A stretch of DNA of 64,000 nucleotides from Glycomyces buryatensis (lineage in GTDB: Bacteria > Actinomycetota > Actinomycetes > Mycobacteriales > Micromonosporaceae). The notes under the pieces were generated by a model, which saw nothing but the letters and a program-made list of their open reading frames with translations, did no database searches and was not told where the DNA came from. The translations under genes were made by a program, and so were the position numbers. Location of the stretch: NCBI RefSeq assembly GCF_004912275.1, contig NZ_STGY01000066.1, forward strand, positions 62,001-126,000, in the 5' to 3' direction. Positions 1-64,000 of this stretch are shown in pieces (position 1 is the first letter of the stretch; the number at the start of each line of letters is the position of its first letter).

Positions 1-1224
1 GTCGGCGACCTCGGCGCGTTCCGCTTCCCCCGGATCGCCCCAGCCGGGCCGGACGGCCTGGTAGTCCAGGCCGCCGGCGCCTTGGAGGTAGACCGGCGAC
101 AGCGCCGCGCGGCCCGTGTCCTCGAGCGGGCAGTTCGCTCCGAGGGGCTCGCCCCGGTTGTAGCTGGACAGCGCCCGCTCGGTGGTGATCAGGGCCGCCT
201 CCGGTTCGCGAAGGGCCATGTCGCACATCAGATCGGTGTCCGAGCCGGGAATGGCGAGCCCGGTCTGCGCCACCGAGCTGGCCAGGAGTTTCTCCACCTC
301 GGTGCCGCTGGTCGTCGCGCGTTCGTCATAGAGCGACCGCAATGCGGTCAGGGCGGTGTAGGAGACCGTCGGGTCCGACCTGAGCATTCCCAGCTCATCG
401 CGCAGCTCCCGCGCGAGGTCGCCCAACGGCAGGACCGACCGCTGCTCATCCTCGTATTCGGACTCGAAGACCGGGCCCGGCACGGCCATGACCAGCGGCG
501 TCCATCCGAGCGGCCGCGACGAGTCGGGCTCGATGACCCGGTCGCCGCCCGCGGCGACCATGGCCTGGCCCGCGAGTTCGACCTGGGTCTGGGACTCGGC
601 CACCCACAGGTCGGGCTCGGGTCCGACATCGCGGAGCGGGTCGAAGTCCGCCGGGCCCTCGTCCGAATCGACCGGCGCCCAACCGGCCTCGAAGGCCTTC
701 CACACCTGGGGCCAGGGCGCGGAATAGGTGGTGATATTGGCTCGCCTGCAATCGGAGCCTGTGGTGTCGGAGCCGTTGAAGTCGGCGATGGCCTGCTCGA
801 ACCCGTACGCGCCGTCCTCAGGGACCAGGACGGTGAGTTCAATCGGGTCCTGGCAGTCCGGCGTGCGGTCGACCCAGTGGAAGACCGGCACGGACGCGGC
901 GGTGACGACCAGGATCGGGACGAGCACGGCGGCGATCCGGCGCATCCGCGTCCTGCGGTCGGTGGTCCGCGAGGGCCGGAGCTGGTACAGGAGCCAGCCG
1001 GCGAAGCCGAGGGCGATCACGATCGCCGCGGCGAACGCCGCAGTCCGGACGGCTCCGGTGGCGATCTCGCCGATCGCGGCCAGCGCCGCGCAGAGGAAGC
1101 CGGCCGCGGCGGTGAGGATGCTCAGGGCGCGGTTGCTGACTCCTTGGAGCTCACGCGGACCGGCGGCTTCGGGGGCAGCGGGCGATGCGGGTGGCTCGGG
1201 TTCCTCGGGCGCGTCGGTGGACAA
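1..1224 (-). CDS. Membrane-anchored solute-binding-like protein, C-terminus cut by window edge
   Basis: The frame is open on the minus strand from a TTG at 1224 to the window edge, so about 408 residues are visible and the C-terminus is missing. The start is chosen for GGAGG five bases upstream; an in-frame ATG at 1275 lacks a ribosome site. An acidic proline/alanine-rich N-terminus is followed by three hydrophobic helices (about residues 34-52, 58-80 and 96-115). A large extracytoplasmic part follows, with phrases such as LTVLVPEDGAYGFEQAI and PDLWVAESQTQVELAG typical of periplasmic-binding-protein folds. Actinobacteria have binding-domain plus VWA proteins of this style, but a VWA domain would lie outside the window and is not seen. 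Function unknown. Confidence 0.6.
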   Translation of the reverse strand, partial: MSTDAPEEPEPPASPAAPEAAGPRELQGVSNRALSILTAAAGFLCAALAAIGEIATGAVRTAAFAAAIVIALGFAGWLLYQLRPSRTTDRRTRMRRIAAVLVPILVVTAASVPVFHWVDRTPDCQDPIELTVLVPEDGAYGFEQAIADFNGSDTTGSDCRRANITTYSAPWPQVWKAFEAGWAPVDSDEGPADFDPLRDVGPEPDLWVAESQTQVELAGQAMVAAGGDRVIEPDSSRPLGWTPLVMAVPGPVFESEYEDEQRSVLPLGDLARELRDELGMLRSDPTVSYTALTALRSLYDERATTSGTEVEKLLASSVAQTGLAIPGSDTDLMCDMALREPEAALITTERALSSYNRGEPLGANCPLEDTGRAALSPVYLQGAGGLDYQAVRPGWGDPGEAERAEVAD

Positions 1225-1346
1225 TGGTGCCTCCGAACAGGGGTGGCGGCGGTGCCGTTCGAATCGTCGGGACATCGAACGAATTCATTATGCCGCAAGT
1301 CGGCCCGCGCCGGGTCCGTCCATTTCGGTCTATCGGGGCGGAATGC

Positions 1347-2309
1347 TCAGAGTCCTTGGGTGAGATCGATGTTGTAGTCGAAGACGTCGTAGATGATGAC
1401 CGGCGCCCACGGTGCTTGGTCGAAGGCGGGATTGCCCATGCGGCTCTGCTCGGCCGAGGCCGGGCTCGGTGCCGGCGGCTCGGGGATCGGCGCGGGCGGG
1501 GGAGGAGGCGCCAGGAGGCGGCTTCGCTGGAGCGCCGTCTCCATGGTGGCGGCGCTGAAGGGATTGTGGTCCTTCGCCTCCTGCTCCGAGACGTGGCCCA
1601 GGGCCACCTCGTTGCAGAGCCGGGCGACCTCGGCGAGGTCCCGGGTCTGGGTGCGGGCCCACCAGTAGTCGACGGGGTCGCCGTGGCCTGGGACGACGAT
1701 GGTCGGCTTCCAGCTCAGCAGGTATTCGACGTTCTGCGGCCAGTGGTAGGGAAACGCGGCGTCGTAGTTCGGCGGCGCGCCGTTCTCCAACAGGTCGCCC
1801 GCGAACAGCACGCCCGCGTCAGGGATCTCCACGACCATGTCGTTGTCGCTGTGCGCCAGGCCGACCTGGCGCAGCACCACGGTGCGCCCGCCGAGGTTCA
1901 GGCCGATCGCGCCGCGCACGGCGCAGTTGGGCGGCACCAGGCGGGAGCGCCCGATGCGCCGCGCGGCCTCCTCGCGGCGGTCCCGCCGGTACTTCGCGGC
2001 CCATTTCTTGCGCTGGTCGTCCCCGATGGCGAGGTAGTTGGCCCCATCGGCCACCGCCCAGATCGCCGACTCCCCGAACGCCTGCGTCCCGAACCAGTGG
2101 TCGAAGTGATCGTGCGTGTAGGCGATCTGCCACGGTTTGTCGGTCAGTTCGCGGATCGCGGTGGCGAATTCGAAGCCGTGGTCGGCGTCCACGCCCGTGT
2201 CGATGACCAGGCAGCCGTCGTCGCCGACGACCAGACCCAGCGAGAGGTCCAATTCCTCGCAGCGGCGCACCCACACCCGCTCCGCCACTTCAAGCCACCG
2301 ATCGCCCAT
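1347..2309 (-). CDS. MBL-fold metallo-hydrolase
   Basis: 320-residue metallo-beta-lactamase-fold protein. The zinc-binding signature THDHFDHWFG lies near residues 64-73, after the LVIDTGVDADHG strand that precedes it in this fold. Later metal-ligand regions are recognisable (LAHSDNDMV with FAGDLLENG, and VPGHGDPV). The arrangement resembles stand-alone hydrolases that cleave thioesters, lactones or phosphodiesters, and the quinoprotein-relay-type MBL proteins; substrate unknown. There is no signal peptide, so it is probably cytoplasmic. The proline-rich segment near residues 285-297 is unusual and looks like a linker. It lies 122 bases downstream of the start of the neighbouring membrane protein gene, on the same strand. 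Confidence 0.85.
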   Translation of the reverse strand: MGDRWLEVAERVWVRRCEELDLSLGLVVGDDGCLVIDTGVDADHGFEFATAIRELTDKPWQIAYTHDHFDHWFGTQAFGESAIWAVADGANYLAIGDDQRKKWAAKYRRDRREEAARRIGRSRLVPPNCAVRGAIGLNLGGRTVVLRQVGLAHSDNDMVVEIPDAGVLFAGDLLENGAPPNYDAAFPYHWPQNVEYLLSWKPTIVVPGHGDPVDYWWARTQTRDLAEVARLCNEVALGHVSEQEAKDHNPFSAATMETALQRSRLLAPPPPPAPIPEPPAPSPASAEQSRMGNPAFDQAPWAPVIIYDVFDYNIDLTQGL

Positions 2310-2628
2310 GCCGCAATGGTATGCGGTCGCGGACAGGCTCCTCCGGGAGCGATGGCCCTCGTGGAGAACGGTATATCCTATAGGAAACGGGCCAAAACGG
2401 GGGCGACGGACCTCGCTTCGGGGGAGGGTCGTGTCGACCAGGCGTTCGAGACCTTCTACCGTCGCATGGTGAGTTTCATTCCGGCGCTTAGCAGGCGGGT
2501 ATGTCCCCGTTTGTCAGCCAGATAGGACACAGTTCCATTACGGAATGTGAAACTTATTGAGAATTTGGCTCGTGTAAGTTTCGGGGTGAAATGTCGCCCC
2601 GCCCCGCGTACGAAGGAGTACCTCCCCC
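2310..2628. other. Intergenic region with candidate operators upstream of the ChvE-like gene
   Basis: 319 bases with no convincing gene. It holds the palindromic motif TATATCCTATAGGA at 2372-2385, shared with the DAHP synthase upstream region. It also holds GTTTCATTCC at 2473-2482 and its approximate inverse GGAATGTGAAAC at 2542-2553, and a small dyad TTTCGGGGTGAAA at about 2579-2591. These could bind a regulator of the sugar-binding protein gene that starts at 2629. The local drop in GC content agrees with a promoter region. The assignment is inferred from symmetry only. Confidence 0.4.
2372..2385. promoter_or_regulatory. Candidate operator TATATCCTATAGGA
   Basis: The 14-base string TATATCCTATAGGA contains the perfect dyad TCCTATAGGA. 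The identical 14 bases recur at 49003-49016, upstream of the class II DAHP synthase gene. AT-rich identity of this length in such GC-rich DNA suggests a shared regulator site. No regulator can be assigned. Confidence 0.4.
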
Positions 2629-3738
2629 ATGCACCTCAGTCGCCGCGGCCTGCTGTCTGGATCGGCAGGTGTCGCAGCCGTCTCGCTGGCCGGATGCTCG
2701 GCGGGCGAGGATTCGGTCCAGCTCTCCGGCTTCACCGGGATCGCCATGCCCGCCACCGACTCCGACCGCTGGGTCATCGAGGGCGAGGTGATGGAGCAGC
2801 TGCTCAAGGACAAGGGCTACCAGACGGTCCTGGAATACGCCGAGAACAATGCCGATGACCAGATCGCACAGATCCAGTCGATGGTCGATCAGGGCGCCGA
2901 GTTCCTCATCATCGGCGCCGTCGACAACACCTCGCTCGGCCAAGTCCTGCTCCAGGCCAAGAACCAGGGCGTCTACATCATCGCCTACGACCGCCTGATC
3001 CTGGAAACCCCCGACGTCGACTACTACGCCTCGTTCGACAACAACCAGGTCGGCGTGCTCCAAGCCGAGCACATCATCAAGAAGCTCGACCTGGAGAACC
3101 AGGACGGCCCGTTCAATATCGAGCTGTTCTCCGGCTCCCTGACCGACTCCAACTCCGAGTACTTCTTCCAGGGCGGCCTCGACACCCTGGAGCGCTACAT
3201 CTACGAGGACAAGATCCGGATCCTCTCGGGCCAGACCGAGCAGGACGTCACCGCGACCAAGGACTGGAACGGCGTCGTCGCCATGGATCGCATGACCGAG
3301 CTGCTGGAGACGTACTACGAGGACGACCCCCTCCACGCCGTCCTCTCGCCGTACGACGGCATCAGCCGCGGTATTGTCGCGGCCCTCAAAGAAGGCGGTT
3401 ACAACCCCGGCGCCGACGACTTCCCGATCGTGACCGGCCAGGACGCCGAGGCCCGCTCCGTCAGGGCCATCAAGGAAGGGAACGGTCAGACCCAGACCGT
3501 CTTCAAGGACACCCGCGACCTCGCCGACATCGCTGTTTCGATGGTCGAGGCGATCGTCGCCGGCCGCACCCCCGAGGTCAACGACCTGGGCACCTATGAG
3601 AACGGCTTCAAGCACGTGCCCGCGTACCTGCTCGAACCCGTCAACGTGGACGCGTCCAACTACGTGGAGATCCTGATCGACAGCGAGTACTTGACCGCGG
3701 AGGAGATCGACAACGCCGAAGAAGACCTGGAGTTCTAG
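2629..3738 (+). CDS. ChvE-like sugar ABC transporter substrate-binding lipoprotein (orphan)
   Basis: 369-residue periplasmic-binding protein of the ChvE/multiple-monosaccharide family (PBP type I fold). The N-terminus has a twin-arginine-like SRRGLL stretch and a lipobox LAGC near residues 20-23, so it should be an exported lipoprotein. The pattern of FTGIAMPATDSDRW, an Asn/Asp-rich strand-helix series (IQSMVDQGAEFLIIGAVD, IIAYDRL) and the GQDAEARSVRAIKEG segment is typical of the family. GAAGGAG lies upstream of the ATG. In other bacteria ChvE is encoded with an ATPase (MmsA) and a permease (MmsB); neither is adjacent here. The protein therefore works with a transporter encoded elsewhere or acts as a sensor. 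Ligand unknown, probably an aldose. Confidence 0.9.
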   Translation: MHLSRRGLLSGSAGVAAVSLAGCSAGEDSVQLSGFTGIAMPATDSDRWVIEGEVMEQLLKDKGYQTVLEYAENNADDQIAQIQSMVDQGAEFLIIGAVDNTSLGQVLLQAKNQGVYIIAYDRLILETPDVDYYASFDNNQVGVLQAEHIIKKLDLENQDGPFNIELFSGSLTDSNSEYFFQGGLDTLERYIYEDKIRILSGQTEQDVTATKDWNGVVAMDRMTELLETYYEDDPLHAVLSPYDGISRGIVAALKEGGYNPGADDFPIVTGQDAEARSVRAIKEGNGQTQTVFKDTRDLADIAVSMVEAIVAGRTPEVNDLGTYENGFKHVPAYLLEPVNVDASNYVEILIDSEYLTAEEIDNAEEDLEF

Positions 3739-3818
3739 CCCGCGGAATAAAATCTGAAGCAGCATCCGCCGAGGTGTCGATTCGCCGCCGCCCAGATCGA
3801 CGTATGGGTAGCCAGTCG

Positions 3819-3848
3819 CCTTCACGGCAGTCAGCTTCGCCGTGAAGG
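3819..3848. promoter_or_regulatory. 10-bp hairpin upstream of the YCII/ECF operon
   Basis: CCTTCACGGC (3819-3828) and GCCGTGAAGG (3839-3848) are perfect inverted repeats separated by 10 bases. The hairpin ends 28 bases before the YCII gene start, with no T-run after it. It could be an operator or leader hairpin for the sigma-factor operon, or a weak end point for upstream transcription. Confidence 0.5.
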
Positions 3849-3876
3849 CCGAATACGAACTCGAAGGAGCAAGACC

Positions 3877-4239
3877 ATGCGCTACCTCATCAACGTCGTC
3901 CACGACGGCCCCATCGACCCCGACACCGTCAAACCCGAGACGTTCGAGGCGATGGGCGGCTTCGTCGCCAAGCTCGCCGCCGACGGCATCCTGGTCGACG
4001 CCGCCGGCCTCGAACCCGTCGAACAGGCCACCCGCGTCGACCTGCACGACGGCCAGATCAAACTCCTCGACGGCCCCTTCGCCGAGGCCAAGGAGTGGAT
4101 CGGCGGCTACTTCATCATCCAGGTGCGGGACCAGGACGAGGCCGTCGAGTACGCCCGTCAGTCGGTTGAAATCCACCGCGTGCACGCACCCGGCATGAAC
4201 GTGATCCACGAAGTCCGTCGGATCGTCGACGAAGAATAG
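3877..4239 (+). CDS. YCII/DGPF-domain protein partnered with an ECF sigma factor
   Basis: 120-residue YCII-related protein. The DGPF signature is visible as LLDGPFAEAKEWIGGYFII, and the N-terminus MRYLINVVHDGP is typical. The family has a ferredoxin-like fold, and some members resemble small dehydrochlorinases. In many actinobacteria and proteobacteria, DGPF proteins are encoded beside ECF42-type sigma factors, as here: the sigma factor starts 16 bases downstream in the same direction. It probably senses or modifies something within that regulatory unit; the precise role is unknown for most members. The ATG is preceded by GAAGGAG. Confidence 0.92.
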   Translation: MRYLINVVHDGPIDPDTVKPETFEAMGGFVAKLAADGILVDAAGLEPVEQATRVDLHDGQIKLLDGPFAEAKEWIGGYFIIQVRDQDEAVEYARQSVEIHRVHAPGMNVIHEVRRIVDEE

Positions 4240-4254
4240 AGAGCGGCGGTCTCA

Positions 4255-5532
4255 TTGAGTGGGCCCGACACCGTCCGCAGGACGGTCGACACGGTGTGGC
4301 GGATGGAGTCCGCCAAGATCATCGCCGTGCTCGCCCGGACCGTGAACGACGTCGGGCTCGCCGAAGAACTCGCCTCCGACGCCGCGGTGGCGGCCCTGGA
4401 ACAGTGGCCCGTCGACGGCGTCCCCGACCGGCCCGCCGCCTGGCTCATGGTGACCGGCAAGCGCCGCGCCGTCGACCGAATCCGGCGCGACCAGAACCTC
4501 AAGACCAAGTACCAGCACCTCGCCGGCCGCCTCGAGGCCTCCGGCATGGCCGTGGACCCCATCGCCGAAGCAGAGGCCGAACTCGACGACGACATCGGCG
4601 ACGAACTCCTGCGCGTCATCTTCTGCGCCTGCCACCCCGTCCTGTCGCCCGAGGCCCGCGCCGCCCTCACCCTCAAGGCCGCCGCCGGACTCTCTACCGC
4701 CGAGATCGCCCGCGCCTACCTCACCAGCGAATCCACTGTCGCCCAAAGGATCGTGCGCGCCAAACGCAAACTCGAATCCGCCGGCGTCACCTTCGAAGCC
4801 CCGGGTCAGGGCGAGTTCGCAGTCCGCCTGGACGCCGTCCTCGAAGTCGTCTACCTGATCTTCAACGAGGGCTACACCGCCACCGGCGGACACGACCTGA
4901 TGCGCCCGGAACTGTGCCAGGACGCCCAACGCCTCGCCCAACGACTCACCGCCCTCGTACCCGACCAGCCCGAAGTCCTCGGCCTGGCCGCCCTGCTCGA
5001 CTTCCAGGCCTCCCGCACCCGCACCCGCGTCGACTCCGACGGCGAACTCGTCCCGCTGCCCGAGCAGGATCGGTCCAAATGGGACCGCCTGCTCATCCGC
5101 CGCGGCCTCGCCGCCCTGCACCAGGCCAGCGCCTGGGGCGACGACGCCGGGCCCTACCGGCTCCAGGCCGCCATCGCCGCCTGCCACGCCCGCGCCGCCC
5201 GGCCCGGCGAGACCGACTGGGTCCGCATCGCCGGGCTCTACTCGCGGCTGCTGAACGTCCAGCCCTCCCCGGTCGTCGCCCTCAACCGCGCCGTCGCCTT
5301 TGGAGAGGCCTTCGGCCCCCAGTCCGGATTGGACCGCGTGGACGAGATCGCCGACCTGCCCGCCCTGGCCGGCTACCATCTGGTGCCGGCAGTGCGGGGC
5401 GAGATGCTCGAACGCTTGGGGCACAAGGAGAGTGCGCTGGCCGAGTTCGAACGGGCGGCTTCCCTGGCCTACAATGAACGCGAGCGGGCGAGGCTGACGC
5501 AGCGCGCCGCGGACCTCAGGAACACCATCTGA
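4255..5532 (+). CDS. ECF42-type RNA polymerase sigma factor with C-terminal extension
   Basis: 425-residue sigma-70-family protein. Region 2 covers about residues 10-80 (VWRMESAKIIAVLARTV to RRAVDRIRRDQNL). Region 4 lies near residues 125-175, with LTLKAAAGLSTAEIARAYL followed by STVAQRIVRAKRKL as the helix-turn-helix. A long helical, TPR-like C-terminal extension follows (VVYLIFNEGYTA ... AVALNRAVAFGEA ... ERAASLAYNERERARL), diagnostic of the ECF42 group. Such factors have no classical anti-sigma partner and are encoded with DGPF/YCII proteins, matching the upstream gene. The start is a TTG 16 bases after the YCII stop. The extension probably controls activity (inference). Confidence 0.93.
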   Translation: MSGPDTVRRTVDTVWRMESAKIIAVLARTVNDVGLAEELASDAAVAALEQWPVDGVPDRPAAWLMVTGKRRAVDRIRRDQNLKTKYQHLAGRLEASGMAVDPIAEAEAELDDDIGDELLRVIFCACHPVLSPEARAALTLKAAAGLSTAEIARAYLTSESTVAQRIVRAKRKLESAGVTFEAPGQGEFAVRLDAVLEVVYLIFNEGYTATGGHDLMRPELCQDAQRLAQRLTALVPDQPEVLGLAALLDFQASRTRTRVDSDGELVPLPEQDRSKWDRLLIRRGLAALHQASAWGDDAGPYRLQAAIAACHARAARPGETDWVRIAGLYSRLLNVQPSPVVALNRAVAFGEAFGPQSGLDRVDEIADLPALAGYHLVPAVRGEMLERLGHKESALAEFERAASLAYNERERARLTQRAADLRNTI

Positions 5533-5702
5533 TTCCTTGCGCCCCAGCAAATCGTGGGAGCGCTTGTTACCGGATTGTGATGCGACCTTTTCTCGCATTG
5601 CGACGTGTCTCATGAGTACGGCTCCGAGTCGACTGGCATTCGTGCCCGCGGCCGCCGGAGCCCATACCCCACTTCTGAAGATTCATCCCCCCAAGGAGCA
5701 AT

Positions 5703-6803
5703 ATGAACTCCACCCTGAAACGGGTGCTCGGAGTGACCGGCAGCGTCGCGCTCGGCATCGCCGGCGCGCTCACGTTCGCCTCGGCCGCCCAGGCCCACCA
5801 CGTCGAGATCGTCGGCACCGCCACCTGCGCGGACGACGGCTGGACGGTCACCTGGGAGACCACCGACTGGGACTCGCAGAATGTAGGCGCGGGCGTCATC
5901 GAGACGATCACCTCCAACGGTGAGCTCTCGGGCGACATCGTCGAGGGCGCCGAGCTGCCCCACCCCAGCACGGGTGACAAGCTCATCGGTACGCAGGCCC
6001 TCGGCTTCGACGAGACTGTGGCGTCGATCCAGATCGACGCGGTGTGGCCGAACGGGCACACCGGTACCGGGGTCGCCGAATTGCCCCAGCCCGAGGGCGG
6101 CTGCGACGAGCCGGTCGACCCCGCGCCGGTCGTCGATGTCGGCGCCTCCAGCGACTGCTTCGGCCTGGAGATCCTGGTGACGAACCAGGACGCCGAGCGG
6201 ACCGTGGAGATCGGTCTGCAGGACAGCCAGAACGAGTACGGCGACTGGTACTACTACGAAGTCGCGCCCGGCGACACGCTGACGGAGTACTTCGCCAACG
6301 ATCCCGAGCTCGGCGATCTCGCGGTAGCGGTCACCGTCGACGGTGAGGACCACGGCACCTTCGAGTGGGACGGCGGGACCAACTGCGAGTGGGGCTACGT
6401 CACCGACACCTGTGAAGGCTTGGATCTCGAACTGACGATCCCCGAGGACGGCCTCGAGACCACCTACACGTTCAACCCGAGCAACTCCGACGAGGAGACC
6501 GTCGTGACGGTCGCCCCGGGCGGCACCGAGCCGGTCTCCTTCGCCGCCGGTGACGACGAGGAGTTCAGCGTCGACTACATCATCGACGACGGCAAGTCCT
6601 TCTACGAGGACACGCTCACCTGGACCAAGCCCGCCGACTGCGAGGAAGTCCCGACCGAGTCCGAGTCGCCCAGCGCGGCTCCGACCCTGCCGACCACCGG
6701 TAGCTCGATGACCATCATGATCAGCGCTGCCGCGGCCCTCGTGCTCGCGGCCGCCGTCCTGTTCATGATCGCCCGCCGCCGTAAGGCCGCCGGGAACTGG
6801 TAA
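5703..6803 (+). CDS. LPXTG-type cell-wall-anchored surface protein
   Basis: 366-residue exported protein. An N-terminal signal peptide (about residues 1-31, ending ASAAQA) is followed by a short domain around CADDGWTVTWETTDWDSQN. Two similar domains, each beginning with Cys, follow (SDCFGLEILVTNQD and DTCEGLDLELTIPED). The C-terminus has the full sorting signal: LPTTG at about 329-333, a hydrophobic helix and an RRRK tail, so sortase should attach it to peptidoglycan. It is strongly acidic. No sortase gene is present in the window. AAGGAG precedes the ATG. A strong shared terminator follows. The binding partner is unknown; an adhesin or structural surface role is plausible. Confidence 0.88.
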   Translation: MNSTLKRVLGVTGSVALGIAGALTFASAAQAHHVEIVGTATCADDGWTVTWETTDWDSQNVGAGVIETITSNGELSGDIVEGAELPHPSTGDKLIGTQALGFDETVASIQIDAVWPNGHTGTGVAELPQPEGGCDEPVDPAPVVDVGASSDCFGLEILVTNQDAERTVEIGLQDSQNEYGDWYYYEVAPGDTLTEYFANDPELGDLAVAVTVDGEDHGTFEWDGGTNCEWGYVTDTCEGLDLELTIPEDGLETTYTFNPSNSDEETVVTVAPGGTEPVSFAAGDDEEFSVDYIIDDGKSFYEDTLTWTKPADCEEVPTESESPSAAPTLPTTGSSMTIMISAAAALVLAAAVLFMIARRRKAAGNW

Positions 6804-6835
6804 ACCGCTCCGCTAGTCGGAACAGGTAGACCCGA

Positions 6836-6865
6836 GGGGCCGCGCGATCTCGATCGCGCGGCCCC
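6836..6865. terminator. Bidirectional terminator between surface protein and azlD
   Basis: Perfect 13-bp inverted repeat (GGGGCCGCGCGAT and its complement) around a CTCG loop, followed by CCTTTCC. It sits between the converging surface-protein gene and azlD, so it can serve both. Confidence 0.85.
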
Positions 6866-6888
6866 TTTCCCATGCCCGCGTTCGGGTC

Positions 6889-7191
6889 TCAGGAGATCCC
6901 GGCGAGGCGCAGCAGCGCGGTCGTGGCGGCCGCGGCGACGACGATGACGAGGATCGGGGCCCGGCGCCAGGCCAGGAGACCGCCGACGAGCACGCCCGCC
7001 GGGAGTGCCCAGCCCGCGAAGCCGCCGTCGGCGATGAGGGCGCCGGTGATCACCAGTGCCGCGAGCACGACCGTGGCGCCGCGTTTCATCATCGCCTCGG
7101 TGCGTTCGGAGACGTTGATGCGGTTGCGCAGGACGGGGCCGGTGAGGCGGACCAGGAATACCCCGACCGCCAGTGCGAGGACTGCTGTCAT
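6889..7191 (-). CDS. azlD: AzlD-family branched-chain amino acid export subunit
   Basis: 100-residue integral membrane protein with four hydrophobic helices and the AzlD-family N-terminus (MTAVLALAVGVFLVRLTGPVLRNRI). AzlD is the small partner of AzlC; together they form an exporter linked to branched-chain amino acids or their analogues in Bacillus and E. coli (YgaZH). The ATG follows the azlC stop after two bases, so the two are a translationally linked operon. The substrate in this organism is not shown by the sequence. Confidence 0.88.
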   Translation of the reverse strand: MTAVLALAVGVFLVRLTGPVLRNRINVSERTEAMMKRGATVVLAALVITGALIADGGFAGWALPAGVLVGGLLAWRRAPILVIVVAAAATTALLRLAGIS

Positions 7192-7193
7192 GG

Positions 7194-7889
7194 TCACCTC
7201 GCGGTCTCCGTTCCGCCGCGGCGCGGCCAGGTCACCGCGAGGCCGGCGAGCGCCAGTAGGACCGGGATGCCGGTCGGCAGGAACGGGGCGGTGGCGAGGG
7301 CGATGGCCGCGCCGACCAGTGCGGCCAGGAGCGTGCCGCGGTCCTTCAGCGCCGGGACCAGGAGCGCGAGCAGCAGGGCCGGGAAGGCGGCGTCGAGGCC
7401 GAGGACCGCCGGGTCGGCGATGTAGCCGCCGGCCAGGACGCCGATGACGGTGCCGACGTTCCAGGCGATGAAGAGGATGACGCTGGTGGCCCAGAACGCG
7501 GTCTTGGCGCGCCGCCTGTCCTCGCCGGCGGCCAGGGCGAACGCGGTGGACTGGTCGATGAGCATGTGGGTGCCGAGCAGGCGGGTCCACCAGTGCTTCC
7601 AGTACAGGTCGCCCACGGCCAGGCCGTAGGGGATGTGGCGGAGGTGGATGACGATCCCGGCGACGAGTCCGGCGATGACGCCGCCGCCGGCGGTGATCAC
7701 GGCGAGCATCGCGAACTGGGAGGTGGCGGCGAAGGTCAGGAACGACATGGCGACGGGGATCCACCAGGGCAGGCCGGCGGTGGTGGCGAGGGCGCCGAAG
7801 GAGGCGCCGACGATGGCGATGCCGATCGCCATGGCTCCGGCGTCGCGGTAGACGTCCCGGTCGCGGTTGGGCAGGAAGCGGGGAGACAC
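7194..7889 (-). CDS. azlC: AzlC-family branched-chain amino acid exporter large subunit
   Basis: 231-residue membrane protein of the AzlC/YgaZ family. The recognisable core runs from GIAIVGASFGALATTAGLPWWIPVAMSFLTF through SQFAMLAVITAGGG and HIPYGLAVGDLYW, with about seven or more helices. It pairs with AzlD immediately downstream. The start is taken as the GTG at 7889 (VSPRFLPNRDRD); a longer upstream reading runs into unrelated repeat sequence. The first codons and the whole 5' flank lie inside a 101-bp sequence copied again at 11669-11769. This suggests that azlC once lay directly next to glnA and was separated from it by an insertion (inference). Confidence 0.87.
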   Translation of the reverse strand: MSPRFLPNRDRDVYRDAGAMAIGIAIVGASFGALATTAGLPWWIPVAMSFLTFAATSQFAMLAVITAGGGVIAGLVAGIVIHLRHIPYGLAVGDLYWKHWWTRLLGTHMLIDQSTAFALAAGEDRRRAKTAFWATSVILFIAWNVGTVIGVLAGGYIADPAVLGLDAAFPALLLALLVPALKDRGTLLAALVGAAIALATAPFLPTGIPVLLALAGLAVTWPRRGGTETAR

Positions 7890-7956
7890 CGGGCGAGTAT
7901 GCCTGGTGACTAGCCGACCGGCAAGCAAGGGGCGCGGCCGGTGTGAACCAGCCGCG
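7856..7956. repeat. Direct repeat copy A (101 bp) flanking the graspetide-remnant island
   Basis: 97 of 101 bases match copy B at 11669-11769, in the same orientation and without gaps; three mismatches cluster at 7905-7908 and one lies at 7930. The copy includes the azlC start codon, its first codons and the 5' flank. Outside these borders the two copies diverge at once. The distance between copies is 3813 bases. Confidence 0.95.
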
Positions 7957-7960
7957 GGCA

Positions 7961-8000
7961 AAAACAAGGCGCACCCCCCCTCTACAAGGTGGGCGCGCCC
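7961..8000 (-). terminator. Terminator downstream of the DUF397 gene
   Basis: Read on the minus strand, GGCGC at the beginning pairs with GCGCC at the end across a C-rich/G-rich stem with some mismatches. The stem is followed by TTGTTTTTG. It lies 17 bases after the DUF397 stop. Confidence 0.6.
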
Positions 8001-8016
8001 GTGAGCTGGGGGTGTG

Positions 8017-8241
8017 CTAGTCGATCTCGCCGGACTTGATTCCGGAAAGCAAACCCGTGAAGTCGCCTGTGGGCAAATCGAAAATCGGGGAGGAGTCTCC
8101 AAGCTTCGTATCCGCGATACCAAAACCTCCACCTTCGTAGAGGACCTCAACGCATTCACCGCTGGTGCCGCCGTTGCTCCTGCTGCTCTTGCGGCGCTGC
8201 GCGCGAGCCCACTTGTCTTGGTTGCAGGCCCTTTGAGTCAT
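8017..8241 (-). CDS. DUF397-domain protein
   Basis: 74-residue DUF397 protein, recognisable from RKSSRSNGGTSGECVEV in the N-terminal half followed by GIADTKLGDSSPIFDLP and a C-terminal amphipathic stretch. In actinomycetes these small proteins are very often encoded directly downstream of an XRE/DUF5753 regulator, with which they are thought to form a regulatory pair affecting development or antibiotic genes. The ATG overlaps the stop of the upstream XRE gene by 4 bases, so the pair was translationally coupled. Since the XRE gene has lost its 5' end, this gene may no longer be expressed from its original promoter. Confidence 0.88.
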   Translation of the reverse strand: MTQRACNQDKWARAQRRKSSRSNGGTSGECVEVLYEGGGFGIADTKLGDSSPIFDLPTGDFTGLLSGIKSGEID

Positions 8242-8999
8242 TGCTCCACTTCCCTCAACAATTCTTCCAAAAGTCTGTTGGTTTGCTCAGCATCTTGGGC
8301 TCCCTCGTCCCAGAGGAAATCGAAGGCGTCCAGAGCCGATCTCAAGTCTATGCCGCCGCTGTCACCGATAACCGGGCCGATCGGCGTCTCGACATGGACC
8401 AGAGTCGGCCATCCTGCTGGCAGTTTCATGACGGTGAATCCTGCGGTGACCTCAGTGACCGTGGGACAGTCGGTATTGATCGGCAGATAGCGAATCTCGA
8501 CGTTCGCGTACTCGGCAACCTCGCGCAGATACCGGAACTGCGCAGCGTAGATATCCCTGGTGACGATGCGGAGTCGCTGGCGCAAGATGCCTTCGTAGAG
8601 CAGGAAACGTGCGGTCGGGGCGTTTGGCTTTACCAGGATGTCGGATCTGGCGAGACGAATTTCGATGTAGTTCTCAATATCCGCCTCGCTGCTGCCTCTC
8701 TCGCCGTGGCGGATCAATACCTCGGCCAGTTCCGGTGCTTGTAGCGGGCCAGGGAAGTTCGAGATGTGGTAACCATCGATCTCGGTGGCTTTGTCCTCAC
8801 CCCACAGGAAGTCAGAGAAACCCTGGGTGGAGACCGCGCTCCAGAGTCCTCGCTTGCGCGCCTCCTCGGCGCGGTGGCGAAGCTGCGACCGTGTCTGTCG
8901 GTCGGTGACCCCGAGGACGTCCATGATCGGAGTCAAGTCCTTGAGTTCGACCTCCAAGATGCCTTGTTCCAACTTGGCGAGCGTGGGTCTACTGATCTT
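8238..8999 (-). pseudogene. XRE-family regulator with DUF5753 domain, 5'-truncated
   Basis: The C-terminal DUF5753 domain is intact (HISNFPGPLQAPELAEVLI through VEIRYLPINTDCPTVTE to FDFLWDEGAQ). The protein normally begins with about 30-40 residues of helix-turn-helix that are missing. Homology starts only at KISRPTLAKLEQG, the recognition helix, whose first base is near 8999. Upstream the frame closes at a TGA (9033-9035) with no good start; the first possible start (TTG at 8972) would lie inside the helix. The break coincides with the 5' truncation of the ATP-grasp gene on the other strand, so one deletion probably removed both 5' ends and the promoter region between them. It is unlikely to bind DNA normally. 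Confidence 0.75.
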
Positions 9000-9033
9000 C
9001 CGCCACCGACTATCGGTGTCGCCCAGCAGCGCT

Positions 9034-9619
9034 CACAAGCCCAGGCAACTGAATCTCGCTGTGTCCGTTGGCCTCCGGGTCCCTGCCACGTACATCGGCA
9101 ATGATCCTGAGCAAGCGAAGGCGTTCGCGAAGCTGCACGGCCCGCACTTGATCGCGAAGGCGTTCCAGCCGAACCTGTGGGTCGAGCACGGGGTTGCTCG
9201 AACTACCTGGACCACCCGAATCACCGTCGACCAGCTCAATGATGAGGGGTTCGGCGTCACCGCGAACCTCATCCAAGCATGGGTCGAAAAGGACCTCGAG
9301 GTTCGCGTCATCGTCGTCGGAGATGACGCGTTCGCCGTCCGGATCGACGCTCACTCTGATGCGGCCCGCATCGACTTCCGCTCGGACTACGACGCGGTCA
9401 CCTACCAACTGATCGGCCTTCCCGAACGTCCTATGCGGGCTGCAAGCGTTCATGGCTCGCATGGGGCTGCTGTACGCAGCCTTCGACTTCGCGGTCACAC
9501 CGTCCGGAGATTGGATTTTCTTTGAATGCAACCCCAGCGGCCAGTGGCAATGGCTCGAAGGCGAAACCGGCGCGGCAATCAGCAACGCAATCGCCCAGCT
9601 CCTAATCTGTGAGGCATGA
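9034..9619 (+). pseudogene. ATP-grasp graspetide (RiPP) maturase, 5'-truncated and frameshifted
   Basis: Homology to TgmB/MvdD-type ATP-grasp peptide maturases starts abruptly at about HKPRQLNLAVSVGLRVP and runs through AKAFQPNLWVEHG and LIQAWVEKDLEVRVIVVGDDAFAV. At about 9422-9450 it moves into the next reading frame, where the rest of the fold continues: AFDFAVTPSGDWIFFECNPS with GQWQWLEGETG, the terminal Mg/ATP-binding ECNP motif. About the first third (pre-ATP-grasp region) is gone. Such enzymes make macrolactone or macrolactam links in graspetides. The stop overlaps the methyltransferase ATG (ATGA), as in functional operons. No precursor peptide gene remains. Confidence 0.8.
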
Positions 9620-10734
9620 TGACCACCGAGACTGACTGGCGGCCCCTGGCCGCCGCGCTTACCGAGGAGATCTCGCACGAGGTCAGCCTGAGTCCCGAGT
9701 GGCGGGAAGCGTTCGAGCAGACCCCCCGGCACCGCTTCGTCCCGGAAGTCCCACTCGAAGCGGCATACCAGGACGAATCCATTGTCATCAAGACCATCAA
9801 TGATCGTGGCTTCGACTGGCCGACCAGCTCATCGACCAAACCTAGTCTCATGGCCTACATGCTTATGATGCTCCGACTCGAAGACGATCACACAGTGCTG
9901 GAGATCGGCACCGGCAGCGGCTACAACGCCGCGCTCCTTTGCGATCGTCTCGATGCCGCCTCGGTGGCCGCGTTCGACCTCGGCCCCAAACAGGTCGCCT
10001 CGATCGACCTGGACCCGGACCTCGTCGCCGCAGCCGAACAGCGCCTCCTGTCCATCGGCCGCGGTCCTGACCTCATCGCCGGAGACGGGCGCAAGATCGC
10101 CTTCCCCGGTCGCGCCTTCGACCGCATCATCGTGACGGCGGGCGCTCGACGCGTCCCTGCGGCTTGGGCTGAACAACTCAACGACGGCGGCATGATCGTC
10201 ACCGATCTCGGGGGCCGCAGTCAACCGCGCATCATCCGCCTCACCAAGGAGGCGGACGGCCGCCTGCTCGGCAAGTTCCGCCACCGGCCCGGCTGGTTCA
10301 TGCCCCTGCGCCCGGACGCCGGCCACCCGGCAGAGGACCCCGGCAATCCGAACGGCGCTCTCGACCTCACCGGGGAAACTCGCCTCACGAACCCGCCTGT
10401 GCCTCCTGTGTTCCTGGACGAAGCCCACACCGGCCTCGCCTTCGCAGTCGACTTCTTCCTGCAACCAACGATGCTGGTCGATCAGCTTCGAGACGGATCG
10501 CCCGGCGTCCTCATCACCACCGAAGACGGGTCCTGGATCGAAATCGACCCCAATGGAAACACCACCACCGCTGGACCGACCTCACTTGCCGAACCCCTGG
10601 AACAGATCACGTCCGAATGGAAGCGGCTCAACGAACCTGAGGACGCCGACCTCCGACTGATCGTCACCCCCGATGACGCTCATACCCTCTACGCCCACGA
10701 CTTCGAGCACCGATGGGAAGAACCGCAGGCATGA
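9616..10734 (+). CDS. Graspetide-associated PIMT-like methyltransferase
   Basis: 372-residue SAM-dependent methyltransferase of the protein-L-isoaspartate O-methyltransferase (PIMT) superfamily. SAM motif I is [15 protein letters not shown] near residues 95-109; the region before it ([16 protein letters not shown]) matches the PIMT active-site loop, and [13 protein letters not shown] is motif III. A C-terminal extension of about 150 residues distinguishes it from housekeeping PIMT (about 210 residues) and fits the methyltransferases encoded beside ATP-grasp peptide maturases. In graspetides such as fuscimiditide the homologue methylates an Asp to form an aspartimide. The gene overlaps both neighbours by 4 bases. 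It is intact although its ATP-grasp partner is broken. Confidence 0.88.
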
Positions 10735-11657
10735 ACCAACCCCTGCGGATCGTGACCCGCTCATCCCCGATGGCGCTCGCCCAGGTTGAGCGGGTCCGTT
10801 CCCTTCTCGCCGAGACCGATCCCGGCCTTGCGGTCGAGGTCGTTCCCATCACTACCACCGCCGACAAATGGACCGGGAGCCTCACCGCGCTCGGCGGGAA
10901 GGCCAACTTCGTCAAAGAGATTGATGCAGTCCTCGCGGCCGGCGCCGCCGACGTAGCAGTCCACTGCCTCAAAGACATGCCAGGTGAAACGCCGCTTCCT
11001 GAGGGCATGACCATCGCCGCCTACCTGGATCGCGACGACGTCCGCGACTGCCTCATCAGCCCTGCCGGGCACACACTCGCCGAGCTACCGCAAGGTTCGA
11101 GGGTCGGTACCTCCTCGGTTCGACGCCGCGCCCAACTCGCGGCCATCCGGCCAGACCTGGAATTCGAGGACTTCAGAGGCAACGCCAACCGGCGCCTGGA
11201 GAAGCTGTTCAACGGTGAGGTCGATGCCGCGGTTTTGGCCGTCTCCGGACTCGAACGCATCGGCCGGACCGAGGTCATCACCGAGGTATTCGAGCCCGAG
11301 ACGGTCCTGCCTCCGGTCGGCGCGGGCATCCTCGCCCTCCAATGCCGCGAAGACGACAGCACCACCATCGGAGTCCTCGCTCCCCTGAACGACCCGAAGA
11401 CATGGCGTGAAGCCGACTGTGAGCGAATGTTTCTTCATGTGCTGCAAGGCCACTGCAACTCTCCGATTGCGGGCTACGCCACCGAGGCCAATGGTGAGTT
11501 GACGTTGCGCGGAGCGGTGTACTCCCTGGACGGCAAAACTGTGCTCACGGCACGAGAGACGGCCGGGGCGCTCGCGCCGGCCGACCTCGGAACCGCCGTG
11601 GCGCTCGCCATCGCCCAGCAGGGTGGGCGCGGCCTCATCGAGAGCATCGACCACTAG
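10731..11657 (+). CDS. HemC-like hydroxymethylbilane synthase coupled to graspetide methyltransferase
   Basis: 308-residue protein of the porphobilinogen deaminase family. Visible landmarks are [20 protein letters not shown] with the catalytic Asp at residue 82, [12 protein letters not shown], the FRGNANRRL arginine cluster, [13 protein letters not shown] and [13 protein letters not shown] with the dipyrromethane-cofactor Cys at residue 242. It therefore has the residues for catalysis but deviates at normally invariant places (HSMKD is HCLKD, GGKGLF is GGKANF). Its ATG overlaps the methyltransferase stop (ATGA), and no hemA, hemB, hemD or hemL is near. It may be a divergent paralogue recruited to the peptide cluster rather than the housekeeping enzyme (inference). 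The start at 10731 is preferred over an upstream 10713 reading. Confidence 0.85.
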
Positions 11658-11668
11658 AGACGCTCGGG

Positions 11669-11769
11669 CCCGGTCGCGGTTGGGCAGGAAGCGGGGAGAC
11701 ACCGGGCGAGTATGCCTCGCTACTAGCCGACCGGCAAGCAAGAGGCGCGGCCGGTGTGAACCAGCCGCG
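11669..11769. repeat. Direct repeat copy B (101 bp) flanking the graspetide-remnant island
   Basis: Second copy of 7856-7956, 97 of 101 identical. It carries the orphaned beginning of azlC (VSPRFLPNRDRA on the minus strand), which leads nowhere here, so this copy looks like the duplicated side. It also contains most of the glnA terminator hairpin. Confidence 0.95.
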
Positions 11770-11771
11770 CC
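11744..11771 (-). terminator. Terminator downstream of glnA
   Basis: GGCGCGGC (11744-11751) and GCCGCGCC (11764-11771) form a perfect 8-bp stem around a 12-base loop, 17 bases beyond the glnA stop. It is followed on the minus strand by a short pyrimidine tract TCTTGC. Confidence 0.7.
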
Positions 11772-11788
11772 CCTTTGGTCCTAAATCG

Positions 11789-13213
11789 TTAGACCTCGTA
11801 GTACAGGTCGAACTCGTGCGGAGTCGGGCGGAGGCGGATCGGGTCGATCTCGTTCTCGCGCTTGAAGCTGATCCACGTCTCGATGAGGTCGGGCGTGAAC
11901 ACGCCGCCCTCGGTGAGGAAGTCGTGGTCGGCCTCGAGGTTGTCCAGCACCTGGTCGAGCGAGCCGGGGACTTGGGCGATGTCGCCGTACTCCTCCGGGC
12001 CGAGCTCGTACAGGTCCTTGTCGACCGGCGCCGGCGGCTCGATCTTGTTCTTGACGCCGTCCAGGCCCGCCATGAGCATGGCCGAGAAGGCCAGGTACGG
12101 GTTGCTCGACGGGTCCGGCACGCGGAACTCGACGCGCTTGGCCTTGGCGTTCGAACCGGTGACCGGGATGCGGGTGCACGCGGAGCGGTTGCGCTGCGAG
12201 TAGACCAGGTTGACCGGGGCCTCGAAGCCGGGCACCAGGCGGCGGTAGGAGTTCACCGACGGGTTGGTGAAGGCCAGCAGGCTCGGGGCGTGCTTGAGCA
12301 GGCCGCCGATGTAGTGGCGGGCGGTGTCCGAGAGGCCGGCGTAACCGGTCTCGTCGTAGAACAGCGGCTCGCCGTTCGCCCACAGCGACTGGTGGGTGTG
12401 CATGCCCGAGCCGTTGTCGCCGAACAGCGGCTTCGGCATGAAGGTCACCGTCTTGTTGGCCTGGGTGGCGGTGTTCTTGATGATGTACTTGAACTTCTGG
12501 ACGTCGTCGCCGGAGTGCAGCAGCGTGTCGAAGCGGTAGTTGATCTCCGCCTGGCCCGCGGTGCCGACCTCGTGGTGGGCGCGCTCGATGGTGAGGCCGC
12601 CCTCGATGAGGTTGGTGACCATCTGGTCGCGCAGGTCCGCGAAGTGGTCGACCGGGCCGACCGGGAAGTACCCGCCCTTGTGGCGCGGCTTGTAACCGAG
12701 GTTGCCGCCCTCTTCCACGGCGCCGGTGTTCCACGCGCCCTCGATCGAGTCGACGTGGTAGAACGACTCGTTCGCCTTGGTGTCGAAGCGGACCGAGTCG
12801 AAGATGTAGAACTCGGCCTCGGCGCCGAAGTAGGCGGTGTCGGCGATGCCGGAGCCGGCCAGGTACTGCTCGGCCTTCTTCGCGACGTTGCGCGGGTCGC
12901 GGCTGTAGGCCTCGCGCGTGAACGGGTCGTGGATGAAGAAGTTCAACGCGAGGGTCTTCTGCTCGCGGAAGGGGTCGAGGAAGGCGGTGGCGACGTCGGG
13001 GAGCAGGAGCATGTCCGACTCGTGGATCTCCTGGAACCCGCGGATCGAGGACCCGTCGAAGGCCAGGCCCTCTTCGAGCAGATCGGCATCGAAGGACGCG
13101 GCCGGGATGTTGAAGTGCTGCATGACGCCGGGCAGGTCGCAGAAGCGGACGTCGATGAACTTCACGTCATTGTCACGGACGTATCCGAGGAGCTCTTCAG
13201 GGCTGGAAAACAC
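11789..13213 (-). CDS. glnA: Type I glutamine synthetase
   Basis: 474-residue GSI-beta glutamine synthetase, making glutamine from glutamate, ammonia and ATP. The start is set at the GTG at 13213 ([15 protein letters not shown]), which has AGAGGAA seven bases upstream; a longer reading from 13267 adds 18 non-conserved residues. Conserved parts include the DGSSIRGF loop, AEAEFYIFD and [18 protein letters not shown] and the [17 protein letters not shown] region follow. The [11 protein letters not shown] segment near residue 400 carries the adenylylation tyrosine. It is therefore the GlnE-regulated housekeeping enzyme. A GlnR box lies about 150 bases upstream. Confidence 0.98.
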
Positions 13214-13358
13214 GAATGTGTTCCTCTCGGTAGGTAGGCCTTGTAGAAGTGACCTTGTAGCAGTCACCTGGACGCATGGCTCGCGATCACAGCCAAGTGC
13301 GCGGGCACCGACGTCGCTGTCGACACCACTGTATTAGGCGAAACGCTAACCGCGATCA

Positions 13359-13396
13359 ATTGCCTCATCGTAAATCAATTGTTTCGTGCGTGTTAC
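13359..13396 (-). promoter_or_regulatory. GlnR box upstream of glnA
   Basis: Read on the minus strand the spacing is GTAAC-N6-GAAAC-N6-TTTAC-N6-GCAAT, matching the actinobacterial GlnR consensus gTnAc-N6-GaAAc-N6-gTnAc-N6-GaAAc. The first pair is perfect and the second is degenerate. It lies about 146 bases upstream of the glnA start, the expected placement for nitrogen control, and also 93 bases upstream of the divergent RDD gene. Confidence 0.8.
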
Positions 13397-13488
13397 TTGC
13401 AGCGGGCGATGTTGTTTCCCATTGACTGAAACCACTGCTCACCGTACCTGCGGGAAACGGTGTTGACCGGGTCCGTAAACTCCGCGAC

Positions 13489-13908
13489 ATGACGAGCGAA
13501 ACCGGTGCGGCCCCAAGCGGAACGAGCCCCGAAGGCCAGGATCTGGCGAGCCTCAGCGGACGGTTCGTGGCCCTGGTCGTCGACTGGGTGTCGTGCTTGG
13601 TGGTCACGTGGATCCTCGGATGGATCGGCATCATGACCCCCGACCCCTTCGGCATCAACCTGTTCATCTACGTGCTGTTCATCTTCTACTACACGTACTG
13701 CATGACCGCCGGGACCCAGAGCCTCGGCATGCGCCTGATGCGCGTAGCCTGCGTCTCGGCCGCCACCGGCGGCCGCCTCGGCGTGCTGCGGGCGCTGGTG
13801 CGGGTCCTGCTGCTGACTCTGGTCATCCCCGCCCTGACCTCGTACACCGACGAGTACCGCAGAGGCCTCCACGACAAGGCCGCCGGCTCGGTCATGCTCA
13901 AGGTCTGA
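13489..13908 (+). CDS. RDD-family membrane protein
   Basis: 139-residue RDD protein. It begins SGRFVALVVDWVSCLVVTWIL with the Arg/Asp signature of the first helix, then a second helix near residues 55-75 (LFIYVLFIFYYTYCM), QSLGMRLMRVACV, and a third hydrophobic segment. A short hydrophilic N-terminus precedes the membrane part. Small RDD proteins beside glnA are common in actinobacteria, including mycobacteria, so the divergent pairing with glnA is conserved context. The biochemical role is unknown; transport or ion-related functions have been shown only for other family members. Confidence 0.9.
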   Translation: MTSETGAAPSGTSPEGQDLASLSGRFVALVVDWVSCLVVTWILGWIGIMTPDPFGINLFIYVLFIFYYTYCMTAGTQSLGMRLMRVACVSAATGGRLGVLRALVRVLLLTLVIPALTSYTDEYRRGLHDKAAGSVMLKV

Positions 13909-14012
13909 CCCGGAACCGTCGGACCCCGGGCGCACACTTGAATCAAGGGGGCCCCCGGGACCACCTGATGCGGTGTGCCCCGGTCTCGGGTTCGCCGGGA
14001 TCGCCGGGTCCC

Positions 14013-15353
14013 TCAGGTCCGTTGGATCCACTTGACCAGCAGCGGTGACGGCACCGGGTAGGCCCCGTGGCGCCTGGCCCGGTCGACCACCTCCTGGTCG
14101 GAGGACACCACGATCACCACTCGCCCCTCGGGCTCGACCCGCGCCAGGTCGACCACCACGTCGTCGGCGATCTGGCCCTTCGCGCTGAACAGCACCCGCA
14201 CCCCGCGCGCGCTCGGCTTGGCCCCGAAGATCGCATCGGCCCCGTCGAACACGACCGTGACCTCCGCGTTCGTGGCCGCCGCGACCGCGCCGAGCCCCTG
14301 CACCAGGCGATTGCGCTGCTGCTCCAGCGTCAGCGTCTCGCCCCAGGCCGAGATCGTCACGTTGTAGCCGTCCACGATCAGGTGTGGATTCGGCAGCGAC
14401 AGCAGATGATCGAGCCGCTGCGGATCGGTCTGGGCCAATCCTCGCGACCCCTCCGCCAGGCGCTCTTCCGGATCGGCGGACCGCTGCTCGGCGACGTAGT
14501 CGGCCGGCCGCTCGGCCGCCGGCTCCAGCCCGAGCTCCCGCCGCAGTCCCGTCGCGGTCCCCGACAGCGTCTCCAGCAGCAGCCACAGCCGCGTCGAATA
14601 AAGCCGGTCGGACTCCCGGTCGGACCGCCGGGCCTCCTCCAGCTGCGCGCGCAGTGAATCCATTTCGGACTCCAGTCGGCGGCGTTCCGATCGCCGCTGG
14701 GTATCGGCCTGCTTGATCCGGCCCCGCTCAGCGGCCAGGTCGTTCGCGGCCTTGTCGGCGCGCTCGGCCGCCTCGCGCAGATCCTTCCGGCTCCGCCGCA
14801 GATCCTCCTGCAACCGGGCCGCCGCCGCCCGCTGGTCGGCCAGGGCCTCGCGCAGCTTCTGGTTCTCCTTCTCGGCCGCCGCGGCCCGTTTCGAGGCCGA
14901 CTCGTCGGGCTCGGCGGCGGGCGCCGGCTCGGGCTCCTCGCCGATCGCCTCCGTCGCCGTGGCCACCAGTTCCTGCCAGCCGCCGGGCCGGAGCAGATAT
15001 GCCAGGGCCGCGACCTCGCCCGGGTCGGCCATCGGCGAGAGCTCCTCGCCGGCATCGATCGCCCGCACCAGCGACGAGTCGGTCCCTTGCAGGACTTCGG
15101 CCAGTCCCGCCCGGAAGTCGTCGTTGTCGGTCAGCTCCGCGGCCAGGTCGCCTCGGGCGAGTTTGGCCCGCTTGGTAGGACTGAACTTGAGGTATTTCCG
15201 CAACCGGGCGGGGACGCGGGGGGCGGCCAGTCCCGGCATCGCCGCCGCGGCAATCTCAATTGTCTTGCGGCGCACCGGGTCGGTCAGGAATACCGCCGCC
15301 GGTCCGTCCTCGTTCCCGGACTTTGGTCTGGGCCCGTCGTCGCCGCTGCTCAT
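14013..15353 (-). CDS. NYN-domain (PIN-like) RNA-binding protein
   Basis: 446-residue protein. The N-terminal part is helical and charged, with a long Glu/Arg-rich coiled coil near residues 165-260 (EKENQKLREALADQRAAAARLQEDLRRSRKDL and onward). The C-terminal third is a NYN domain: LIVDGYNVTISAW, VVFDGADAIF, ADDVVVDLARVE and VVIVVSSDQEVVDRA carry the acidic residues expected of a PIN-like metal-dependent nuclease (YacP group). It probably acts on structured RNA or translation-linked RNA. The start is set at the ATG at 15353; a TTG at 15377 would add eight residues. Confidence 0.87.
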   Translation of the reverse strand: MSSGDDGPRPKSGNEDGPAAVFLTDPVRRKTIEIAAAAMPGLAAPRVPARLRKYLKFSPTKRAKLARGDLAAELTDNDDFRAGLAEVLQGTDSSLVRAIDAGEELSPMADPGEVAALAYLLRPGGWQELVATATEAIGEEPEPAPAAEPDESASKRAAAAEKENQKLREALADQRAAAARLQEDLRRSRKDLREAAERADKAANDLAAERGRIKQADTQRRSERRRLESEMDSLRAQLEEARRSDRESDRLYSTRLWLLLETLSGTATGLRRELGLEPAAERPADYVAEQRSADPEERLAEGSRGLAQTDPQRLDHLLSLPNPHLIVDGYNVTISAWGETLTLEQQRNRLVQGLGAVAAATNAEVTVVFDGADAIFGAKPSARGVRVLFSAKGQIADDVVVDLARVEPEGRVVIVVSSDQEVVDRARRHGAYPVPSPLLVKWIQRT

Positions 15354-15482
15354 GGGCACCAGTGTGCCATCGTGCAACTGGACGGCGCGGGTCGACCGCT
15401 GGGATTCAAGTGCCGGTCATCTCGGATCGCCTCGGGATTCGGGCCGCCGTGACAGACTGGAGCGATCGTGAAGGGGGGCATG

Positions 15483-17465
15483 ATGAGCAGGACCCTGCTG
15501 GTGACCAACGACTTTCCGCCGCGACGCGGGGGCATCCAGACCTTCGTGCACGGCATGGCCCTGCGACTACCGTCCGACAAGCTGGTCGTCTACACCTCCA
15601 CCTCTCCCGGATGGGAGGCGTTCGACGCGGCGCAACCGTTCACTGTGGTTCGTGACCGGACCTCGATGCTGCTGCCGACCCCGCGCGTCGCCCGCGCCGT
15701 CACCGCCCTGGCCCGCGAGCACCGCTGCGACCGGGTCTGGTTCGGCGCCGCCGCCCCGCTCGGCCTGCTCGCCTCGAGTCTGGTGCGCGACACCGGGATC
15801 GACCGGGCCATCGCCCTGACCCACGGCCACGAGGTCGGCTGGGCGGCAATGCCCGGCACCCGCCAGGCCCTGCGCCGCATCGCCCGATCCCTGGACGTCA
15901 TGACGTATCTGGGCGACTACACCTATCGCCGGCTCGAGCCGGTCGCCGGCGTCGAGACCCGGCTGGAGCAGCTGACCTTCGGGATCGACACCGAGCATTT
16001 CAACCCCGAGGTGGACGGCTCCAAGATCCGCCGCCGCCACGGGCTGGGGGACAAGCCGGTGATCGTGTGCGTCTCGCGACTGGTGCCCCGCAAGGGCCAG
16101 GACAAACTCATCGCGGCGCTCCCGCACGTGCGCGAGCAGGTCGGCGATGATGTGCGGCTGCTCATTGTCGGACAAGGACCCTACGAGAAGCGGCTCCGCT
16201 CCCTGGCCCGCCACCACGGCGTCGAACGCGAGGTGACCTTCACCGGCGGCGTCCCCGAATACGAGCTGGCGAAGCACTTCGCGGCCGGGGACGTGTTCGC
16301 CATGCCGTGCCGGACCCGCCGCCGCGGCCTCGACGTCGAAGGGCTCGGCGCGGTGTTCCTGGAGGCCGCCGCGTGCGGGCTGCCGGTCATCGCCGGGGAC
16401 TCCGGGGGCGCGCCGGACACCGTTCTGCACGACCAGTCGGGATGGGTCGTCGACGGCCGCGACCTCGGCGAGATCACCTACCGGTTGACGCAGGTGCTCT
16501 CGGACGAACCGCTGGCCCGCAAGATGAGCGACGCCAGCCGCGAGTGGGCGTGCAGCGAATGGACCTGGGACCGGCAGGCGGGCAGGCTCGAAGCGATGCT
16601 CTACGGCGAGACGGTGTTAGGGGGTCTCGAAACACCCCCTGACGCCCGATCAGAACTTCGGCTGGTCCGGGGCCTCCAGGAGACCGAGCTTCAGGGCGGT
16701 CATGAGGGCCTGGGCCCGGTTGCCCGCCCCGAGCTTTTCGTAGAGCTTGGAGATGTGGGTCTTGGCCGTGGACTCCGATACGTACAGCTGCTTGGCGATT
16801 CCGGCCACCGACAGGCCGTCGGCCAGAAGCTTGAGGACCTGCGATTCGCGCGGGGAGAGCTGCGGGCCGGTCGGGGTCAGGCGTCGCTGCATCGCCTCGG
16901 CGAGGTCGGCCGCGCTGAAGGCCGTCGGGTTCGACGCGGCGTGGCGGGCCGCCGAGACCACGTCGTTCGCCGGAGCGCTCTTCGGGACGAACGCCGAGGC
17001 GCCCGCGTCCAGGGCGCCGAACAGCTGGTCGTCGCCGGCGTACATCGTCAAGACCACGATCCCCATGTTCGGGTGAGCCTTGCGGAGCTTGCGGGTCGCG
17101 TCCAGGCCCGAGCCGTCGGGCAGGCGCAGGTCCATGATCACGACGCTGGGCATGAGCGACGCGGCCTGGCCAATGCCGTCGGCGGCGGTGTCGGCCTCGC
17201 CGACCACCTCGAACTCGGGGTCGCGGTCGAAGGCGTGCCGCAGGCCCTTGCGGATCAGGTCGTGGTCGTCGACGATCAGGACCGTCGTCTGACCGGTCAT
17301 CTCGGGCGCGTCAGCGTTCATCTCTCTCGTCTCTCCTCATCGGCGGTCAGGCCTCGTCGGGCCGCCTGGCCTGCTGTTCAGTTGCGGCCCCGGCGGCGGC
17401 CGCCCACTCCTCGGCCGCCGGATGCGTCGGCACCGCCTTCGGGGTCGGCCGGGCGGAGGCGTTGA
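15483..17465 (+). CDS. GT4 mannosyltransferase (PimB'-like) with read-through tail
   Basis: Residues 1 to about 378 form a complete GT-B glycosyltransferase family 4 enzyme. It starts LLVTNDFPPRRGGIQTFV, has HGHEVGWAAMPG, VCVSRLVPRKGQD, the EGLGAVFLEAAACGLPVIAG donor-binding motif and ends near LEAMLYGE. This is the pattern of the phosphatidylinositol mannoside mannosyltransferases PimB'/MgtA, about 380 residues long. No stop follows: the frame continues to 17465, adding about 280 residues antisense to the response regulator and the end of the kinase. A TAG lies one frame away at 16618-16620, beside a hairpin at 16619-16640. The tail is probably the result of a lost stop or small frameshift. 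The ATG at 15483 has GGGGGG upstream. Confidence 0.82.
   Translation: MSRTLLVTNDFPPRRGGIQTFVHGMALRLPSDKLVVYTSTSPGWEAFDAAQPFTVVRDRTSMLLPTPRVARAVTALAREHRCDRVWFGAAAPLGLLASSLVRDTGIDRAIALTHGHEVGWAAMPGTRQALRRIARSLDVMTYLGDYTYRRLEPVAGVETRLEQLTFGIDTEHFNPEVDGSKIRRRHGLGDKPVIVCVSRLVPRKGQDKLIAALPHVREQVGDDVRLLIVGQGPYEKRLRSLARHHGVEREVTFTGGVPEYELAKHFAAGDVFAMPCRTRRRGLDVEGLGAVFLEAAACGLPVIAGDSGGAPDTVLHDQSGWVVDGRDLGEITYRLTQVLSDEPLARKMSDASREWACSEWTWDRQAGRLEAMLYGETVLGGLETPPDARSELRLVRGLQETELQGGHEGLGPVARPELFVELGDVGLGRGLRYVQLLGDSGHRQAVGQKLEDLRFARGELRAGRGQASLHRLGEVGRAEGRRVRRGVAGRRDHVVRRSALRDERRGARVQGAEQLVVAGVHRQDHDPHVRVSLAELAGRVQARAVGQAQVHDHDAGHERRGLANAVGGGVGLADHLELGVAVEGVPQALADQVVVVDDQDRRLTGHLGRVSVHLSRLSSSAVRPRRAAWPAVQLRPRRRPPTPRPPDASAPPSGSAGRRR
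16619..16640. terminator. Hairpin at the expected end of the glycosyltransferase gene
   Basis: AGGGGGT and ACCCCCT form a perfect 7-bp stem with loop CTCGAAAC, without a T-run. It lies exactly where the glycosyltransferase homology ends and 10 bases past the response-regulator stop, so it looks like a shared bidirectional terminator now inside an open frame. Confidence 0.6.
16650..17321 (-). CDS. NarL/LuxR-family response regulator
   Basis: 223-residue two-component response regulator. The receiver domain (about residues 12-130) has DDHD, the phosphoacceptor Asp in VVIMDLRLPDGSG and the conserved Lys in FVPKSAPA. The C-terminal LuxR helix-turn-helix (about residues 150-212) reads LSPRESQVLKLLADGLSVAGIAKQLYVSE. 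The upstream histidine kinase ends 25 bases before its start on the same strand, forming an operon. Its whole length is overlapped antisense by the run-on glycosyltransferase frame. Target genes unknown. Confidence 0.95.
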   Translation of the reverse strand: MNADAPEMTGQTTVLIVDDHDLIRKGLRHAFDRDPEFEVVGEADTAADGIGQAASLMPSVVIMDLRLPDGSGLDATRKLRKAHPNMGIVVLTMYAGDDQLFGALDAGASAFVPKSAPANDVVSAARHAASNPTAFSAADLAEAMQRRLTPTGPQLSPRESQVLKLLADGLSVAGIAKQLYVSESTAKTHISKLYEKLGAGNRAQALMTALKLGLLEAPDQPKF

Positions 17466-19083
17466 GTACCACCGCCACCGTCGTCCCGTGCGGCTGATGC
17501 GGCCGGATCTCAAGCGAGCCTCTGATCCGCTCAGCGCGCTCGCTCATGATCGCCAGTCCGTAGCGGCCCTCCGAGGCCTCGCCGGTCAGGCCTTGGCCGT
17601 CGTCGGTGACCTCGATGCGGGTGTACGGGGGGTCGACCTCGCAGGTGACCCAGAGGTTTTCTGCGCGAGCGTGTTTGCGGGCATTGGTGATCGCCTCCTG
17701 CGCGATCCTCAGCAACTCGGCCTCGGTACTGGCGGGAAGCCGCGCCCCGCCCTCGTCGAGCGACAAATGCACTCGCAGTCCGGCGGAAGCGCCCACAGTA
17801 CGAGCATAGTCCGCAATTGCGGACGCCAGGCCCCCCTGACGGTCGACGTTCGAACGCAGCTCGAACAGGGAGAACCGCAGCTCGGTCACGAGCCGGGTCA
17901 CCTCCGACCGCAGGTCCTCCAATTCGCCGCGCGCCTCGCCCGCGTCGCCGGGGAGGATCGCCATCGCATTGTCGATGCCGTAGCCCAGCATCGCCAGCTC
18001 CTGCGCGATCCCGTCGTGGATCTCGCGGGCCAGGCGCTGGCGCTCCTCTGTGGTCGCCATGGACCTGACGTCCTCGAACAGCAGCGCGGTCTCCAGCCGC
18101 AGCGCGGTGCCCTTGGTCTGCTCCTGGGCGGCGGTGACGGACTCGGGCCCGAACGCGGCGGGGTCGTCGGACTCGATCGCGACGAGCCCGACGGTGCGGC
18201 CCTCGGCGACCAGCGGTATCACCAGCGACGACACCGGGCCCTGAGTGGAGCGCGAGAGCGGCAGCTGTCCGGTCTGCGGTTTCTGCCCGGCCCAGGCGTC
18301 GGCCAGCAGGGAGTTCATCTGCGGCGAGGTCTCCCAGTCGACCCGCTCCGCGGCGTGCTGGGACAGGACCACCAGCCGCCGACCGGAGGAGGCGGCCAGG
18401 ACGGCGGCGCGGTCGGCGCCGGGGATGCGGGTGACGGTGTCGACGATCTCGGTGGCGATCCCGCCCGGGTCCAGGGTGGATCCCGGGAGCTGGCGGGCGA
18501 CGACGCGCAGCTGCGTGAGCAGGGCCGCGGCCTCCGCGTACGGCAGTTGCGAATGGCTCAGATCGCTGCGGCGCGAGCGGCGCAGCCACCAGGCGCCGAC
18601 CGCCGAGGCCATGCCGAAGGCGAGCGCGACCGCGACGGTCGTGACGTACGTGCCCTGGGCATAGCCCGAGACGCGGGCGGTCTGCGCGACCAGTCCGACC
18701 GCGGCGATCGCCACCAGCAGCGGCGGGCCCCAGATGCGGAAACGGGCGTACCGCTCCGAGTCGTTCGGCCCGGCCGCGTCGAACGCGGCCGTCGCGAACG
18801 GCGCGATCAGGTAGGGGAGCATCCAGGCCGGTAGCCCGCCCGTCGCCAACGTCCCCAGCACCACCACGGCCACCTCGGCCAGCCGCCCGGCCGGGGCCAG
18901 GAGCCGGTGGCGGGGCAGCAGCACGCCCGGCAGCGCCGCCAGCGCGAGAATCCCGCACCAGGTGAGCGCCGAGACGGCGCCGACCGACGCCCATCCGAAC
19001 ACCGCGACCAGCCCGAACAGCACCACCCGCAGGGCTACGGCGGGTAGGCGCCACTGCCGTTCAAGCACCGCCTCCTCGCTCAT
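17347..19083 (-). CDS. GAF-domain sensor histidine kinase (HisKA_3 type)
   Basis: 578-residue sensor kinase. The N-terminal 170 residues contain five or six hydrophobic segments (a MacB/MASE-like membrane sensor), followed by a GAF domain around residues 200-330. The dimerisation and phosphoacceptor site is ERQRLAREIHDGIAQELAML, with the His after REI, as in NarX/DesK kinases. The HATPase domain has ITNARKHARAENLWV (N box) and EVTDDGQGLTGEASEGRYGLAIM (G boxes). It is the partner of the response regulator just downstream and lies 9 bases after the stop of the fadD gene on the same strand. The signal is unknown; membrane or lipid state is possible given the neighbour. Confidence 0.93.
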   Translation of the reverse strand: MSEEAVLERQWRLPAVALRVVLFGLVAVFGWASVGAVSALTWCGILALAALPGVLLPRHRLLAPAGRLAEVAVVVLGTLATGGLPAWMLPYLIAPFATAAFDAAGPNDSERYARFRIWGPPLLVAIAAVGLVAQTARVSGYAQGTYVTTVAVALAFGMASAVGAWWLRRSRRSDLSHSQLPYAEAAALLTQLRVVARQLPGSTLDPGGIATEIVDTVTRIPGADRAAVLAASSGRRLVVLSQHAAERVDWETSPQMNSLLADAWAGQKPQTGQLPLSRSTQGPVSSLVIPLVAEGRTVGLVAIESDDPAAFGPESVTAAQEQTKGTALRLETALLFEDVRSMATTEERQRLAREIHDGIAQELAMLGYGIDNAMAILPGDAGEARGELEDLRSEVTRLVTELRFSLFELRSNVDRQGGLASAIADYARTVGASAGLRVHLSLDEGGARLPASTEAELLRIAQEAITNARKHARAENLWVTCEVDPPYTRIEVTDDGQGLTGEASEGRYGLAIMSERAERIRGSLEIRPHQPHGTTVAVVLNASARPTPKAVPTHPAAEEWAAAAGAATEQQARRPDEA

Positions 19084-19092
19084 GCAGCCTCG

Positions 19093-20886
19093 CTAACGTT
19101 CCTTGTCGTAGAGCGCGTTGATCTCGTCTGAGTATTTTTTCATGACTACGTGGCGTTTGACCTTGACTGTGGGAGTGATTTCTCCGGTGTCCTCGGTGAG
19201 TTCGACCGGTATGACCCGGAAACGCTTGATCTGCTCCGCATGGGAGACCGTCGCGTTGGCCTTGTCGACCTCTCCTTGGAGCACCGCGAGCAGCTCGGGG
19301 TCCTCGGTGAGGTCGGCGATCGGGGTGGCCGGGTCCTTGCCGTGGCGCTCCAGCCAGTCCGGCAGCATGTCGCTGTCGAGGGAGATCAGCGCCCCGATGT
19401 AGGGGCGGCCCTCGCCGACGACCATCGCGTAGGCGATGAGCGGGTGGACGTCCAGGATCTTCTCCATCGGCCCCGGGGCGACGTTCTTGCCCCCGGCGGT
19501 GACGATGATGTCCTTCTTGCGACCGGTGATCGTGACGTACCCGTCGTCGTCGATCTCGGCGATGTCGCCGGTCGAGAACCAGCCGTCCGCGTCCAGTACC
19601 TCGGCGGTCGCCGCGTCGTTGTTCCAGTAGCCGGGGAAGACCTGCGGGCCCTTGGCCTGGAGTTCGCCGTCGTCGGCGACTCGCAGCGCGGTGCCGGGCG
19701 TGGGCCGCCCGATCGAGCCGACCTTGATGGCGTTGGGGAAGTTGAGGGACAGCACCGGGGAGGTCTCGGTGAGGCCGTAGCCCTCGAAGATGGTGATGCC
19801 GACGCCGCGGAAGAAGTGCCCCAGCTCGGGGCCGAGCGCGGCGCCGCCGGAGACGGCGGTGGTGCACTCGCCGCCGACGGCGGCGCGGATCTTGGCGTAC
19901 ACCAGCACGTCCCACAGCTTGTGGCGGAGCTTGAGCCCGAGGCCGGGTCCGCCGGGCTTGTCGAGGGCGCGGCTGTACTCCTTGGCGCAGGCGGCGGCCT
20001 TCTCGAACAGGTGGCCCTTGCCGCCGTCGACGGCCTTCTGGTAGCCGCCGGCGTAGACCTTCTCGAATACGCGCGGGATCGCCAGCAGCGTCGTCGGCTT
20101 GACGACCGGCATGACGGCGGTCAGCTTGGTGCGGTCGGCGTGCGCGATCGTGGTGCGCGACTCGACGCCGGCGAGTTGGAGGATCCGGGCCAGAACATGC
20201 GCGAGCGAGAGGAACAGCAGCATGCGCCCGCCCTCGTACAGCACGATCGGGACCTCGGGAATGACATTGCGGATGTCCGCCAACAGGTTCCGGTGGGTCA
20301 GCATGCAGCCCTTGGGGCGGCCGGTGGTGCCCGAGGTGTAGACGATCGTGGCCAGGTCGTCGGCCTGCCGCGAGGTGCGGCGGGCCTCGATGTCGACCTC
20401 GGCGCCCTCGCCGAGCGCCTCGATGGCCTCGACCGCGCCCTCGTCGATGGTCCACTGGTGCTTGACACCCGATTGCAGGCCCTCGACCATCGCGGCGATT
20501 TCGGGGGTCTCCACGATCACCGCGACGGCGCCTGCGTCCTCCAGGATCCAAGCGGTCTGGTCGGCCGAGGACGTCTCGTAGATCGGGACCGTCACGGCCC
20601 CGGACGCCCAGATCGCGTAGTCGAACAGCGTCCACTCGTAGCGGGTGGCCGACATCAGGGCCACCCGGTCGCCGGGTTGGACTCCGGCGGCGGCGAGTCC
20701 GCGGGCCACGGCGATCACCTGCTCCCGGAACTCGACAGCGGTCACGTCTTGCCAGGTCACACCGTCGTCAAAGGACCGCATGTAGAGAATCGAGGCGGGG
20801 TGGTTCTCGGCGGCATCCCAGAGGGCGGTGAGAGTGTTGTCTTCATCGGGCACAGTCACCACGGGGGGGACGGCGAACTCGCGCAT
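19093..20886 (-). CDS. Long-chain fatty acid-CoA ligase (FadD15-like)
   Basis: 597-residue ANL-superfamily enzyme that activates fatty acids to acyl-CoA through an acyl-AMP. The AMP-binding P-loop is TIVYTSGTTGRPKGCMLTH, followed by EGYGLTETSPVLSLN, GWFSTGDIAEIDDDGYV and GRKKDIIVTAGGKNVAPG. Long-chain ligases of the FadD15/FAA1 group are about 600 residues and start MREF.VP, so the ATG at 20886 (GGAG seven bases upstream) is chosen over 20940. It heads a run of three genes with the kinase and regulator. A FadD15-like gene near a PimB'-like gene is also seen in mycobacteria. Confidence 0.95.
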   Translation of the reverse strand: MREFAVPPVVTVPDEDNTLTALWDAAENHPASILYMRSFDDGVTWQDVTAVEFREQVIAVARGLAAAGVQPGDRVALMSATRYEWTLFDYAIWASGAVTVPIYETSSADQTAWILEDAGAVAVIVETPEIAAMVEGLQSGVKHQWTIDEGAVEAIEALGEGAEVDIEARRTSRQADDLATIVYTSGTTGRPKGCMLTHRNLLADIRNVIPEVPIVLYEGGRMLLFLSLAHVLARILQLAGVESRTTIAHADRTKLTAVMPVVKPTTLLAIPRVFEKVYAGGYQKAVDGGKGHLFEKAAACAKEYSRALDKPGGPGLGLKLRHKLWDVLVYAKIRAAVGGECTTAVSGGAALGPELGHFFRGVGITIFEGYGLTETSPVLSLNFPNAIKVGSIGRPTPGTALRVADDGELQAKGPQVFPGYWNNDAATAEVLDADGWFSTGDIAEIDDDGYVTITGRKKDIIVTAGGKNVAPGPMEKILDVHPLIAYAMVVGEGRPYIGALISLDSDMLPDWLERHGKDPATPIADLTEDPELLAVLQGEVDKANATVSHAEQIKRFRVIPVELTEDTGEITPTVKVKRHVVMKKYSDEINALYDKER

Positions 20887-20951
20887 GAAAAGGCTCCGTT
20901 CGAATAGCCGGGGTTCACGGCGTTGTAAATCGGCTGTCATCTAAGGGCACA

Positions 20952-20965
20952 ACTTACCGGTGAGT
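20952..20965. promoter_or_regulatory. Candidate operator ACTTACCGGTGAGT upstream of fadD
   Basis: Near-perfect dyad centred on ACCGGT, 66 bases upstream of the ligase start. Its form resembles operators of TetR-family regulators that control fatty-acid genes in actinobacteria. The link is inferred from position and symmetry only. Confidence 0.4.
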
Positions 20966-21165
20966 AGCGTCACTTGGCAAGCTTGGATAGGTCCGATGCT
21001 AGAGCAACGAGCCGGTGTCCGCGCGCCCTGGCGGTGATACCTTCGCCAAGAGGGACGGACTAGTCGATATCCACTGCTCATTAACGTCGCGTAAAGTCTG
21101 ATCTCGGCCCGCAGCGTCGCGGAGCGACCATCAGCTTAATTCCGTAATCCGCTGGAGGGACAGCA

Positions 21166-22122
21166 GTGAGTCTGACAATCGGGGTCGACATCGGTGGCAC
21201 CAAAGTCGGCGGGGGCCTCGTCGACGCGACCGGCAATGTCCTAGCCACCGCCCGTCGCCCCACTCCAGCCGATGACACTCCCGGTGTCATCCAGGCGGTG
21301 AAGGAGGTCGTGGACGAGCTGCGCGCCGGCCACGAGATCGAGGCCGTCGGCATCGGCGCGGCCGGATGGATCTCCTCCGACCGCTCCACGGTCATGCTGG
21401 CCCCCAACCTCTCCTGGAAGAACGAGCCCCTGCGCGACAAGGTCTCCGAGGCGATCGGCCTGCCCGCCGTCGTGGAGAACGACGCCAACGTGGCCATCTG
21501 GGGCGAGCACCGCTACGGTGCCGCCAAGGGCCACCGCTCCTCGGTCCTGTACACGATCGGCACCGGCGTCGGCGGCGGCATCGTCGTCAAGGACAACCTG
21601 CTCCGCGGCACCAACGGCGTCGCGGCCGAGATCGGCCACATGCGCGTGGTCCCCGACGGCCGCCCCTGCGGCTGCGGGCGCCACGGCTGCCTGGAGCAGT
21701 ACGCCTCCGGCCGGGCCCTGACCCAGGCCGCCCGCGACGGCGCCAAGGCCGACCCGACCAAGGCGCGGGTCCTGCTCAAGCTCGCCGGCGGCGACCCCGA
21801 CGCCATCACCGGTCGCCAGACCACCGAGGCCGCCCGGGAGGGCGACGAGGTCGCGCTGGCCGCCTTCGACTCCATCGGCTACTACCTGGGCAACTCGGCC
21901 GCAGACATGGTCAACCTCATCGACCCCGGCGTCATCCTCATCGCCGGCGGCGTGGTCGACGCGGGGGACCTCCTGCTCGACCCGATTCGCAAGCACTACA
22001 AGGAGGCCCTGGCCCACCGCGCCGAGGTCCCCGTGGCCGAGGTGCGGGCCGCCGAGCTCGGCTCCAAGGCCGGCGTCATCGGCGCCTCTGACCTGGCCCG
22101 CCACCGCGAGGACCTCTCCTAG
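21166..22122 (+). CDS. ROK-family glucokinase
   Basis: 318-residue ROK kinase that phosphorylates glucose to glucose 6-phosphate. The ATP-binding start is IGVDIGGTKVGGGLVD, and the sugar-binding part is GVGIGAAGWISSD and VVENDANVAIWGE. The zinc motif is CGCGRHGCLEQYASG near residues 167-181. The phosphate-binding TIGTGVGGGIVV is also present. This is the streptomycete GlkA type, which also mediates glucose repression there. The GTG at 21166 has GGAGGGA upstream. A strong terminator follows. Confidence 0.95.
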   Translation: MSLTIGVDIGGTKVGGGLVDATGNVLATARRPTPADDTPGVIQAVKEVVDELRAGHEIEAVGIGAAGWISSDRSTVMLAPNLSWKNEPLRDKVSEAIGLPAVVENDANVAIWGEHRYGAAKGHRSSVLYTIGTGVGGGIVVKDNLLRGTNGVAAEIGHMRVVPDGRPCGCGRHGCLEQYASGRALTQAARDGAKADPTKARVLLKLAGGDPDAITGRQTTEAAREGDEVALAAFDSIGYYLGNSAADMVNLIDPGVILIAGGVVDAGDLLLDPIRKHYKEALAHRAEVPVAEVRAAELGSKAGVIGASDLARHREDLS

Positions 22123-22152
22123 ACGTCGTAATACCCAGACGCAGAAGCGAAC

Positions 22153-22180
22153 GGGGCCGGAGGCGAAAGCCTCCGGCCCC
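22153..22180. terminator. Bidirectional terminator after glucokinase
   Basis: Perfect 12-bp stem GGGGCCGGAGGC with GAAA tetraloop, between the converging glucokinase and beta-helix genes. Confidence 0.85.
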
Positions 22181-22195
22181 TCGCGTTCTACCGCG

Positions 22196-23755
22196 CTAGC
22201 AGACGTTCACGGAGGCGTTCCCCGAGATGTTCCATGTGGAGTTGTCGGCGCAGGGCGATTCCCGCACCGAGGTGTTGTTGACCGTCAGGGTGATGTTGGT
22301 GTCGCGGGTGTTGGCGAATTCGGAGCGCGCCGCGATGCGCACCTCGCCGCCGCCGTTGACCGTGCCCGACGAGATCGTGTAGTTGTAGCAGTTCTCGATC
22401 AGGATCGAGTTATTGCCGTTGCTGGCCAGGTCGACATTGCGGATGAGCACGCCGCCCGACTGGGAGACGCAGAAGATCCCGCGCCCGCCGCCGCGGGAGA
22501 TGACCTTGTCGACGGTGATGTTCGTCGAGTACGAGCCGTTCGACAGCCGGCCGGCGGTATTGGCCGTGCGGAACGTCGCGTAGCCGGTCCCGGTGGCGAC
22601 ATTGTTGCCGTCGACGGTGCCGATGGTCGCGTTCCGCGTGTTGTTCAGCAGCAGACCGGAATAGCCGGTGTTGCGGGCGACGACCGTGCCGATCCGCAGA
22701 CCGTCGATGTTCCACGTCTCGACGCCGTGACCGCCGGTGCCGGCCACGTACACATAGTCCATGCTCACGTTCGTGCTGCCGGCGAAGTCGCGCTCGAAGC
22801 GGATGCCCGCGCCCCCGGAGAGGTTCAGGTTGATCTGCCCCAAGTGCAGGCCCGAGTTGCCGTAGAACCGGGTCGCGAAGTACGGGCTCCCCGTCATGTT
22901 CAGATAGGCGATGTTCACATTGGACGTGCCCAGCGATTCGATCGCGCCCCTCCCGCCGCGGTTGGTCGCGTTGATCGTCCCGCAGCCCTCGAACGTCTTG
23001 CCGCTGGAGATGGAGATCGTGTTAGCACCGATCGAGCCCGAGGCCATGACGGCGACGCGCTGGCCGCTGCCGATCGAGTCCACGGCGGCCTGGATGGCCG
23101 CGCGGTAGTCGCCGCCGGAGTAGACGGTCGAGGATCCGTTCGTGGCGGTGTAGCTGCCGCTCGTTCCGGTCACCCGGGCGTTCGGCGTTCCCGAACCGCA
23201 GGTGCCGGGGGTGCTCCCGCCGTCGACCTTGACCAGCTGGAACTGCTGGTTCGAGCCGCCATTGGCGGGGTACTGCGAGATCCGGCCGCCCGCGGTGGTG
23301 GAGTTCTCCCACACGTCGAGGGCCTTGCCGGAGTGGCGGTTGATGAAGGTGGCGTAGCCGCCCGACTCCTGGACCTGCCATTGCTGGTTGGTTCCGCCCA
23401 GGTCGGTCCACTGCGCGATGGTGGCGCCGTTGTCGGCGTTCCATTCGTAGGTCTCCAGCACCAGGTTCGAGTGGCGGGCCTGGATGCGGTAGTAGCCGCC
23501 GCCCGCGTCGATGAACCGGAACTGCTGGTTGGTGGCGCCGGTGTCATTCCATTGAATGAGCTCGGCGCCGGGGGCGGTCGAGCGATCGAGGATGTCGAGG
23601 TTCAGCCCGGAGGAGCGGCTGACGATCTTGTACCAGGTCCCAGTCTCGACCGCGCTCGCCGCGGGGACCGCGATGAAGGCGACGGCGAGGCCGGTGACGA
23701 GGGCGGTGAGGGTGGTGATGAGGAGGACGAGTTTTCGCTTGAGAACTCGGGTCAT
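22196..23755 (-). CDS. Secreted ricin-B-lectin plus parallel beta-helix protein
   Basis: 519-residue exported protein. A signal peptide (about 1-37, ending PAASA) is followed by a ricin B-type lectin (CBM13-like) domain with its three QxW-type repeats (TNQQFRF, TNQQWQV, SNQQFQL) at about residues 40-180. A right-handed parallel beta-helix then runs to the end, with many NI.Y and GLRIGTVVARN turns. The start is the ATG at 23755 with AAAGGAA upstream. The fold suggests polysaccharide binding or a pectate-lyase-like or epimerase activity, but no catalytic set can be named. The beta-helix is closely paralogous to the upstream neighbour; both contain SRGGGRGIFCVSQSGGV and end in a Cys-rich segment. 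Confidence 0.85.
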   Translation of the reverse strand: MTRVLKRKLVLLITTLTALVTGLAVAFIAVPAASAVETGTWYKIVSRSSGLNLDILDRSTAPGAELIQWNDTGATNQQFRFIDAGGGYYRIQARHSNLVLETYEWNADNGATIAQWTDLGGTNQQWQVQESGGYATFINRHSGKALDVWENSTTAGGRISQYPANGGSNQQFQLVKVDGGSTPGTCGSGTPNARVTGTSGSYTATNGSSTVYSGGDYRAAIQAAVDSIGSGQRVAVMASGSIGANTISISSGKTFEGCGTINATNRGGRGAIESLGTSNVNIAYLNMTGSPYFATRFYGNSGLHLGQINLNLSGGAGIRFERDFAGSTNVSMDYVYVAGTGGHGVETWNIDGLRIGTVVARNTGYSGLLLNNTRNATIGTVDGNNVATGTGYATFRTANTAGRLSNGSYSTNITVDKVISRGGGRGIFCVSQSGGVLIRNVDLASNGNNSILIENCYNYTISSGTVNGGGEVRIAARSEFANTRDTNITLTVNNTSVRESPCADNSTWNISGNASVNVC

Positions 23756-23970
23756 GGTCGTGATTCCTTTGAACCTTGCACGGCGCTGTGCAATTCGCAC
23801 TCCACTGTGCGCTGAAATGAAGGGGATTCAGTTGTCCGGTGCGACGGCGGGAACCGCCGAATGGCGGCCCCCGCCGCACCGGCTCAGGCTTTCGGGGCGT
23901 TCACCTCCTAACTACTGAGACGGTGTCGATTGGAACGTTTCAGGTGTCGTGGGGCGGCGCGGTCGGTTCG

Positions 23971-25125
23971 TCAGCACACATCCAGCGAGGCGTCGCCGCT
24001 GATGTTCCAGCTGACGTTCTCCCCGCACGGGGACTCCCGCACGCTGGTGCCGTTGACCTCCGCGGTGATCGAGATGTCGCGGTTATTGGCGAACTCGTCG
24101 CGGGCGGCCAGGCGGACCTCGCCGCCGCCGTTGACGGTGCCGCCCTCGATCGTGACCCCGTAGCAGTTCTCGATCAGGATCGAATTATTGCCGTTGTCGG
24201 CCAGGTCGATGTTGGTGATGTTGACGCCGCCGGACTGCGAGACGCAGAAGATGCCCCGGCCGCCGCCGCGCGAGATGACGTTGTCGATCTGGACGTTGGT
24301 CGAGTAGTCGCCGTTCTGGCTGCCGTTCTCGTTGGCCATCCGGAAGGTCGCGTACCCGGTGCCGGTGGCGACGTTCTCGCCGTCGACTGTCCCGACATGC
24401 GCATTGGTGGTCGTCTGGAGCAAAAGGCCCGACTCGCCCACATCGCGCGCGGTCACCGAGCCGATCTCCAGCCCGTCGATGTTCCAGGTCTCCACGGCGT
24501 GGCTGCCCGCGCCGGACACGAAGACGTCGTCCATCGACACGTCGGTGCTCCCGGCCTCGTCGCGCTCGAAGCGAATGCCGAGGCCGCCGGACAGCTCCAT
24601 ATTGATCTGCCCGAGGTGGAGCCCGTCCATTCCGAAGAACCGCAGCCCGAAGTAGGGGTTGCCGGTCATGTTGAGGTGCGGGATCGACACGTCCTGGGCG
24701 CCGCCGGCCTCGATCGCGCCGTGCCCGCTCGAACTGCCGACGTCCATGGTGCCGCACACCGACAGCGAGGTGTGGCTGGGCAGGCCGATGTGGTTGCCGC
24801 CGATGGCGCCGTCGGCATTGACGACGACGCTCTCCTGCTCGGTGCGGTCCGGGTTCAGCGAGTCGATCCCAGCCTGGATGGCCGCGAGGTAGTCGCCGCC
24901 CGAGTAGACCTCGGAGCCGCCGTTGGTCGTGGTGTACGAGCCTCCGGACCCGTCGACGACCGCGTTGGACTCCCCGCCGCACTCCTGTGCCGGGACGGCG
25001 TCGGCCGGGTCCTCCTCGTCGGCCCCCGCCTGCTGGTTGATCAGCATGACGGACGCGACCGCGGTGGCGGCGGCCAGCGCCGCCGCCCCGATTGCGGCCC
25101 TTTGCCGCTTGTAAGTTCGTTGCAT
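23971..25125 (-). CDS. Secreted parallel beta-helix protein, paralogue of its neighbour
   Basis: 384-residue exported protein with a signal peptide (about 1-34) and one parallel beta-helix domain. It aligns over its length with the C-terminal part of the next gene downstream, sharing GVNI.N.DLA.NGNNSILIENCY-type turns, GYATFR and the C-terminal Cys-ending segment. It lacks the ricin lectin domain, so the pair looks like a tandem duplication with later gain or loss of the carbohydrate-binding module. It is more acidic than its paralogue. Function is probably attack on or binding of plant or microbial polysaccharide, since the next gene upstream is a xyloglucanase. Confidence 0.82.
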   Translation of the reverse strand: MQRTYKRQRAAIGAAALAAATAVASVMLINQQAGADEEDPADAVPAQECGGESNAVVDGSGGSYTTTNGGSEVYSGGDYLAAIQAGIDSLNPDRTEQESVVVNADGAIGGNHIGLPSHTSLSVCGTMDVGSSSGHGAIEAGGAQDVSIPHLNMTGNPYFGLRFFGMDGLHLGQINMELSGGLGIRFERDEAGSTDVSMDDVFVSGAGSHAVETWNIDGLEIGSVTARDVGESGLLLQTTTNAHVGTVDGENVATGTGYATFRMANENGSQNGDYSTNVQIDNVISRGGGRGIFCVSQSGGVNITNIDLADNGNNSILIENCYGVTIEGGTVNGGGEVRLAARDEFANNRDISITAEVNGTSVRESPCGENVSWNISGDASLDVC

Positions 25126-25254
25126 GCCCAGTTCCCTTCATATTGAGGAATCGAAATGAAACGATTTAATCATGTCAAATGGGGTGGGCCCTGTCACTAG
25201 CAGGGCCCGTCTTACTTCACAAAAGCCGCATAATTCGGCCCGGCTCAAGGGAAC

Positions 25255-27957
25255 TCAACTCAACTCGCACTCCGCTTCGACCGCGATAGGCGCGGTGGAG
25301 GTCGAGGCGGTGAACCCGATATTGATCGAGGCCCCCGACGCGATCGAGCCGTTCCACCCGGCATCGGTGACCGTCACCGTCTTGTCGCTCTGGGTCCACT
25401 CGCCGCCCCACAGGCTGGTGACCTGCTCGTCCCCGGCGAACGTCCACGTCACCGTCCAGCCGGTCGAGACCGCGCCGCCCGCATTGCTGAGCGCGACATT
25501 GCCCTGGAAACCGCCCGGCCAGGTGTTCGACACCGACCAGACGACGCCGCAGTCACCGGTGGGCGGCTCCGTCGGAGACTGCGATTCGGTCGGCTCCTCC
25601 GAAGGCGTCTCGGAGCCCGTCTCGGTCGGGTCGGGAACGTAGTCGCTGGACTCGCCCACGATGACGCCGCGCCCATTGGTGCCGACGTAGACCCGTCCGA
25701 ACACCTTCGGGTCGCCGGTGATGGCCGAACCGGTCCAACCCCACTGGTGCTCGTCGTCGTTGATCCGCGTCCACGACGCGCCGGTGTCGACCGAGCGCCA
25801 GATGCCGCGCTGGCCGCCGCGAGCGGCGCTGGAGTAGATCGCCGGGTACGACTGGCCCTCGGCGGCGGCGCCGAAGCCGACCGTGTCGGCCGCGTCGAAT
25901 CCGGCGACGACCTCCCAGTTCGCGCCGCCGTCGGTCGACCTCCACATCCCGTAGGTCCCGTCGGCGCCGCCGCCCGCCAGCCACACGTGCCCGGCGTGGC
26001 CCGGCACCGCCGCGAATCGGACCTCGCCGCTGGAGGGGAATCCCGAGAACGACGACGCGGTGAAGCTCGCCCCGCCGTTGGCGCTGTAGTAGAACGTTCC
26101 GGCCGCGAAGCCGTACACGGCATTGGCGTCGGCCCGATCGGATCGCACGCGGGCGCCGGTCGGCAGGCCGCTCGCCGCCGACCAGGACGAGCCGTAGTCG
26201 GTCGAGCGCTGCGGAGCGGTCCCGGCCGGCGCCCACACGATGGCGCCGGCATTGGCGGTGATCGCCACGGTTCCGGCCCCGGTCGCGCCGCTGATCGCGG
26301 CCCCCGCCCACCACGAGCCCCCGCTATTGCTGGAGATCCCGATGCCCGGGGCGTCGGCCTCGCCGACGCGGAAGACGACGCTCGGATTGAGCTCGGCGAA
26401 GTCGATGGAGCGGGTATTGCCGTGGGTCGGGGCCAGGAAGAACGCGCTCGGCACGACGTCGAGGTCGGTGTGCACGAAGCCGCCGATGTCGCCGAGCGCC
26501 GAGTACAGCGCCGGGCCCTCGGGCGGGGACGCCAGGTCCTGGACCGAGGTCTCCTCCAGTCCGTGCACCATCGGCGTGACGGTGAAGGTGCTCCCCGCGT
26601 CCCAGGCCGTCAGGTTGGTCGAGCCGTAGATGGTCGCGCCGGTGCCCCACATGACCCGGTCCGAGTCGTGGGGGTCGATGGCCATCGTGTCGATCATCCA
26701 GCCGTACTTCGGCGACTCTTCGGGGGCGCTGGGGTTCGCGCCCCAGTCCAGCCAGCCGACCGAGTCGTGGTCCATGGTGTACGCGTTGACGCGGGTCGGA
26801 TAGCCGTTGAGCGTCCACGACTGGGTCCAGCTCTCGCCCGAGTCCGTTGAGCGGAAGGTGGTCTCGTCGGGCCACCAGGCGTTGACGCTGCTGACCATCA
26901 GAGTGCCGGGACTCTGGCGGTCGAGCGTCAGGCCGCCGAAGCCGAAGCCGGCGTAGTCGGTCGCATTGGGCCCGGGGTGGATCTCGGTCCAGGTTCCGGA
27001 GGCGAGTTCGCAGCGCCAGACCGAGCCGCCGCGCGCGCCCTCGGCCGGGTTCCCGTTGTAGGGACCGGGATCCCACGAGGTGATGATGTACATGTACCCG
27101 TTGACGTCGTCGATCGCCGCCTGTTTGGGGATGTTGTCGTAGCCGTCGACGGTGCCGATCTGCGCGGCGCCCTCCACCGCGGCCCAGGTCGATCCATGGT
27201 CGGTGGACACATAGAGCGGATTCGCCGGGTCGGCCACGCCCACGTAGGTCGCGTCGGCCGCCTGGTCGAACTCGATCCACAGCACGCCCTGGTTGTCGCC
27301 CTGGTAGTCGTCGCCGGGGACGACCACGAAGTTCCCCGGGTTCGGGAAGGCGGTCACCTCGGCCCAGGTGCGGCCGTAGTCGTTCGACTTCCACAGCCCA
27401 TTGCCCGAGGGCGTCCCCAGATACACCACCGAGTTGTCCCCGGGGTCGACGGCGAGTCGTTCGCCCATCCCGCGGCCGGGCATATTGCCGCCCTGCTTGA
27501 ACGGGAGCTCGGCCGCGCCCCAGGTGTCGCCGTAGTCGTCGGAGTAGAGGACCGCGCCGTTGGTGGGGTCCCAGTCGTTGGTGTAGGTGCCGACGGCGGC
27601 GTAGACGCGGTTCGGTTCGACCGGGTCGGTCGCGACGGAGACGACGCCGGTCCAGCCCCAGTTGTCCCAACCGATCCAGTCCAGCAGCGGCTTCCAGGTC
27701 TGCGAGGACTCCTGCCAGCGGTAGAGCCCGCCGATGTCGGTGCGGGCGTAGATGAGATCGGCCTCGGTCTCGTTGAAGACGATGCCGGGGACGAAGCCGC
27801 CGCCCGCGATCTGGGCGTTGCGCCAGGAGTAGGTCTCGCCGTTCTCCTGGGCCCGGGCCGAACCGGCGCCGATTATGAACTGGGAGAGGCCGGCGGTGGC
27901 GGCGGCCGAGGCCCCGACCGCCGCGAGCCCTGTGAGGGTGCGCCTTCTTGAAATCAT
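25255..27957 (-). CDS. GH74 xyloglucanase with C-terminal CBM2, Tat-exported
   Basis: 900-residue secreted enzyme. A twin-arginine signal (SRRRTLTGLAAVG, cleavage near ARAQ) is followed by tandem seven-bladed propellers with repeated sialidase-type turns (YSDDYGDTWG, KSNDYGRTWAEV, RSTDGGANWE). The two family-74 catalytic aspartates lie in YARTDIGGLYRW and SALGDIGGFVHTDL. A Thr/Ser/Pro/Glu linker leads to a CBM2 cellulose-binding module over the last 100 residues (VSNTWPGGFQGNVALSN to ASINIGFTAS). It should cleave beta-1,4-glucan backbones of xyloglucan outside the cell. The ATG at 27957 is chosen for the Tat motif; 27999 would add 14 residues. Confidence 0.94.
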   Translation of the reverse strand: MISRRRTLTGLAAVGASAAATAGLSQFIIGAGSARAQENGETYSWRNAQIAGGGFVPGIVFNETEADLIYARTDIGGLYRWQESSQTWKPLLDWIGWDNWGWTGVVSVATDPVEPNRVYAAVGTYTNDWDPTNGAVLYSDDYGDTWGAAELPFKQGGNMPGRGMGERLAVDPGDNSVVYLGTPSGNGLWKSNDYGRTWAEVTAFPNPGNFVVVPGDDYQGDNQGVLWIEFDQAADATYVGVADPANPLYVSTDHGSTWAAVEGAAQIGTVDGYDNIPKQAAIDDVNGYMYIITSWDPGPYNGNPAEGARGGSVWRCELASGTWTEIHPGPNATDYAGFGFGGLTLDRQSPGTLMVSSVNAWWPDETTFRSTDSGESWTQSWTLNGYPTRVNAYTMDHDSVGWLDWGANPSAPEESPKYGWMIDTMAIDPHDSDRVMWGTGATIYGSTNLTAWDAGSTFTVTPMVHGLEETSVQDLASPPEGPALYSALGDIGGFVHTDLDVVPSAFFLAPTHGNTRSIDFAELNPSVVFRVGEADAPGIGISSNSGGSWWAGAAISGATGAGTVAITANAGAIVWAPAGTAPQRSTDYGSSWSAASGLPTGARVRSDRADANAVYGFAAGTFYYSANGGASFTASSFSGFPSSGEVRFAAVPGHAGHVWLAGGGADGTYGMWRSTDGGANWEVVAGFDAADTVGFGAAAEGQSYPAIYSSAARGGQRGIWRSVDTGASWTRINDDEHQWGWTGSAITGDPKVFGRVYVGTNGRGVIVGESSDYVPDPTETGSETPSEEPTESQSPTEPPTGDCGVVWSVSNTWPGGFQGNVALSNAGGAVSTGWTVTWTFAGDEQVTSLWGGEWTQSDKTVTVTDAGWNGSIASGASINIGFTASTSTAPIAVEAECELS

Positions 27958-28019
27958 CGATCCGCCTTCGGGTCGCGGCGCCCTGGCGCGCGAGCCCAAC
28001 CTGCGCCGGGACGCTTGCG

Positions 28020-28035
28020 TTAGTTGATCGACTAA
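28020..28035. promoter_or_regulatory. Candidate operator TTAGTTGATCGACTAA upstream of the GH74 gene
   Basis: 16-base imperfect dyad (14 of 16 symmetric) centred on GATC, in an AT-rich patch 63 bases upstream of the xyloglucanase start. It may bind a sugar-responsive repressor. Confidence 0.4.
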
Positions 28036-28122
28036 ATATAAACATATATCAATGGCTTGTCAACTGTGGGCAGACAAAGAACTCCCAGCGCAGAAGCACT
28101 GGGAGCGTTTGCGTTTCGGGAG

Positions 28123-29367
28123 CTATTCCCGCCGGTATCCCTTGACGAGTTCGCCGGCGAGCTGCTCGCAGAACAGGCCGATGTCGGTGATGACGCCGAT
28201 GGCCTGGGCCGAGCCCCGGTCGGCCAGTTTGGTGACCGTGGCGGGGTTGATGTCGACGCTCACCAGCGGGACACTGGCGGGCAGGAGGTTTCCGGTGGCG
28301 ATGGAGTGCAGCATGGTCGCGACCATGATGGCGAAGCCGGTGCCCGGCAGCGCGTCGCGCATGGCCCGCTGGCCGTCGATGACATCGGTGTGGACGTCGG
28401 GGAGCGGACCGTCGTCTCGGACCGAGCCGACGAGCACGTACTGCTTGCCGTTCTTGACCATCGCGTGCATGATGCCGCCGGTGAGGACACCCTGGTCGAC
28501 GGCCGCGGCGATCGATCCGCAGGCGCGGATGCGGTTGATGGCGCGAATGTGGTGCTCGTGCCCGTGGGGGACGCCGTGGCCCTTGTCGAGGTCGACGCCG
28601 AGCGAGGTGCCGTACAGGTTCGACTCGATGTCGTGGGCGGCCAGGGCATTGCCGGCGAAGATGAGATCGACGTAGCCCGCGTCGATGAGTGCTTCGAGGG
28701 CCTTCCCGGCTCCGGTGTGGACGATGGCGGGGCCGCCGACCCACAGGATCTTCTCTCCGCGGGCCTTGACGTCGCGCATCTGCTGGGCGATCTGGCGGAC
28801 CTGGAGCGCTTGGGGGCGTTCGGAGGAGACGCCCGAGTTCATGAACTCGAATCCGGCCGAGGCGGGGTCGGAGCGTTCGGGCTCGGGCAGCGGCAGGACC
28901 TTGACTCCCTCGCCGCCGCAGACGACGAGCTCGCCCTCCTTGACGTCCGAGACCGGCAGGGTCCAGGCGGAGCCGTGGTCGGTCGAGACGATGATGCCGC
29001 AGTCCATTTCGGAGCTGCGCACGTCCATCCAGCCGCCGTTGAGGCGGACCTGGGTGTCGAAGTTGGTGGTGGAGTAGAAGTCCTCGGGGAAGACGCCGTC
29101 GGCCGGGGCGGGCTTGAGTGTGGCGATGCCCGGATCGAGCGGGTTGGCGCCGTGGGTCTGGAGGCGCATGACGATGCGCTCGACCTGCTCGGCCGTCTCG
29201 GCGGTGACGGTGAGTTGGACGTAGGACTCGTCGGTGTGGTGGCGGCCCACATCGAAGCGGTCGATGGAGTAGGCCCCCGAGTATTCGAGGACGTCGTCCA
29301 TGACGCGGGCGAAGACGCCCTGGTCGATGAGGTGCCCGCGCAGTTCGACGGTCTTTGCATGATCCAC
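28123..29367 (-). CDS. TIGR00300-family protein (LOR/SDH domain; ornithine cyclodeaminase-like)
   Basis: 414-residue protein. The N-terminal part (ELRGHLIDQGVFARVMDDVLEYSGAYSIDRFDVGR) is the conserved LOR/SDH domain also found in fused lysine-oxoglutarate reductase/saccharopine dehydrogenases. The C-terminal half is Rossmann-like, with ILWVGGPAIVHTGAG, LIFAGNALAAHDIE and GHEHHIRAINRIRACGS. Archaeal and some bacterial members have been linked to ornithine cyclodeamination to proline with a bound NAD; related cyanobacterial proteins act on arginine or ornithine. Here it stands alone between a glycosidase and a mobile-like repeat, so its pathway is unclear. The GTG start at 29367 has AGGAG upstream. 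Confidence 0.85.
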   Translation of the reverse strand: MDHAKTVELRGHLIDQGVFARVMDDVLEYSGAYSIDRFDVGRHHTDESYVQLTVTAETAEQVERIVMRLQTHGANPLDPGIATLKPAPADGVFPEDFYSTTNFDTQVRLNGGWMDVRSSEMDCGIIVSTDHGSAWTLPVSDVKEGELVVCGGEGVKVLPLPEPERSDPASAGFEFMNSGVSSERPQALQVRQIAQQMRDVKARGEKILWVGGPAIVHTGAGKALEALIDAGYVDLIFAGNALAAHDIESNLYGTSLGVDLDKGHGVPHGHEHHIRAINRIRACGSIAAAVDQGVLTGGIMHAMVKNGKQYVLVGSVRDDGPLPDVHTDVIDGQRAMRDALPGTGFAIMVATMLHSIATGNLLPASVPLVSVDINPATVTKLADRGSAQAIGVITDIGLFCEQLAGELVKGYRRE

Positions 29368-29391
29368 GGTTGAACTCCTGTGCTTCCCACT

Positions 29392-29558
29392 CTAGGGGGT
29401 GTCTGGTGATCCCGAACGGCCTGGCTCCGGCCCATTTGCCCGCTCGCTGCGTTGTCGGGCTTCCAGATCCAACACCGGGATCTGGAAGCCCTTCCGCCTT
29501 GCGAGCGAACAAATGGACTCGGATCCAGCCTCGCCCGGGATCACCAGACACCCCCTAG
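29392..29558. mobile_element. 167-bp nested palindromic element (MITE- or REP-like)
   Basis: 23-bp perfect terminal inverted repeats (29392-29414 and 29536-29558, each ending in CTAG) enclose a second, imperfect pair of arms (about 29424-29450 and 29500-29527). Inside is a perfect 14-bp hairpin (29457-29470 and 29478-29491, loop AACACCG). The whole unit folds back on itself. It holds no gene of its own and lies in a 285-base gap between the TIGR00300 gene and the MFS gene. It may be a non-autonomous mobile element; no second copy was found in this window. Confidence 0.7.
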
Positions 29559-29652
29559 GCGACGCCGGCGGAGCCGTGATTCGGCACGGTCGCCTGGACG
29601 AGCCTAACTCCCGGGGCGTGAGGGACACCGGCGCACTCCGCCGTTTGGGCGG

Positions 29653-30963
29653 TCAGTCCTTGGACTCCGGCGGCGGGGCCGCGGCCCGCTTGGCCGCCTC
29701 GATTTCTTCAGAGGTGGGCCAGCGCCGCGTCACCAGGAACTGGATGACCAGCCCGATGACGCCCCACGCTCCGACCACGTACGACACCGGCACGCCGAAC
29801 TCGGCGACGAGGCCGACGCCGGCGATCGCCGCGCCCTGGGCCAGTTGCAGGCCGCCGTTGACGGCCGAGACGATCCGGCCGCGCCATCCGTCGGGGATGC
29901 ACAGGGCGAGGGTGGCGTTCATGGGCGCCATGATGGCGGTGGACAGGCCGATGCCGATGGCGATGGCGAGGACGCCTGCCAAGGGCGGATCGAACAGGGC
30001 GGTGGCCAGGACGAGCGGGGCGGCGAAGGCGAGCGGGCGGATGAGTTTGTCGCGCAGGCGGGGCGGGACGAATCTGGTGAACAGGAGCAGGCCGACGATG
30101 GCGGCGGCGGCGTCGGTGGCCATGATCGCGCCCTGGGTGGCGGAGCCCTGGCCGAGGTGGGCGGCCCACAGGACGGCGACGCCCTCGGGCACGGCGGCGA
30201 GGGCGAACAGGCCCCAGATGGCGAAGGAGATGGTGCGCAGGACCCGGTTGTCGCGCAGCATCCGCAGGCCGTCGGCGGTCTCGGTGAGGACGTGGCGGCG
30301 GTCTTCGCGCTTGTTGACCGAGGGCCGGTACTTGACCAGGCCGAGGATCGCGAAGCCGGAGAGGGCGAAGAGGGCGGCGTTGACGCCGAGGGCGGCGTAG
30401 GGGTCGATCGCGGCGAGCAGGCCGCCGCCGAGATAGCCGAGGATCTGGGCGACGCCGGAGGCGCTGAGGCTCAGGGCGATCGCCACGGCGAGCTCCTCGC
30501 CCTTGAGGATCTGGGCGAGGGTGGCGGTGCGCGAGGCGGTGTAGGCGGGCTGGACCGTGGCGACGGCGAAGACGATGACGATCATGATCGGCACGGGCAG
30601 GCCGGGTATGAGCAGGAGGGCGACGAGGGCGGCGCGGAGGAAGTCGCACAGGACCATGACGTTGCGGTAGGGGTAGCGGTCGACGACGGCGCCGAGGACC
30701 TGGGCGAGTCCGAGGTAGGGGGCGAAGCTGATGGCGAAGGAGGCGGCGGCGAGGGCGGAGGAGCCGGTGTTGTTCCAGACCAGGAAGGTCACGGCGACGC
30801 GGTTGAGCATGGCACCGGCGTTGGAGAGGCAGAAGGCGAGGAGGAAGGCCGCCGCTTCGCGATTGCCGAAGACGTCGGAGAAGGTGGGTTTCGGGACTTC
30901 CGTCCCGGCTTCCGTGTCGGTTTGGGCTGTGGTCTCCGCCGGCTTGGGATTCTGGTTCGACAC
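29653..30963 (-). CDS. MFS transporter
   Basis: 436-residue major facilitator superfamily permease with about 12 hydrophobic helices and a hydrophilic N-terminal tail of about 40 residues. It resembles the MFS_3 group of macrolide-efflux (MefA-like) proteins: FGNREAAAFLLAFCLSNAGAMLNRVAVTFLVWN at the start, VVDRYPYRNVMVLCDFLRA in the 2-3 loop region, and a central YRPSVNKREDRRHVLTETADG loop between two six-helix halves. The GTG at 30963 has AAGGAA upstream and is preferred over 31059. The substrate is unknown; drug or metabolite export is likely. Confidence 0.88.
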   Translation of the reverse strand: MSNQNPKPAETTAQTDTEAGTEVPKPTFSDVFGNREAAAFLLAFCLSNAGAMLNRVAVTFLVWNNTGSSALAAASFAISFAPYLGLAQVLGAVVDRYPYRNVMVLCDFLRAALVALLLIPGLPVPIMIVIVFAVATVQPAYTASRTATLAQILKGEELAVAIALSLSASGVAQILGYLGGGLLAAIDPYAALGVNAALFALSGFAILGLVKYRPSVNKREDRRHVLTETADGLRMLRDNRVLRTISFAIWGLFALAAVPEGVAVLWAAHLGQGSATQGAIMATDAAAAIVGLLLFTRFVPPRLRDKLIRPLAFAAPLVLATALFDPPLAGVLAIAIGIGLSTAIMAPMNATLALCIPDGWRGRIVSAVNGGLQLAQGAAIAGVGLVAEFGVPVSYVVGAWGVIGLVIQFLVTRRWPTSEEIEAAKRAAAPPPESKD

Positions 30964-31180
30964 GGGCCATTCCTTGCCATTGCACGGCTTCGCGGGGGTC
31001 GCCAGGGGCTCGCGAAGCCTGAAGGGGATGTAAACGACAATCCTCCGCGATTGCCGCAAGTGTCACTAGTTTGCCGCGACAACCAGTTGTTGTCAAGCAC
31101 CCCAGTGTGTCCAAACTATATAAACACGGACGGACGCTCCGTCGCAGTCCTCACCCGGTCATATTCGGCCGCAATGGGAT

Positions 31181-31438
31181 TCAGTGAATTAATGATGCAG
31201 GATCGGGCTCTGGTTCGGTCCGGGGTTCACGGTCCGGCTCGGGGTCGAGGACGCCGAGGCGCTCGGCCCGCACGGCTTCGGCCTTCTCGACCCGGATATT
31301 GAGCAACTCCACGGCCAGCGCGAATCCGATGGGGAGGTAGAGGTAGCCCTTGGGGAAATCGATGCCGAGGATGAGTTCGAGGGCCGTCAGCGACACCAGC
31401 GCGAACCACGTCTCGGGCGTGGTCAGCAGTTCCAGCAT
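31181..31438 (-). CDS. Miniature TerC-like protein with large internal deletion
   Basis: 85 residues. Residues 1-27 (MLELLTTPETWFALVSL with ALELILGID) match the first helix of TerC/YkoY-family membrane proteins. Residues 28-48 (FPKGYLYLPIGFALAVELLNI) match their last helix. The roughly 190 residues normally between them are absent, and the join is in frame at the Asp of the ILGID motif. A charged 35-residue tail follows. TerC proteins are manganese exporters or tellurite-resistance-associated proteins. This one retains two helices and cannot form the normal transport core. It is a deletion remnant, or possibly a functional micro-protein. Confidence 0.65.
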   Translation of the reverse strand: MLELLTTPETWFALVSLTALELILGIDFPKGYLYLPIGFALAVELLNIRVEKAEAVRAERLGVLDPEPDREPRTEPEPDPASLIH

Positions 31439-31587
31439 CGACCCACCATATTGGAAATCGGTCGCAGGCGGGGTGCGGCTCGCGACGAAACCCCTCCGTC
31501 GTGGAGCGGTGCCGGGGTCGCTCGGCCGGTGTCGGCCCTGCGGTTATCCTCCAAAGGTCTTTGTAGGAATCGTCTAAGGGAGCGCCG

Positions 31588-32913
31588 ATGACCGTGAGCA
31601 GTGCCGACTGGATCGCCCGCGACAATGCCGCCGTGTGGCACCCGTTCACCCAGCACGCCACCTGGATCGGCGACGATCCCACCGTGGTCGAGCGGGCCGA
31701 GGGACCCTGGCTGATCGACACCGACGGCCGCCGCCATCTCGACGGGGTCTCCTCGCTGTGGACGACCACGCTCGGCCACTGCCACCCCGACATCAACGCG
31801 GCGATCGCCGCCCAGCTCGAAACCCTCGACCACTCGACGTTCCTCGGGACCACCCACATCCCCGGCATCGAACTCTCCGAGGCATTGATCGCCCTCGCGC
31901 CCAAGGGGACCGGGCCCGACCTGACCAAGGTCTTCTACGCCGGGGACGGCTCCTCCGCCGTCGAGGCGGCCCTGAAGATCGCCTACCAGTACTCCTCCCA
32001 GACCGGCCGCGCCCGGCCGACATTCGTGCGCCTGGAGCACGCCTACCACGGCGATACGCTCGGCGCCGTCGCCGTCGGCGGCCACGACCTCTTCCACGCC
32101 ACCTACCGGCCGCTGCTGCTGCAGACCGTCGGCGTCCCCTCCCCGGGAGACCGCTCGCTCGGGCCGGACCGGCTCCGGATCGCCATCGACGCGCTCGAGG
32201 CGACCATGCGCGAGCACGGCGACCAGACCTGCGCGATCATCGTCGAACCCATGATGCAGGGCGCCGCGGGCATGTTCGACTACGACGCCGAATACCTCAG
32301 GGCCGCCAGACGACTCGCCGACAAGTACGGTGCTCTGCTGATCTTCGACGAGGTCGCCACCGGCTTCGGCCGCACCGGGAAGATGTGGGCCGCCGAGCAC
32401 GCCGGAGTCGTCCCCGACCTGCTCACCTGCGGCAAGGGCATCACCGGCGGCTACCTGCCGCTGTCGGCCGTGCTCGCCGCCGAACACGTCTACGAGGCGT
32501 TCCTGGCCCGACCCGGCGACAGCGGCCCCCGCACGTTCTTCCACGGCCACACCTACACCGCCAATCCGCTGTGCTGCGCCGCCGCGCTCGCGAACCTCCG
32601 CGTCATGGGCGAGCAGGACGTCATCGGGCAGGCCCGGCGGCTCGGCGAACGCCTCGCCAAGCTGCTCGAACCGGTCGGCGCCATGCCCGGCGTCACCGAG
32701 ATCCGCCGGCTCGGCACCATGATCGGTGTCGAGGTGGCTCCGAGCCGCGACCGCACCGGCTTCGCGGTCTGCCAGGCCGCCCGCGAACGCGGCGTCTGGC
32801 TGCGGCCATTGGGCGACACGGTGATCCTCATGCCGCCGTTGACCCTGGCGGAGCCCGAGACCGACCTGCTGGTGAACGCGCTGGCGGAGGCCGTCGCCGA
32901 GGTGTGCGAGTGA
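31588..32913 (+). CDS. bioA: Adenosylmethionine-8-amino-7-oxononanoate aminotransferase
   Basis: 441-residue class III PLP aminotransferase. It converts KAPA to DAPA in biotin synthesis with SAM as amino donor. The start region WHPFTQHATWIGDDP with LDGVSSLWTTTLGHCHPDIN is typical of BioA, as are FYAGDGSSAVEAALKIAYQY, LIFDEVATGFGRTGKMWAAEHAGVVPDLLTCGKGITGGYLP (PLP Lys in CGKG) and FFHGHTYTANPLC. It is the first gene of the operon, overlapping bioF by 4 bases. bioB is not in the window. Confidence 0.97.
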   Translation: MTVSSADWIARDNAAVWHPFTQHATWIGDDPTVVERAEGPWLIDTDGRRHLDGVSSLWTTTLGHCHPDINAAIAAQLETLDHSTFLGTTHIPGIELSEALIALAPKGTGPDLTKVFYAGDGSSAVEAALKIAYQYSSQTGRARPTFVRLEHAYHGDTLGAVAVGGHDLFHATYRPLLLQTVGVPSPGDRSLGPDRLRIAIDALEATMREHGDQTCAIIVEPMMQGAAGMFDYDAEYLRAARRLADKYGALLIFDEVATGFGRTGKMWAAEHAGVVPDLLTCGKGITGGYLPLSAVLAAEHVYEAFLARPGDSGPRTFFHGHTYTANPLCCAAALANLRVMGEQDVIGQARRLGERLAKLLEPVGAMPGVTEIRRLGTMIGVEVAPSRDRTGFAVCQAARERGVWLRPLGDTVILMPPLTLAEPETDLLVNALAEAVAEVCE

Positions 32914-34040
32914 GCGCCTGGGATCGGCTGGCCCGCAAGGCCGACCTGCGCGGCAGGGCCGGTCTGGCTCGCACCCCGCGGCTTCGCGCCGCGGCGATCG
33001 ACCTGGCGGGCAATGACTACCTCGGTCTCTCGCGCCACCGGGACGTCATCGCCGCCGCCGCCGGGGCGCTGGGGGAGTACGGGCTGGGCGCGAGCGGATC
33101 GCGGTTGGTGCGCGGAACGACCCTCGTCCACGAGTCGTTCGAGGACGAGTTCGCGGCGCATGTCGGGGCCGAGACCGCGACGCTCTACTCCTCGGGCTAT
33201 CTGGCCAACCTGGGCGCGGTGGCCGCGCTCGCCGGGCCCGTGCTGCTCGACGCCCACGCCCACGCCTCACTGCACGATGCCGCCCGCCTGGCGGGGGGTA
33301 CGTCGGACACGTTCGCGCACAACGACTTCGAAGACCTCGAACGGCAGTTGACGGGCCTCAGGCCGTCGATCGTGGCGGTCGAATCGGTGTACTCGGTGCT
33401 CGGGGACGCGGCCCCGCTGGCGCAGATCCACGCGCTGACGTCGGCGCACCAGGCGCTGCTGCTGGTCGATGAGGCCCACGCGATCGGCACGATCGGCCCG
33501 AAAGGCGCCGGGGGCGTGGCCGCGGCGGGCCTGGCCGGGGACGACGGCATCGTCATCACCGCGACGCTGTCGAAGGCGCTGGGAGCCGCGGGCGGGATCG
33601 TCGCCGGGCCGAAGCCGCTGCGCCGCCACCTCACCGACACCAGCCGCACCTTCATCTACGACACCGCGCCCGCCCCGGCGGTGATCGCCGGTGCCGGGGC
33701 GGCCCTGCGGATCGCGCGCGAGTCCGACGGGGCCAGGGCCGAGCTCGGACGCCGTTCGGCCATGGCCGCCAAGGAACTCGAGGCCCCGATCCCCGCTGCG
33801 CCTCCGAGCTTCGCTCCGGACCCGGCCCCCGCCGCCGGGGTCCTCTCCCCGGTCGCGGGCGATGCCCACGCCGCTCGGGCCTGGGCGGACCGCTGTGCCG
33901 AACGAGGCGTGGCCGTCGGATGCTTCCGGCCCCCCTCGACCCCCGATCACCGCTCCAGGCTGCGGCTTACGATCAACACCGCAGTCGCGGCCGCCGACTT
34001 CGAGAAGGCCCTGCGGATCGTCCAGGAGGAGCGTCCATGA
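32910..34040 (+). CDS. bioF: 8-amino-7-oxononanoate synthase
   Basis: 376-residue alpha-oxoamine synthase that condenses pimeloyl-ACP or pimeloyl-CoA with alanine to make KAPA. Visible are DLAGNDYLGLSRHRDV, GASGSRLVRGTTLVHE, LLLVDEAHAIGTIGPKGAG and the PLP lysine in TATLSKALGAAGGIVAG. The GTG start overlaps the bioA stop (GTGA), and its stop overlaps the bioD ATG, so the three are translationally coupled. A longer in-frame reading upstream of 32910 only shadows bioA. Confidence 0.96.
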   Translation: MSAWDRLARKADLRGRAGLARTPRLRAAAIDLAGNDYLGLSRHRDVIAAAAGALGEYGLGASGSRLVRGTTLVHESFEDEFAAHVGAETATLYSSGYLANLGAVAALAGPVLLDAHAHASLHDAARLAGGTSDTFAHNDFEDLERQLTGLRPSIVAVESVYSVLGDAAPLAQIHALTSAHQALLLVDEAHAIGTIGPKGAGGVAAAGLAGDDGIVITATLSKALGAAGGIVAGPKPLRRHLTDTSRTFIYDTAPAPAVIAGAGAALRIARESDGARAELGRRSAMAAKELEAPIPAAPPSFAPDPAPAAGVLSPVAGDAHAARAWADRCAERGVAVGCFRPPSTPDHRSRLRLTINTAVAAADFEKALRIVQEERP

Positions 34041-34690
34041 TCAACTTTGAGGGACCGGTCCTCGTCACCGGCACCGACACCGGCGTCGGCAAGACCATCA
34101 CCACCGCCGCACTGGCGGTCGCGCTCATGGACCAGGGCAAGACCGTCGACGTCGTCAAGCTCGCCCAGACCGGCGACGATGACGACGCGGAGGTGGTGAA
34201 CCGCCTCAGCGGCGCCCCCGCCAGATGCCTGGCCCGCTACCCCGATCCGCTGGCGCCGTTCGCCGCCGCCCGGAGGGCCGAAGCGGAGCCGCTGAAGCTC
34301 CCCGAGGTCGCCGACCTGGTATTGGATTCGCCCGCCGACGTGGTCCTTCTCGAGGGCGCCGGGGGTCTCCTCGTCCAGATGGGCGAGGGCGGCTGGACGG
34401 TCCGCGACCTGGCGGTCGAGGTCGGCTGCCCGGCGGTGGTGGTGGCCCGGGCCGGACTCGGCACCCTCAACCACACCGCCCTGACGCTGGAGGCCCTCTC
34501 CCGCAGGGGAATCGAAGCGGCGGTGGTCATCGGATCGTGGCCCTACCAGCCCGGACTCGCCGAGTTCGAGAACCTCATCGACCTCCCCGGCGAGCGCCTC
34601 GGGTGGATTCCCGGCGGCGCGGGCGAGTACGAACCGGAGGTCTTCCGCCGCCTCGCCCCCGAATGGCTCGACCTGACTGGCCGCGAGTGA
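34037..34690 (+). CDS. bioD: Dethiobiotin synthetase
   Basis: 217-residue P-loop enzyme that closes the ureido ring of dethiobiotin from DAPA, CO2 and ATP. The nucleotide loop is VTGTDTGVGKTITTAAL, the catalytic Lys segment is VDVVKLAQTG, and the substrate loop is LLEGAGGLLVQMGEGG. The ATG overlaps the bioF stop by 4 bases, and the stop overlaps the next gene start. The start at 33920 in the same frame is not supported. Confidence 0.95.
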   Translation: MINFEGPVLVTGTDTGVGKTITTAALAVALMDQGKTVDVVKLAQTGDDDDAEVVNRLSGAPARCLARYPDPLAPFAAARRAEAEPLKLPEVADLVLDSPADVVLLEGAGGLLVQMGEGGWTVRDLAVEVGCPAVVVARAGLGTLNHTALTLEALSRRGIEAAVVIGSWPYQPGLAEFENLIDLPGERLGWIPGGAGEYEPEVFRRLAPEWLDLTGRE

Positions 34691-35559
34691 TCGACCAGTT
34701 CTTCGACCCCCTGGGCGTGGTCGCGCACGCCCACATCCGCGACCTGGACGATGGCCGGAGCCTCGGCGTGCGCGAGAGCGAGCCGGTCGTCCTCGTGTCC
34801 GTCGTCAAGGTCTTCATCGCCTGGGAATTCAGCCGCCGCGTCCATGAGGGACTGATCGACCCGGCAGAGACCGTCCGCGTCACGGCCGCCGACCGGCTCG
34901 GCGGGACCGGCACCGCCGGGTTCAGGCACGACGTGCAGATCAGCGTCGGCGACCTCGCCCAGCTCATGATGGAGGTCTCGGACAATACGGCCGCCGACCT
35001 GGTCACTCGGCACATCGGCGCGAGCGCGCTGCGGAGCCTGCCGTCCCGCTTGGGGCTCACCGGCACCCGTCTCATCGGCAGCCCCCGGACGATCCTGGAG
35101 GACATGGCCCGCGACCTCGACGTCGCCGACCTCGAAGCGCTCGCGCACGTCCTGGAGAGCAAATCGGTCACCGCCGAGGAACTGCGCGCCACCAGCCCCT
35201 GGGATCCGCTGCGCACCAACGCCTCCACCGCCGCGGACATGACGGCGTTCCTGCGGCACGTCTGGAACGGCCCCGAACCGGTCCGGCACGACGTCCGAAA
35301 CTGGATGGGACGCCAGCTCACCGGCGGCAGGCTCGTCCGCCTCGCCCCCACCGGGGTCGTCTCGTTCGGACGCTCGGGGTCGCTCCCCGGCTGGCTGGGC
35401 GAGATCGCCGTCTGGGAATGGCCCGACGGCCGCCGCCACGCCATCGCCGTCTTCGCCAGCGCCGGCCAGGGCAACTTCCAGGGCAACTTCCGCGAGGTCG
35501 AACGGGCCATGAGCAACGCCGCCCTCCACCTCGCGGATGAACTCGGCGCTCCTCAGTAG
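34687..35559 (+). CDS. Class A beta-lactamase-like serine hydrolase
   Basis: 290-residue penicillin-binding/beta-lactamase-fold protein. The serine nucleophile motif is SVVK (VLVSVVKVFIAWE), the second motif is SDN (MEVSDNTAADLV), and the third is RSG instead of KTG (VSFGRSGSLPGWLG). It lacks a signal peptide, unlike true beta-lactamases, so it is probably a cytoplasmic esterase or amidase. The GTG overlaps the bioD stop by 4 bases, placing it at the end of the biotin operon, perhaps acting on a pimeloyl ester or other biotin-related substrate (inference). Its last 7 bases overlap the convergent LysR gene. Confidence 0.85.
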   Translation: MIDQFFDPLGVVAHAHIRDLDDGRSLGVRESEPVVLVSVVKVFIAWEFSRRVHEGLIDPAETVRVTAADRLGGTGTAGFRHDVQISVGDLAQLMMEVSDNTAADLVTRHIGASALRSLPSRLGLTGTRLIGSPRTILEDMARDLDVADLEALAHVLESKSVTAEELRATSPWDPLRTNASTAADMTAFLRHVWNGPEPVRHDVRNWMGRQLTGGRLVRLAPTGVVSFGRSGSLPGWLGEIAVWEWPDGRRHAIAVFASAGQGNFQGNFREVERAMSNAALHLADELGAPQ

Positions 35560-35861
35560 ATCTCCGACCAGGGCCGCGGCGGCTCCTCCCGCTCCCGGGA
35601 CGCGGCCCGCTCCACCAGCGTTCGCATCCGCCGGTGCTGTTGCAGCAGTTCGGGGGCCTCGCGCATGAGCACGTGCCCGGCCGCCGTCAGCGACACCTGG
35701 TTCCCGCCCCGGTCGAACAGCTCAGCACCGAGCTCCTTCTCCAGGCGCCGGATACGCTGGCTCAGCGGCGGCTGCTCCATTCCCAGACGCGTTGCCGCCC
35801 TGCCGAAGTGGCGTTCCTCACCCACCGCCAGGAAGCACACCAGGTGCCGCATGATGTCCAT
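35553..35861 (-). CDS. LysR-type regulator reduced to its DNA-binding domain
   Basis: 102 residues containing a complete LysR winged helix-turn-helix (LVCFLAVGEERHFGRAATRLGMEQPPLSQRIRRLEKELGAELFDR) plus the linker helix. The effector-binding domain of about 200 residues that normally follows is absent; the gene ends at a clean stop inside the convergent hydrolase gene. It could be a truncated relic or a stand-alone DNA-binding protein. It is divergent from the Tat-exported MBL gene, with a perfect 16-bp palindrome between them, the classical LysR arrangement, so regulation of that gene is likely. Confidence 0.8.
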   Translation of the reverse strand: MDIMRHLVCFLAVGEERHFGRAATRLGMEQPPLSQRIRRLEKELGAELFDRGGNQVSLTAAGHVLMREAPELLQQHRRMRTLVERAASREREEPPRPWSEIY

Positions 35862-35870
35862 CCGGCGACG

Positions 35871-35908
35871 ATATCAATACCCGCAACACGCCATATCAAC
35901 GTTGATAT
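35871..35908. promoter_or_regulatory. LysR-type operator between the HTH-only gene and the MBL gene
   Basis: A perfect 16-bp palindrome ATATCAACGTTGATAT (35893-35908) plus an extra half-site ATATCAA at 35871-35877, 22 bases upstream in the same orientation (two helical turns). The palindrome lies 37 bases before the MBL start. Placement and symmetry fit a LysR recognition and activation pair. Confidence 0.65.
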
Positions 35909-35944
35909 TGGACAGAAGCGGCCCGGCTCGGCTTATCTGACGCC

Positions 35945-36925
35945 ATGACAGAGCAGACACCGCCCTTCCAGGGCCGCCTCACCAGGCGCCGCCTCGCCCT
36001 CGCCGCCGGAGGAACCGCTGCGGCCGCGGGCGTGGCCGCCGGCGCGAAGTTCATGGGCGACGCCGCTTCCGCCGACCCCGCCGTCGAGACGACCGGCGAC
36101 CATCCGCCGGTCACCATCCGTTGGCTCGGCACCAACGCCTGGGAGATCAAGAGCGGCGACGCCACTGTGCTGGTAGACCCGTGGGTCAGCCGGTTCTACA
36201 CCGGCGCGACAAAGGACGAACCGTTCGAGGACGCGCTCATCACCGTCGACGAGACCGCAGTGGACGAGCACATCGGCGACGCCGCGGACTGCATCCTCAT
36301 CACCCACGGGCACTGGGACCACATCACCGACACCCCCTACGTCGCCCAGCGCACCGGCGCCACCGTGCTCGGCACCGAGACGCACCTGAACCTCCTGCGC
36401 GCCATGGACGCTCCCGAGGAGCAGATGGGACAGGTCAGCGGCGGCGAGTACTACCAGTTCGACGGCTTCACCGTCGAAGTCTTCGAGGCCCACCACAACG
36501 TCAGCGCCGCCAAGACGCTACTGTTCCCCGGCACTCGCCCCAGCGAGGTTCCACCGCGCCCCGAGAAGGTCAGCGATCTGGTCGAGGGCGGCAGCCTCGC
36601 CTATCTGATCCGGTTCGGGGACTTCTCGCTGCTGGCCGGAATAACCACGAACTTCCAAGAACGCGAACTGGACAGCCTCAATCCGACGGTCCTGTTCATG
36701 CAGGCCAGCGGCAGGCCCAGCGGCCCCGACTACGAGCGGCGCCTTCTGGAGGCGGCCGGCCGGCCGAAGTACGTCGTGCCGACTCACTGGGACGACTACG
36801 AGGAACCCCTGACCGAACCGGCCATTGACTGGCTCGGCGTCCACGACCTCGGCGACCGGGTGGCCGAGATCAGCCCCGAATCCGAGTTCGTGTTCCTTGA
36901 CCACCTGGAACAGCGCGAATTTTAA
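35945..36925 (+). CDS. Tat-exported MBL-fold hydrolase
   Basis: 326-residue protein. The twin-arginine signal LTRRRLALAAGGTAAAA is followed by an Ala-rich stretch ending near ASADPA. The MBL domain shows TIRWLGTNAWEIKSGDATVLVDPWVSR, the zinc motif THGHWDHITDTP, a His in FEAHHNVSAA, and VPTHWDDYEEPL near the end. This is the UlaG/YtnP-like branch, which includes lactonases and phosphodiesterases. The cell-surface location suggests an extracellular or cell-wall substrate. It is probably controlled by the divergent LysR-type protein. Confidence 0.87.
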   Translation: MTEQTPPFQGRLTRRRLALAAGGTAAAAGVAAGAKFMGDAASADPAVETTGDHPPVTIRWLGTNAWEIKSGDATVLVDPWVSRFYTGATKDEPFEDALITVDETAVDEHIGDAADCILITHGHWDHITDTPYVAQRTGATVLGTETHLNLLRAMDAPEEQMGQVSGGEYYQFDGFTVEVFEAHHNVSAAKTLLFPGTRPSEVPPRPEKVSDLVEGGSLAYLIRFGDFSLLAGITTNFQERELDSLNPTVLFMQASGRPSGPDYERRLLEAAGRPKYVVPTHWDDYEEPLTEPAIDWLGVHDLGDRVAEISPESEFVFLDHLEQREF

Positions 36926-36962
36926 GGGTGGGGCTTCGGGACCATCGTCCGGCAGTCCGTTC

Positions 36963-36990
36963 CCGGGGCCTGATCCGGATCAGGCCCCGG
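36963..36990. terminator. 28-bp perfect palindrome between convergent genes
   Basis: 28 bases reading the same on both strands, built as CCGGGGCCTGATCC plus its complement, with flanking bases extending the arms imperfectly (one extra C). It lies between the ends of the MBL and P450 genes, so it is likely a bidirectional terminator. Confidence 0.65.
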
Positions 36991-37038
36991 AACGCCCGAG
37001 CCTTCAGCATGTCGAGGGCGTCCTGTCTCGCCCGGAGG

Positions 37039-38160
37039 TCAGCGCAGCGACACCAGCAGCCGACTCGGCATTCGGAACGACAGGTTCTCCTCGCTCGCCG
37101 GCCGCTCCACCACCCGGCAGCGGCGCAGCAGCGGCGCCAGCTCGGCCACCACCACCTCCGCCTCCATCCGCGAGAGCTGACTGCCCAGGCACCGGTGCGC
37201 GCCCGCCCCGAACGCCAGGTGCCTGCGCGACCCGCGCTGGCCGGGGACCATCCGGTGCGGGCACTCGGCCACGTCCTCGTCGACCCCGGCGGCCGCCAGC
37301 CACAGCAGGACCGACTCGCCGCCGCGGACCGGGAAACCGCCGATATCGGTGTCGCGCACCGCCACGCGCCGCCACGACGTGATCGACGTGTGCAGCCGCA
37401 GACCCTCCTCGACGACCGCCTTCGGATCCTCTTTCAGCAGGTCAGGGATTTCGATCAACTGACAGGTAAGCAATGTCAGGAACTGCGAGGTGGTCTCCTG
37501 GCCGGCGACCAGCAGGAAGAACAGCGCCGCCGTCGCCACGTCCTCCCCGTGCTCGTCGTACGCCTCGCGCACCGGCCCCGTCGAGTCCCGCACCCAGGTC
37601 CGCAGCAGCGCGTGGAACGGGCCCACGATTCGCGCCAACTCCAGTTGCCGCTCCAGATCCGGTCGGCCCCAGAACAATTCGAGCGCCGCCCGGCTGAACC
37701 GCTTGACCTCCGGCGCCGTCGCCGCGTCGAGCTCCAGCAGTCGCGCCAACGCCGCCAATGGAATCCGGGACGAGACCGCCGCGTCCAGATCCACCGTCTC
37801 GCCCGCGCGCAGCCGCGCCGCCGCCCTCGCCACCGTCCGCCGCGTCAGGCCCGTCAGCCACGGCCGCAGCGCCTCCACCTTCCGGGGTTCGAACGCCTCA
37901 CCGAATGCCGCCCGGATGGCCGGGTGCGACTCGGTCCCGTTGTTCGCCAACGTCGCGGGAAGCCGGAACCGGTGGCTCGCCAGCTCCCGCAGCGCCGCGG
38001 CCGGAATCGGCGTGATGGCGTCCAGTGCGTTGGCGGGGGAGAACCGTTGCGCGTCCGAAAGAACCCGTTTTGCCAAACCGTGCGAGGCCACGACCACTTG
38101 GCCCTGCTCGCGGAACACCGCTGCCGGCGGTCGGGGATGTTTCCACAGCTCGAACAGCAC
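37039..38160 (-). CDS. Cytochrome P450
   Basis: 373-residue P450 monooxygenase. The I-helix oxygen motif is LVAGQETTSQF, the ExxR motif is EEGLRLH, and the haem-binding loop is HLAFGAGAHRCLGSQL with the axial Cys near residue 326. It is somewhat short (about 400 is usual), mainly at the N-terminus, which begins LFELWKHPRPPAAVFREQG. It is a soluble bacterial class I enzyme needing a ferredoxin partner; no ferredoxin gene is adjacent. It is divergent from a flavin monooxygenase gene, with about 150 bases between. Substrate unknown, perhaps a secondary metabolite. Confidence 0.95.
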   Translation of the reverse strand: MLFELWKHPRPPAAVFREQGQVVVASHGLAKRVLSDAQRFSPANALDAITPIPAAALRELASHRFRLPATLANNGTESHPAIRAAFGEAFEPRKVEALRPWLTGLTRRTVARAAARLRAGETVDLDAAVSSRIPLAALARLLELDAATAPEVKRFSRAALELFWGRPDLERQLELARIVGPFHALLRTWVRDSTGPVREAYDEHGEDVATAALFFLLVAGQETTSQFLTLLTCQLIEIPDLLKEDPKAVVEEGLRLHTSITSWRRVAVRDTDIGGFPVRGGESVLLWLAAAGVDEDVAECPHRMVPGQRGSRRHLAFGAGAHRCLGSQLSRMEAEVVVAELAPLLRRCRVVERPASEENLSFRMPSRLLVSLR

Positions 38161-38313
38161 GCGCGCAGCCTACCTCCCCCGAAAGTACGAGGCCTGCTCA
38201 CGGTAATCTGCTTGCAGAATTTCGACGCCCGCCCAGCGGTGCTCGCGAAACACGAGTCCCTGCGCGGCGCGGAGCCCGGCACCAGCAACGCCTCGATAGA
38301 AGGAGCAAGTCCC

Positions 38314-39669
38314 TTGCAGGAGTACTCCTCCCAGGCCGCCTACGACCGCGGCGAAGCCGTATGCGTGATCGGCGCTGGGGCAGCGGGCCTCATTGCCGTC
38401 AAGAACCTCCGCGAAAACGGCTTCGAAGTCGACTGCTACGAGAGGGACACCGTCCTCGGCGGTCTGTGGAATCCCCAGAACCAGCACAGCCCCCTGTACC
38501 CCAACACCCATCTCGTCACCTCCCGCTCGCAGACCGAAATCCCCGACTATCCCATGCCCGACCACTGGCCGGACTACCCCTCGGCCGCCCAGATGCTCGA
38601 ATACCTCAACGGCTATGCCAAGCACTTCGGCCTGTCCGAGCACATCTGGTACGGCTCGGAGATCTCCGGCATCGACCCGGTCGAGGGCTCGCGCTTCGAG
38701 GTCGTCGTCAAGCCCGCCGCCGGCAACTCCGCCCGGCGCCTGCGCTACGCCGCCGTCATCATCGCCACAGGCCACCACTGGACCCCCAATCTGCCGTCCT
38801 ACCCGGGCCAGGACCTGTACCGCGGCACCATCCTCCACTCCTCGCAGCTCAAGGACGGCTCACGCCTGCGCGGCAAGCACGTCCTTGTCATCGGCGGCGG
38901 CAACTCCGGCACCGACATCGCCTGCGAGGCCGCCGTCAACGCCGCCGGCTGTGTCCACTCCGTCCGCCGCGGCTACTGGCACCTGCCCAAATACCTCGAC
39001 GGCGAACCGGCCGACTACGCGCTCGCGCGACTGAGCAAGCGGCCCAAGCTCTTCCGAAAGTACTTGACCAAGCGTCTCCTCAAGGGATCGCGGAACCTCT
39101 CCACCCGCATGGGCATGGACAAGCCCGACCACGACCACACCGACGAGGAGCCCGTGCGCAACGGCCGCTACCTCGAACACGTCGGCGACGGCTCCATCGA
39201 CCGACGCGGCGAGGTCGCCAAGTTCGAGGGCAACGAGGTCATCTTCGCCGACGGCACCGAATTCCGGCCCGACATTGTCGTCCTCGCCACCGGATACAAG
39301 CCCGGCATCAAATGCTGCCCGCCCGAGCTGCTCGGCGTGGAGGGCGAGTCGTCCCAGCCGAAACTGCTGGCGCGCATGTTCTCTCCCCGCACGGAGACGC
39401 TCGCCGTCGCGGGCCTCGTCGAACCCGGCGTCGGCGCGCTGCCCATCGTCCACTGGCAGACCCACGCCATCTCCCACTGGTTGCAGGTCCGCAAGGAAGA
39501 CCCCGAGCGCGCCGCCGCGTTCAAACACCAGGTCGTCAGCGAATCGGCCCAGTACGAGGTCAACTCGACCGGCATCTCCCCGCGCCACCAGCTCGCCGTC
39601 GACGTCGAGGAATACCTTGCCAGCCTCGGCCGCATCATCGACACCCTCGAACAGGAGCCCGCCAAGTGA
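38314..39669 (+). CDS. Flavin-containing monooxygenase (FMO/BVMO type)
   Basis: 451-residue NAD(P)H-dependent flavoprotein. The FAD motif is VCVIGAGAAGLIAVKNL, followed by YERDTVLGGLWN. The FMO identifying region is LYRGTILHSSQLKD, the NADPH motif is VLVIGGGNSGTDIACE, and the second FAD contact is LATGYK. It oxygenates soft nucleophiles or ketones. The start is the TTG at 38314, with GAAGGAG eight bases upstream; upstream codons only mirror the P450 gene. The stop overlaps the next gene (GTGA), so the hydrolase-like protein is co-translated. Confidence 0.93.
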   Translation: MQEYSSQAAYDRGEAVCVIGAGAAGLIAVKNLRENGFEVDCYERDTVLGGLWNPQNQHSPLYPNTHLVTSRSQTEIPDYPMPDHWPDYPSAAQMLEYLNGYAKHFGLSEHIWYGSEISGIDPVEGSRFEVVVKPAAGNSARRLRYAAVIIATGHHWTPNLPSYPGQDLYRGTILHSSQLKDGSRLRGKHVLVIGGGNSGTDIACEAAVNAAGCVHSVRRGYWHLPKYLDGEPADYALARLSKRPKLFRKYLTKRLLKGSRNLSTRMGMDKPDHDHTDEEPVRNGRYLEHVGDGSIDRRGEVAKFEGNEVIFADGTEFRPDIVVLATGYKPGIKCCPPELLGVEGESSQPKLLARMFSPRTETLAVAGLVEPGVGALPIVHWQTHAISHWLQVRKEDPERAAAFKHQVVSESAQYEVNSTGISPRHQLAVDVEEYLASLGRIIDTLEQEPAK

Positions 39670-40295
39670 GCCTCAACGACTGGATCCGGCGCACCCGCAT
39701 CCCCGAGCCCGCGCCGGTGGCGCGCGAAGTCGCCGTGTTCGAACCCGCGGACCTGTACGACGTCGACACCCGCGACGACCCCGAGGCCGCGCCCATCCTC
39801 TGCTGCACCGGCGACGGCGCCGGAGCGGCCGCCTTCAATGCCCTATGGCTCAAGCGCATCGCCGCCTCCGGCCGCTATGCCGCCGCCGTGAGCGTGCGCG
39901 GCCAGGGCGGCACCCCCGCCGCCCCCGGCGGCATCGAGGCGCGCGCCCACGACGTGGTGCAGGCAGTCACCGGCATTCCCCGCCAGGCCGTCCTGGTCGG
40001 CCATGGACTCGGTGCCGGATGGGCCGCGCTGGCCGCCGCCCGGTACCCGGCCGCGGCGCTGGTCATGGTGGCGCCCGGCAAACTGCCGAAGCAGCTGCCG
40101 AAGCCGGTGGGCGGTCCGCCGGTGCTGCTGGTGGTGAGCGAGGACGACGCACAATCCAAAGGCGTGCAGGCGATCGCGGAAACCTTCGGAGTGGCGCCGC
40201 TGACGTTCGCGGGCGATGCGAACGACGTCTTCAAGGGAACGAACGCCGAAGGGCTCCTCGACGCGATCCTGTCCTGGCTCGACCGCAAGGATTGA
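39666..40295 (+). CDS. Alpha/beta-hydrolase-fold protein lacking the nucleophile serine
   Basis: 209 residues of alpha/beta-hydrolase fold: ILCCTGDGAGAAAFNALWLKRIAA, AVSVRGQGGTP, AVLVGHGLGAGWAALAAARYP and LLVVSEDDAQSKG. The nucleophile elbow, normally G-H-S-x-G, reads G-H-G-L-G, so the catalytic serine is a glycine. The position usually holding the catalytic histidine (AGH..) reads AGDAND. The fold is kept but the usual catalytic triad is not, so it is probably a binding or accessory protein for the coupled flavin monooxygenase (inference). Confidence 0.78.
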   Translation: MSLNDWIRRTRIPEPAPVAREVAVFEPADLYDVDTRDDPEAAPILCCTGDGAGAAAFNALWLKRIAASGRYAAAVSVRGQGGTPAAPGGIEARAHDVVQAVTGIPRQAVLVGHGLGAGWAALAAARYPAAALVMVAPGKLPKQLPKPVGGPPVLLVVSEDDAQSKGVQAIAETFGVAPLTFAGDANDVFKGTNAEGLLDAILSWLDRKD

Positions 40296-40436
40296 GGGCG
40301 ATCACGGCGCGCGTCGCACGGATCGCCTGTATGCCCTGCGCCGCATGGAAGGCATGCGGAAGCAGGTAGCCCCGGGGGGCCCCTTGGGTCAATCGTATGA
40401 GCGGGGTCCGACAATCCGTGGCGCCGAGATTCGGCG

Positions 40437-40886
40437 CTAGACCACGGCCCCGTCGTCGGAGTCGTCCTCTTCGGCGTCAGAGCGCAGTCGCGTAATGAGC
40501 AGCCACACGCCCAGCAGGAACACGCCGAAGCCGACCAAGCGACCCCCGGCCTGGCCCAGCGGGGCGACATCCGGGCGCACCAGCAGGACCACTCCGCCGA
40601 GCACGCACAGGACCCCGGCCACCGCCGGGAGGCTCGGCCACGGCAGCGGCGGCGGGTCCGGCGGGACGTACTCGTCCTCCTCGTCCTCCGGCAGCTCCGC
40701 GTCCCACAGCTCCAGCAGCGTCGGCTCGTCCTCCTCCTCGGGAGGCGGGGCCGGCGGCGTCATCGGTTGCGGCAGTTCGGGTCCGGTCTCCTGATTGAGC
40801 CCCTTGACGAGCTCGTTGAAGCGCCGGTCGACGTCCTCGGGATCGAGCTCGCCGCCGCTGCCGTGCTCCTCTTCGCGGTCGGTCAT
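40437..40886 (-). CDS. Acidic membrane protein of unknown function
   Basis: 149 residues. The first 85 are strongly acidic and proline-rich (EEEDEPTLLELWDAELPEDEEDEYVPPDPPP). They are followed by two hydrophobic helices at about residues 87-105 (LPAVAGVLCVLGGVVLLV) and 115-132 (LVGFGVFLLGVWLLIT), and a short acidic tail. It is a typical actinobacterial small membrane protein with a cytoplasmic acidic domain. I recognise no domain. The ATG at 40886 overlaps the stop of the esterase gene by 4 bases, so the two are coupled. Confidence 0.82.
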   Translation of the reverse strand: MTDREEEHGSGGELDPEDVDRRFNELVKGLNQETGPELPQPMTPPAPPPEEEDEPTLLELWDAELPEDEEDEYVPPDPPPLPWPSLPAVAGVLCVLGGVVLLVRPDVAPLGQAGGRLVGFGVFLLGVWLLITRLRSDAEEDDSDDGAVV

Positions 40887-41650
40887 GAGACCCCCCGGCT
40901 CTTCGACAGCTGCCGGTTGATGAACTCGACGGTCCCCTCGAAGATCAACGGTGCGTCATAGTCGAGGGTCGCCACGTGATAGCTGCGGTGCAGGACCGTC
41001 GACTCGATGTCCTTGGAGCGCACCCCGGCCCGGATGACGGTGCTGTTGCGCGAGCTGACGATGTGGTCCTCGGCGCTGACGAACAGCCGGATCGGGACCG
41101 TCACGCGCGGCAGCTCGGGCCGGGTGACCTTCCACAGTTGACGCAGCTGGGCGTAGGCGGCCACGGGGGTGCGGTCGGTGGTGTGCTCTCGCACGTCGGG
41201 CTTGTTCAGGTCCGAGCCGATCGAAGCGACGGTCGGCATGACGTAGCGCAGCGCCGGGGCGAGGAAGCCGTGCGGCTTGTCGTCGAGGATCGCGGGGTTG
41301 ACGAGCACGAGCCCGGCGAGATCGCCGCCGCGCTGCTCGGCCAGCCGGAGCGAGAGCGAACCGCCCATCGACAGGCCCCCGGCGAACACCGGGTGACCCA
41401 GCGCAAGGGCCTTGTCCAGGGCCGCGTCGAGCTCGCCGTACCACTCCTGCCAGCGGGACTTGGCCAGCTCGCGCCAGGTGAAACCGTGACCGGGGAGCAG
41501 CGGGGCGATGACATTGATGCCGGCGTCGCGAAGGTGCTCACCCCACGGCCGCATGCTGGCGGGGTCGCTGGTGAAGCCATGGCACAGCAGCATGGTGGCT
41601 TCGGCGCCCGGGCCGGCGTCGAACGTGAACGCCTCGGTATCGAGTGACAC
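40883..41650 (-). CDS. Carboxylesterase/lipase of the alpha/beta-hydrolase superfamily
   Basis: 255-residue esterase. It has MLLCHGFTSDPASMRPWGEHL (oxyanion region), the nucleophile elbow FAGGLSMGGSLSLRLAEQ, the acid in LFVSAEDHIVS and the terminal His in HRSYHVATLDYD. This matches the Est30/thermostable monoacylglycerol-lipase type of about 250 residues. The start is taken as the GTG at 41650 with AAGGGAG upstream; longer readings exist to ATG 41698 and to 41854 but are Arg/Pro-rich shadow-like sequence. It is cytoplasmic and coupled to the acidic membrane protein. A natural substrate is not evident. Confidence 0.88.
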   Translation of the reverse strand: MSLDTEAFTFDAGPGAEATMLLCHGFTSDPASMRPWGEHLRDAGINVIAPLLPGHGFTWRELAKSRWQEWYGELDAALDKALALGHPVFAGGLSMGGSLSLRLAEQRGGDLAGLVLVNPAILDDKPHGFLAPALRYVMPTVASIGSDLNKPDVREHTTDRTPVAAYAQLRQLWKVTRPELPRVTVPIRLFVSAEDHIVSSRNSTVIRAGVRSKDIESTVLHRSYHVATLDYDAPLIFEGTVEFINRQLSKSRGVS

Positions 41651-41903
41651 GCCGTCTCCCTTCGGGGAAGAATCAGATGCTTCGTGCCGCTCGCCCATTC
41701 TCGCACGGGTCGGCTCGCTCCGGCCACCGCGCGGGCCGGGCCGCGGACGGGCCATCGGGCGGCCGGGCGTGCGGGAACGATTCGCGGGACGCCTTGGTAA
41801 CGTGCGATACGGCCGACCGGTTTTGCACCGCTTTGCCCGCCCGGTCGCGCCCACGTGGAAGATCGCCGACGAGGGATTGACTGGTACCGATACGCTTGAG
41901 CCC

Positions 41904-42581
41904 GTGATCTATCGGGTGTTGAAGGCGGTACTGGGTCCGATTCTGTGGGTGATCTGGCGCCCGCAGGTCGAGGGGCTCTCCTACGTGCCCGAGTCCGGTG
42001 GCGCCATTCTCGCCAGCAATCACCTGGCGGTGTTCGACTCGGTATTCCTGCCTTTGGTGGTGAAGCGGCACATCACCTTCATCGCGAAGTCGGACTACTT
42101 CACCGGCAAGGGGTTCAAGGGCTGGCTCACCCGCGTTTTCATGGGCATGGTGGGCGCCATTCCAGTGGACCGCACCGGCGGCGACGCCGCCCACGCCTCG
42201 CTGGGCACCGGGCGTCGGATCCTCTCGGAGGGCCAGTTGTTCGGCATCTACCCCGAGGGGACGCGCTCGCCCGACGGGCGCCTGTACCGAGGCAAGACCG
42301 GGGTGGCGCGTCTGGCGCTGGAGACCGGTGCGCCGGTGGTTCCCGTGGCGATGCTCAATACCGGTGAGCTGCAACCGATCGGGAAGCGGCTACCGAGCCG
42401 GGCCCGGGTGCGGATGCGGTTCGGCCCGCCGCTGGACTTCAGCCGTTACAAGGGAATGGTGGGGGACCGGACGGTCGAGCGGGCCGTGACGGACGAGGTC
42501 ATGGACGCGTTGCGGGGTCTCTCCGGACAGGATTACGTGGACGAGTACGCCGCGAAGATCAAGCAGCAGCGGGACGACTGA
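41904..42581 (+). CDS. plsC: 1-acyl-sn-glycerol-3-phosphate acyltransferase
   Basis: 225-residue PlsC-type acyltransferase for phospholipid synthesis. The first block is ILASNHLAVFDSVFLPLV (the NHxxxxD motif), the second is GAIPVDRTGGDAA, the third is LFGIYPEGTRSPDGRLYRGKTG, and the fourth is VVPVAMLNTGEL. A hydrophobic N-terminal segment (VLKAVLGPILWVIW) should attach it to the membrane. The GTG at 41904 is preferred because the frame upstream is shadow-like. PlsC near RNase AS and class II DAHP synthase is also found in mycobacteria. Confidence 0.93.
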   Translation: MIYRVLKAVLGPILWVIWRPQVEGLSYVPESGGAILASNHLAVFDSVFLPLVVKRHITFIAKSDYFTGKGFKGWLTRVFMGMVGAIPVDRTGGDAAHASLGTGRRILSEGQLFGIYPEGTRSPDGRLYRGKTGVARLALETGAPVVPVAMLNTGELQPIGKRLPSRARVRMRFGPPLDFSRYKGMVGDRTVERAVTDEVMDALRGLSGQDYVDEYAAKIKQQRDD

Positions 42582-42605
42582 GCGACGGGCCAATTCGCCC
42601 CGGTG

Positions 42606-42709
42606 CCCTATTCTTCGGCTCCGCCCCTGGTCCTTACTCTTCGGCTCCGCCCCTGCGCCCTATTCTTCGGCTCCGCCACTGTTTCTTACTCTTCGGCTCC
42701 ACCGAATCC
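42606..42709. repeat. Four tandem 26-bp repeats copying the 3' end of the crp-type gene
   Basis: The core TCTTCGGCTCC begins at 42612, 42638, 42664 and 42690, an exact 26-base period. Units alternate CCCTATTCTTCGG and CTTACTCTTCGG. The last unit is the real 3' end of the regulator gene (codons GGA GCC GAA GAG TAA on the minus strand). The other three repeat those codons and a stop beyond the gene end. Confidence 0.9.
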
Positions 42710-43378
42710 CGCCCTGCGTCGCAACGCGGGCAGATCGACCACCACGATCTTGCGTCCTTCCGTGCGAAGCCAACCCCGGTTGGCGAAGATCCCGACCGCC
42801 TGGTTCACGCTCTGGCGCGAGCCGCCGGCCATCTCGGCCAGCTGGGTCTGATTGAGCTCGATGGTGGTCATGGGGGAGGAATGCTGCTCGGCCAGTCGCA
42901 CCAGCGTCTTGGCGACTCTCCCCGGTAGATCGAGGAACACGTGGTCGGAGGACTGCTCGGTCAGGCGGCGGACCAGAATGCCCATCGAACGCAGCACCGA
43001 ATCGAGCATCTTCGGGCTGGTGTGCACGAGCTCGAGAAACGATGACCGGGCCAGCGCCAGCGCAGTGGTGTCCTCCAGCGCCTCGGCCGACGCCGAGCGC
43101 GGCGAGCCGTCCAACAGTGAGACCTCGCCGAGGACCTCCGGCGCCCGCGCCACGTGAAGCATTGCGCGCTCCCCGGTTGCGGCGGTACGGAAGACGCTGA
43201 CGGCACCTGAGCGGATCATGATGAGCGATTCACCGGGCTCTCCCTCGAAGAACAGCAGGCGACCGCGACGGTAGTGGCGGGGTACCGCCACGTCCGCGAT
43301 CTTCCGCCGGGCCTGCGGGTCGAGGCCGGCGAACATGGCGACGCCTGCTAGCGGGTCTTCAGATGGGCTGACACCCAT
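42686..43378 (-). CDS. Crp/Fnr-family transcriptional regulator
   Basis: 230-residue regulator. The N-terminal cyclic-nucleotide-binding beta-barrel (about residues 12-130) has FFEGEPGESLIMIRSGAVSVFR and LGEVSLLDGSPRSASAEALEDT, where cAMP-type receptors have GE.. and R. The dimer helix and winged HTH follow, with ELNQTQLAEMAGGSRQSVNQAVGIFANRGWL as the recognition region. No Fe-S cysteines are seen, so it is not Fnr. Effector unknown. It converges on plsC across the 26-bp tandem repeats. Confidence 0.94.
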   Translation of the reverse strand: MGVSPSEDPLAGVAMFAGLDPQARRKIADVAVPRHYRRGRLLFFEGEPGESLIMIRSGAVSVFRTAATGERAMLHVARAPEVLGEVSLLDGSPRSASAEALEDTTALALARSSFLELVHTSPKMLDSVLRSMGILVRRLTEQSSDHVFLDLPGRVAKTLVRLAEQHSSPMTTIELNQTQLAEMAGGSRQSVNQAVGIFANRGWLRTEGRKIVVVDLPALRRRAGFGGAEE

Positions 43379-43704
43379 AGTTTTTCCCCCTTCGGTGGGA
43401 CCGATCCGCGGGTTCCCTCCGATGATCGCTTTCTTTTTCGTCGTTGTACAGGGCCAAGTGTCGGAAACTTCACGCTCCGTTGGTCCATGTGTCCAGACGA
43501 GTCACATGTCGGTAGGTCGGTTGTACGATCGAGTCTACGTGCTTTAGCGTCGATTGTCCGGTATCGAAATTCTCGCATGCAGACTGCGAGGTCAGATTCT
43601 GGCGGCTCGATCGTATGGCGTAGCGTCGACTGGAATCCGGCGACATACGGGCAGGGGCCAATAAGGGCCGTTCAAACCACCCGTGATCATACGAAAGGCC
43701 GAGC
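43379..43704. other. Intergenic region between crp-type and RNase AS genes
   Basis: 326 bases between two divergent genes, without a convincing coding frame. It is less GC-rich than its neighbours and contains the 23-base dyad CATGTG-N11-CACATG (43486-43508). It should hold the promoters of both genes. The dyad spacing does not match a classical Crp box. Confidence 0.4.
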
Positions 43705-44241
43705 GTGGCGTACCGATACTTCTACGACTGCGAGTTCATCGAGGACGGTCGCACGATCGAACTGGTCTCGATCGCGGTCGTGGATGAGCAGGGTCGGGAG
43801 TTCTACGCCGTCTCCACGGAGTTCGATCCGTCCAAGGCCATCGAGTGGGTGCGCCGGAACGTGCTCGACAAGCTTCCGGCCCCGGCCAGCCCGGTCTGGA
43901 AGAACCGGTCGGTCATCCGCGACGAGCTGTATGAGTTCCTGGTGGAGCCGGTGCGCAAGAAGTCAGGGTCGCACCCGGGCGAGCGGATCGAAATGTGGGC
44001 GTGGATCGGCGCGTACGACCACGTGGTCCTGGCCCAGCTGTGGGGCGCGATGCCCGAGCTGCCGCGGGCCCTGCCGCGATACACCAAGGACCTGCGTCAG
44101 CGCTGGGAGGACCTGGGCCGCCCCGAGCTGCCCGGTGCCGACGACGCCGACCTGCACGACGCGCTCACCGACGCCAAGCTGAATCTGGCGCGCTGGAAGT
44201 CGCTGGAGGCCGCCCGCCAGGAGCGCAAGCTCTTCGGTTAG
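43705..44241 (+). CDS. Polyadenylate-specific 3'-exoribonuclease AS
   Basis: 178-residue DEDD-type nuclease homologous to mycobacterial RNase AS (Rv2179c), which trims A-rich RNA 3' ends. The first acidic pair is in YRYFYDCEFIEDG, the second acidic residue in WAWIGAYDHVVLAQL, and the last in HDALTDAKLNL, giving the metal-binding set. Length matches the family (about 170). The start is the GTG at 43705. In M. tuberculosis the gene is next to aroG, and here a class II DAHP synthase lies a few kilobases away. Confidence 0.93.
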   Translation: MAYRYFYDCEFIEDGRTIELVSIAVVDEQGREFYAVSTEFDPSKAIEWVRRNVLDKLPAPASPVWKNRSVIRDELYEFLVEPVRKKSGSHPGERIEMWAWIGAYDHVVLAQLWGAMPELPRALPRYTKDLRQRWEDLGRPELPGADDADLHDALTDAKLNLARWKSLEAARQERKLFG

Positions 44242-44377
44242 GTCCGGCCGGTTCCGGCTCGTTTCGGCCGGCACTGCCGCAACCCTCGATCGCCCCTCCG
44301 ACGTGCCGAGATAGGCTGAGCGAAGTTTCGGCAATGGGGCCGCCCAGTTACAAATTCTCACTCTAGGAGTTCGACGC

Positions 44378-45403
44378 ATGCGCATTGGCGTCCTCACCGG
44401 TGGCGGTGACTGCCCCGGTCTCAACGCGGTCATTCGCGCCGCGGTCCGTAAGGGTTCCAAGGAATACGGCCACGAGTTCATCGGGTTCAAGTTCGGATGG
44501 AAGGGCCCGATCGAGGGCATCACCACCCCGCTGGACTGGGACACCGTCGAGAACCTCCTCGACCAGGGTGGCACCATCCTCCACTCCTCGCGGACCAACC
44601 CTTACAAGATCGAGGGCGGCGTCGAGGCCATCAAGAAGAACATGGCCGACCTGGGCGTGGACGCGCTCATCGCCATCGGCGGCGAGGACACCCTCGGTGT
44701 CGCCACCAAGCTGACCGCCGACGGCGTCAACTGCGTGGGCGTGCCGAAGACCATCGACAACGACCTGTCGGGCACCGACTACACCTTCGGCTTCGACACC
44801 GCTGTCAACATCGCGACCGAGGCGATCGACCGCCTGTGGACCACCGCCGAGTCGCATGACCGCTGCATCGTCGTGGAGATCATGGGCCGCCACGCCGGCT
44901 GGATGACGCTGCACGCGGGCATCGCCGGCGGCGCCAACGTCACCCTGATCCCCGAGGTCGAGTTCGACATCCAGAAGGTCGCCGACTTCGTCAAGGAGCG
45001 CAAGGAGGCCGGCAAGGCCTCGATCGTCGCCGTCTCCGAGGGCGCGCACGCCATCGAGGGCATGGTCCTCAAGGATGGCGAGGTCGACGCGTTCGGCCAC
45101 GTCAAGCTCGGTGGCGTCGGTGACTGGGTCGCCGCCGAGATCAAGGAGCGCGCCGAGATCGAGACCCGCGCGATCATCTTGGGTCACCTCCAGCGCGGCG
45201 GCACCCCGACCGCGTTCGACCGGGTCCTGGCCACGCGCCTCGGCCTGGAGGCCGCCGACGCGGTCAACGAGGGCGACTTCGGCAAGATGATGGCGCTCCA
45301 GGGCACCAACGTCGTGCGCATCCCGATCCACGAAGGCACCGACGTGCTCAAGACCGTTCCGGTCGAGCGCTACGCCGACGCGGAGGTCTTCTTCGGGGCG
45401 TAG
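44378..45403 (+). CDS. pfkA: 6-phosphofructokinase with PPi-type active-site residues
   Basis: 341-residue phosphofructokinase of the bacterial group III type. It starts MRIGVLTGGGDCPGLNA, has the catalytic GVPKTIDNDLSGTDYTFGFDTA and the substrate region EIMGRHAGW. At the phosphoryl-donor site it reads IGGEDTLG with Asp at the E. coli position 104, and Lys at position 124 (PKTIDND). By the usual comparison, Asp104 plus Lys124 marks PPi-dependent enzymes such as that of Amycolatopsis methanolica; ATP enzymes of actinomycetes have Gly104. PPi dependence is therefore predicted, not proved. Confidence 0.95.
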   Translation: MRIGVLTGGGDCPGLNAVIRAAVRKGSKEYGHEFIGFKFGWKGPIEGITTPLDWDTVENLLDQGGTILHSSRTNPYKIEGGVEAIKKNMADLGVDALIAIGGEDTLGVATKLTADGVNCVGVPKTIDNDLSGTDYTFGFDTAVNIATEAIDRLWTTAESHDRCIVVEIMGRHAGWMTLHAGIAGGANVTLIPEVEFDIQKVADFVKERKEAGKASIVAVSEGAHAIEGMVLKDGEVDAFGHVKLGGVGDWVAAEIKERAEIETRAIILGHLQRGGTPTAFDRVLATRLGLEAADAVNEGDFGKMMALQGTNVVRIPIHEGTDVLKTVPVERYADAEVFFGA

Positions 45404-45551
45404 CTCCCGAAGAAACAGAAGCAGGGCTTCGGGGCGTCGTTTCAGAGGCACGACGGAGCCTCGGCTTCACGGCTGGGAAGGGCCCCCGGTTTCAACCATA
45501 AGGCCTGGACCTGAAGCGGAGCTGAAGCACTTAACCGCCCACAAAGCACAA

Positions 45552-45592
45552 CCACGGGCACGGCTGGTTCGTTAGACCAGGCGTGCCCGTGG
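45552..45592. terminator. Terminator hairpin downstream of phosphofructokinase
   Basis: 17-bp arms (45552-45568 and 45576-45592, one mismatch) around loop TCGTTAG, about 150 bases after the phosphofructokinase stop. The right arm contains both candidate GTG starts of the next predicted gene, which weakens that gene's start. Confidence 0.75.
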
Positions 45593-46050
45593 CTTATTCA
45601 GAAGTCGGCCGGCTCCCGCAGCTCGGCCACTTCACGCATCACAAGACCCTTCGAAACGTCGACTTCGACGAGATCCCGGTACCGGGCCTTGATGCCGACT
45701 TCTACCGCAGGCCGGTCGCGGACCGGCTGCTCAGTGTCGGCGTGTACCGGTTCGGCGGCGCGGAGACGCACCGCGCCTGGGGCTGGGTCGGCGACGCCCA
45801 CTGCTCGTGGCACGCCTACTGGAACCCGGCCGCGGACCGCTTCGACGGGCCCATCCCCGGCTGCCCCGAGCTGCGGCTCCTCCTCACCGAGGGCCGCGCC
45901 TACGGCTTCGAACTAGGCTTCGGTGGCCTTCACCGGCGGTTCCTGCTGGACGGCGAGTTCCTGCGCTCGGGCAGCCCGACGCGTGTAGACGATCCCCGCG
46001 ACGCTGATCGCCAGCCCGATCCCGAGCCCGGCGCCCTGGAGCACGGATGA
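45583..46050 (+). CDS. Hypothetical protein, uncertain
   Basis: 155 residues from GTG 45583 (or GTG 45589). The first 110 residues look protein-like (GRLPQLGHFTHHKTLRNVDFDEIPVPG ... SVGVYRFGGAETHRAWGWVGDAHCSWHAYW), with many Trp and His. The last 45 residues overlap the convergent membrane protein gene and look like its shadow. The candidate starts lie inside the terminator stem, and no ribosome-binding site is seen. It is perhaps a short unknown gene whose original stop near 45914 has been lost by a frameshift. I recognise no family. Confidence 0.4.
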   Translation: MPVAYSEVGRLPQLGHFTHHKTLRNVDFDEIPVPGLDADFYRRPVADRLLSVGVYRFGGAETHRAWGWVGDAHCSWHAYWNPAADRFDGPIPGCPELRLLLTEGRAYGFELGFGGLHRRFLLDGEFLRSGSPTRVDDPRDADRQPDPEPGALEHG

Positions 46051-46308
46051 GGCCGACGGGACGAAGGCCAGGATGGCGACCGGGACCTGGACCAGGGCGA
46101 TGAGCCCGGCCAGCGCCCACTTGCTGCGCCCCTTGCCCCACAACAGCGCCGTCCAGATGGGTGCGACCACGATCAGGAGACTGGCGATGTCCAGTGTCCA
46201 GTGGAGCACGGGATTGTGGACCCGGTCGTGTTGGAAGGCCATCGCCGGGCTCGACACGGCGACGAGCATGGCGGCGGTGGTCGCAACGAAGATGAGACGA
46301 CGTTTCAT
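45913..46308 (-). CDS. Small exported or membrane protein of unknown function
   Basis: 131 residues with a strong AGGAGGAA four bases before the ATG at 46308. A signal-like N-terminus (MKRRLIFVATTAAMLVAVSSPAMAFQ) is followed by three hydrophobic helices (LDIASLLIVVAPIWTALLWG, WALAGLIALVQVPVAILAFV, AGLGIGLAISVAGIVYTRR) and a charged tail. No family recognised. It is divergent from the next unknown gene. Confidence 0.75.
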   Translation of the reverse strand: MKRRLIFVATTAAMLVAVSSPAMAFQHDRVHNPVLHWTLDIASLLIVVAPIWTALLWGKGRSKWALAGLIALVQVPVAILAFVPSASSVLQGAGLGIGLAISVAGIVYTRRAARAQELAVQQEPPVKATEA

Positions 46309-46492
46309 GCCGTTCCTCCTAATGGGGTAACGAACACTTAACGCTACTTCCGGTAGTCGTCCGTGTCTGTCGGGTATCTGCCACTTGGGCGATGAAAACC
46401 GAGGTGGCGCAACGGTGTGGCGCGAACGGGGGAGGCGAGGATTGCCGAGTCGCCATACAGTGCTTGTGGATAGACGGTGGGAGGAATGTGTG

Positions 46493-47266
46493 GTGAGCTG
46501 GACCAAGCGCAGCGGGCTCGACTGGGTGGCCCTCGTGCTCGACCCCGAGCGCGGGCTCGACGCGAGTGCCGAACGCGAGGCCCGCCTCTGCATAGCGGGC
46601 TGGCAGCACTTCGCCCGCAAATACCGGCTCGACTTCCGGGCCGAGCTCGGCGCCGAGGACCTGAGCGAGGTGGGCGAGATCGGAGAGGTCCTGTTCGCCC
46701 TCGGCGGGCTCGGTTTCCCGGTGAGCCGCGTGCGCGGGTGGACTCAGGGGACCTGGGAGGGCCGCCGCTGCTACGGCTTCCACGCGCTCGATGCGACCGA
46801 GGCCGGCTCCATCTTCCAGCTGCGCTTCACCGCCACGCGTCTCGCGCGCGAATTCCCCGACGTGGTGCAGCACCGGCTGCTCGACACCGGGTCTTCGCTC
46901 GCGCGGACCTGGCATCCCCGCCGAGACGACTACCGGGTCTACTCCCCGCCGGAGCCGCCCCGCCCGGCCCCGCGCCAGCGGGGCCGCATCGGTCGCATGG
47001 CCGCCGAGGCGCTCGACAAGTTCTTCAAGCCGATTCCCAGACAGCTGCATACGGATCGGCTGAAGTTTGCAAAGGAGGTCGCGCTGGCCGGGGATCGATG
47101 CGGGGTGGATCTGTTCCGATACCCGTGGGCGGTCAAGGGCTCCTGGCTCGTGACTTGGAAGAGCGACGGCACCTCGGGCGACGGCCATCCGCAACGCGCC
47201 AAGTTCATGGACCACCTGACGGAACTGGCGACCTGCCTGGAGCAGACCCCCAGCAAGACACGGTAA
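46493..47266 (+). CDS. Conserved hypothetical protein
   Basis: 257 residues from GTG 46493, with GGGAGGAA upstream; another GTG lies three bases before. No signal peptide or membrane helix. The sequence is rich in Trp, Arg and aromatic residues (SGLDWVALVLDPERGLD, GFPVSRVRGWTQGTWEGRRCYGFHAL, FPDVVQHRLLDTGSSLARTWHP). A basic Pro-rich linker near residues 155-165 is followed by a second block with KFAKEVALAGDRCGVDLFRYPWAVKGSWLVTWKSDG. I do not recognise the family. Codon use looks like its neighbours, so it should be real. Confidence 0.72.
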   Translation: MSWTKRSGLDWVALVLDPERGLDASAEREARLCIAGWQHFARKYRLDFRAELGAEDLSEVGEIGEVLFALGGLGFPVSRVRGWTQGTWEGRRCYGFHALDATEAGSIFQLRFTATRLAREFPDVVQHRLLDTGSSLARTWHPRRDDYRVYSPPEPPRPAPRQRGRIGRMAAEALDKFFKPIPRQLHTDRLKFAKEVALAGDRCGVDLFRYPWAVKGSWLVTWKSDGTSGDGHPQRAKFMDHLTELATCLEQTPSKTR

Positions 47267-47343
47267 GGCAGGAGCGGTCGAAGTGAGGGCACCTCTGATT
47301 CGCAACGCCCCCGGTTCAACGGTGGCGCGGGGGTGTGACAGTG

Positions 47344-47380
47344 AAGGAGCCGGTCGACCCTTTGGGGCGACCGGCTCCTT
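47344..47380. terminator. Bidirectional terminator between hypothetical gene and folD
   Basis: Perfect 13-bp inverted repeat (AAGGAGCCGGTCG and its complement) around an 11-base loop, between two converging genes. Confidence 0.85.
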
Positions 47381-47418
47381 GATGCTTGCTTTGGTGGGTT
47401 TTGGTGCGGGCTTTGCGC

Positions 47419-50501
<3,083 letters not shown>

Positions 50502-50526
50502 ACACTCGACAGGTAACCAATTCATC

Positions 50527-50554
50527 AGGGCGTCCCGGGAGGGGCGCCCTTTTC
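50527..50554. terminator. Terminator downstream of DAHP synthase
   Basis: Stem AGGGCG..C paired with G..CGCCCT (one mismatch) around CCCGGGAG, followed by TTTTCCC. It lies 26 bases after the stop and just before the end of the convergent gene. Confidence 0.7.
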
Positions 50555-50555
50555 C

Positions 50556-51488
50556 CTACTCGGTTCCGCGGCCGTTCAGCAAGCGCTCGGCCAGTTCGTC
50601 GTAGGTCGGCCCCAGCGCCCGAAGTGCGGCGGCCGCTTCGTCGGTGCGGCCCGTGACCACCTCGTACTGGAGCCCGCCCACGAGTTCGGACTGGTGCGCG
50701 GCGAGCTTCGCCGCCGAATTCCTTCCGATTCCCGACAGGCAGAGCGCGGCGTCGGCGAGCCTCCTGGCGCCGACCTGGATCGCGAAGTGCACCAAGTGGT
50801 TCCGGGTCTGTTCGGGCAAGCCGTCCTCGATGAGGGACGCCAGGTGCTCGGCCGCCTCCCGGTTCCGCAGCGTCCCCGCCGGGACCGGGTGATCGTGTTC
50901 CCCGGTGAGCCACGCGATCGCGGCCGGAATCGTGCTCTCGATCGCGGTGGCGGCGTCGATCTCTTCGGCCTTCGCGAAAGCCGTTCTGGCCGTGTAGGAC
51001 TCGCCGTAGTCGAGACTGTCGGTCCGCCACGCGTCCAGGAACTGTCCGATCGGGAGGGTCGCGAACGGGAAACCGGCCGGGTCGTGGAAGCGGACCATGT
51101 CGTTCGCGACCCCGAGGGCCACCACGAAATGGTCGCCGCCGATCGGCTCGCCGAGACCCGGCCGGTGGACGTGCAGGCCCACCTCCACCGGGCCGACCAG
51201 GACCGGATCGTGCGTCTTCGCCGTACGCAGCAGCCGCTCGGCCTCGTCGCGGTCGCCCGCCACTCGGCGGCACTTCCAGCCCAGCGCCCCCAGCGCGGCG
51301 TCGAGCGCGATATCACCGTCGAAGCCCGCGGGGTCGAAGAACGGCGTGGTGCCTCCGAGTATCTGCATGCCCCACGGCGATCCCGTCAGCACCTCGATCA
51401 CCGCCGGACCCGGGGAGTCCGGACCGAGGACCATCGACAGCGAGTTCGCGTAGCAGTAGGAACCGGAACCCGTATAGGGAAAGAGCAT
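50556..51488 (-). CDS. C39/BtrH-N-like cysteine-protease-fold protein
   Basis: 310 residues. The N-terminus GSGSYCYANSLSMVLGPDSPGPAVIEVLTG resembles the catalytic Cys helix of C39-like/BtrH N-terminal domains. The region GGDHFVVALGVANDMVRFHDPAGFPFATLPIGQFLDAW has the matching His/Asp strand. The C-terminal 130 residues are helical (TAIESTIPAAIAWLTGEHDH ... ELVGGLQYEVVTGRTDEAAAALRALG). BtrH transfers an acyl group in butirosin synthesis; C39 proteins cleave peptides. No peptide or antibiotic genes are nearby, so its substrate is unknown. Confidence 0.75.
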   Translation of the reverse strand: MLFPYTGSGSYCYANSLSMVLGPDSPGPAVIEVLTGSPWGMQILGGTTPFFDPAGFDGDIALDAALGALGWKCRRVAGDRDEAERLLRTAKTHDPVLVGPVEVGLHVHRPGLGEPIGGDHFVVALGVANDMVRFHDPAGFPFATLPIGQFLDAWRTDSLDYGESYTARTAFAKAEEIDAATAIESTIPAAIAWLTGEHDHPVPAGTLRNREAAEHLASLIEDGLPEQTRNHLVHFAIQVGARRLADAALCLSGIGRNSAAKLAAHQSELVGGLQYEVVTGRTDEAAAALRALGPTYDELAERLLNGRGTE

Positions 51489-51612
51489 CGAGCCTCCAAA
51501 TCGGTGGTTGTCCCGGGGGCCGCCGTATGAAACCGTATAGGTTGCCGGGTTTCACAGCGGATCGCTGGGACTAGCACAGACGGTATTCTTTTGAATTTTT
51601 CGCCGCAAGCCG

Positions 51613-52692
51613 ATGGAGCCTCCGACAGTGACCGCACACGACCTATTCCTCCTCGGTGGAGTGTTCCCCGAAACGACTCCCGCGCAGTCGCTGCGTCACG
51701 TCGTCGCTTACGCCCAGGCCGCCGAGTCCGCGGGAATGGACGGCGCCTGGGTGGCCGAGCACCACTTCATCGAATACGGCGCCAATCCGTCCGCGACGCT
51801 CATGGCATCGCACCTGCTCGCCGCGACCGAGCGGATTCAGATCGGGACCGCCGTGGCGGTGCTGTCGAATCGGCATCCGGTGGCATTGGGGGAGGAGGCC
51901 GCGACCCTGGACGCCTTGGCGCCCGGGCGGTTCCGGCTCGGAGTCGGACGCGGAGGGCCGTGGGTGGACCTGGACGTCTTCGGGGCGGGCCTGGACCGGT
52001 TCGAACGCGGCTTCGAAGAGGGGCTGCGGCTGCTGAAGCGCTGGCTGTCGGGAGACGAGGAGGTCGCCCACACCGGCGAGTTCTTCGATGTCCTGCCGGT
52101 GCGCGTGATGCCGCCGGGCGGGGGCGGCCCGGTGTGGGTCGCGGCCACCGGTGAAGGCACCGCGCGCCTGGCCGGGCGGCTCGGGCTGCCGCTGCTGTTG
52201 GGCATGCACGCCTCCGATGAGGACCACGTGAAGCTATTGGACGCATGGCGGCGCGAAGCCGAGGACTCAGGGTTCGATCCCGAAGCAGCCGAACATGTCT
52301 CGACCCACCTGGCCCAGATCGCCGACGCCCCGGACGGGGTCGAGCGGCTGCGGGAGTCGCTGACCGAACTCCTGGAGCGCGGCGTCGGACAGTACGTGAG
52401 CCTCAAACCCTCCAAGGCCAAACGCGACCACGGCGCCTATGTGGACTGGATGATCGAGCGGCACGCAGTCGGCACCGCCGGGCATGTGGCCGAGCAATTG
52501 GCGCGGTCGGCAGAGCGCACCGGTGTGTCCCGCCAACTGCTCATGGTCGAGGGCATGGGTGATGCGCACGCCGTCCGCGAGAACATCGGGCGGCTCGGCG
52601 AGGCCCTCAGCCGTTCACGTACGGCGAGTACTGCTGCCCCGGTCCGGTCGGAGGCGGCCCCTGCCGCAGCGGATCGAGCCCGCCCTGCCTGA
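51613..52692 (+). CDS. LLM-class flavin-dependent oxidoreductase
   Basis: 359-residue luciferase-like monooxygenase of the F420/FMN TIM-barrel family: ETTPAQSLRHVVAYAQAAESAGMDGAWVAEHHFIEYGANPSATLMASHL, RIQIGTAVAVLSNRHPVALGEEAATLDALAPGRFRLGVGRGGP and PVWVAATGEGTARLAGRLGLPLLLG. The start is ATG 51613; GTG 51628 is an alternative with GGAG upstream. The last about 28 residues (SRSRTASTAAPVRSEAAP) are Ala/Arg-rich and overlap the convergent membrane gene, so the natural stop may have been lost. Substrate unknown. Confidence 0.9.
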   Translation: MEPPTVTAHDLFLLGGVFPETTPAQSLRHVVAYAQAAESAGMDGAWVAEHHFIEYGANPSATLMASHLLAATERIQIGTAVAVLSNRHPVALGEEAATLDALAPGRFRLGVGRGGPWVDLDVFGAGLDRFERGFEEGLRLLKRWLSGDEEVAHTGEFFDVLPVRVMPPGGGGPVWVAATGEGTARLAGRLGLPLLLGMHASDEDHVKLLDAWRREAEDSGFDPEAAEHVSTHLAQIADAPDGVERLRESLTELLERGVGQYVSLKPSKAKRDHGAYVDWMIERHAVGTAGHVAEQLARSAERTGVSRQLLMVEGMGDAHAVRENIGRLGEALSRSRTASTAAPVRSEAAPAAADRARPA

Positions 52693-53167
52693 ACCACTGG
52701 TTGGCCGAGCCCGTGCAAAGGCAGACCAGGGTGATCACGGGCATCACCAGCCACGGCATCGAACCGAAGACCCCGGAGGTCTCCAGCGGGACGCCCGAGG
52801 AGTCGCCGAGCTTGAAACCGAAATTGAAGGAGACAGCCCCGCCCACGATGGACAGCAGCATGAGCACGGCAGTGGTGATCTGCGCCCAGCGGCGGCCTGC
52901 CCCAAGCTTGTTCGCGAGCACCGCGTACAGGATCGCGACGACGATTATCACCGTTACGATAGGGGCGATTACTTGGGAGAACATCGGATCAAGGCCGTGT
53001 GACCCCAGTCTGGGAAGGATGCCGAAGACGATCAGTCCGACGAACCCGACGACGGTCCCGGTGCAGACCGTGAGGGCGAATTGGAGCCACATGAGCACCT
53101 GCGCGGTCGTGACCGTACCGGGCTTGCGGAGCAGGAGTTCGGGGGCGGTGGGTCGGGGTGGTTCCAA
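52607..53167 (-). CDS. Four-helix membrane protein of unknown function
   Basis: 186 residues from a TTG at 53167 with GGAGG six bases upstream. Four hydrophobic segments lie near residues 28-50 (LMWLQFALTVCTGTVVGFVGLIVFG), 62-85 (VIAPIVTVIIVVAILYAVLA), 93-115 and 133-150. A Pro/Gly/Gln-rich C-terminal tail (DPLRQGPPPTGPGQQYSPYVNG) follows. This architecture is common in actinobacterial membrane proteins of unknown function. Its 3' end overlaps the LLM oxidoreductase gene by 86 bases on the opposite strand. Confidence 0.75.
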   Translation of the reverse strand: MEPPRPTAPELLLRKPGTVTTAQVLMWLQFALTVCTGTVVGFVGLIVFGILPRLGSHGLDPMFSQVIAPIVTVIIVVAILYAVLANKLGAGRRWAQITTAVLMLLSIVGGAVSFNFGFKLGDSSGVPLETSGVFGSMPWLVMPVITLVCLCTGSANQWFRQGGLDPLRQGPPPTGPGQQYSPYVNG

Positions 53168-53276
53168 GGCAGTCCTCCGGTGACAGGGGAGGACCGATTC
53201 TATTGGCAGGCCGCCATATAGCGCTCGGAGTCGGCCCACCAGCCATCCCAGTTCCCCACCGCTCAGAGCGATACGG

Positions 53277-54167
53277 CTAGCGCCCCTCGGCCAGCGCCCA
53301 CTTCAGCGCGTCGAGGACCGTCCGGTCCTGGTAGGCGAAGCCCGCCTCCTCCAGCACCGCCGGGCGGACCTTGGCGCCGCGCAGCAGCTCGACGGCCGCC
53401 TCGCCCGCGACGAGCTTCACGGCCCAGCCGGGGATGATCCACGGCGTGGGCCGGTGCAGGGCGGTCCCCAGCGACCGGGTGAACTCCCGGTTCGTGACCG
53501 GGTTCGGGCCCACCAGGTTCACGGCCCCGGACGTGCCGTCCTCCAGGAGGAGAACCACCGCGTTCACCCAGTCCCGCAAGGAGATCCACGGCAGGTACTG
53601 CTGTCCGTTTCCGAATCGTCCGCCCATGCACAGCTTGAAGACCGGCACGAACTTCGCCAGGAGCGGGCTATCCGGGCCGAGCACGTGGCTGGTGCGCAGC
53701 CGCACCACCCGCGCTCCGGCGTCCTTTGCGGCGGCCGTCGCCTGCTCCCACGCCAGGCAGGTCCGGCCCAGGTAGTCGGTGGAGGCCGGAGTCGACTCGT
53801 CCACCGGGACCGCCGCGCGGTCCCCGTACCAGCCGACGGCCGAGGCGTTCACCAGCACCGGGACCCCCGCCCGCGCTACTGCTTCAGCCAGGACCTCGGT
53901 CGGCACGACGCGGCTGGTGCGGATGCGCCGCTTGTAGGCCTCGTTCCAGCGCTGGCCCGCGATGGGTACACCGCACAGGTTGACCACGGCGTCGACGCCG
54001 TCGAGGATGGACGGGTCGAGGGGTCCTCCGTAAGGGTCCCAGCGGATCTCGTCCTCCGCGTCGGGTTCGCGGCGCACCAGCCGGACCAGGTCGTGGCCGT
54101 TCAGGGCCTTCGTGAGGGCAGTGCCGAGGTAGCCGCTGGAGCCGGCGATGACGATCCGCATACTCAC
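53277..54167 (-). CDS. TIGR01777-family NAD-dependent epimerase/oxidoreductase
   Basis: 296-residue extended-SDR protein (YfcH/TIGR01777 type). The Rossmann motif is IVIAGSSGYLGTALTKAL; VDAVVNLCGVPIAGQRW, NASAVGWYGDR and the C-terminal DUF1731 region (TALHRPTPWIIPGWAVKLVAGEAAVELL) are characteristic. The usual active-site Tyr is in GWYGDR. The GTG at 54167 or the ATG at 54161 can start it. It follows the Rrf2 gene by 21 bases on the same strand. Its reaction is not known in any homologue that I can name. Confidence 0.92.
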   Translation of the reverse strand: MSMRIVIAGSSGYLGTALTKALNGHDLVRLVRREPDAEDEIRWDPYGGPLDPSILDGVDAVVNLCGVPIAGQRWNEAYKRRIRTSRVVPTEVLAEAVARAGVPVLVNASAVGWYGDRAAVPVDESTPASTDYLGRTCLAWEQATAAAKDAGARVVRLRTSHVLGPDSPLLAKFVPVFKLCMGGRFGNGQQYLPWISLRDWVNAVVLLLEDGTSGAVNLVGPNPVTNREFTRSLGTALHRPTPWIIPGWAVKLVAGEAAVELLRGAKVRPAVLEEAGFAYQDRTVLDALKWALAEGR

Positions 54168-54188
54168 ACCCTATGGCCTGCAGCCCGG

Positions 54189-54671
54189 TCAGCGCGCGGC
54201 ATACCAGTCCTGGACCTGGCGGCGCAGTCCCGGCGCCTGGAGCTCGGCATTGGCCTGGACCTGCGCCAGCGTCTGGGCGGCCAGCGCCCGCCGCCATTCC
54301 AGTTCGGCCGAGCGCATCGCGGTGTCGATGGCGCAGGGCGCGCGGAAGGCCGAGGCGGGGAGGTCGGCCCAGACTCCGGCCTGGCGGATCTCGGCGCACT
54401 TGAAGGCCTCGTCGGGGCCTTCGATGGCGGTGAGGATGTCCATGAGGGTGATGTCGCCCAGTCCCTTGGCGAGGCGGAACCCGCCCTTCTTGCCGGCCGT
54501 CGAGGTGAGGACCCCGGCCTTGACGAGCGGTTGCAGCTGCTTATTGAGGTAGGCGGGCGGCAGCCCGTACCCGGCGGCCAGGCGGGCGGTGGACACCGGC
54601 CCGTCGGCCTCCATCCAGTTCAGCAGCAGGCAGCAGTGCGCGGCCCATTCGACGCCTTCGTTGATCTTCAT
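54189..54671 (-). CDS. Rrf2-family transcriptional regulator
   Basis: 160-residue regulator with the Rrf2 winged helix: GVEWAAHCCLLLNWMEADGPVSTARLAAGYGLPPAYLNKQLQPLVKAGVLTSTAGKKGGFRLAKG. Only two cysteines are found in the usual cluster region (FKCAEIR, APCAID), one short of the three that hold an Fe-S cluster in IscR or NsrR, so it may be a cluster-free member. It is divergent from the ridA gene, and two TATCTAGA sites lie between them; self-regulation and control of ridA are likely. Confidence 0.92.
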   Translation of the reverse strand: MKINEGVEWAAHCCLLLNWMEADGPVSTARLAAGYGLPPAYLNKQLQPLVKAGVLTSTAGKKGGFRLAKGLGDITLMDILTAIEGPDEAFKCAEIRQAGVWADLPASAFRAPCAIDTAMRSAELEWRRALAAQTLAQVQANAELQAPGLRRQVQDWYAAR

Positions 54672-54734
54672 GAACAGGATATTACCTGTCCGGATTAATG
54701 TGAGTCAGGGCACGGTGAAGAACGGTTGCGAAGC

Positions 54735-54762
54735 TGTATCTAGACATATAATATCTAGATAT
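54735..54762. promoter_or_regulatory. Tandem TATCTAGA operator between rrf2 and ridA
   Basis: Two TATCTAGA cores at 54737-54744 and 54752-54759, spaced 15 bases. The second extends to the perfect palindrome ATATCTAGATAT (54751-54762). The region is AT-rich and lies between the Rrf2 and RidA starts, as expected for an Rrf2-type operator. Confidence 0.6.
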
Positions 54763-54804
54763 GAGCTCCTGCTGGACGGGAGCCGAACCCTGAAGGAGAC
54801 CGCC

Positions 54805-55199
54805 ATGTCCATCGAGATCACCAACCCCGCCGAGCTCCACGACCCCACCGGGTTCGGCTACAGCCACGTCGCCCGCGTCTCCGGCGAACTCGTCCTCATC
54901 GCCGGCCAATACGACTCGGACGCCGACGGACACACCACGAGCGACGACTTCGCCGTCCAGGTCGAGCGGGCCTTCGCCAACCTCGGGAAGGCGCTGCGCT
55001 CGGTCGGGCTGGACTACGCGGACGTCGCGCAGCTGCGCACGTTCATCGTCGGGCACGACCAGGGGAAGCTCGAGGCACTCGGCGGGGCGATCGCCCGGAT
55101 CTGGGGCGACCGGCCGCCGGTTCAGACCTCACCGGGGTGGCCGCGCTGGCGCTGGCCGAGATGCTCTTCGAGGTCGACGCCGTCGCCGTCCGGTCATAG
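54805..55199 (+). pseudogene. RidA-family enamine/imine deaminase, one-base frameshift
   Basis: The first 107 residues are RidA/YjgF-like (TGFGYSHVARVSGELVLIAGQY, VERAFANLGKALRSVGLDYADVAQLRTFIVGH, RIWGDRPPVQT). The family normally continues LTGVAALA.AEMLFEVEAVA. That continuation is present from 55130 in the next frame (LTGVAALALAEMLFEVDAVAVRS, stop at 55197-55199). Inserting one C after CAGACC near 55128 restores a 132-residue protein. The existing frame instead runs on as Arg/Pro/Ser-rich sequence to 55479. RidA removes reactive enamines. It is either a recent pseudogene or a sequencing error. Confidence 0.82.
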
Positions 55200-55318
55200 C
55201 CGCAGAGTCCCGAGTTCCAGTCGCCCCGAAGCGCCGGGCGGCAGATCCTTCGAAGCAACTGAAGACCGAGCAACATCCGGCCCTCCCGGGCCGTCTAAAA
55301 CCTTATGGAGACAGCACC

Positions 55319-55813
55319 GTGAACGCGAACCTGACCACCCCGAAGCCGGTCATCGCCCGCGCCGCCACCGCCGAGAACCTGGCCCACGCCCAGCGGTCGG
55401 TCATGACGCTGCTGGCCGACTCGTCCCAGACCGGTGGGGCGCTGTCGGTGACTCGCTCGGTCTTCCCCTGGGGCGGTGACGGGGCCCCGTCGCACTTCCA
55501 CACCAAGGCCAGCGAATCGCTGTTCGTCATCGGAGGCCGCCTTCAGGTTCTGGCCGGGGACGAGGTTCTGATCCTGGAGGAGGGTGACTTCATCACCATC
55601 CCGCCGGGCCTGCCGCACGCCTTCGGGGCCGTGTCCGGCGCGGACGCCGAGGTCCTGGCGATCTTCACGCCGGCGGCCGACCGCTTCGACTACTACCGGC
55701 TCCTGGAGCGAGTCGTCGCGGGCGAGGCCGACCCGGCCGAGATCGCGGCCTCGGGGGAGCGGTTCGACAACCACTATGTCGACAGCCCGGCCTGGCGCAA
55801 CGCCAGGTCCTAA
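55319..55813 (+). CDS. Cupin-domain protein
   Basis: 164-residue single-domain cupin. The first metal motif is GAPSHFHTKASESLFVIGGRLQV and the second is PPGLPHAFG, giving the His/His/Glu/His set (G-x5-H-x-H-x3,4-E ... PxGxxH). C-terminal helices carry a YRLLERVVAG segment. The GTG at 55319 starts it. Such proteins include quercetinase-like dioxygenases and sugar or metabolite binding proteins. It follows the ridA region in the same direction and might be under the same control. Confidence 0.9.
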   Translation: MNANLTTPKPVIARAATAENLAHAQRSVMTLLADSSQTGGALSVTRSVFPWGGDGAPSHFHTKASESLFVIGGRLQVLAGDEVLILEEGDFITIPPGLPHAFGAVSGADAEVLAIFTPAADRFDYYRLLERVVAGEADPAEIAASGERFDNHYVDSPAWRNARS

Positions 55814-55826
55814 GGGCGGCAGGGGT

Positions 55827-56753
55827 TTACAGTCCCAGGCGCTCCCGGGACAGGCCCCCGGCGCGGGAGCGCCATTCGACGCCGGCCTTGAGACCGGCCA
55901 GGACGGACCGCTGGAGGGTGTTGTCGGCGGGCAGTTGGTCCATCGGTGTCTCGGGGGCCCGGGCGAAGACGAAGCGCCAGATGTCGTCGTGGCCGCCCTC
56001 GTTCCCGGGGGCGACGAGGTCGAACAGCTTCCCGAACCGGAGGATGTTCGAGTGCTCGGGCAGCCAGTCGCGCAGTTGCGGGTCGAGCAGCCAAGAGGTG
56101 CACATGAACTCAGGGAAGCGGCCCTTCCCGAAGTGCTCGGGGAAGGCCGCCGGGAAGAATTCGAGCGCCTGCCGCAACGAGTCGCGGACGATCTCGGGCG
56201 CGAGCGAGCCGCCCTCGCCGCGGATGTGCAGGCCGATCCGGGGCGCCCCCACCGTGCCTTCCATGCAGAACTGGAGGCGGCCCAGCTGGTACAGCGAGCC
56301 GCGGACGTGGGCGGTGAACCAGAACGCCACGTCGAGTCCGGCGCGGCCGTACAGGATCCGATTGAGCCGCAGCTTCTCGCCGATGTCGGCCAGGATCAGC
56401 TTCGAGTGTTCCTCGTCGACGCCCCGCTCGCGGTGGATGTCGAGCATCAGCGGCACCGCAGCCAGCAACGGGTAGAGCCCCAGCAGGTGCCCGGCGTCGC
56501 TCTGGTGCTCGGGACCCTTGGGCCATTGCTTCCACATCCGCCCGCCCATGTCGGCCGCGATCGACTGGTAGCACCGGTCGGCCCACCGCCGCAGGTCCGA
56601 GCCGTAGACCTCTCCGACCGCCTCGGCGGCGGCCCGGGCGTCCTCGGGGTCGGCGCCGCACCAGTCGAGCAGGAGCTCGCGGACCTCCTCGGAAGTGAGG
56701 ACGGGGAACGGCCGTATGGAGCCCTCGGCGGGCAGTTCTGAATTCACCGGCAT
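55827..56753 (-). CDS. Acyltransferase-like protein (GNAT C-terminal type)
   Basis: 308 residues. There is no membrane helix or signal. The N-terminal part is helical (LLLDWCGADPEDARAAAEAVGEVYGSDLRRWADR), the middle has LLGLYPLLAAVPLMLDIHRERGVDEEHSKLILADIGEKL, and the C-terminal half has AFWFTAHVRGSLYQLGRLQFCMEGT and IGLHIRGEGGSLAPEIVRDSL with a WLLDPQLRDWLPEHSNILRFGKLFDLV segment. This matches actinobacterial and firmicute proteins annotated as acyltransferase-domain (GNAT-like C-terminal) proteins. No acceptor or donor is known. It is convergent with the cupin gene, with 13 bases between. Confidence 0.75.
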   Translation of the reverse strand: MPVNSELPAEGSIRPFPVLTSEEVRELLLDWCGADPEDARAAAEAVGEVYGSDLRRWADRCYQSIAADMGGRMWKQWPKGPEHQSDAGHLLGLYPLLAAVPLMLDIHRERGVDEEHSKLILADIGEKLRLNRILYGRAGLDVAFWFTAHVRGSLYQLGRLQFCMEGTVGAPRIGLHIRGEGGSLAPEIVRDSLRQALEFFPAAFPEHFGKGRFPEFMCTSWLLDPQLRDWLPEHSNILRFGKLFDLVAPGNEGGHDDIWRFVFARAPETPMDQLPADNTLQRSVLAGLKAGVEWRSRAGGLSRERLGL

Positions 56754-56812
56754 ATGTCACCACGGTGCGACCCCCGCTCGCAACCTGGCCGGGGCGGACC
56801 TAGTCTGTCGGA

Positions 56813-57142
56813 GTGCGCCGGTTGTTGACGCCCCCGTGGCTCGTCCTCCACTTCTTCGCCGTGGTGCTGACCACGGGATTCAGCCTGCTCGGCTGGTGGC
56901 AGCTGTCGAGGGCCCAGGGCGGCAACGCGATCAGCTGGGGTTATGCGTTCGAGTGGCCGCTGTTCGCCCTGTTCACGCTCGCGCTCTGGATTCGCCAGAT
57001 GCGCTTGGAGCTGCACAAGGACGCGCCGGAGGGCAAGGCCCGCAAGGGACGTCCCGAGCCGCCGCCGATGACCTCGCCGTTCGAGACTTCCATTCTCAGG
57101 GCGCGCCAGTCCGACACTCAATCTCCCGGGAGTACCGCATGA
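56813..57142 (+). CDS. Small two-helix membrane protein
   Basis: 109 residues with two hydrophobic helices, about residues 7-30 (PPWLVLHFFAVVLTTGFSLLGWW) and 41-60 (WGYAFEWPLFALFTLALWI). A hydrophilic, basic, Pro-rich C-terminal half follows. The GTG starts at 56813. The stop overlaps the ATG of the following DUF3817 gene, and this pairing is frequent in actinobacteria. Function unknown. Confidence 0.78.
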   Translation: MRRLLTPPWLVLHFFAVVLTTGFSLLGWWQLSRAQGGNAISWGYAFEWPLFALFTLALWIRQMRLELHKDAPEGKARKGRPEPPPMTSPFETSILRARQSDTQSPGSTA

Positions 57143-57483
57143 ACGCCGCCTTGAAGCGCTTCCGCATCGTCGCCTGGATCGTCGGCACGTTCCTGATCGG
57201 GCTCGTCTTCGTGGCGATGCCGCTGAAGTACATCTGGCACGACGACACCCTGGTGACGGTGATCAGCCCCATCCACGGCCTGTGCTACATGGTCTACCTG
57301 GTGCTCGGCTTCCACCTGGCGCAGCAGGCCGGCTGGAAGTTCTGGCCGCAGACGGTGGGGCTGCTGCTGGGCGGCACGGTCCCGGTTTACTCGTTCTTCG
57401 TGGAGCGCTGGGCGCACCGCAAGATCCTGGCCGAGCACCCGCAGGCGTCGGACCCGAAGGTCCGCACTGAAGAGCCGGTCTAG
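57139..57483 (+). CDS. DUF3817 membrane protein
   Basis: 114-residue DUF3817 protein with three hydrophobic helices (FRIVAWIVGTFLIGLVFVAMPLKYIW, VISPIHGLCYMVYLVLGFHLA, FWPQTVGLLLGGTVPVYSFFVERW). The HG.CY and P..SF.VERW elements are typical. The domain is also found at the end of some SURF1-like or integral membrane proteins. The ATG overlaps the upstream stop, and the stop overlaps the convergent transpeptidase stop by 4 bases. Confidence 0.88.
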   Translation: MNAALKRFRIVAWIVGTFLIGLVFVAMPLKYIWHDDTLVTVISPIHGLCYMVYLVLGFHLAQQAGWKFWPQTVGLLLGGTVPVYSFFVERWAHRKILAEHPQASDPKVRTEEPV

Positions 57484-58709
57484 TCGGATTCGCCGGAGGA
57501 CGAGTCGAGGTATGAGCCCGCGACGACGTCTTCCCAGCTGAGGTCCCAGGTGGTGAACCCGTCGCCCTGGGGCAGCGCGAGCCCGGTGTTCAGGACGACG
57601 ACCGGGTCGCCCCAGCGCACGAAGTTGTAGATCCACTCGCCCATCTCGTCGGAGACGTTGATGCAGCCGTGGGAGCCGTTGCTCTTGCCGAGTCGGTCCG
57701 CGGCCCAGGGCGCGCCGTGGATGAACTGGCCCGAGAACGTCAGGCGCATCGCCCACTTGACGGGGGTCTCGTATTCGTACAGCTCGGAGACGAACGTCGA
57801 CTCCTCCTCGCGGCTCATGACGATCATGTTGCCCGAGAAGGAACGGGCGTCGTTGCCGTCGATCGGCTCGTCGGCGCCCAGCGAGATGGGGATGGTCTGG
57901 ACGATGGTGCCGTCCTGGTAGGCCCGCAGCTGCTTGGTGTCGTTGTCGGCCTCGAGCAGGCGCGCCTCGGGGTCGATGGTGAAGTTCGTGTCCTGGTCGA
58001 ACTCGCCGTAGTAGTCCTCGCCGAGCGGCAGGCCGCCCAGGCCCAGGCGCACGGTGACCTGGGTGTTCGGCTGCCAGTACTCCTTGGGCCGGTACTCCAG
58101 GGCGCGGGCGTTGATCCAGTGCCAGGAGCCCTCTTGGGCGGGCTCGGAGGTGACGAACAGGCGGCGTTCGACGGCGGCGCGCTGGTCCTCGGGGATCTCG
58201 TAGCCGGAGAAGCGGAACGGCAGCACCGCGGCCTGGCCGACCGTGGAGTCCACACCCGGCAGGTAGTTCTCGATGCTGACCCGGTTGGGCGGGGAGGCGA
58301 TCGTGGTGAAGGTCGCCTCGACCGTGGCCGCCAGGCCGGCCGAGTCCTCGGCGGAGACCGCCGCGGTGTAGGTGCCCTCCCAGTCCAGCGGGGAGGCCGG
58401 GACCCAGGTGGTCCCGTCGGGGTGCATGTCGCCCTCGACCTCATTGCCCTCGGCGTCGGTGAGCGTGAACGAGGTGAACTCGCCCTCCTCGACCTTCCAG
58501 GCGATCTCGGTGGCGGCGGTCGCGTCGGCGGCGCCGTCGGCCGGGGTGACGGTGATCTTGGCGGCGCTCTGGGGCTCGTCGCTGCTCTCGTCGTCGGACC
58601 CGAGGGTGCCGGTGTCCTTGGTGCAGGCGGCCAGGCCCGCGCCTACAGCGACAACGCCGCCCGCGGCGAAGACACCGCGTCGGCTCAGTGGGGACCGTCC
58701 GAACGTCAT
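57480..58709 (-). CDS. L,D-transpeptidase lipoprotein (Ig-like plus YkuD)
   Basis: 409-residue exported lipoprotein. The N-terminus (FGRSPLSRRGVFAAGGVVAVGAGLAAC) has both a twin-arginine-like pair and a lipobox. Two Ig-like domains follow (about residues 45-260), then the YkuD catalytic domain with the signature FIHGAPWAADRLGKSNGSHGCINVSDEM, including the active-site Cys. It matches the mycobacterial LdtMt2 type, making 3-3 crosslinks in peptidoglycan. The ATG at 58709 is chosen for the signal sequence; 58937 would add spurious residues. It is next to another cell-wall enzyme gene. Confidence 0.94.
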   Translation of the reverse strand: MTFGRSPLSRRGVFAAGGVVAVGAGLAACTKDTGTLGSDDESSDEPQSAAKITVTPADGAADATAATEIAWKVEEGEFTSFTLTDAEGNEVEGDMHPDGTTWVPASPLDWEGTYTAAVSAEDSAGLAATVEATFTTIASPPNRVSIENYLPGVDSTVGQAAVLPFRFSGYEIPEDQRAAVERRLFVTSEPAQEGSWHWINARALEYRPKEYWQPNTQVTVRLGLGGLPLGEDYYGEFDQDTNFTIDPEARLLEADNDTKQLRAYQDGTIVQTIPISLGADEPIDGNDARSFSGNMIVMSREEESTFVSELYEYETPVKWAMRLTFSGQFIHGAPWAADRLGKSNGSHGCINVSDEMGEWIYNFVRWGDPVVVLNTGLALPQGDGFTTWDLSWEDVVAGSYLDSSSGESD

Positions 58710-58783
58710 GGACCAACAGTACACAGCGTGAGCGAGGCTCAGGCGCCTCAATGGAGTGCCGTGCCCCTCAGATGACGTGCCGG

Positions 58784-59857
58784 TTAACGGATGCTGACGT
58801 GCACGTGGTTGGTGTGGTCGCTGGAGGGGTCGCCATAGGCCCCTCCGTAGGACTTCCACCCGCTGCCGGGGAACCAGATCTGCCGGTACCAGATGACGTA
58901 CTGCACACCAAGTGCGTCGGCGTTCTCGGTGAACCACGCGGCCAGGTTCTGGCCGTAGTCGTAGTCCTCGCCGCCCGCGGCGCCGCCGAAACCGCCGGAT
59001 TCGGAGGAGTAGTCGCAGGCGCGGCCCTTGGGGTGCTCGCCCGAGCCGGTGGGCCGGTAGCAGTTGACGTAGCGGGTGAAGCCGGCGAACTGCGCCTGCT
59101 CCAGGGAGTGGAGGGTGCGCGGGGTGACGCAGCCGTCGGCGGGGGACGGGTCGTCCTCCGAGCAGCTCTCGTACGGCAGGGAGCCGTCGGGGTTGCGCGG
59201 CGCCGGGTCGGCGGCCCGGGCGTCGGAGGAGGTGGGGCCGGCGGCCGAGTCGCCACCCGAGGCGGCCAGCTCGTGGGCGGCCTCGTCGCGGGCCGCCTCC
59301 ATGTCCTCGGTGGCCTGCTCCTGCTCGGCGATGTTGTCGTCGAGGGTCTGCTGGGTCGCCTCGATCTCGGCCAGGCGGTCGACGAGGTCGTTCAGGCGCT
59401 CGGCGCGGGACTGACCGAGGAACTGGAGCGTTCCGAGCGCGTCGATCATGGCGCCGGGATCCTCGGAGGCCAGGAGCGCGGAGGTCGACTGGAGGTCGGA
59501 GGAGGCGTAGGCGCGGGCCACGTATTCGGCGAGCTCGGCATTGAGCTCCTCGATCTCCGCTTCGGAGTCGGACAGCTCGGCGACCAGGTCCTCCTGCTCC
59601 TGCTCGAGCGCGTTGAGCTCGTCCTGTGCGTTGAGGTAGTCCTCGATGGCCCCGGAGAGGCCCTCCGAGACGGAGTCGTCGCCCTCTTCCTGCGCCTCGG
59701 ATTGGGAGGCCGGGGCGATCAGGAGGACCACGAAGACCAGCATCGCGATCGGGAGAACGAGGGCTCGGCGGGCGGCATGTGGGCCGGTGCGCGCGGCATT
59801 ACCGTTCAAAGCGGGAGGTCCTTCGGGTGCTCGGCCGATGGGACGGGTCGTCGGCAC
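58784..59857 (-). CDS. Secreted coiled-coil protein with ARB_07466-like / M15-like C-terminal domain
   Basis: 357 residues. A signal/anchor lies near residues 30-55 (ALVLPIAMLVFVVLLIAPASQSEAQ). A long coiled coil follows (about 70-200: LNAQDELNALEQEQEDLVAELSDSEAEIEELNAELAEY and AEIEATQQTLDDNIAEQEQATEDMEAA), then a Ser/Asp/Pro linker. The C-terminal domain (EHPKGRACDYSSE ... WYRQIWFPGSGWKSYGGAYGD with SSDHTNHVHVSI) has the H.xxxRAxD and HxNHVH residues of peptidoglycan D,D-peptidase-like or lysozyme-accessory proteins. It is probably a peptidoglycan hydrolase regulated by the coil. Confidence 0.86.
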   Translation of the reverse strand: MPTTRPIGRAPEGPPALNGNAARTGPHAARRALVLPIAMLVFVVLLIAPASQSEAQEEGDDSVSEGLSGAIEDYLNAQDELNALEQEQEDLVAELSDSEAEIEELNAELAEYVARAYASSDLQSTSALLASEDPGAMIDALGTLQFLGQSRAERLNDLVDRLAEIEATQQTLDDNIAEQEQATEDMEAARDEAAHELAASGGDSAAGPTSSDARAADPAPRNPDGSLPYESCSEDDPSPADGCVTPRTLHSLEQAQFAGFTRYVNCYRPTGSGEHPKGRACDYSSESGGFGGAAGGEDYDYGQNLAAWFTENADALGVQYVIWYRQIWFPGSGWKSYGGAYGDPSSDHTNHVHVSIR

Positions 59858-60043
59858 ACAGCGTAGAACGCGAGTTTTGCTCGATCAATTCGGGTCCGAG
59901 ATGGGCACTCTGCGCCACTACTCGGGCACTGACCTGCGGCCAGGCTATGGCCTCGCTTACGAGTCCTGGGCGACAGGAGTGTCAACTGATAAGGTAGTTC
60001 GAAATTGAACCGGATCATTTACGCCGTTGGAGGGAGGCCGGGA

Positions 60044-60526
60044 ATGCCAGAGGGCAACTTTCAGAGCCGCTGGCTCGCCCCCGGAGTCGACGACGTGTGG
60101 AACCAGTTCCTCACCGTCACCCACCGCCTCGAGCACCAGATCGACCGCCGCCTCCAGGACAACCACGGCATCACCCACACCCAGTACGAGATCCTCGTCC
60201 GCCTCGCCGACGCCCCGAAGCACGCCCTGCGCATGTCCGACCTCGCCGAACGCATCGTCACCGCCAAGAGCGCCGTCACCTACCAGATCGGCAAGCTCGC
60301 CGACATGGGCCTGGTCGAGCGCCACAAGTGCGAGAGCGACAACCGCGGCGTCTGGGTCAAACTCACCGACGCCGGGCGCGAACGCCTCGAAAAGGCCGCG
60401 CCCTGCATCCTCTCGCTGGTCCGCGAGCTGTTCCTCGACGCCATCACCTGCGACCAGGCCGACGAGCTCAATAAACTCCTCGAAACCTGGGCGGGCAACC
60501 TCGACCGGATCGAGCGCGGCGCCTGA
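60044..60526 (+). CDS. MarR-family transcriptional regulator
   Basis: 160-residue winged helix regulator with HRLEHQIDRRLQDNHGITHTQYEILVRLADAP as the dimer helix, LRMSDLAERIVTAKSAVTYQIGKLADMGLVER as the recognition helix and wing, and ESDNRGVWVKLTDAGRERLEKA. The ATG at 60044 (GGAGGGAGG upstream) is chosen over 60005. Cys residues at KC, PC and TC could be redox-sensitive. It lies 73 bases upstream of murE in the same direction, so it could affect the mur genes. Confidence 0.92.
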   Translation: MPEGNFQSRWLAPGVDDVWNQFLTVTHRLEHQIDRRLQDNHGITHTQYEILVRLADAPKHALRMSDLAERIVTAKSAVTYQIGKLADMGLVERHKCESDNRGVWVKLTDAGRERLEKAAPCILSLVRELFLDAITCDQADELNKLLETWAGNLDRIERGA

Positions 60527-60599
60527 GCACGGTTATTCACGCCGCGCGTTCGGTTCCGTGGTCGGTTTCGACCCTGTCACCCCGGTGTAGGGTCAGGCC

Positions 60600-62093
60600 G
60601 TGTCAACCTTTCCGCGACCCGATATGACCACGCCGTACGAGCTCACGGCGCTGGCGGACCTCATTCCCGCCGCAAAGGAAGCCGAGCTCGCCGTCACCGG
60701 CGTGAGCCTCGCCGCGAACCTGGTCGAACCCGGCGATCTGTTCGCCGCACTGCCCGGCGCCAACCGCCACGGCGCCGAGTTCACCGCCCAGGCCGTCGAG
60801 CGCGGCGCGGTCTGCGTCCTCACCGACGCCCGCGGCGCAGAGCTGGCAGGAGACCTGCTCCCCGTCTTCGTCGTGGACGACCCGCGCGCGCTCACCGGCG
60901 AGATCGCCGCCCGCGTCTGGGGCCGCCCGTCCGAGCACCTGAATCTCCTCGGCATCACCGGCACCAACGGCAAGACCTCCACCGCCTACCTGGTCGAGGC
61001 CGGCCTGGCCCACGCCGGGCGCATGACCGGCATCATCGGCACCGTCGAGACCCGCATCGCGAACCAGGTCCTCAAGTCCGAGCGCACCACCCCCGAGGCG
61101 CCCGAACTCCAGGCGCTCCTGGCGCTCGCGGTCGAGCGCGGGGTCACCGACGTGGTCATGGAGGTCTCCAGCCACGCCCTCGCCCTCGGAAGGGTCGCCG
61201 GGAGCCGCTTCCGCGCCGCCGGTTACACCATGTTCGGCACCGACCACCTCGACTTCCACGCCGACCTGGACGACTACTTCAACGCCAAGGCCAAGCTGTT
61301 CGACGGCCGCGCGGAGACCGAGATCCTCAACGCCGACGATGAACGCGTCGTCACCCTCGCCCACGAGGGGACCCTCACCTACTCTCTGCGCGACGCCGAG
61401 GCCGACTACTTCGCCTCCGGTCTCACCACCGACGGCTTCACGCAGACCTTCCACCTGAAGGGCCCCGCCGGGGAGGCCGACGGCCGCGTCAATATGCCCG
61501 GCCGCCACAACGTCGCCAACGCCGCCCTGGCCGCCGCGCTTCTCGAAGCCGCGGGGATCGACCTCGCCACCGCGCTCGACGGCATCGCCTCCTGCCGGGG
61601 CGTGCCCGGCCGCATGGAGCTGGTCTCCGGCGCCGGTCCGGTCCGCGGCGTGGTCGACTACGCCCACAAGCCCGAGGCGATCACCGCCGTGCTCGATTCG
61701 CTGCGCGAGTCCACGCCCGGCAAGGTGATCGCGATCCTCGGCGCCGGGGGCGACCGCGACCGCTCGAAACGCCCGCTCATGGGCGCCGCGGTGGGCCGCG
61801 GGGCGGACCTCGTCATCGTCACCGACGACAATCCGCGCACCGAGGACCCCGCGCGCATTCGCGACGAGGTGGCCGCCGCCGTCGGGGACGTACCCTGCCG
61901 TAATATTCCGGGGCGAGAGGTGGCCGTGCGCGAGGCCGTGAACCTGGCCGCGCCCGGGGACACCGTCGCCTTGCTCGGCAAGGGCCACGAGACGGTCATC
62001 GAGACCGCCGCGGGCCCAGTTGGAAGCGATGACCGCGTGCTGCTCGCCAGGGCGTTGCGCGAGGTCGGCTGGGTCGAGTCGGCCCCGGCATAG
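60600..62093 (+). CDS. murE: UDP-N-acetylmuramoyl-tripeptide synthetase (meso-DAP type)
   Basis: 497-residue Mur ligase that adds the third amino acid in peptidoglycan synthesis. The P-loop is GITGTNGKTSTAYLVE; the substrate and Mg region is EVSSHALALGRVAGSRF. The C-terminal DNPRTEDPARIRDEV contains the DNPR motif, which selects meso-diaminopimelate rather than lysine. KGHETVIE is the usual end motif. The GTG at 60600 starts it. FtsI and MraW are not upstream, so the usual dcw order is broken here. Confidence 0.97.
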   Translation: MSTFPRPDMTTPYELTALADLIPAAKEAELAVTGVSLAANLVEPGDLFAALPGANRHGAEFTAQAVERGAVCVLTDARGAELAGDLLPVFVVDDPRALTGEIAARVWGRPSEHLNLLGITGTNGKTSTAYLVEAGLAHAGRMTGIIGTVETRIANQVLKSERTTPEAPELQALLALAVERGVTDVVMEVSSHALALGRVAGSRFRAAGYTMFGTDHLDFHADLDDYFNAKAKLFDGRAETEILNADDERVVTLAHEGTLTYSLRDAEADYFASGLTTDGFTQTFHLKGPAGEADGRVNMPGRHNVANAALAAALLEAAGIDLATALDGIASCRGVPGRMELVSGAGPVRGVVDYAHKPEAITAVLDSLRESTPGKVIAILGAGGDRDRSKRPLMGAAVGRGADLVIVTDDNPRTEDPARIRDEVAAAVGDVPCRNIPGREVAVREAVNLAAPGDTVALLGKGHETVIETAAGPVGSDDRVLLARALREVGWVESAPA

Positions 62094-62186
62094 CGCCGCA
62101 ACCGGCACAGCGGCCGCCGCGTGGATACCTAAAGACACCGCAGTCACAACCTGCACTGCGTCAACCGAACAGGAGGAGATCGCCGA

Positions 62187-63569
62187 GTGATCCCCATGAG
62201 CCTGGCCGAGATCGCCCAAGCCGTCGAAGGCAGGTTGAGCGATTCGGCCGACCCCGAGGCGATCGTCACCGGCGGGATCGAGTTCGACTCCCGCAAGGCC
62301 GGCCCCGGCGGCCTTTTCCTGGCCATCCCCGGCGAGAAGGTCGACGGACACACGTTCGCCGCCAAGGCCGCAGCGCAGGGCGCCCTAGCGACCATCGCCA
62401 CGGAGCCGATCGACACCCCCGCGATCTATGTGGACAACGGCATCGACGCGCTCACGAGGCTCGCCAAGCATGTCGCCGCCGCCTCCGACGCGATCATCAT
62501 CGGCGTCACCGGCTCAAACGGCAAGACCTCCACGAAGGACATCATCGGGCAGGTGTGCGCCGACCTCGGCCCGACCGTCGCCACCGAGGGCAACTTCAAC
62601 AACGAACTGGGCCACCCCTACACCGTGTGCCGGGTCGAGCCGGACACCGAATACCTCGTCCTCGAACTCGCCGCGCGCGGGCTCGGGCACATCACGCAGC
62701 TGTGCGAGATCGCCCCGCCGAAGATTGGCGTGGTCCTCAATGTCGGCATCTCCCACCTCGACGGCTTCGGCGACATCGAGACCACCGCCAAGGCCAAGAG
62801 CGAACTTCCCCGCTACCTCAACCGGTACACCGGCGACGTCATCCTCAACGCCGACGACCCGCGGGTCAAGGCGATGGCGGAGGGCCTCCCCGACATCAAC
62901 GACCTGTACTTCGGCATCGACAGCGAGAACACCGATTTCTTCGCCGAGAACATCGACCCCGGCGACGGCCGCCACAGCTTCACCCTCTGGACTCCAGAGG
63001 GCTCGGCCCGGGTGAACCTCCAGTTCTGGGGCCGCCACCACGTCTACAACGCGCTCGCCGCGGCCGGCGTCGCCCGGCAGCTCGGCGCGAAACCCGACCA
63101 GATCGCCGCGAGCCTGTCCAAGGCCGGGCGCCGGTCCGAGCGCCGGATGGACGTCTTCACCCGCGCCGACGGAACCACCGTCATCGACGACTCCTACAAC
63201 GCCAACCCCGCCTCGATGGGTGCCGCCCTGCGCGCCCTGGGCCAGGTCCCGACCGAAGGGCGCCGCATCGCGGTCCTCGGGCTCATGGCCGACCTCGAAG
63301 AACAGAGCGAGTCCTGCCACCGCCGCGTCGGCGAGCAGGCCGCCGAAGCCGGAGTCGACGAGCTCATCGCCGTCGGCGACGGCACCCAGTACATCATTGA
63401 AGGCGCCGATGCCGTCGCCTCGACCACCCACGTACTCGATCAGCCCGCGGCGATCGAACTGCTGCGGCAGCGGCTGCGCCCCGGCGACACCGTCCTGGTG
63501 AAGGGCTCCCGGTACCGCACCTGGGACGTCGCCGATTTCCTGCGTCCCAAGGAGGACAAAGACCAGTGA
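62187..63569 (+). CDS. murF: UDP-N-acetylmuramoyl-tripeptide-D-alanyl-D-alanine ligase
   Basis: 460-residue Mur ligase adding D-Ala-D-Ala. It has VTGGIEFDSRKAGPGGLFLAIPGEKVDGH, the P-loop GVTGSNGKTSTKDI, VATEGNFNNELGHPYTVC, LELAARGLGHI and DDSYNANPASMGAALRAL. GGAGGAG lies about nine bases before the GTG at 62187; ATG 62196 is another choice. The stop overlaps mraY (GTGA). Confidence 0.97.
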   Translation: MIPMSLAEIAQAVEGRLSDSADPEAIVTGGIEFDSRKAGPGGLFLAIPGEKVDGHTFAAKAAAQGALATIATEPIDTPAIYVDNGIDALTRLAKHVAAASDAIIIGVTGSNGKTSTKDIIGQVCADLGPTVATEGNFNNELGHPYTVCRVEPDTEYLVLELAARGLGHITQLCEIAPPKIGVVLNVGISHLDGFGDIETTAKAKSELPRYLNRYTGDVILNADDPRVKAMAEGLPDINDLYFGIDSENTDFFAENIDPGDGRHSFTLWTPEGSARVNLQFWGRHHVYNALAAAGVARQLGAKPDQIAASLSKAGRRSERRMDVFTRADGTTVIDDSYNANPASMGAALRALGQVPTEGRRIAVLGLMADLEEQSESCHRRVGEQAAEAGVDELIAVGDGTQYIIEGADAVASTTHVLDQPAAIELLRQRLRPGDTVLVKGSRYRTWDVADFLRPKEDKDQ

Positions 63570-64000
63570 GAGCCGTAATCATCGCCGCGTTCGTGGCGTT
63601 CGCGCTCACCATGGCGCTCACCCCGCTCGCGGCGAGGCTGTTCCGCCGCTTGAAGGCCGGGCAGCCCATCCGCACCGACGGACCCCAGTCCCACTTGGCG
63701 AAGGCCGGCACCCCCACCATGGGCGGCGTCGTCTTCATCTTCACGACCGTCGTCGCCTACGTCGCCGGCCACCTGGTCCTCATGGCCCTGCCCGAGCAGG
63801 TGGACGGCGTCGTCCTCAACCGCCCGACCGGCTTCACCGCCACCGGCATATTCCTCATCGGACTGTTTGTCACCTGCGGCTTCGTCGGTTTCATCGACGA
63901 CTGGCTCAAGATCCGCAAGAAGCACTCCGGCGGCATCTCCGGCAAGGCCAAGGTCCTCGGACTCTCCATCGCGGCAACCATCTTCGGCATCGTCGCCGTC
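63566..64000 (+). CDS. mraY: Phospho-N-acetylmuramoyl-pentapeptide transferase, 3' end cut by window
   Basis: 145 residues are visible from the GTG at 63566. The protein begins with a hydrophobic helix (VIIAAFVAFALTMALTPLAARLFRRLKAGQPI), then QSHLAKAGTPTMGGVVFIFTTVVAYVAGHL, and FVGFIDDWLKIRKKHSGGISGKAKVLG, with the two catalytic aspartates of the DD motif. MraY makes lipid I from UDP-MurNAc-pentapeptide and undecaprenyl phosphate in the membrane. The remainder lies beyond the window. Confidence 0.95.
   Translation, partial: MRAVIIAAFVAFALTMALTPLAARLFRRLKAGQPIRTDGPQSHLAKAGTPTMGGVVFIFTTVVAYVAGHLVLMALPEQVDGVVLNRPTGFTATGIFLIGLFVTCGFVGFIDDWLKIRKKHSGGISGKAKVLGLSIAATIFGIVAV

Follow-up and report, generated by a model that had tools for sequence, protein, structure and literature searches.

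A hydroxymethylbilane synthase paralogue beside decayed graspetide genes in Glycomyces buryatensis belongs to a separate HemC clade

Results

Organization of the hemC2 locus

Among the enzymes of primary metabolism, hydroxymethylbilane synthase (HemC) is a textbook case. A paralogue of this enzyme, here called HemC2, is encoded in the window, by which we mean the whole stretch of 64,000 nucleotides of Glycomyces buryatensis DNA that was analysed (part of contig NZ_STGY01000066.1), within a block bounded by direct repeats and shared with genes of the graspetide type. The features of the block and of its flanks, in window coordinates, are as follows.

7194..7915, minus strand: azlC (PF03591; start approximate), left flank of the block
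7856..7956, plus strand: left 101-bp direct repeat (azlC 5′ end and intergenic region), 96% identical to the right copy
8017..8241, minus strand: DUF397 protein (PF04149)
8238..8972, minus strand: XRE-family regulator (DUF5753; NF058600, PF19054), N-terminal DNA-binding part cut off, in-frame stop upstream
9028..9438, plus strand: ATP-grasp remnant 1, middle part (TIGR04187 positions 121-255; the N-terminal ~120 model positions are missing)
9425..9604, plus strand: ATP-grasp remnant 2, C-terminal part in another reading frame (TIGR04187 positions 252-311, by three-frame translation)
9616..10734, plus strand: RiPP-type protein-L-(iso)aspartate O-methyltransferase (PIMT), TIGR04188-like, 372 aa, open frame
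10731..11657, plus strand: hemC2, hydroxymethylbilane synthase paralogue, 308 aa (TIGR00212, PF01379, PF03900, tree, AlphaFold2)
11669..11769, plus strand: right 101-bp direct repeat, beside glnA; other genomes, in which the site is empty, have a single diverged or partial copy
11789..13267, minus strand: glnA (TIGR00653), right flank of the block; neighbours azlC in ten further Glycomyces genomes

The hemC2 reading frame is intact and scores 322.8 bits against TIGR00212 in a profile search (cut-off 164), with both Pfam domains of porphobilinogen (PBG) deaminase, PF01379 and PF03900, present. Its start overlaps the stop codon of the PIMT gene by four bases (ATGA), which bears out the overlap with a methyltransferase gene recorded in the initial annotation, and no other haem gene stands beside it, again as described there. 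The two residues that the initial annotation had singled out are both present: Asp82 aligns with Asp84 of Escherichia coli HemC and Cys242 with E. coli Cys242, the catalytic aspartate and the cofactor cysteine of the family, respectively; the active-site arginines and Lys59 referred to below are likewise named by their usual roles in the family. An AlphaFold2 model of the protein (pLDDT 90.9) has 1pda as its best match in the PDB (TM 0.92/0.96). The window HemC2 is a genuine paralogue and, judging from the conserved residues and the predicted fold, probably an active one.

Decay of the RiPP-type neighbours

The graspetide ATP-grasp gene of the window is broken, its two pieces matching different parts of the 312-position TIGR04187 model in different frames. 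The PIMT gene downstream retains an open frame; the product scores 227 bits against TIGR04188, the cut-off of which is 380, and is 59-60% identical (dN/dS 0.31) to its homologue in another Glycomyces genome, G003, which stands beside an intact ATP-grasp gene and scores 208 bits. On the other side of the ATP-grasp pieces, the frame of the XRE-family regulator covers positions 41-279 of 280 of NF058600 with 72.5 bits, below the cut-off. The first start codon of this frame lies 56 bp from ATP-grasp piece 1, and the open frame runs on into that piece, leaving no room for a precursor gene between the two at the window locus. The losses of the XRE and ATP-grasp genes meet, by eye, at ~9010-9031, from which we infer a single deletion junction that would also have removed any precursor gene. 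In outline, the genes upstream of hemC2 are the same as in fuscimiditide-type graspetide clusters (TIGR04187/TIGR04188); the locus departs from such clusters in its disrupted ATP-grasp gene and its lack of a precursor. What the initial annotation called a "RiPP operon" is a decayed remnant.

The block between glnA and azlC

The block containing hemC2 is ~3.7 kb long and is flanked by the 101-bp direct repeats. Matches to the repeat were found in 11 of the 21 other Glycomyces genomes, the other ten having none. Eleven loci were fetched on this basis. In 10 of them, glnA directly adjoins azlC, with a gap of 81 to 255 bases as measured between the matches, and the repeat is present once between the two genes, in diverged or partial form; the eleventh locus (L245) contains neither gene. 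Given the empty site and the single repeat copy in other genomes, the block is most simply read as an insertion accompanied by duplication of its target region. A tRNA gene as the insertion site was considered and discarded, ARAGORN finding zero tRNAs within the window.

HemC2 forms a clade apart from housekeeping HemC

The initial annotation expected a housekeeping copy of hemC elsewhere in the genome, and the assembly (5.8 Mb in 87 contigs) does encode one. It lies on contig C9 in the order glutamyl-tRNA reductase gene (hemA), hemC, a hemD-type gene and the porphobilinogen synthase gene (hemB), where the hemD-type gene matches models of both uroporphyrinogen-III methyltransferase and synthase, each below the cut-off. 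The window copy is therefore not the sole hemC of its genome. Against TIGR00212, the housekeeping protein scores 284.8 bits compared with the 322.8 bits of the window copy.

The phylogenetic tree was built from 103 of the 143 distinct HemC proteins, leaving out near-duplicates from genus g88, rows shorter than 290 aa and L163; the rows comprise 56 HemC2, 44 housekeeping HemC and three proteins outside both groups (L044, L164 and L167). HemC2 forms a clade with support of 100/99 which includes the window copy, whereas the housekeeping group of 44 holds the window genome's own HemC and three other Glycomyces copies. Forcing the window copy together with these four housekeeping Glycomyces proteins is rejected by the AU test (p-AU 8.75e-64), so that, together with the tree, a place within the housekeeping clade of its genus is ruled out. 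A second hemC, a separate clade and the AU test all uphold the view that the window gene encodes a HemC paralogue. Within HemC2, the window copy belongs to a group of five rows (100/100) with those of Glycomyces G003 and G009 and two Promicromonospora, and this group is nested among rows from g88 and copies from named Streptomyces plasmids, a pattern that indicates transfer between lineages. Genus g88 itself is, we infer, Streptomyces. Another kind of extra HemC occurs in this genus, in G509 (L164) and G519 (L167), falling outside both HemC2 and housekeeping HemC and carrying the motifs VHSLKD and CSVPV.

Conserved residues and constraint

Residues were counted, in E. coli numbering, in 93 HemC2 and 44 housekeeping proteins drawn from the same 143; six that fit neither group by score (L025, L044, L163, L164, L167 and L178) were left uncounted, two of which, L025 and L178, fall inside the HemC2 clade of the tree. 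The catalytic machinery is almost invariant in HemC2: Asp84, Lys59 and Lys83 are kept in all 93 proteins, Cys242 in 92, Ser13 in 91, and the arginines Arg131, Arg132 and Arg155 in 93, Arg11 and Arg149 in 92 and Arg176 in 91. HemC2 thus has the fold, the catalytic aspartate, the cofactor cysteine, the active-site arginines and Lys59 in common with E. coli HemC (1PDA), from which it differs in its separate clade, in its position outside a haem operon and in several substitutions. At the threshold used, 16 positions distinguish HemC2 from the 44 housekeeping proteins, among them Ser81→Cys, Gln198→Ala and the loop around Cys242 (GHCNSPI). Ser81→Cys is present in 89 of 93 HemC2 proteins versus none of 44 housekeeping ones, and HCLKD is accordingly a signature of the clade and not a mark of the window locus. 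The motifs HCLKD and GGKAN, pointed out initially as deviant, do read as quoted; the residue after GGK is Gly in 85 and Ala in 5 of the 93, GGKA not being clade-wide.

Pairwise dN/dS of the window HemC2 is low, at 0.20, 0.18 and 0.17 with respect to the orthologues of G009, G003 and P. umidemergens. However, an equally low value (0.21) is obtained for piece 1 of the disrupted ATP-grasp gene, and the pairwise values for HemC2 are hence no proof of constraint since the insertion.

Spread of HemC2

In the class sample of 394 genomes, at least 40 encode a HemC2 of at least 240 bits, counting that of the window (best five candidates per genome scored); in Glycomyces, 4 of 22 genomes do. In g88, 39 of 61 genomes have a copy of at least 200 bits, the one of G524 being partial; a further partial copy, in G486, was not counted. 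Besides its housekeeping HemC, the genome of G009 encodes HemC2 twice in full length, together with a C-terminal fragment that is HemC-like (contigs C55, C10, the latter being locus L049, and C20, L057 7748-8074). In the plasmid collection, 10 of 82 matching records contain a copy at 60-80% identity. Phage carriage was set aside; the 12 matching records of the phage collection are all below 60% identity. Hits to hemC also turn up in the plasmid collection for many proteobacteria, for example Escherichia, Salmonella, Klebsiella and Sulfitobacter; they are ~40% identical to HemC2, and several of the records are chromosome-sized. A haem-type HemC operon in alphaproteobacteria is mentioned in PMC7641849.

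The genomic context of HemC2 varies. Six plasmid copies (four at 61-64% and two at 45-46% identity) have differing annotated neighbours, with no common pathway among them, and no neighbour common to most HemC2 genes was seen in the loci inspected; three g88 loci (L091, L093 and L095) have one neighbourhood in common.

HemC2 rarely adjoins a graspetide methyltransferase

We surveyed 94 stretches upstream of HemC2 and dropped L183 (66 bases, repeating the L085 locus) and L103 (5 bases). Among the 92 usable regions, 84 are at least 1.4 kb long and the other eight measure between 787 and 1047 bases. A graspetide PIMT lies directly upstream of HemC2 in one of the 92, and that one is the window itself. 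From the side of the methyltransferase, at least 37 PIMT matches were obtained at E ≤ 1e-28 in the 394-genome sample (best five candidates per genome), 35 of them outside the window genome; a single one of those 35 matches listed has a HemC2 gene within 10 kb, though not adjacent (G292, locus L104). L104 and its sister HemC2 locus L107, both from another actinobacterial family, have TIGR04188-like genes below the cut-off 3-6 kb upstream, namely two methyltransferases at L104 and one gene at L107 that falls below the E ≤ 1e-28 threshold; neither locus has a match to the ATP-grasp pieces of the window at E ≤ 1e-4.

Within Glycomyces, a PIMT at E ≤ 1e-40 is encoded in 2 of 22 genomes, those of the window and of G003. 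In G003 (L058 4931-7305, contig C26), the ATP-grasp gene is intact (334.9 bits against TIGR04187, whose cut-off is 350) and is followed by the PIMT gene and then by a HemC2 relic of 25 residues at 88% identity, which indicates that PIMT and HemC2 once adjoined in more than one genome. Just upstream of the ATP-grasp gene there is a 77-residue reading frame (L058 4931-5164) which, by its place and make-up, could be a candidate precursor. An intact HemC2 is also encoded elsewhere in G003 and could still serve the ATP-grasp-PIMT pair from that site.

As to whether HemC genes recur beside ATP-grasp/PIMT pairs, a question raised by the initial annotation, the answer is thus confined to the window and the one relic: HemC2 behind a PIMT is a rare and partly decayed arrangement. 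We therefore regard it as very unlikely that HemC2 is a dedicated enzyme of a graspetide pathway, translationally coupled to the PIMT and either modifying the peptide or supplying a pyrrole unit. Such a role would account for the four-base overlap, for the order of PIMT and relic in G003 and for the TIGR04188-like genes at L104 and L107, but it sits poorly with the single adjoining case among 92 regions, with the single, non-adjacent neighbour among the 35 PIMT matches listed, with the broken ATP-grasp gene and the lack of room for a precursor at the locus, and with G003, which has lost the adjoining HemC2 and yet keeps ATP-grasp and PIMT. The recruitment to a graspetide or other RiPP pathway suggested initially is consequently not sustained. 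A survey of graspetides names TIGR04188 as a frequent neighbour (PMC8939145); porphobilinogen and hemC are both absent from its wording, and porphobilinogen is likewise absent from that of the pamtide paper (PMC10787088). Our searches of the open-access literature returned nothing for graspetide with hydroxymethylbilane synthase, or for ATP-grasp or RiPP with porphobilinogen deaminase.

HemB2 as a recurring partner of HemC2

The only recurring partner of HemC2 that we found is HemB2, a homologue of PBG synthase (PF00490; model pLDDT 87.8, best match 1b4e). It is encoded upstream of HemC2 in 6 of the 92 usable regions, from six genomes of several families, and most HemC2 genes stand alone. In five of the six, a 191-aa SAM methyltransferase (MT) is encoded between HemB2 and HemC2, and short MT relics occur without HemB2 in three other upstream regions. 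The remaining 82 of 92 regions contain no HemB2, MT or PIMT at E ≤ 0.01. The HemB2 genes located just upstream of HemC2 are as follows.

L040, 6433-7404: HemB2
L041, 6423-7403: HemB2
L042, 6425-7402: HemB2
L105, 9185-10087, minus strand: HemB2
L224, 7758-8735, minus strand: HemB2

The match to the sixth, at L135, is split in two, and the gene may be broken. A search with an alignment of four HemB2 sequences (A1), in which the best 5-7 candidates per genome were scored, found HemB2 above 400 bits in at least 2 of 394 and at least 2 of 299 genomes of two overlapping samples, each time just upstream of HemC2. The scores are 593 bits in G003, 579 in G009 and 433 in G336, all three of which contributed to A1, and 420 in G238, and the other HemB matches listed reach 184 bits or less.

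HemB2 was compared with housekeeping HemB at the Schiff-base lysines and the metal-site cysteines. Neither lysine is present in any of the five HemB2 proteins covering each site, as opposed to both in all 36 housekeeping HemB, and the three cysteines are kept in all six HemB2. A new lysine appears in 6/6 HemB2 where the 36 housekeeping proteins have Met, Ile or Leu; it lies within a Val-Lys-hydrophobic-Phe motif, likewise in all six, and on a strand according to predicted secondary structure. Relative to E. coli HemB (1B4E), HemB2 has retained the fold, the three-cysteine metal site and the positions of Ser273 and Gln220, and differs by the loss of both Schiff-base lysines and by the new conserved lysine. 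Because the lysines of the known mechanism are missing, HemB2 may make no porphobilinogen at all.

This association bears on two further explanations. The first holds that HemC2 is a reserve form of hydroxymethylbilane synthase, or one tolerant of inhibitors, which safeguards haem synthesis through target duplication and has spread on mobile DNA. Its solitary occurrence on plasmids and at diverse locations, with the catalytic residues kept and position 81 and the cofactor loop changed throughout the clade, would fit such a function, which nevertheless leaves the linkage to a HemB2 devoid of the catalytic lysines unexplained, and we consider it unlikely. The second, that HemC2 is merely redundant, an additional and almost neutral copy without any distinct role, appears quite improbable: the full HemC equivalog score, the solitary position of most copies and the absence of any other haem gene beside the window copy are compatible with redundancy, but HemC2 forms a deep clade apart that has a conserved signature, shows low dN/dS over the whole divergence and is linked to HemB2 in six genomes of several families.

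Discussion

Collectively, the evidence favours a reading that we regard as likely, in which HemC2 is a mobile and distinct clade of hydroxymethylbilane synthases that some actinobacteria possess in addition to the housekeeping HemC, and which in the window is a passenger or stand-alone gene rather than a tailoring enzyme of a graspetide. As judged from sequence and model, HemC2 would most likely carry a dipyrromethane cofactor on Cys242 and, by means of Asp82, would most likely join units of porphobilinogen, or of a closely similar compound, to form a linear oligopyrrole. The HemB2-MT-HemC2 module presumably makes a specialised pyrrole-derived product, and many of the solo HemC2 genes could be what remains after loss of HemB2 and MT. 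In the window, a block would have been inserted between glnA and azlC, placing HemC2 behind the methyltransferase of a decayed graspetide set.

A more specific scheme is possible, if doubtful. HemB2, its reactive lysine having shifted from both classical positions to a different barrel strand that bears the Val-Lys-hydrophobic-Phe motif, would make a pyrrole other than PBG, which the MT may modify and HemC2 would polymerise into a non-haem oligopyrrole; the whole would constitute a mobile, previously undescribed module for pyrrole formation, of which solo HemC2 would be the last remnant, unless it uses porphobilinogen.

Paralogues of haem biosynthesis genes in putative specialised-metabolism clusters have a precedent. 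The tolyporphin clusters of the cyanobacterium HT-58-2 contain hemA, hemL, hemB, hemC, hemE and two hemF along with tol genes, according to PMC10459692, and hem paralogues in putative tolyporphin clusters also figure in PMC10548856. In this respect, the HemB2-MT-HemC2 arrangement resembles the tolyporphin clusters, and the initial suggestion that a HemC paralogue in specialised metabolism would be new has to be withdrawn, since hemC is already part of such a cluster. Unlike tolyporphin clusters, which comprise a near-complete porphyrinogen route, the loci described here contain at most a HemB-like protein, an MT and HemC, and the window contains HemC alone. Among the papers listed by our open-access literature searches, we noticed none that deals with an additional HemC in Streptomyces or with HemC alongside graspetides.

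For the window, our results correct the initial picture: the RiPP neighbourhood consists of an inserted block that has decayed, and the link between HemC and RiPP genes is therefore not to be read as a pathway. The more interesting lead lies outside the window, in the HemB2-MT-HemC2 operon. A widespread accessory HemC branch that has a conserved active-site signature and is linked in some genomes to a HemB devoid of the lysines of the known mechanism would suggest that Streptomyces and its relatives have a new oligopyrrole route, and the pair provides a natural test of which residues of HemB and HemC set the product.
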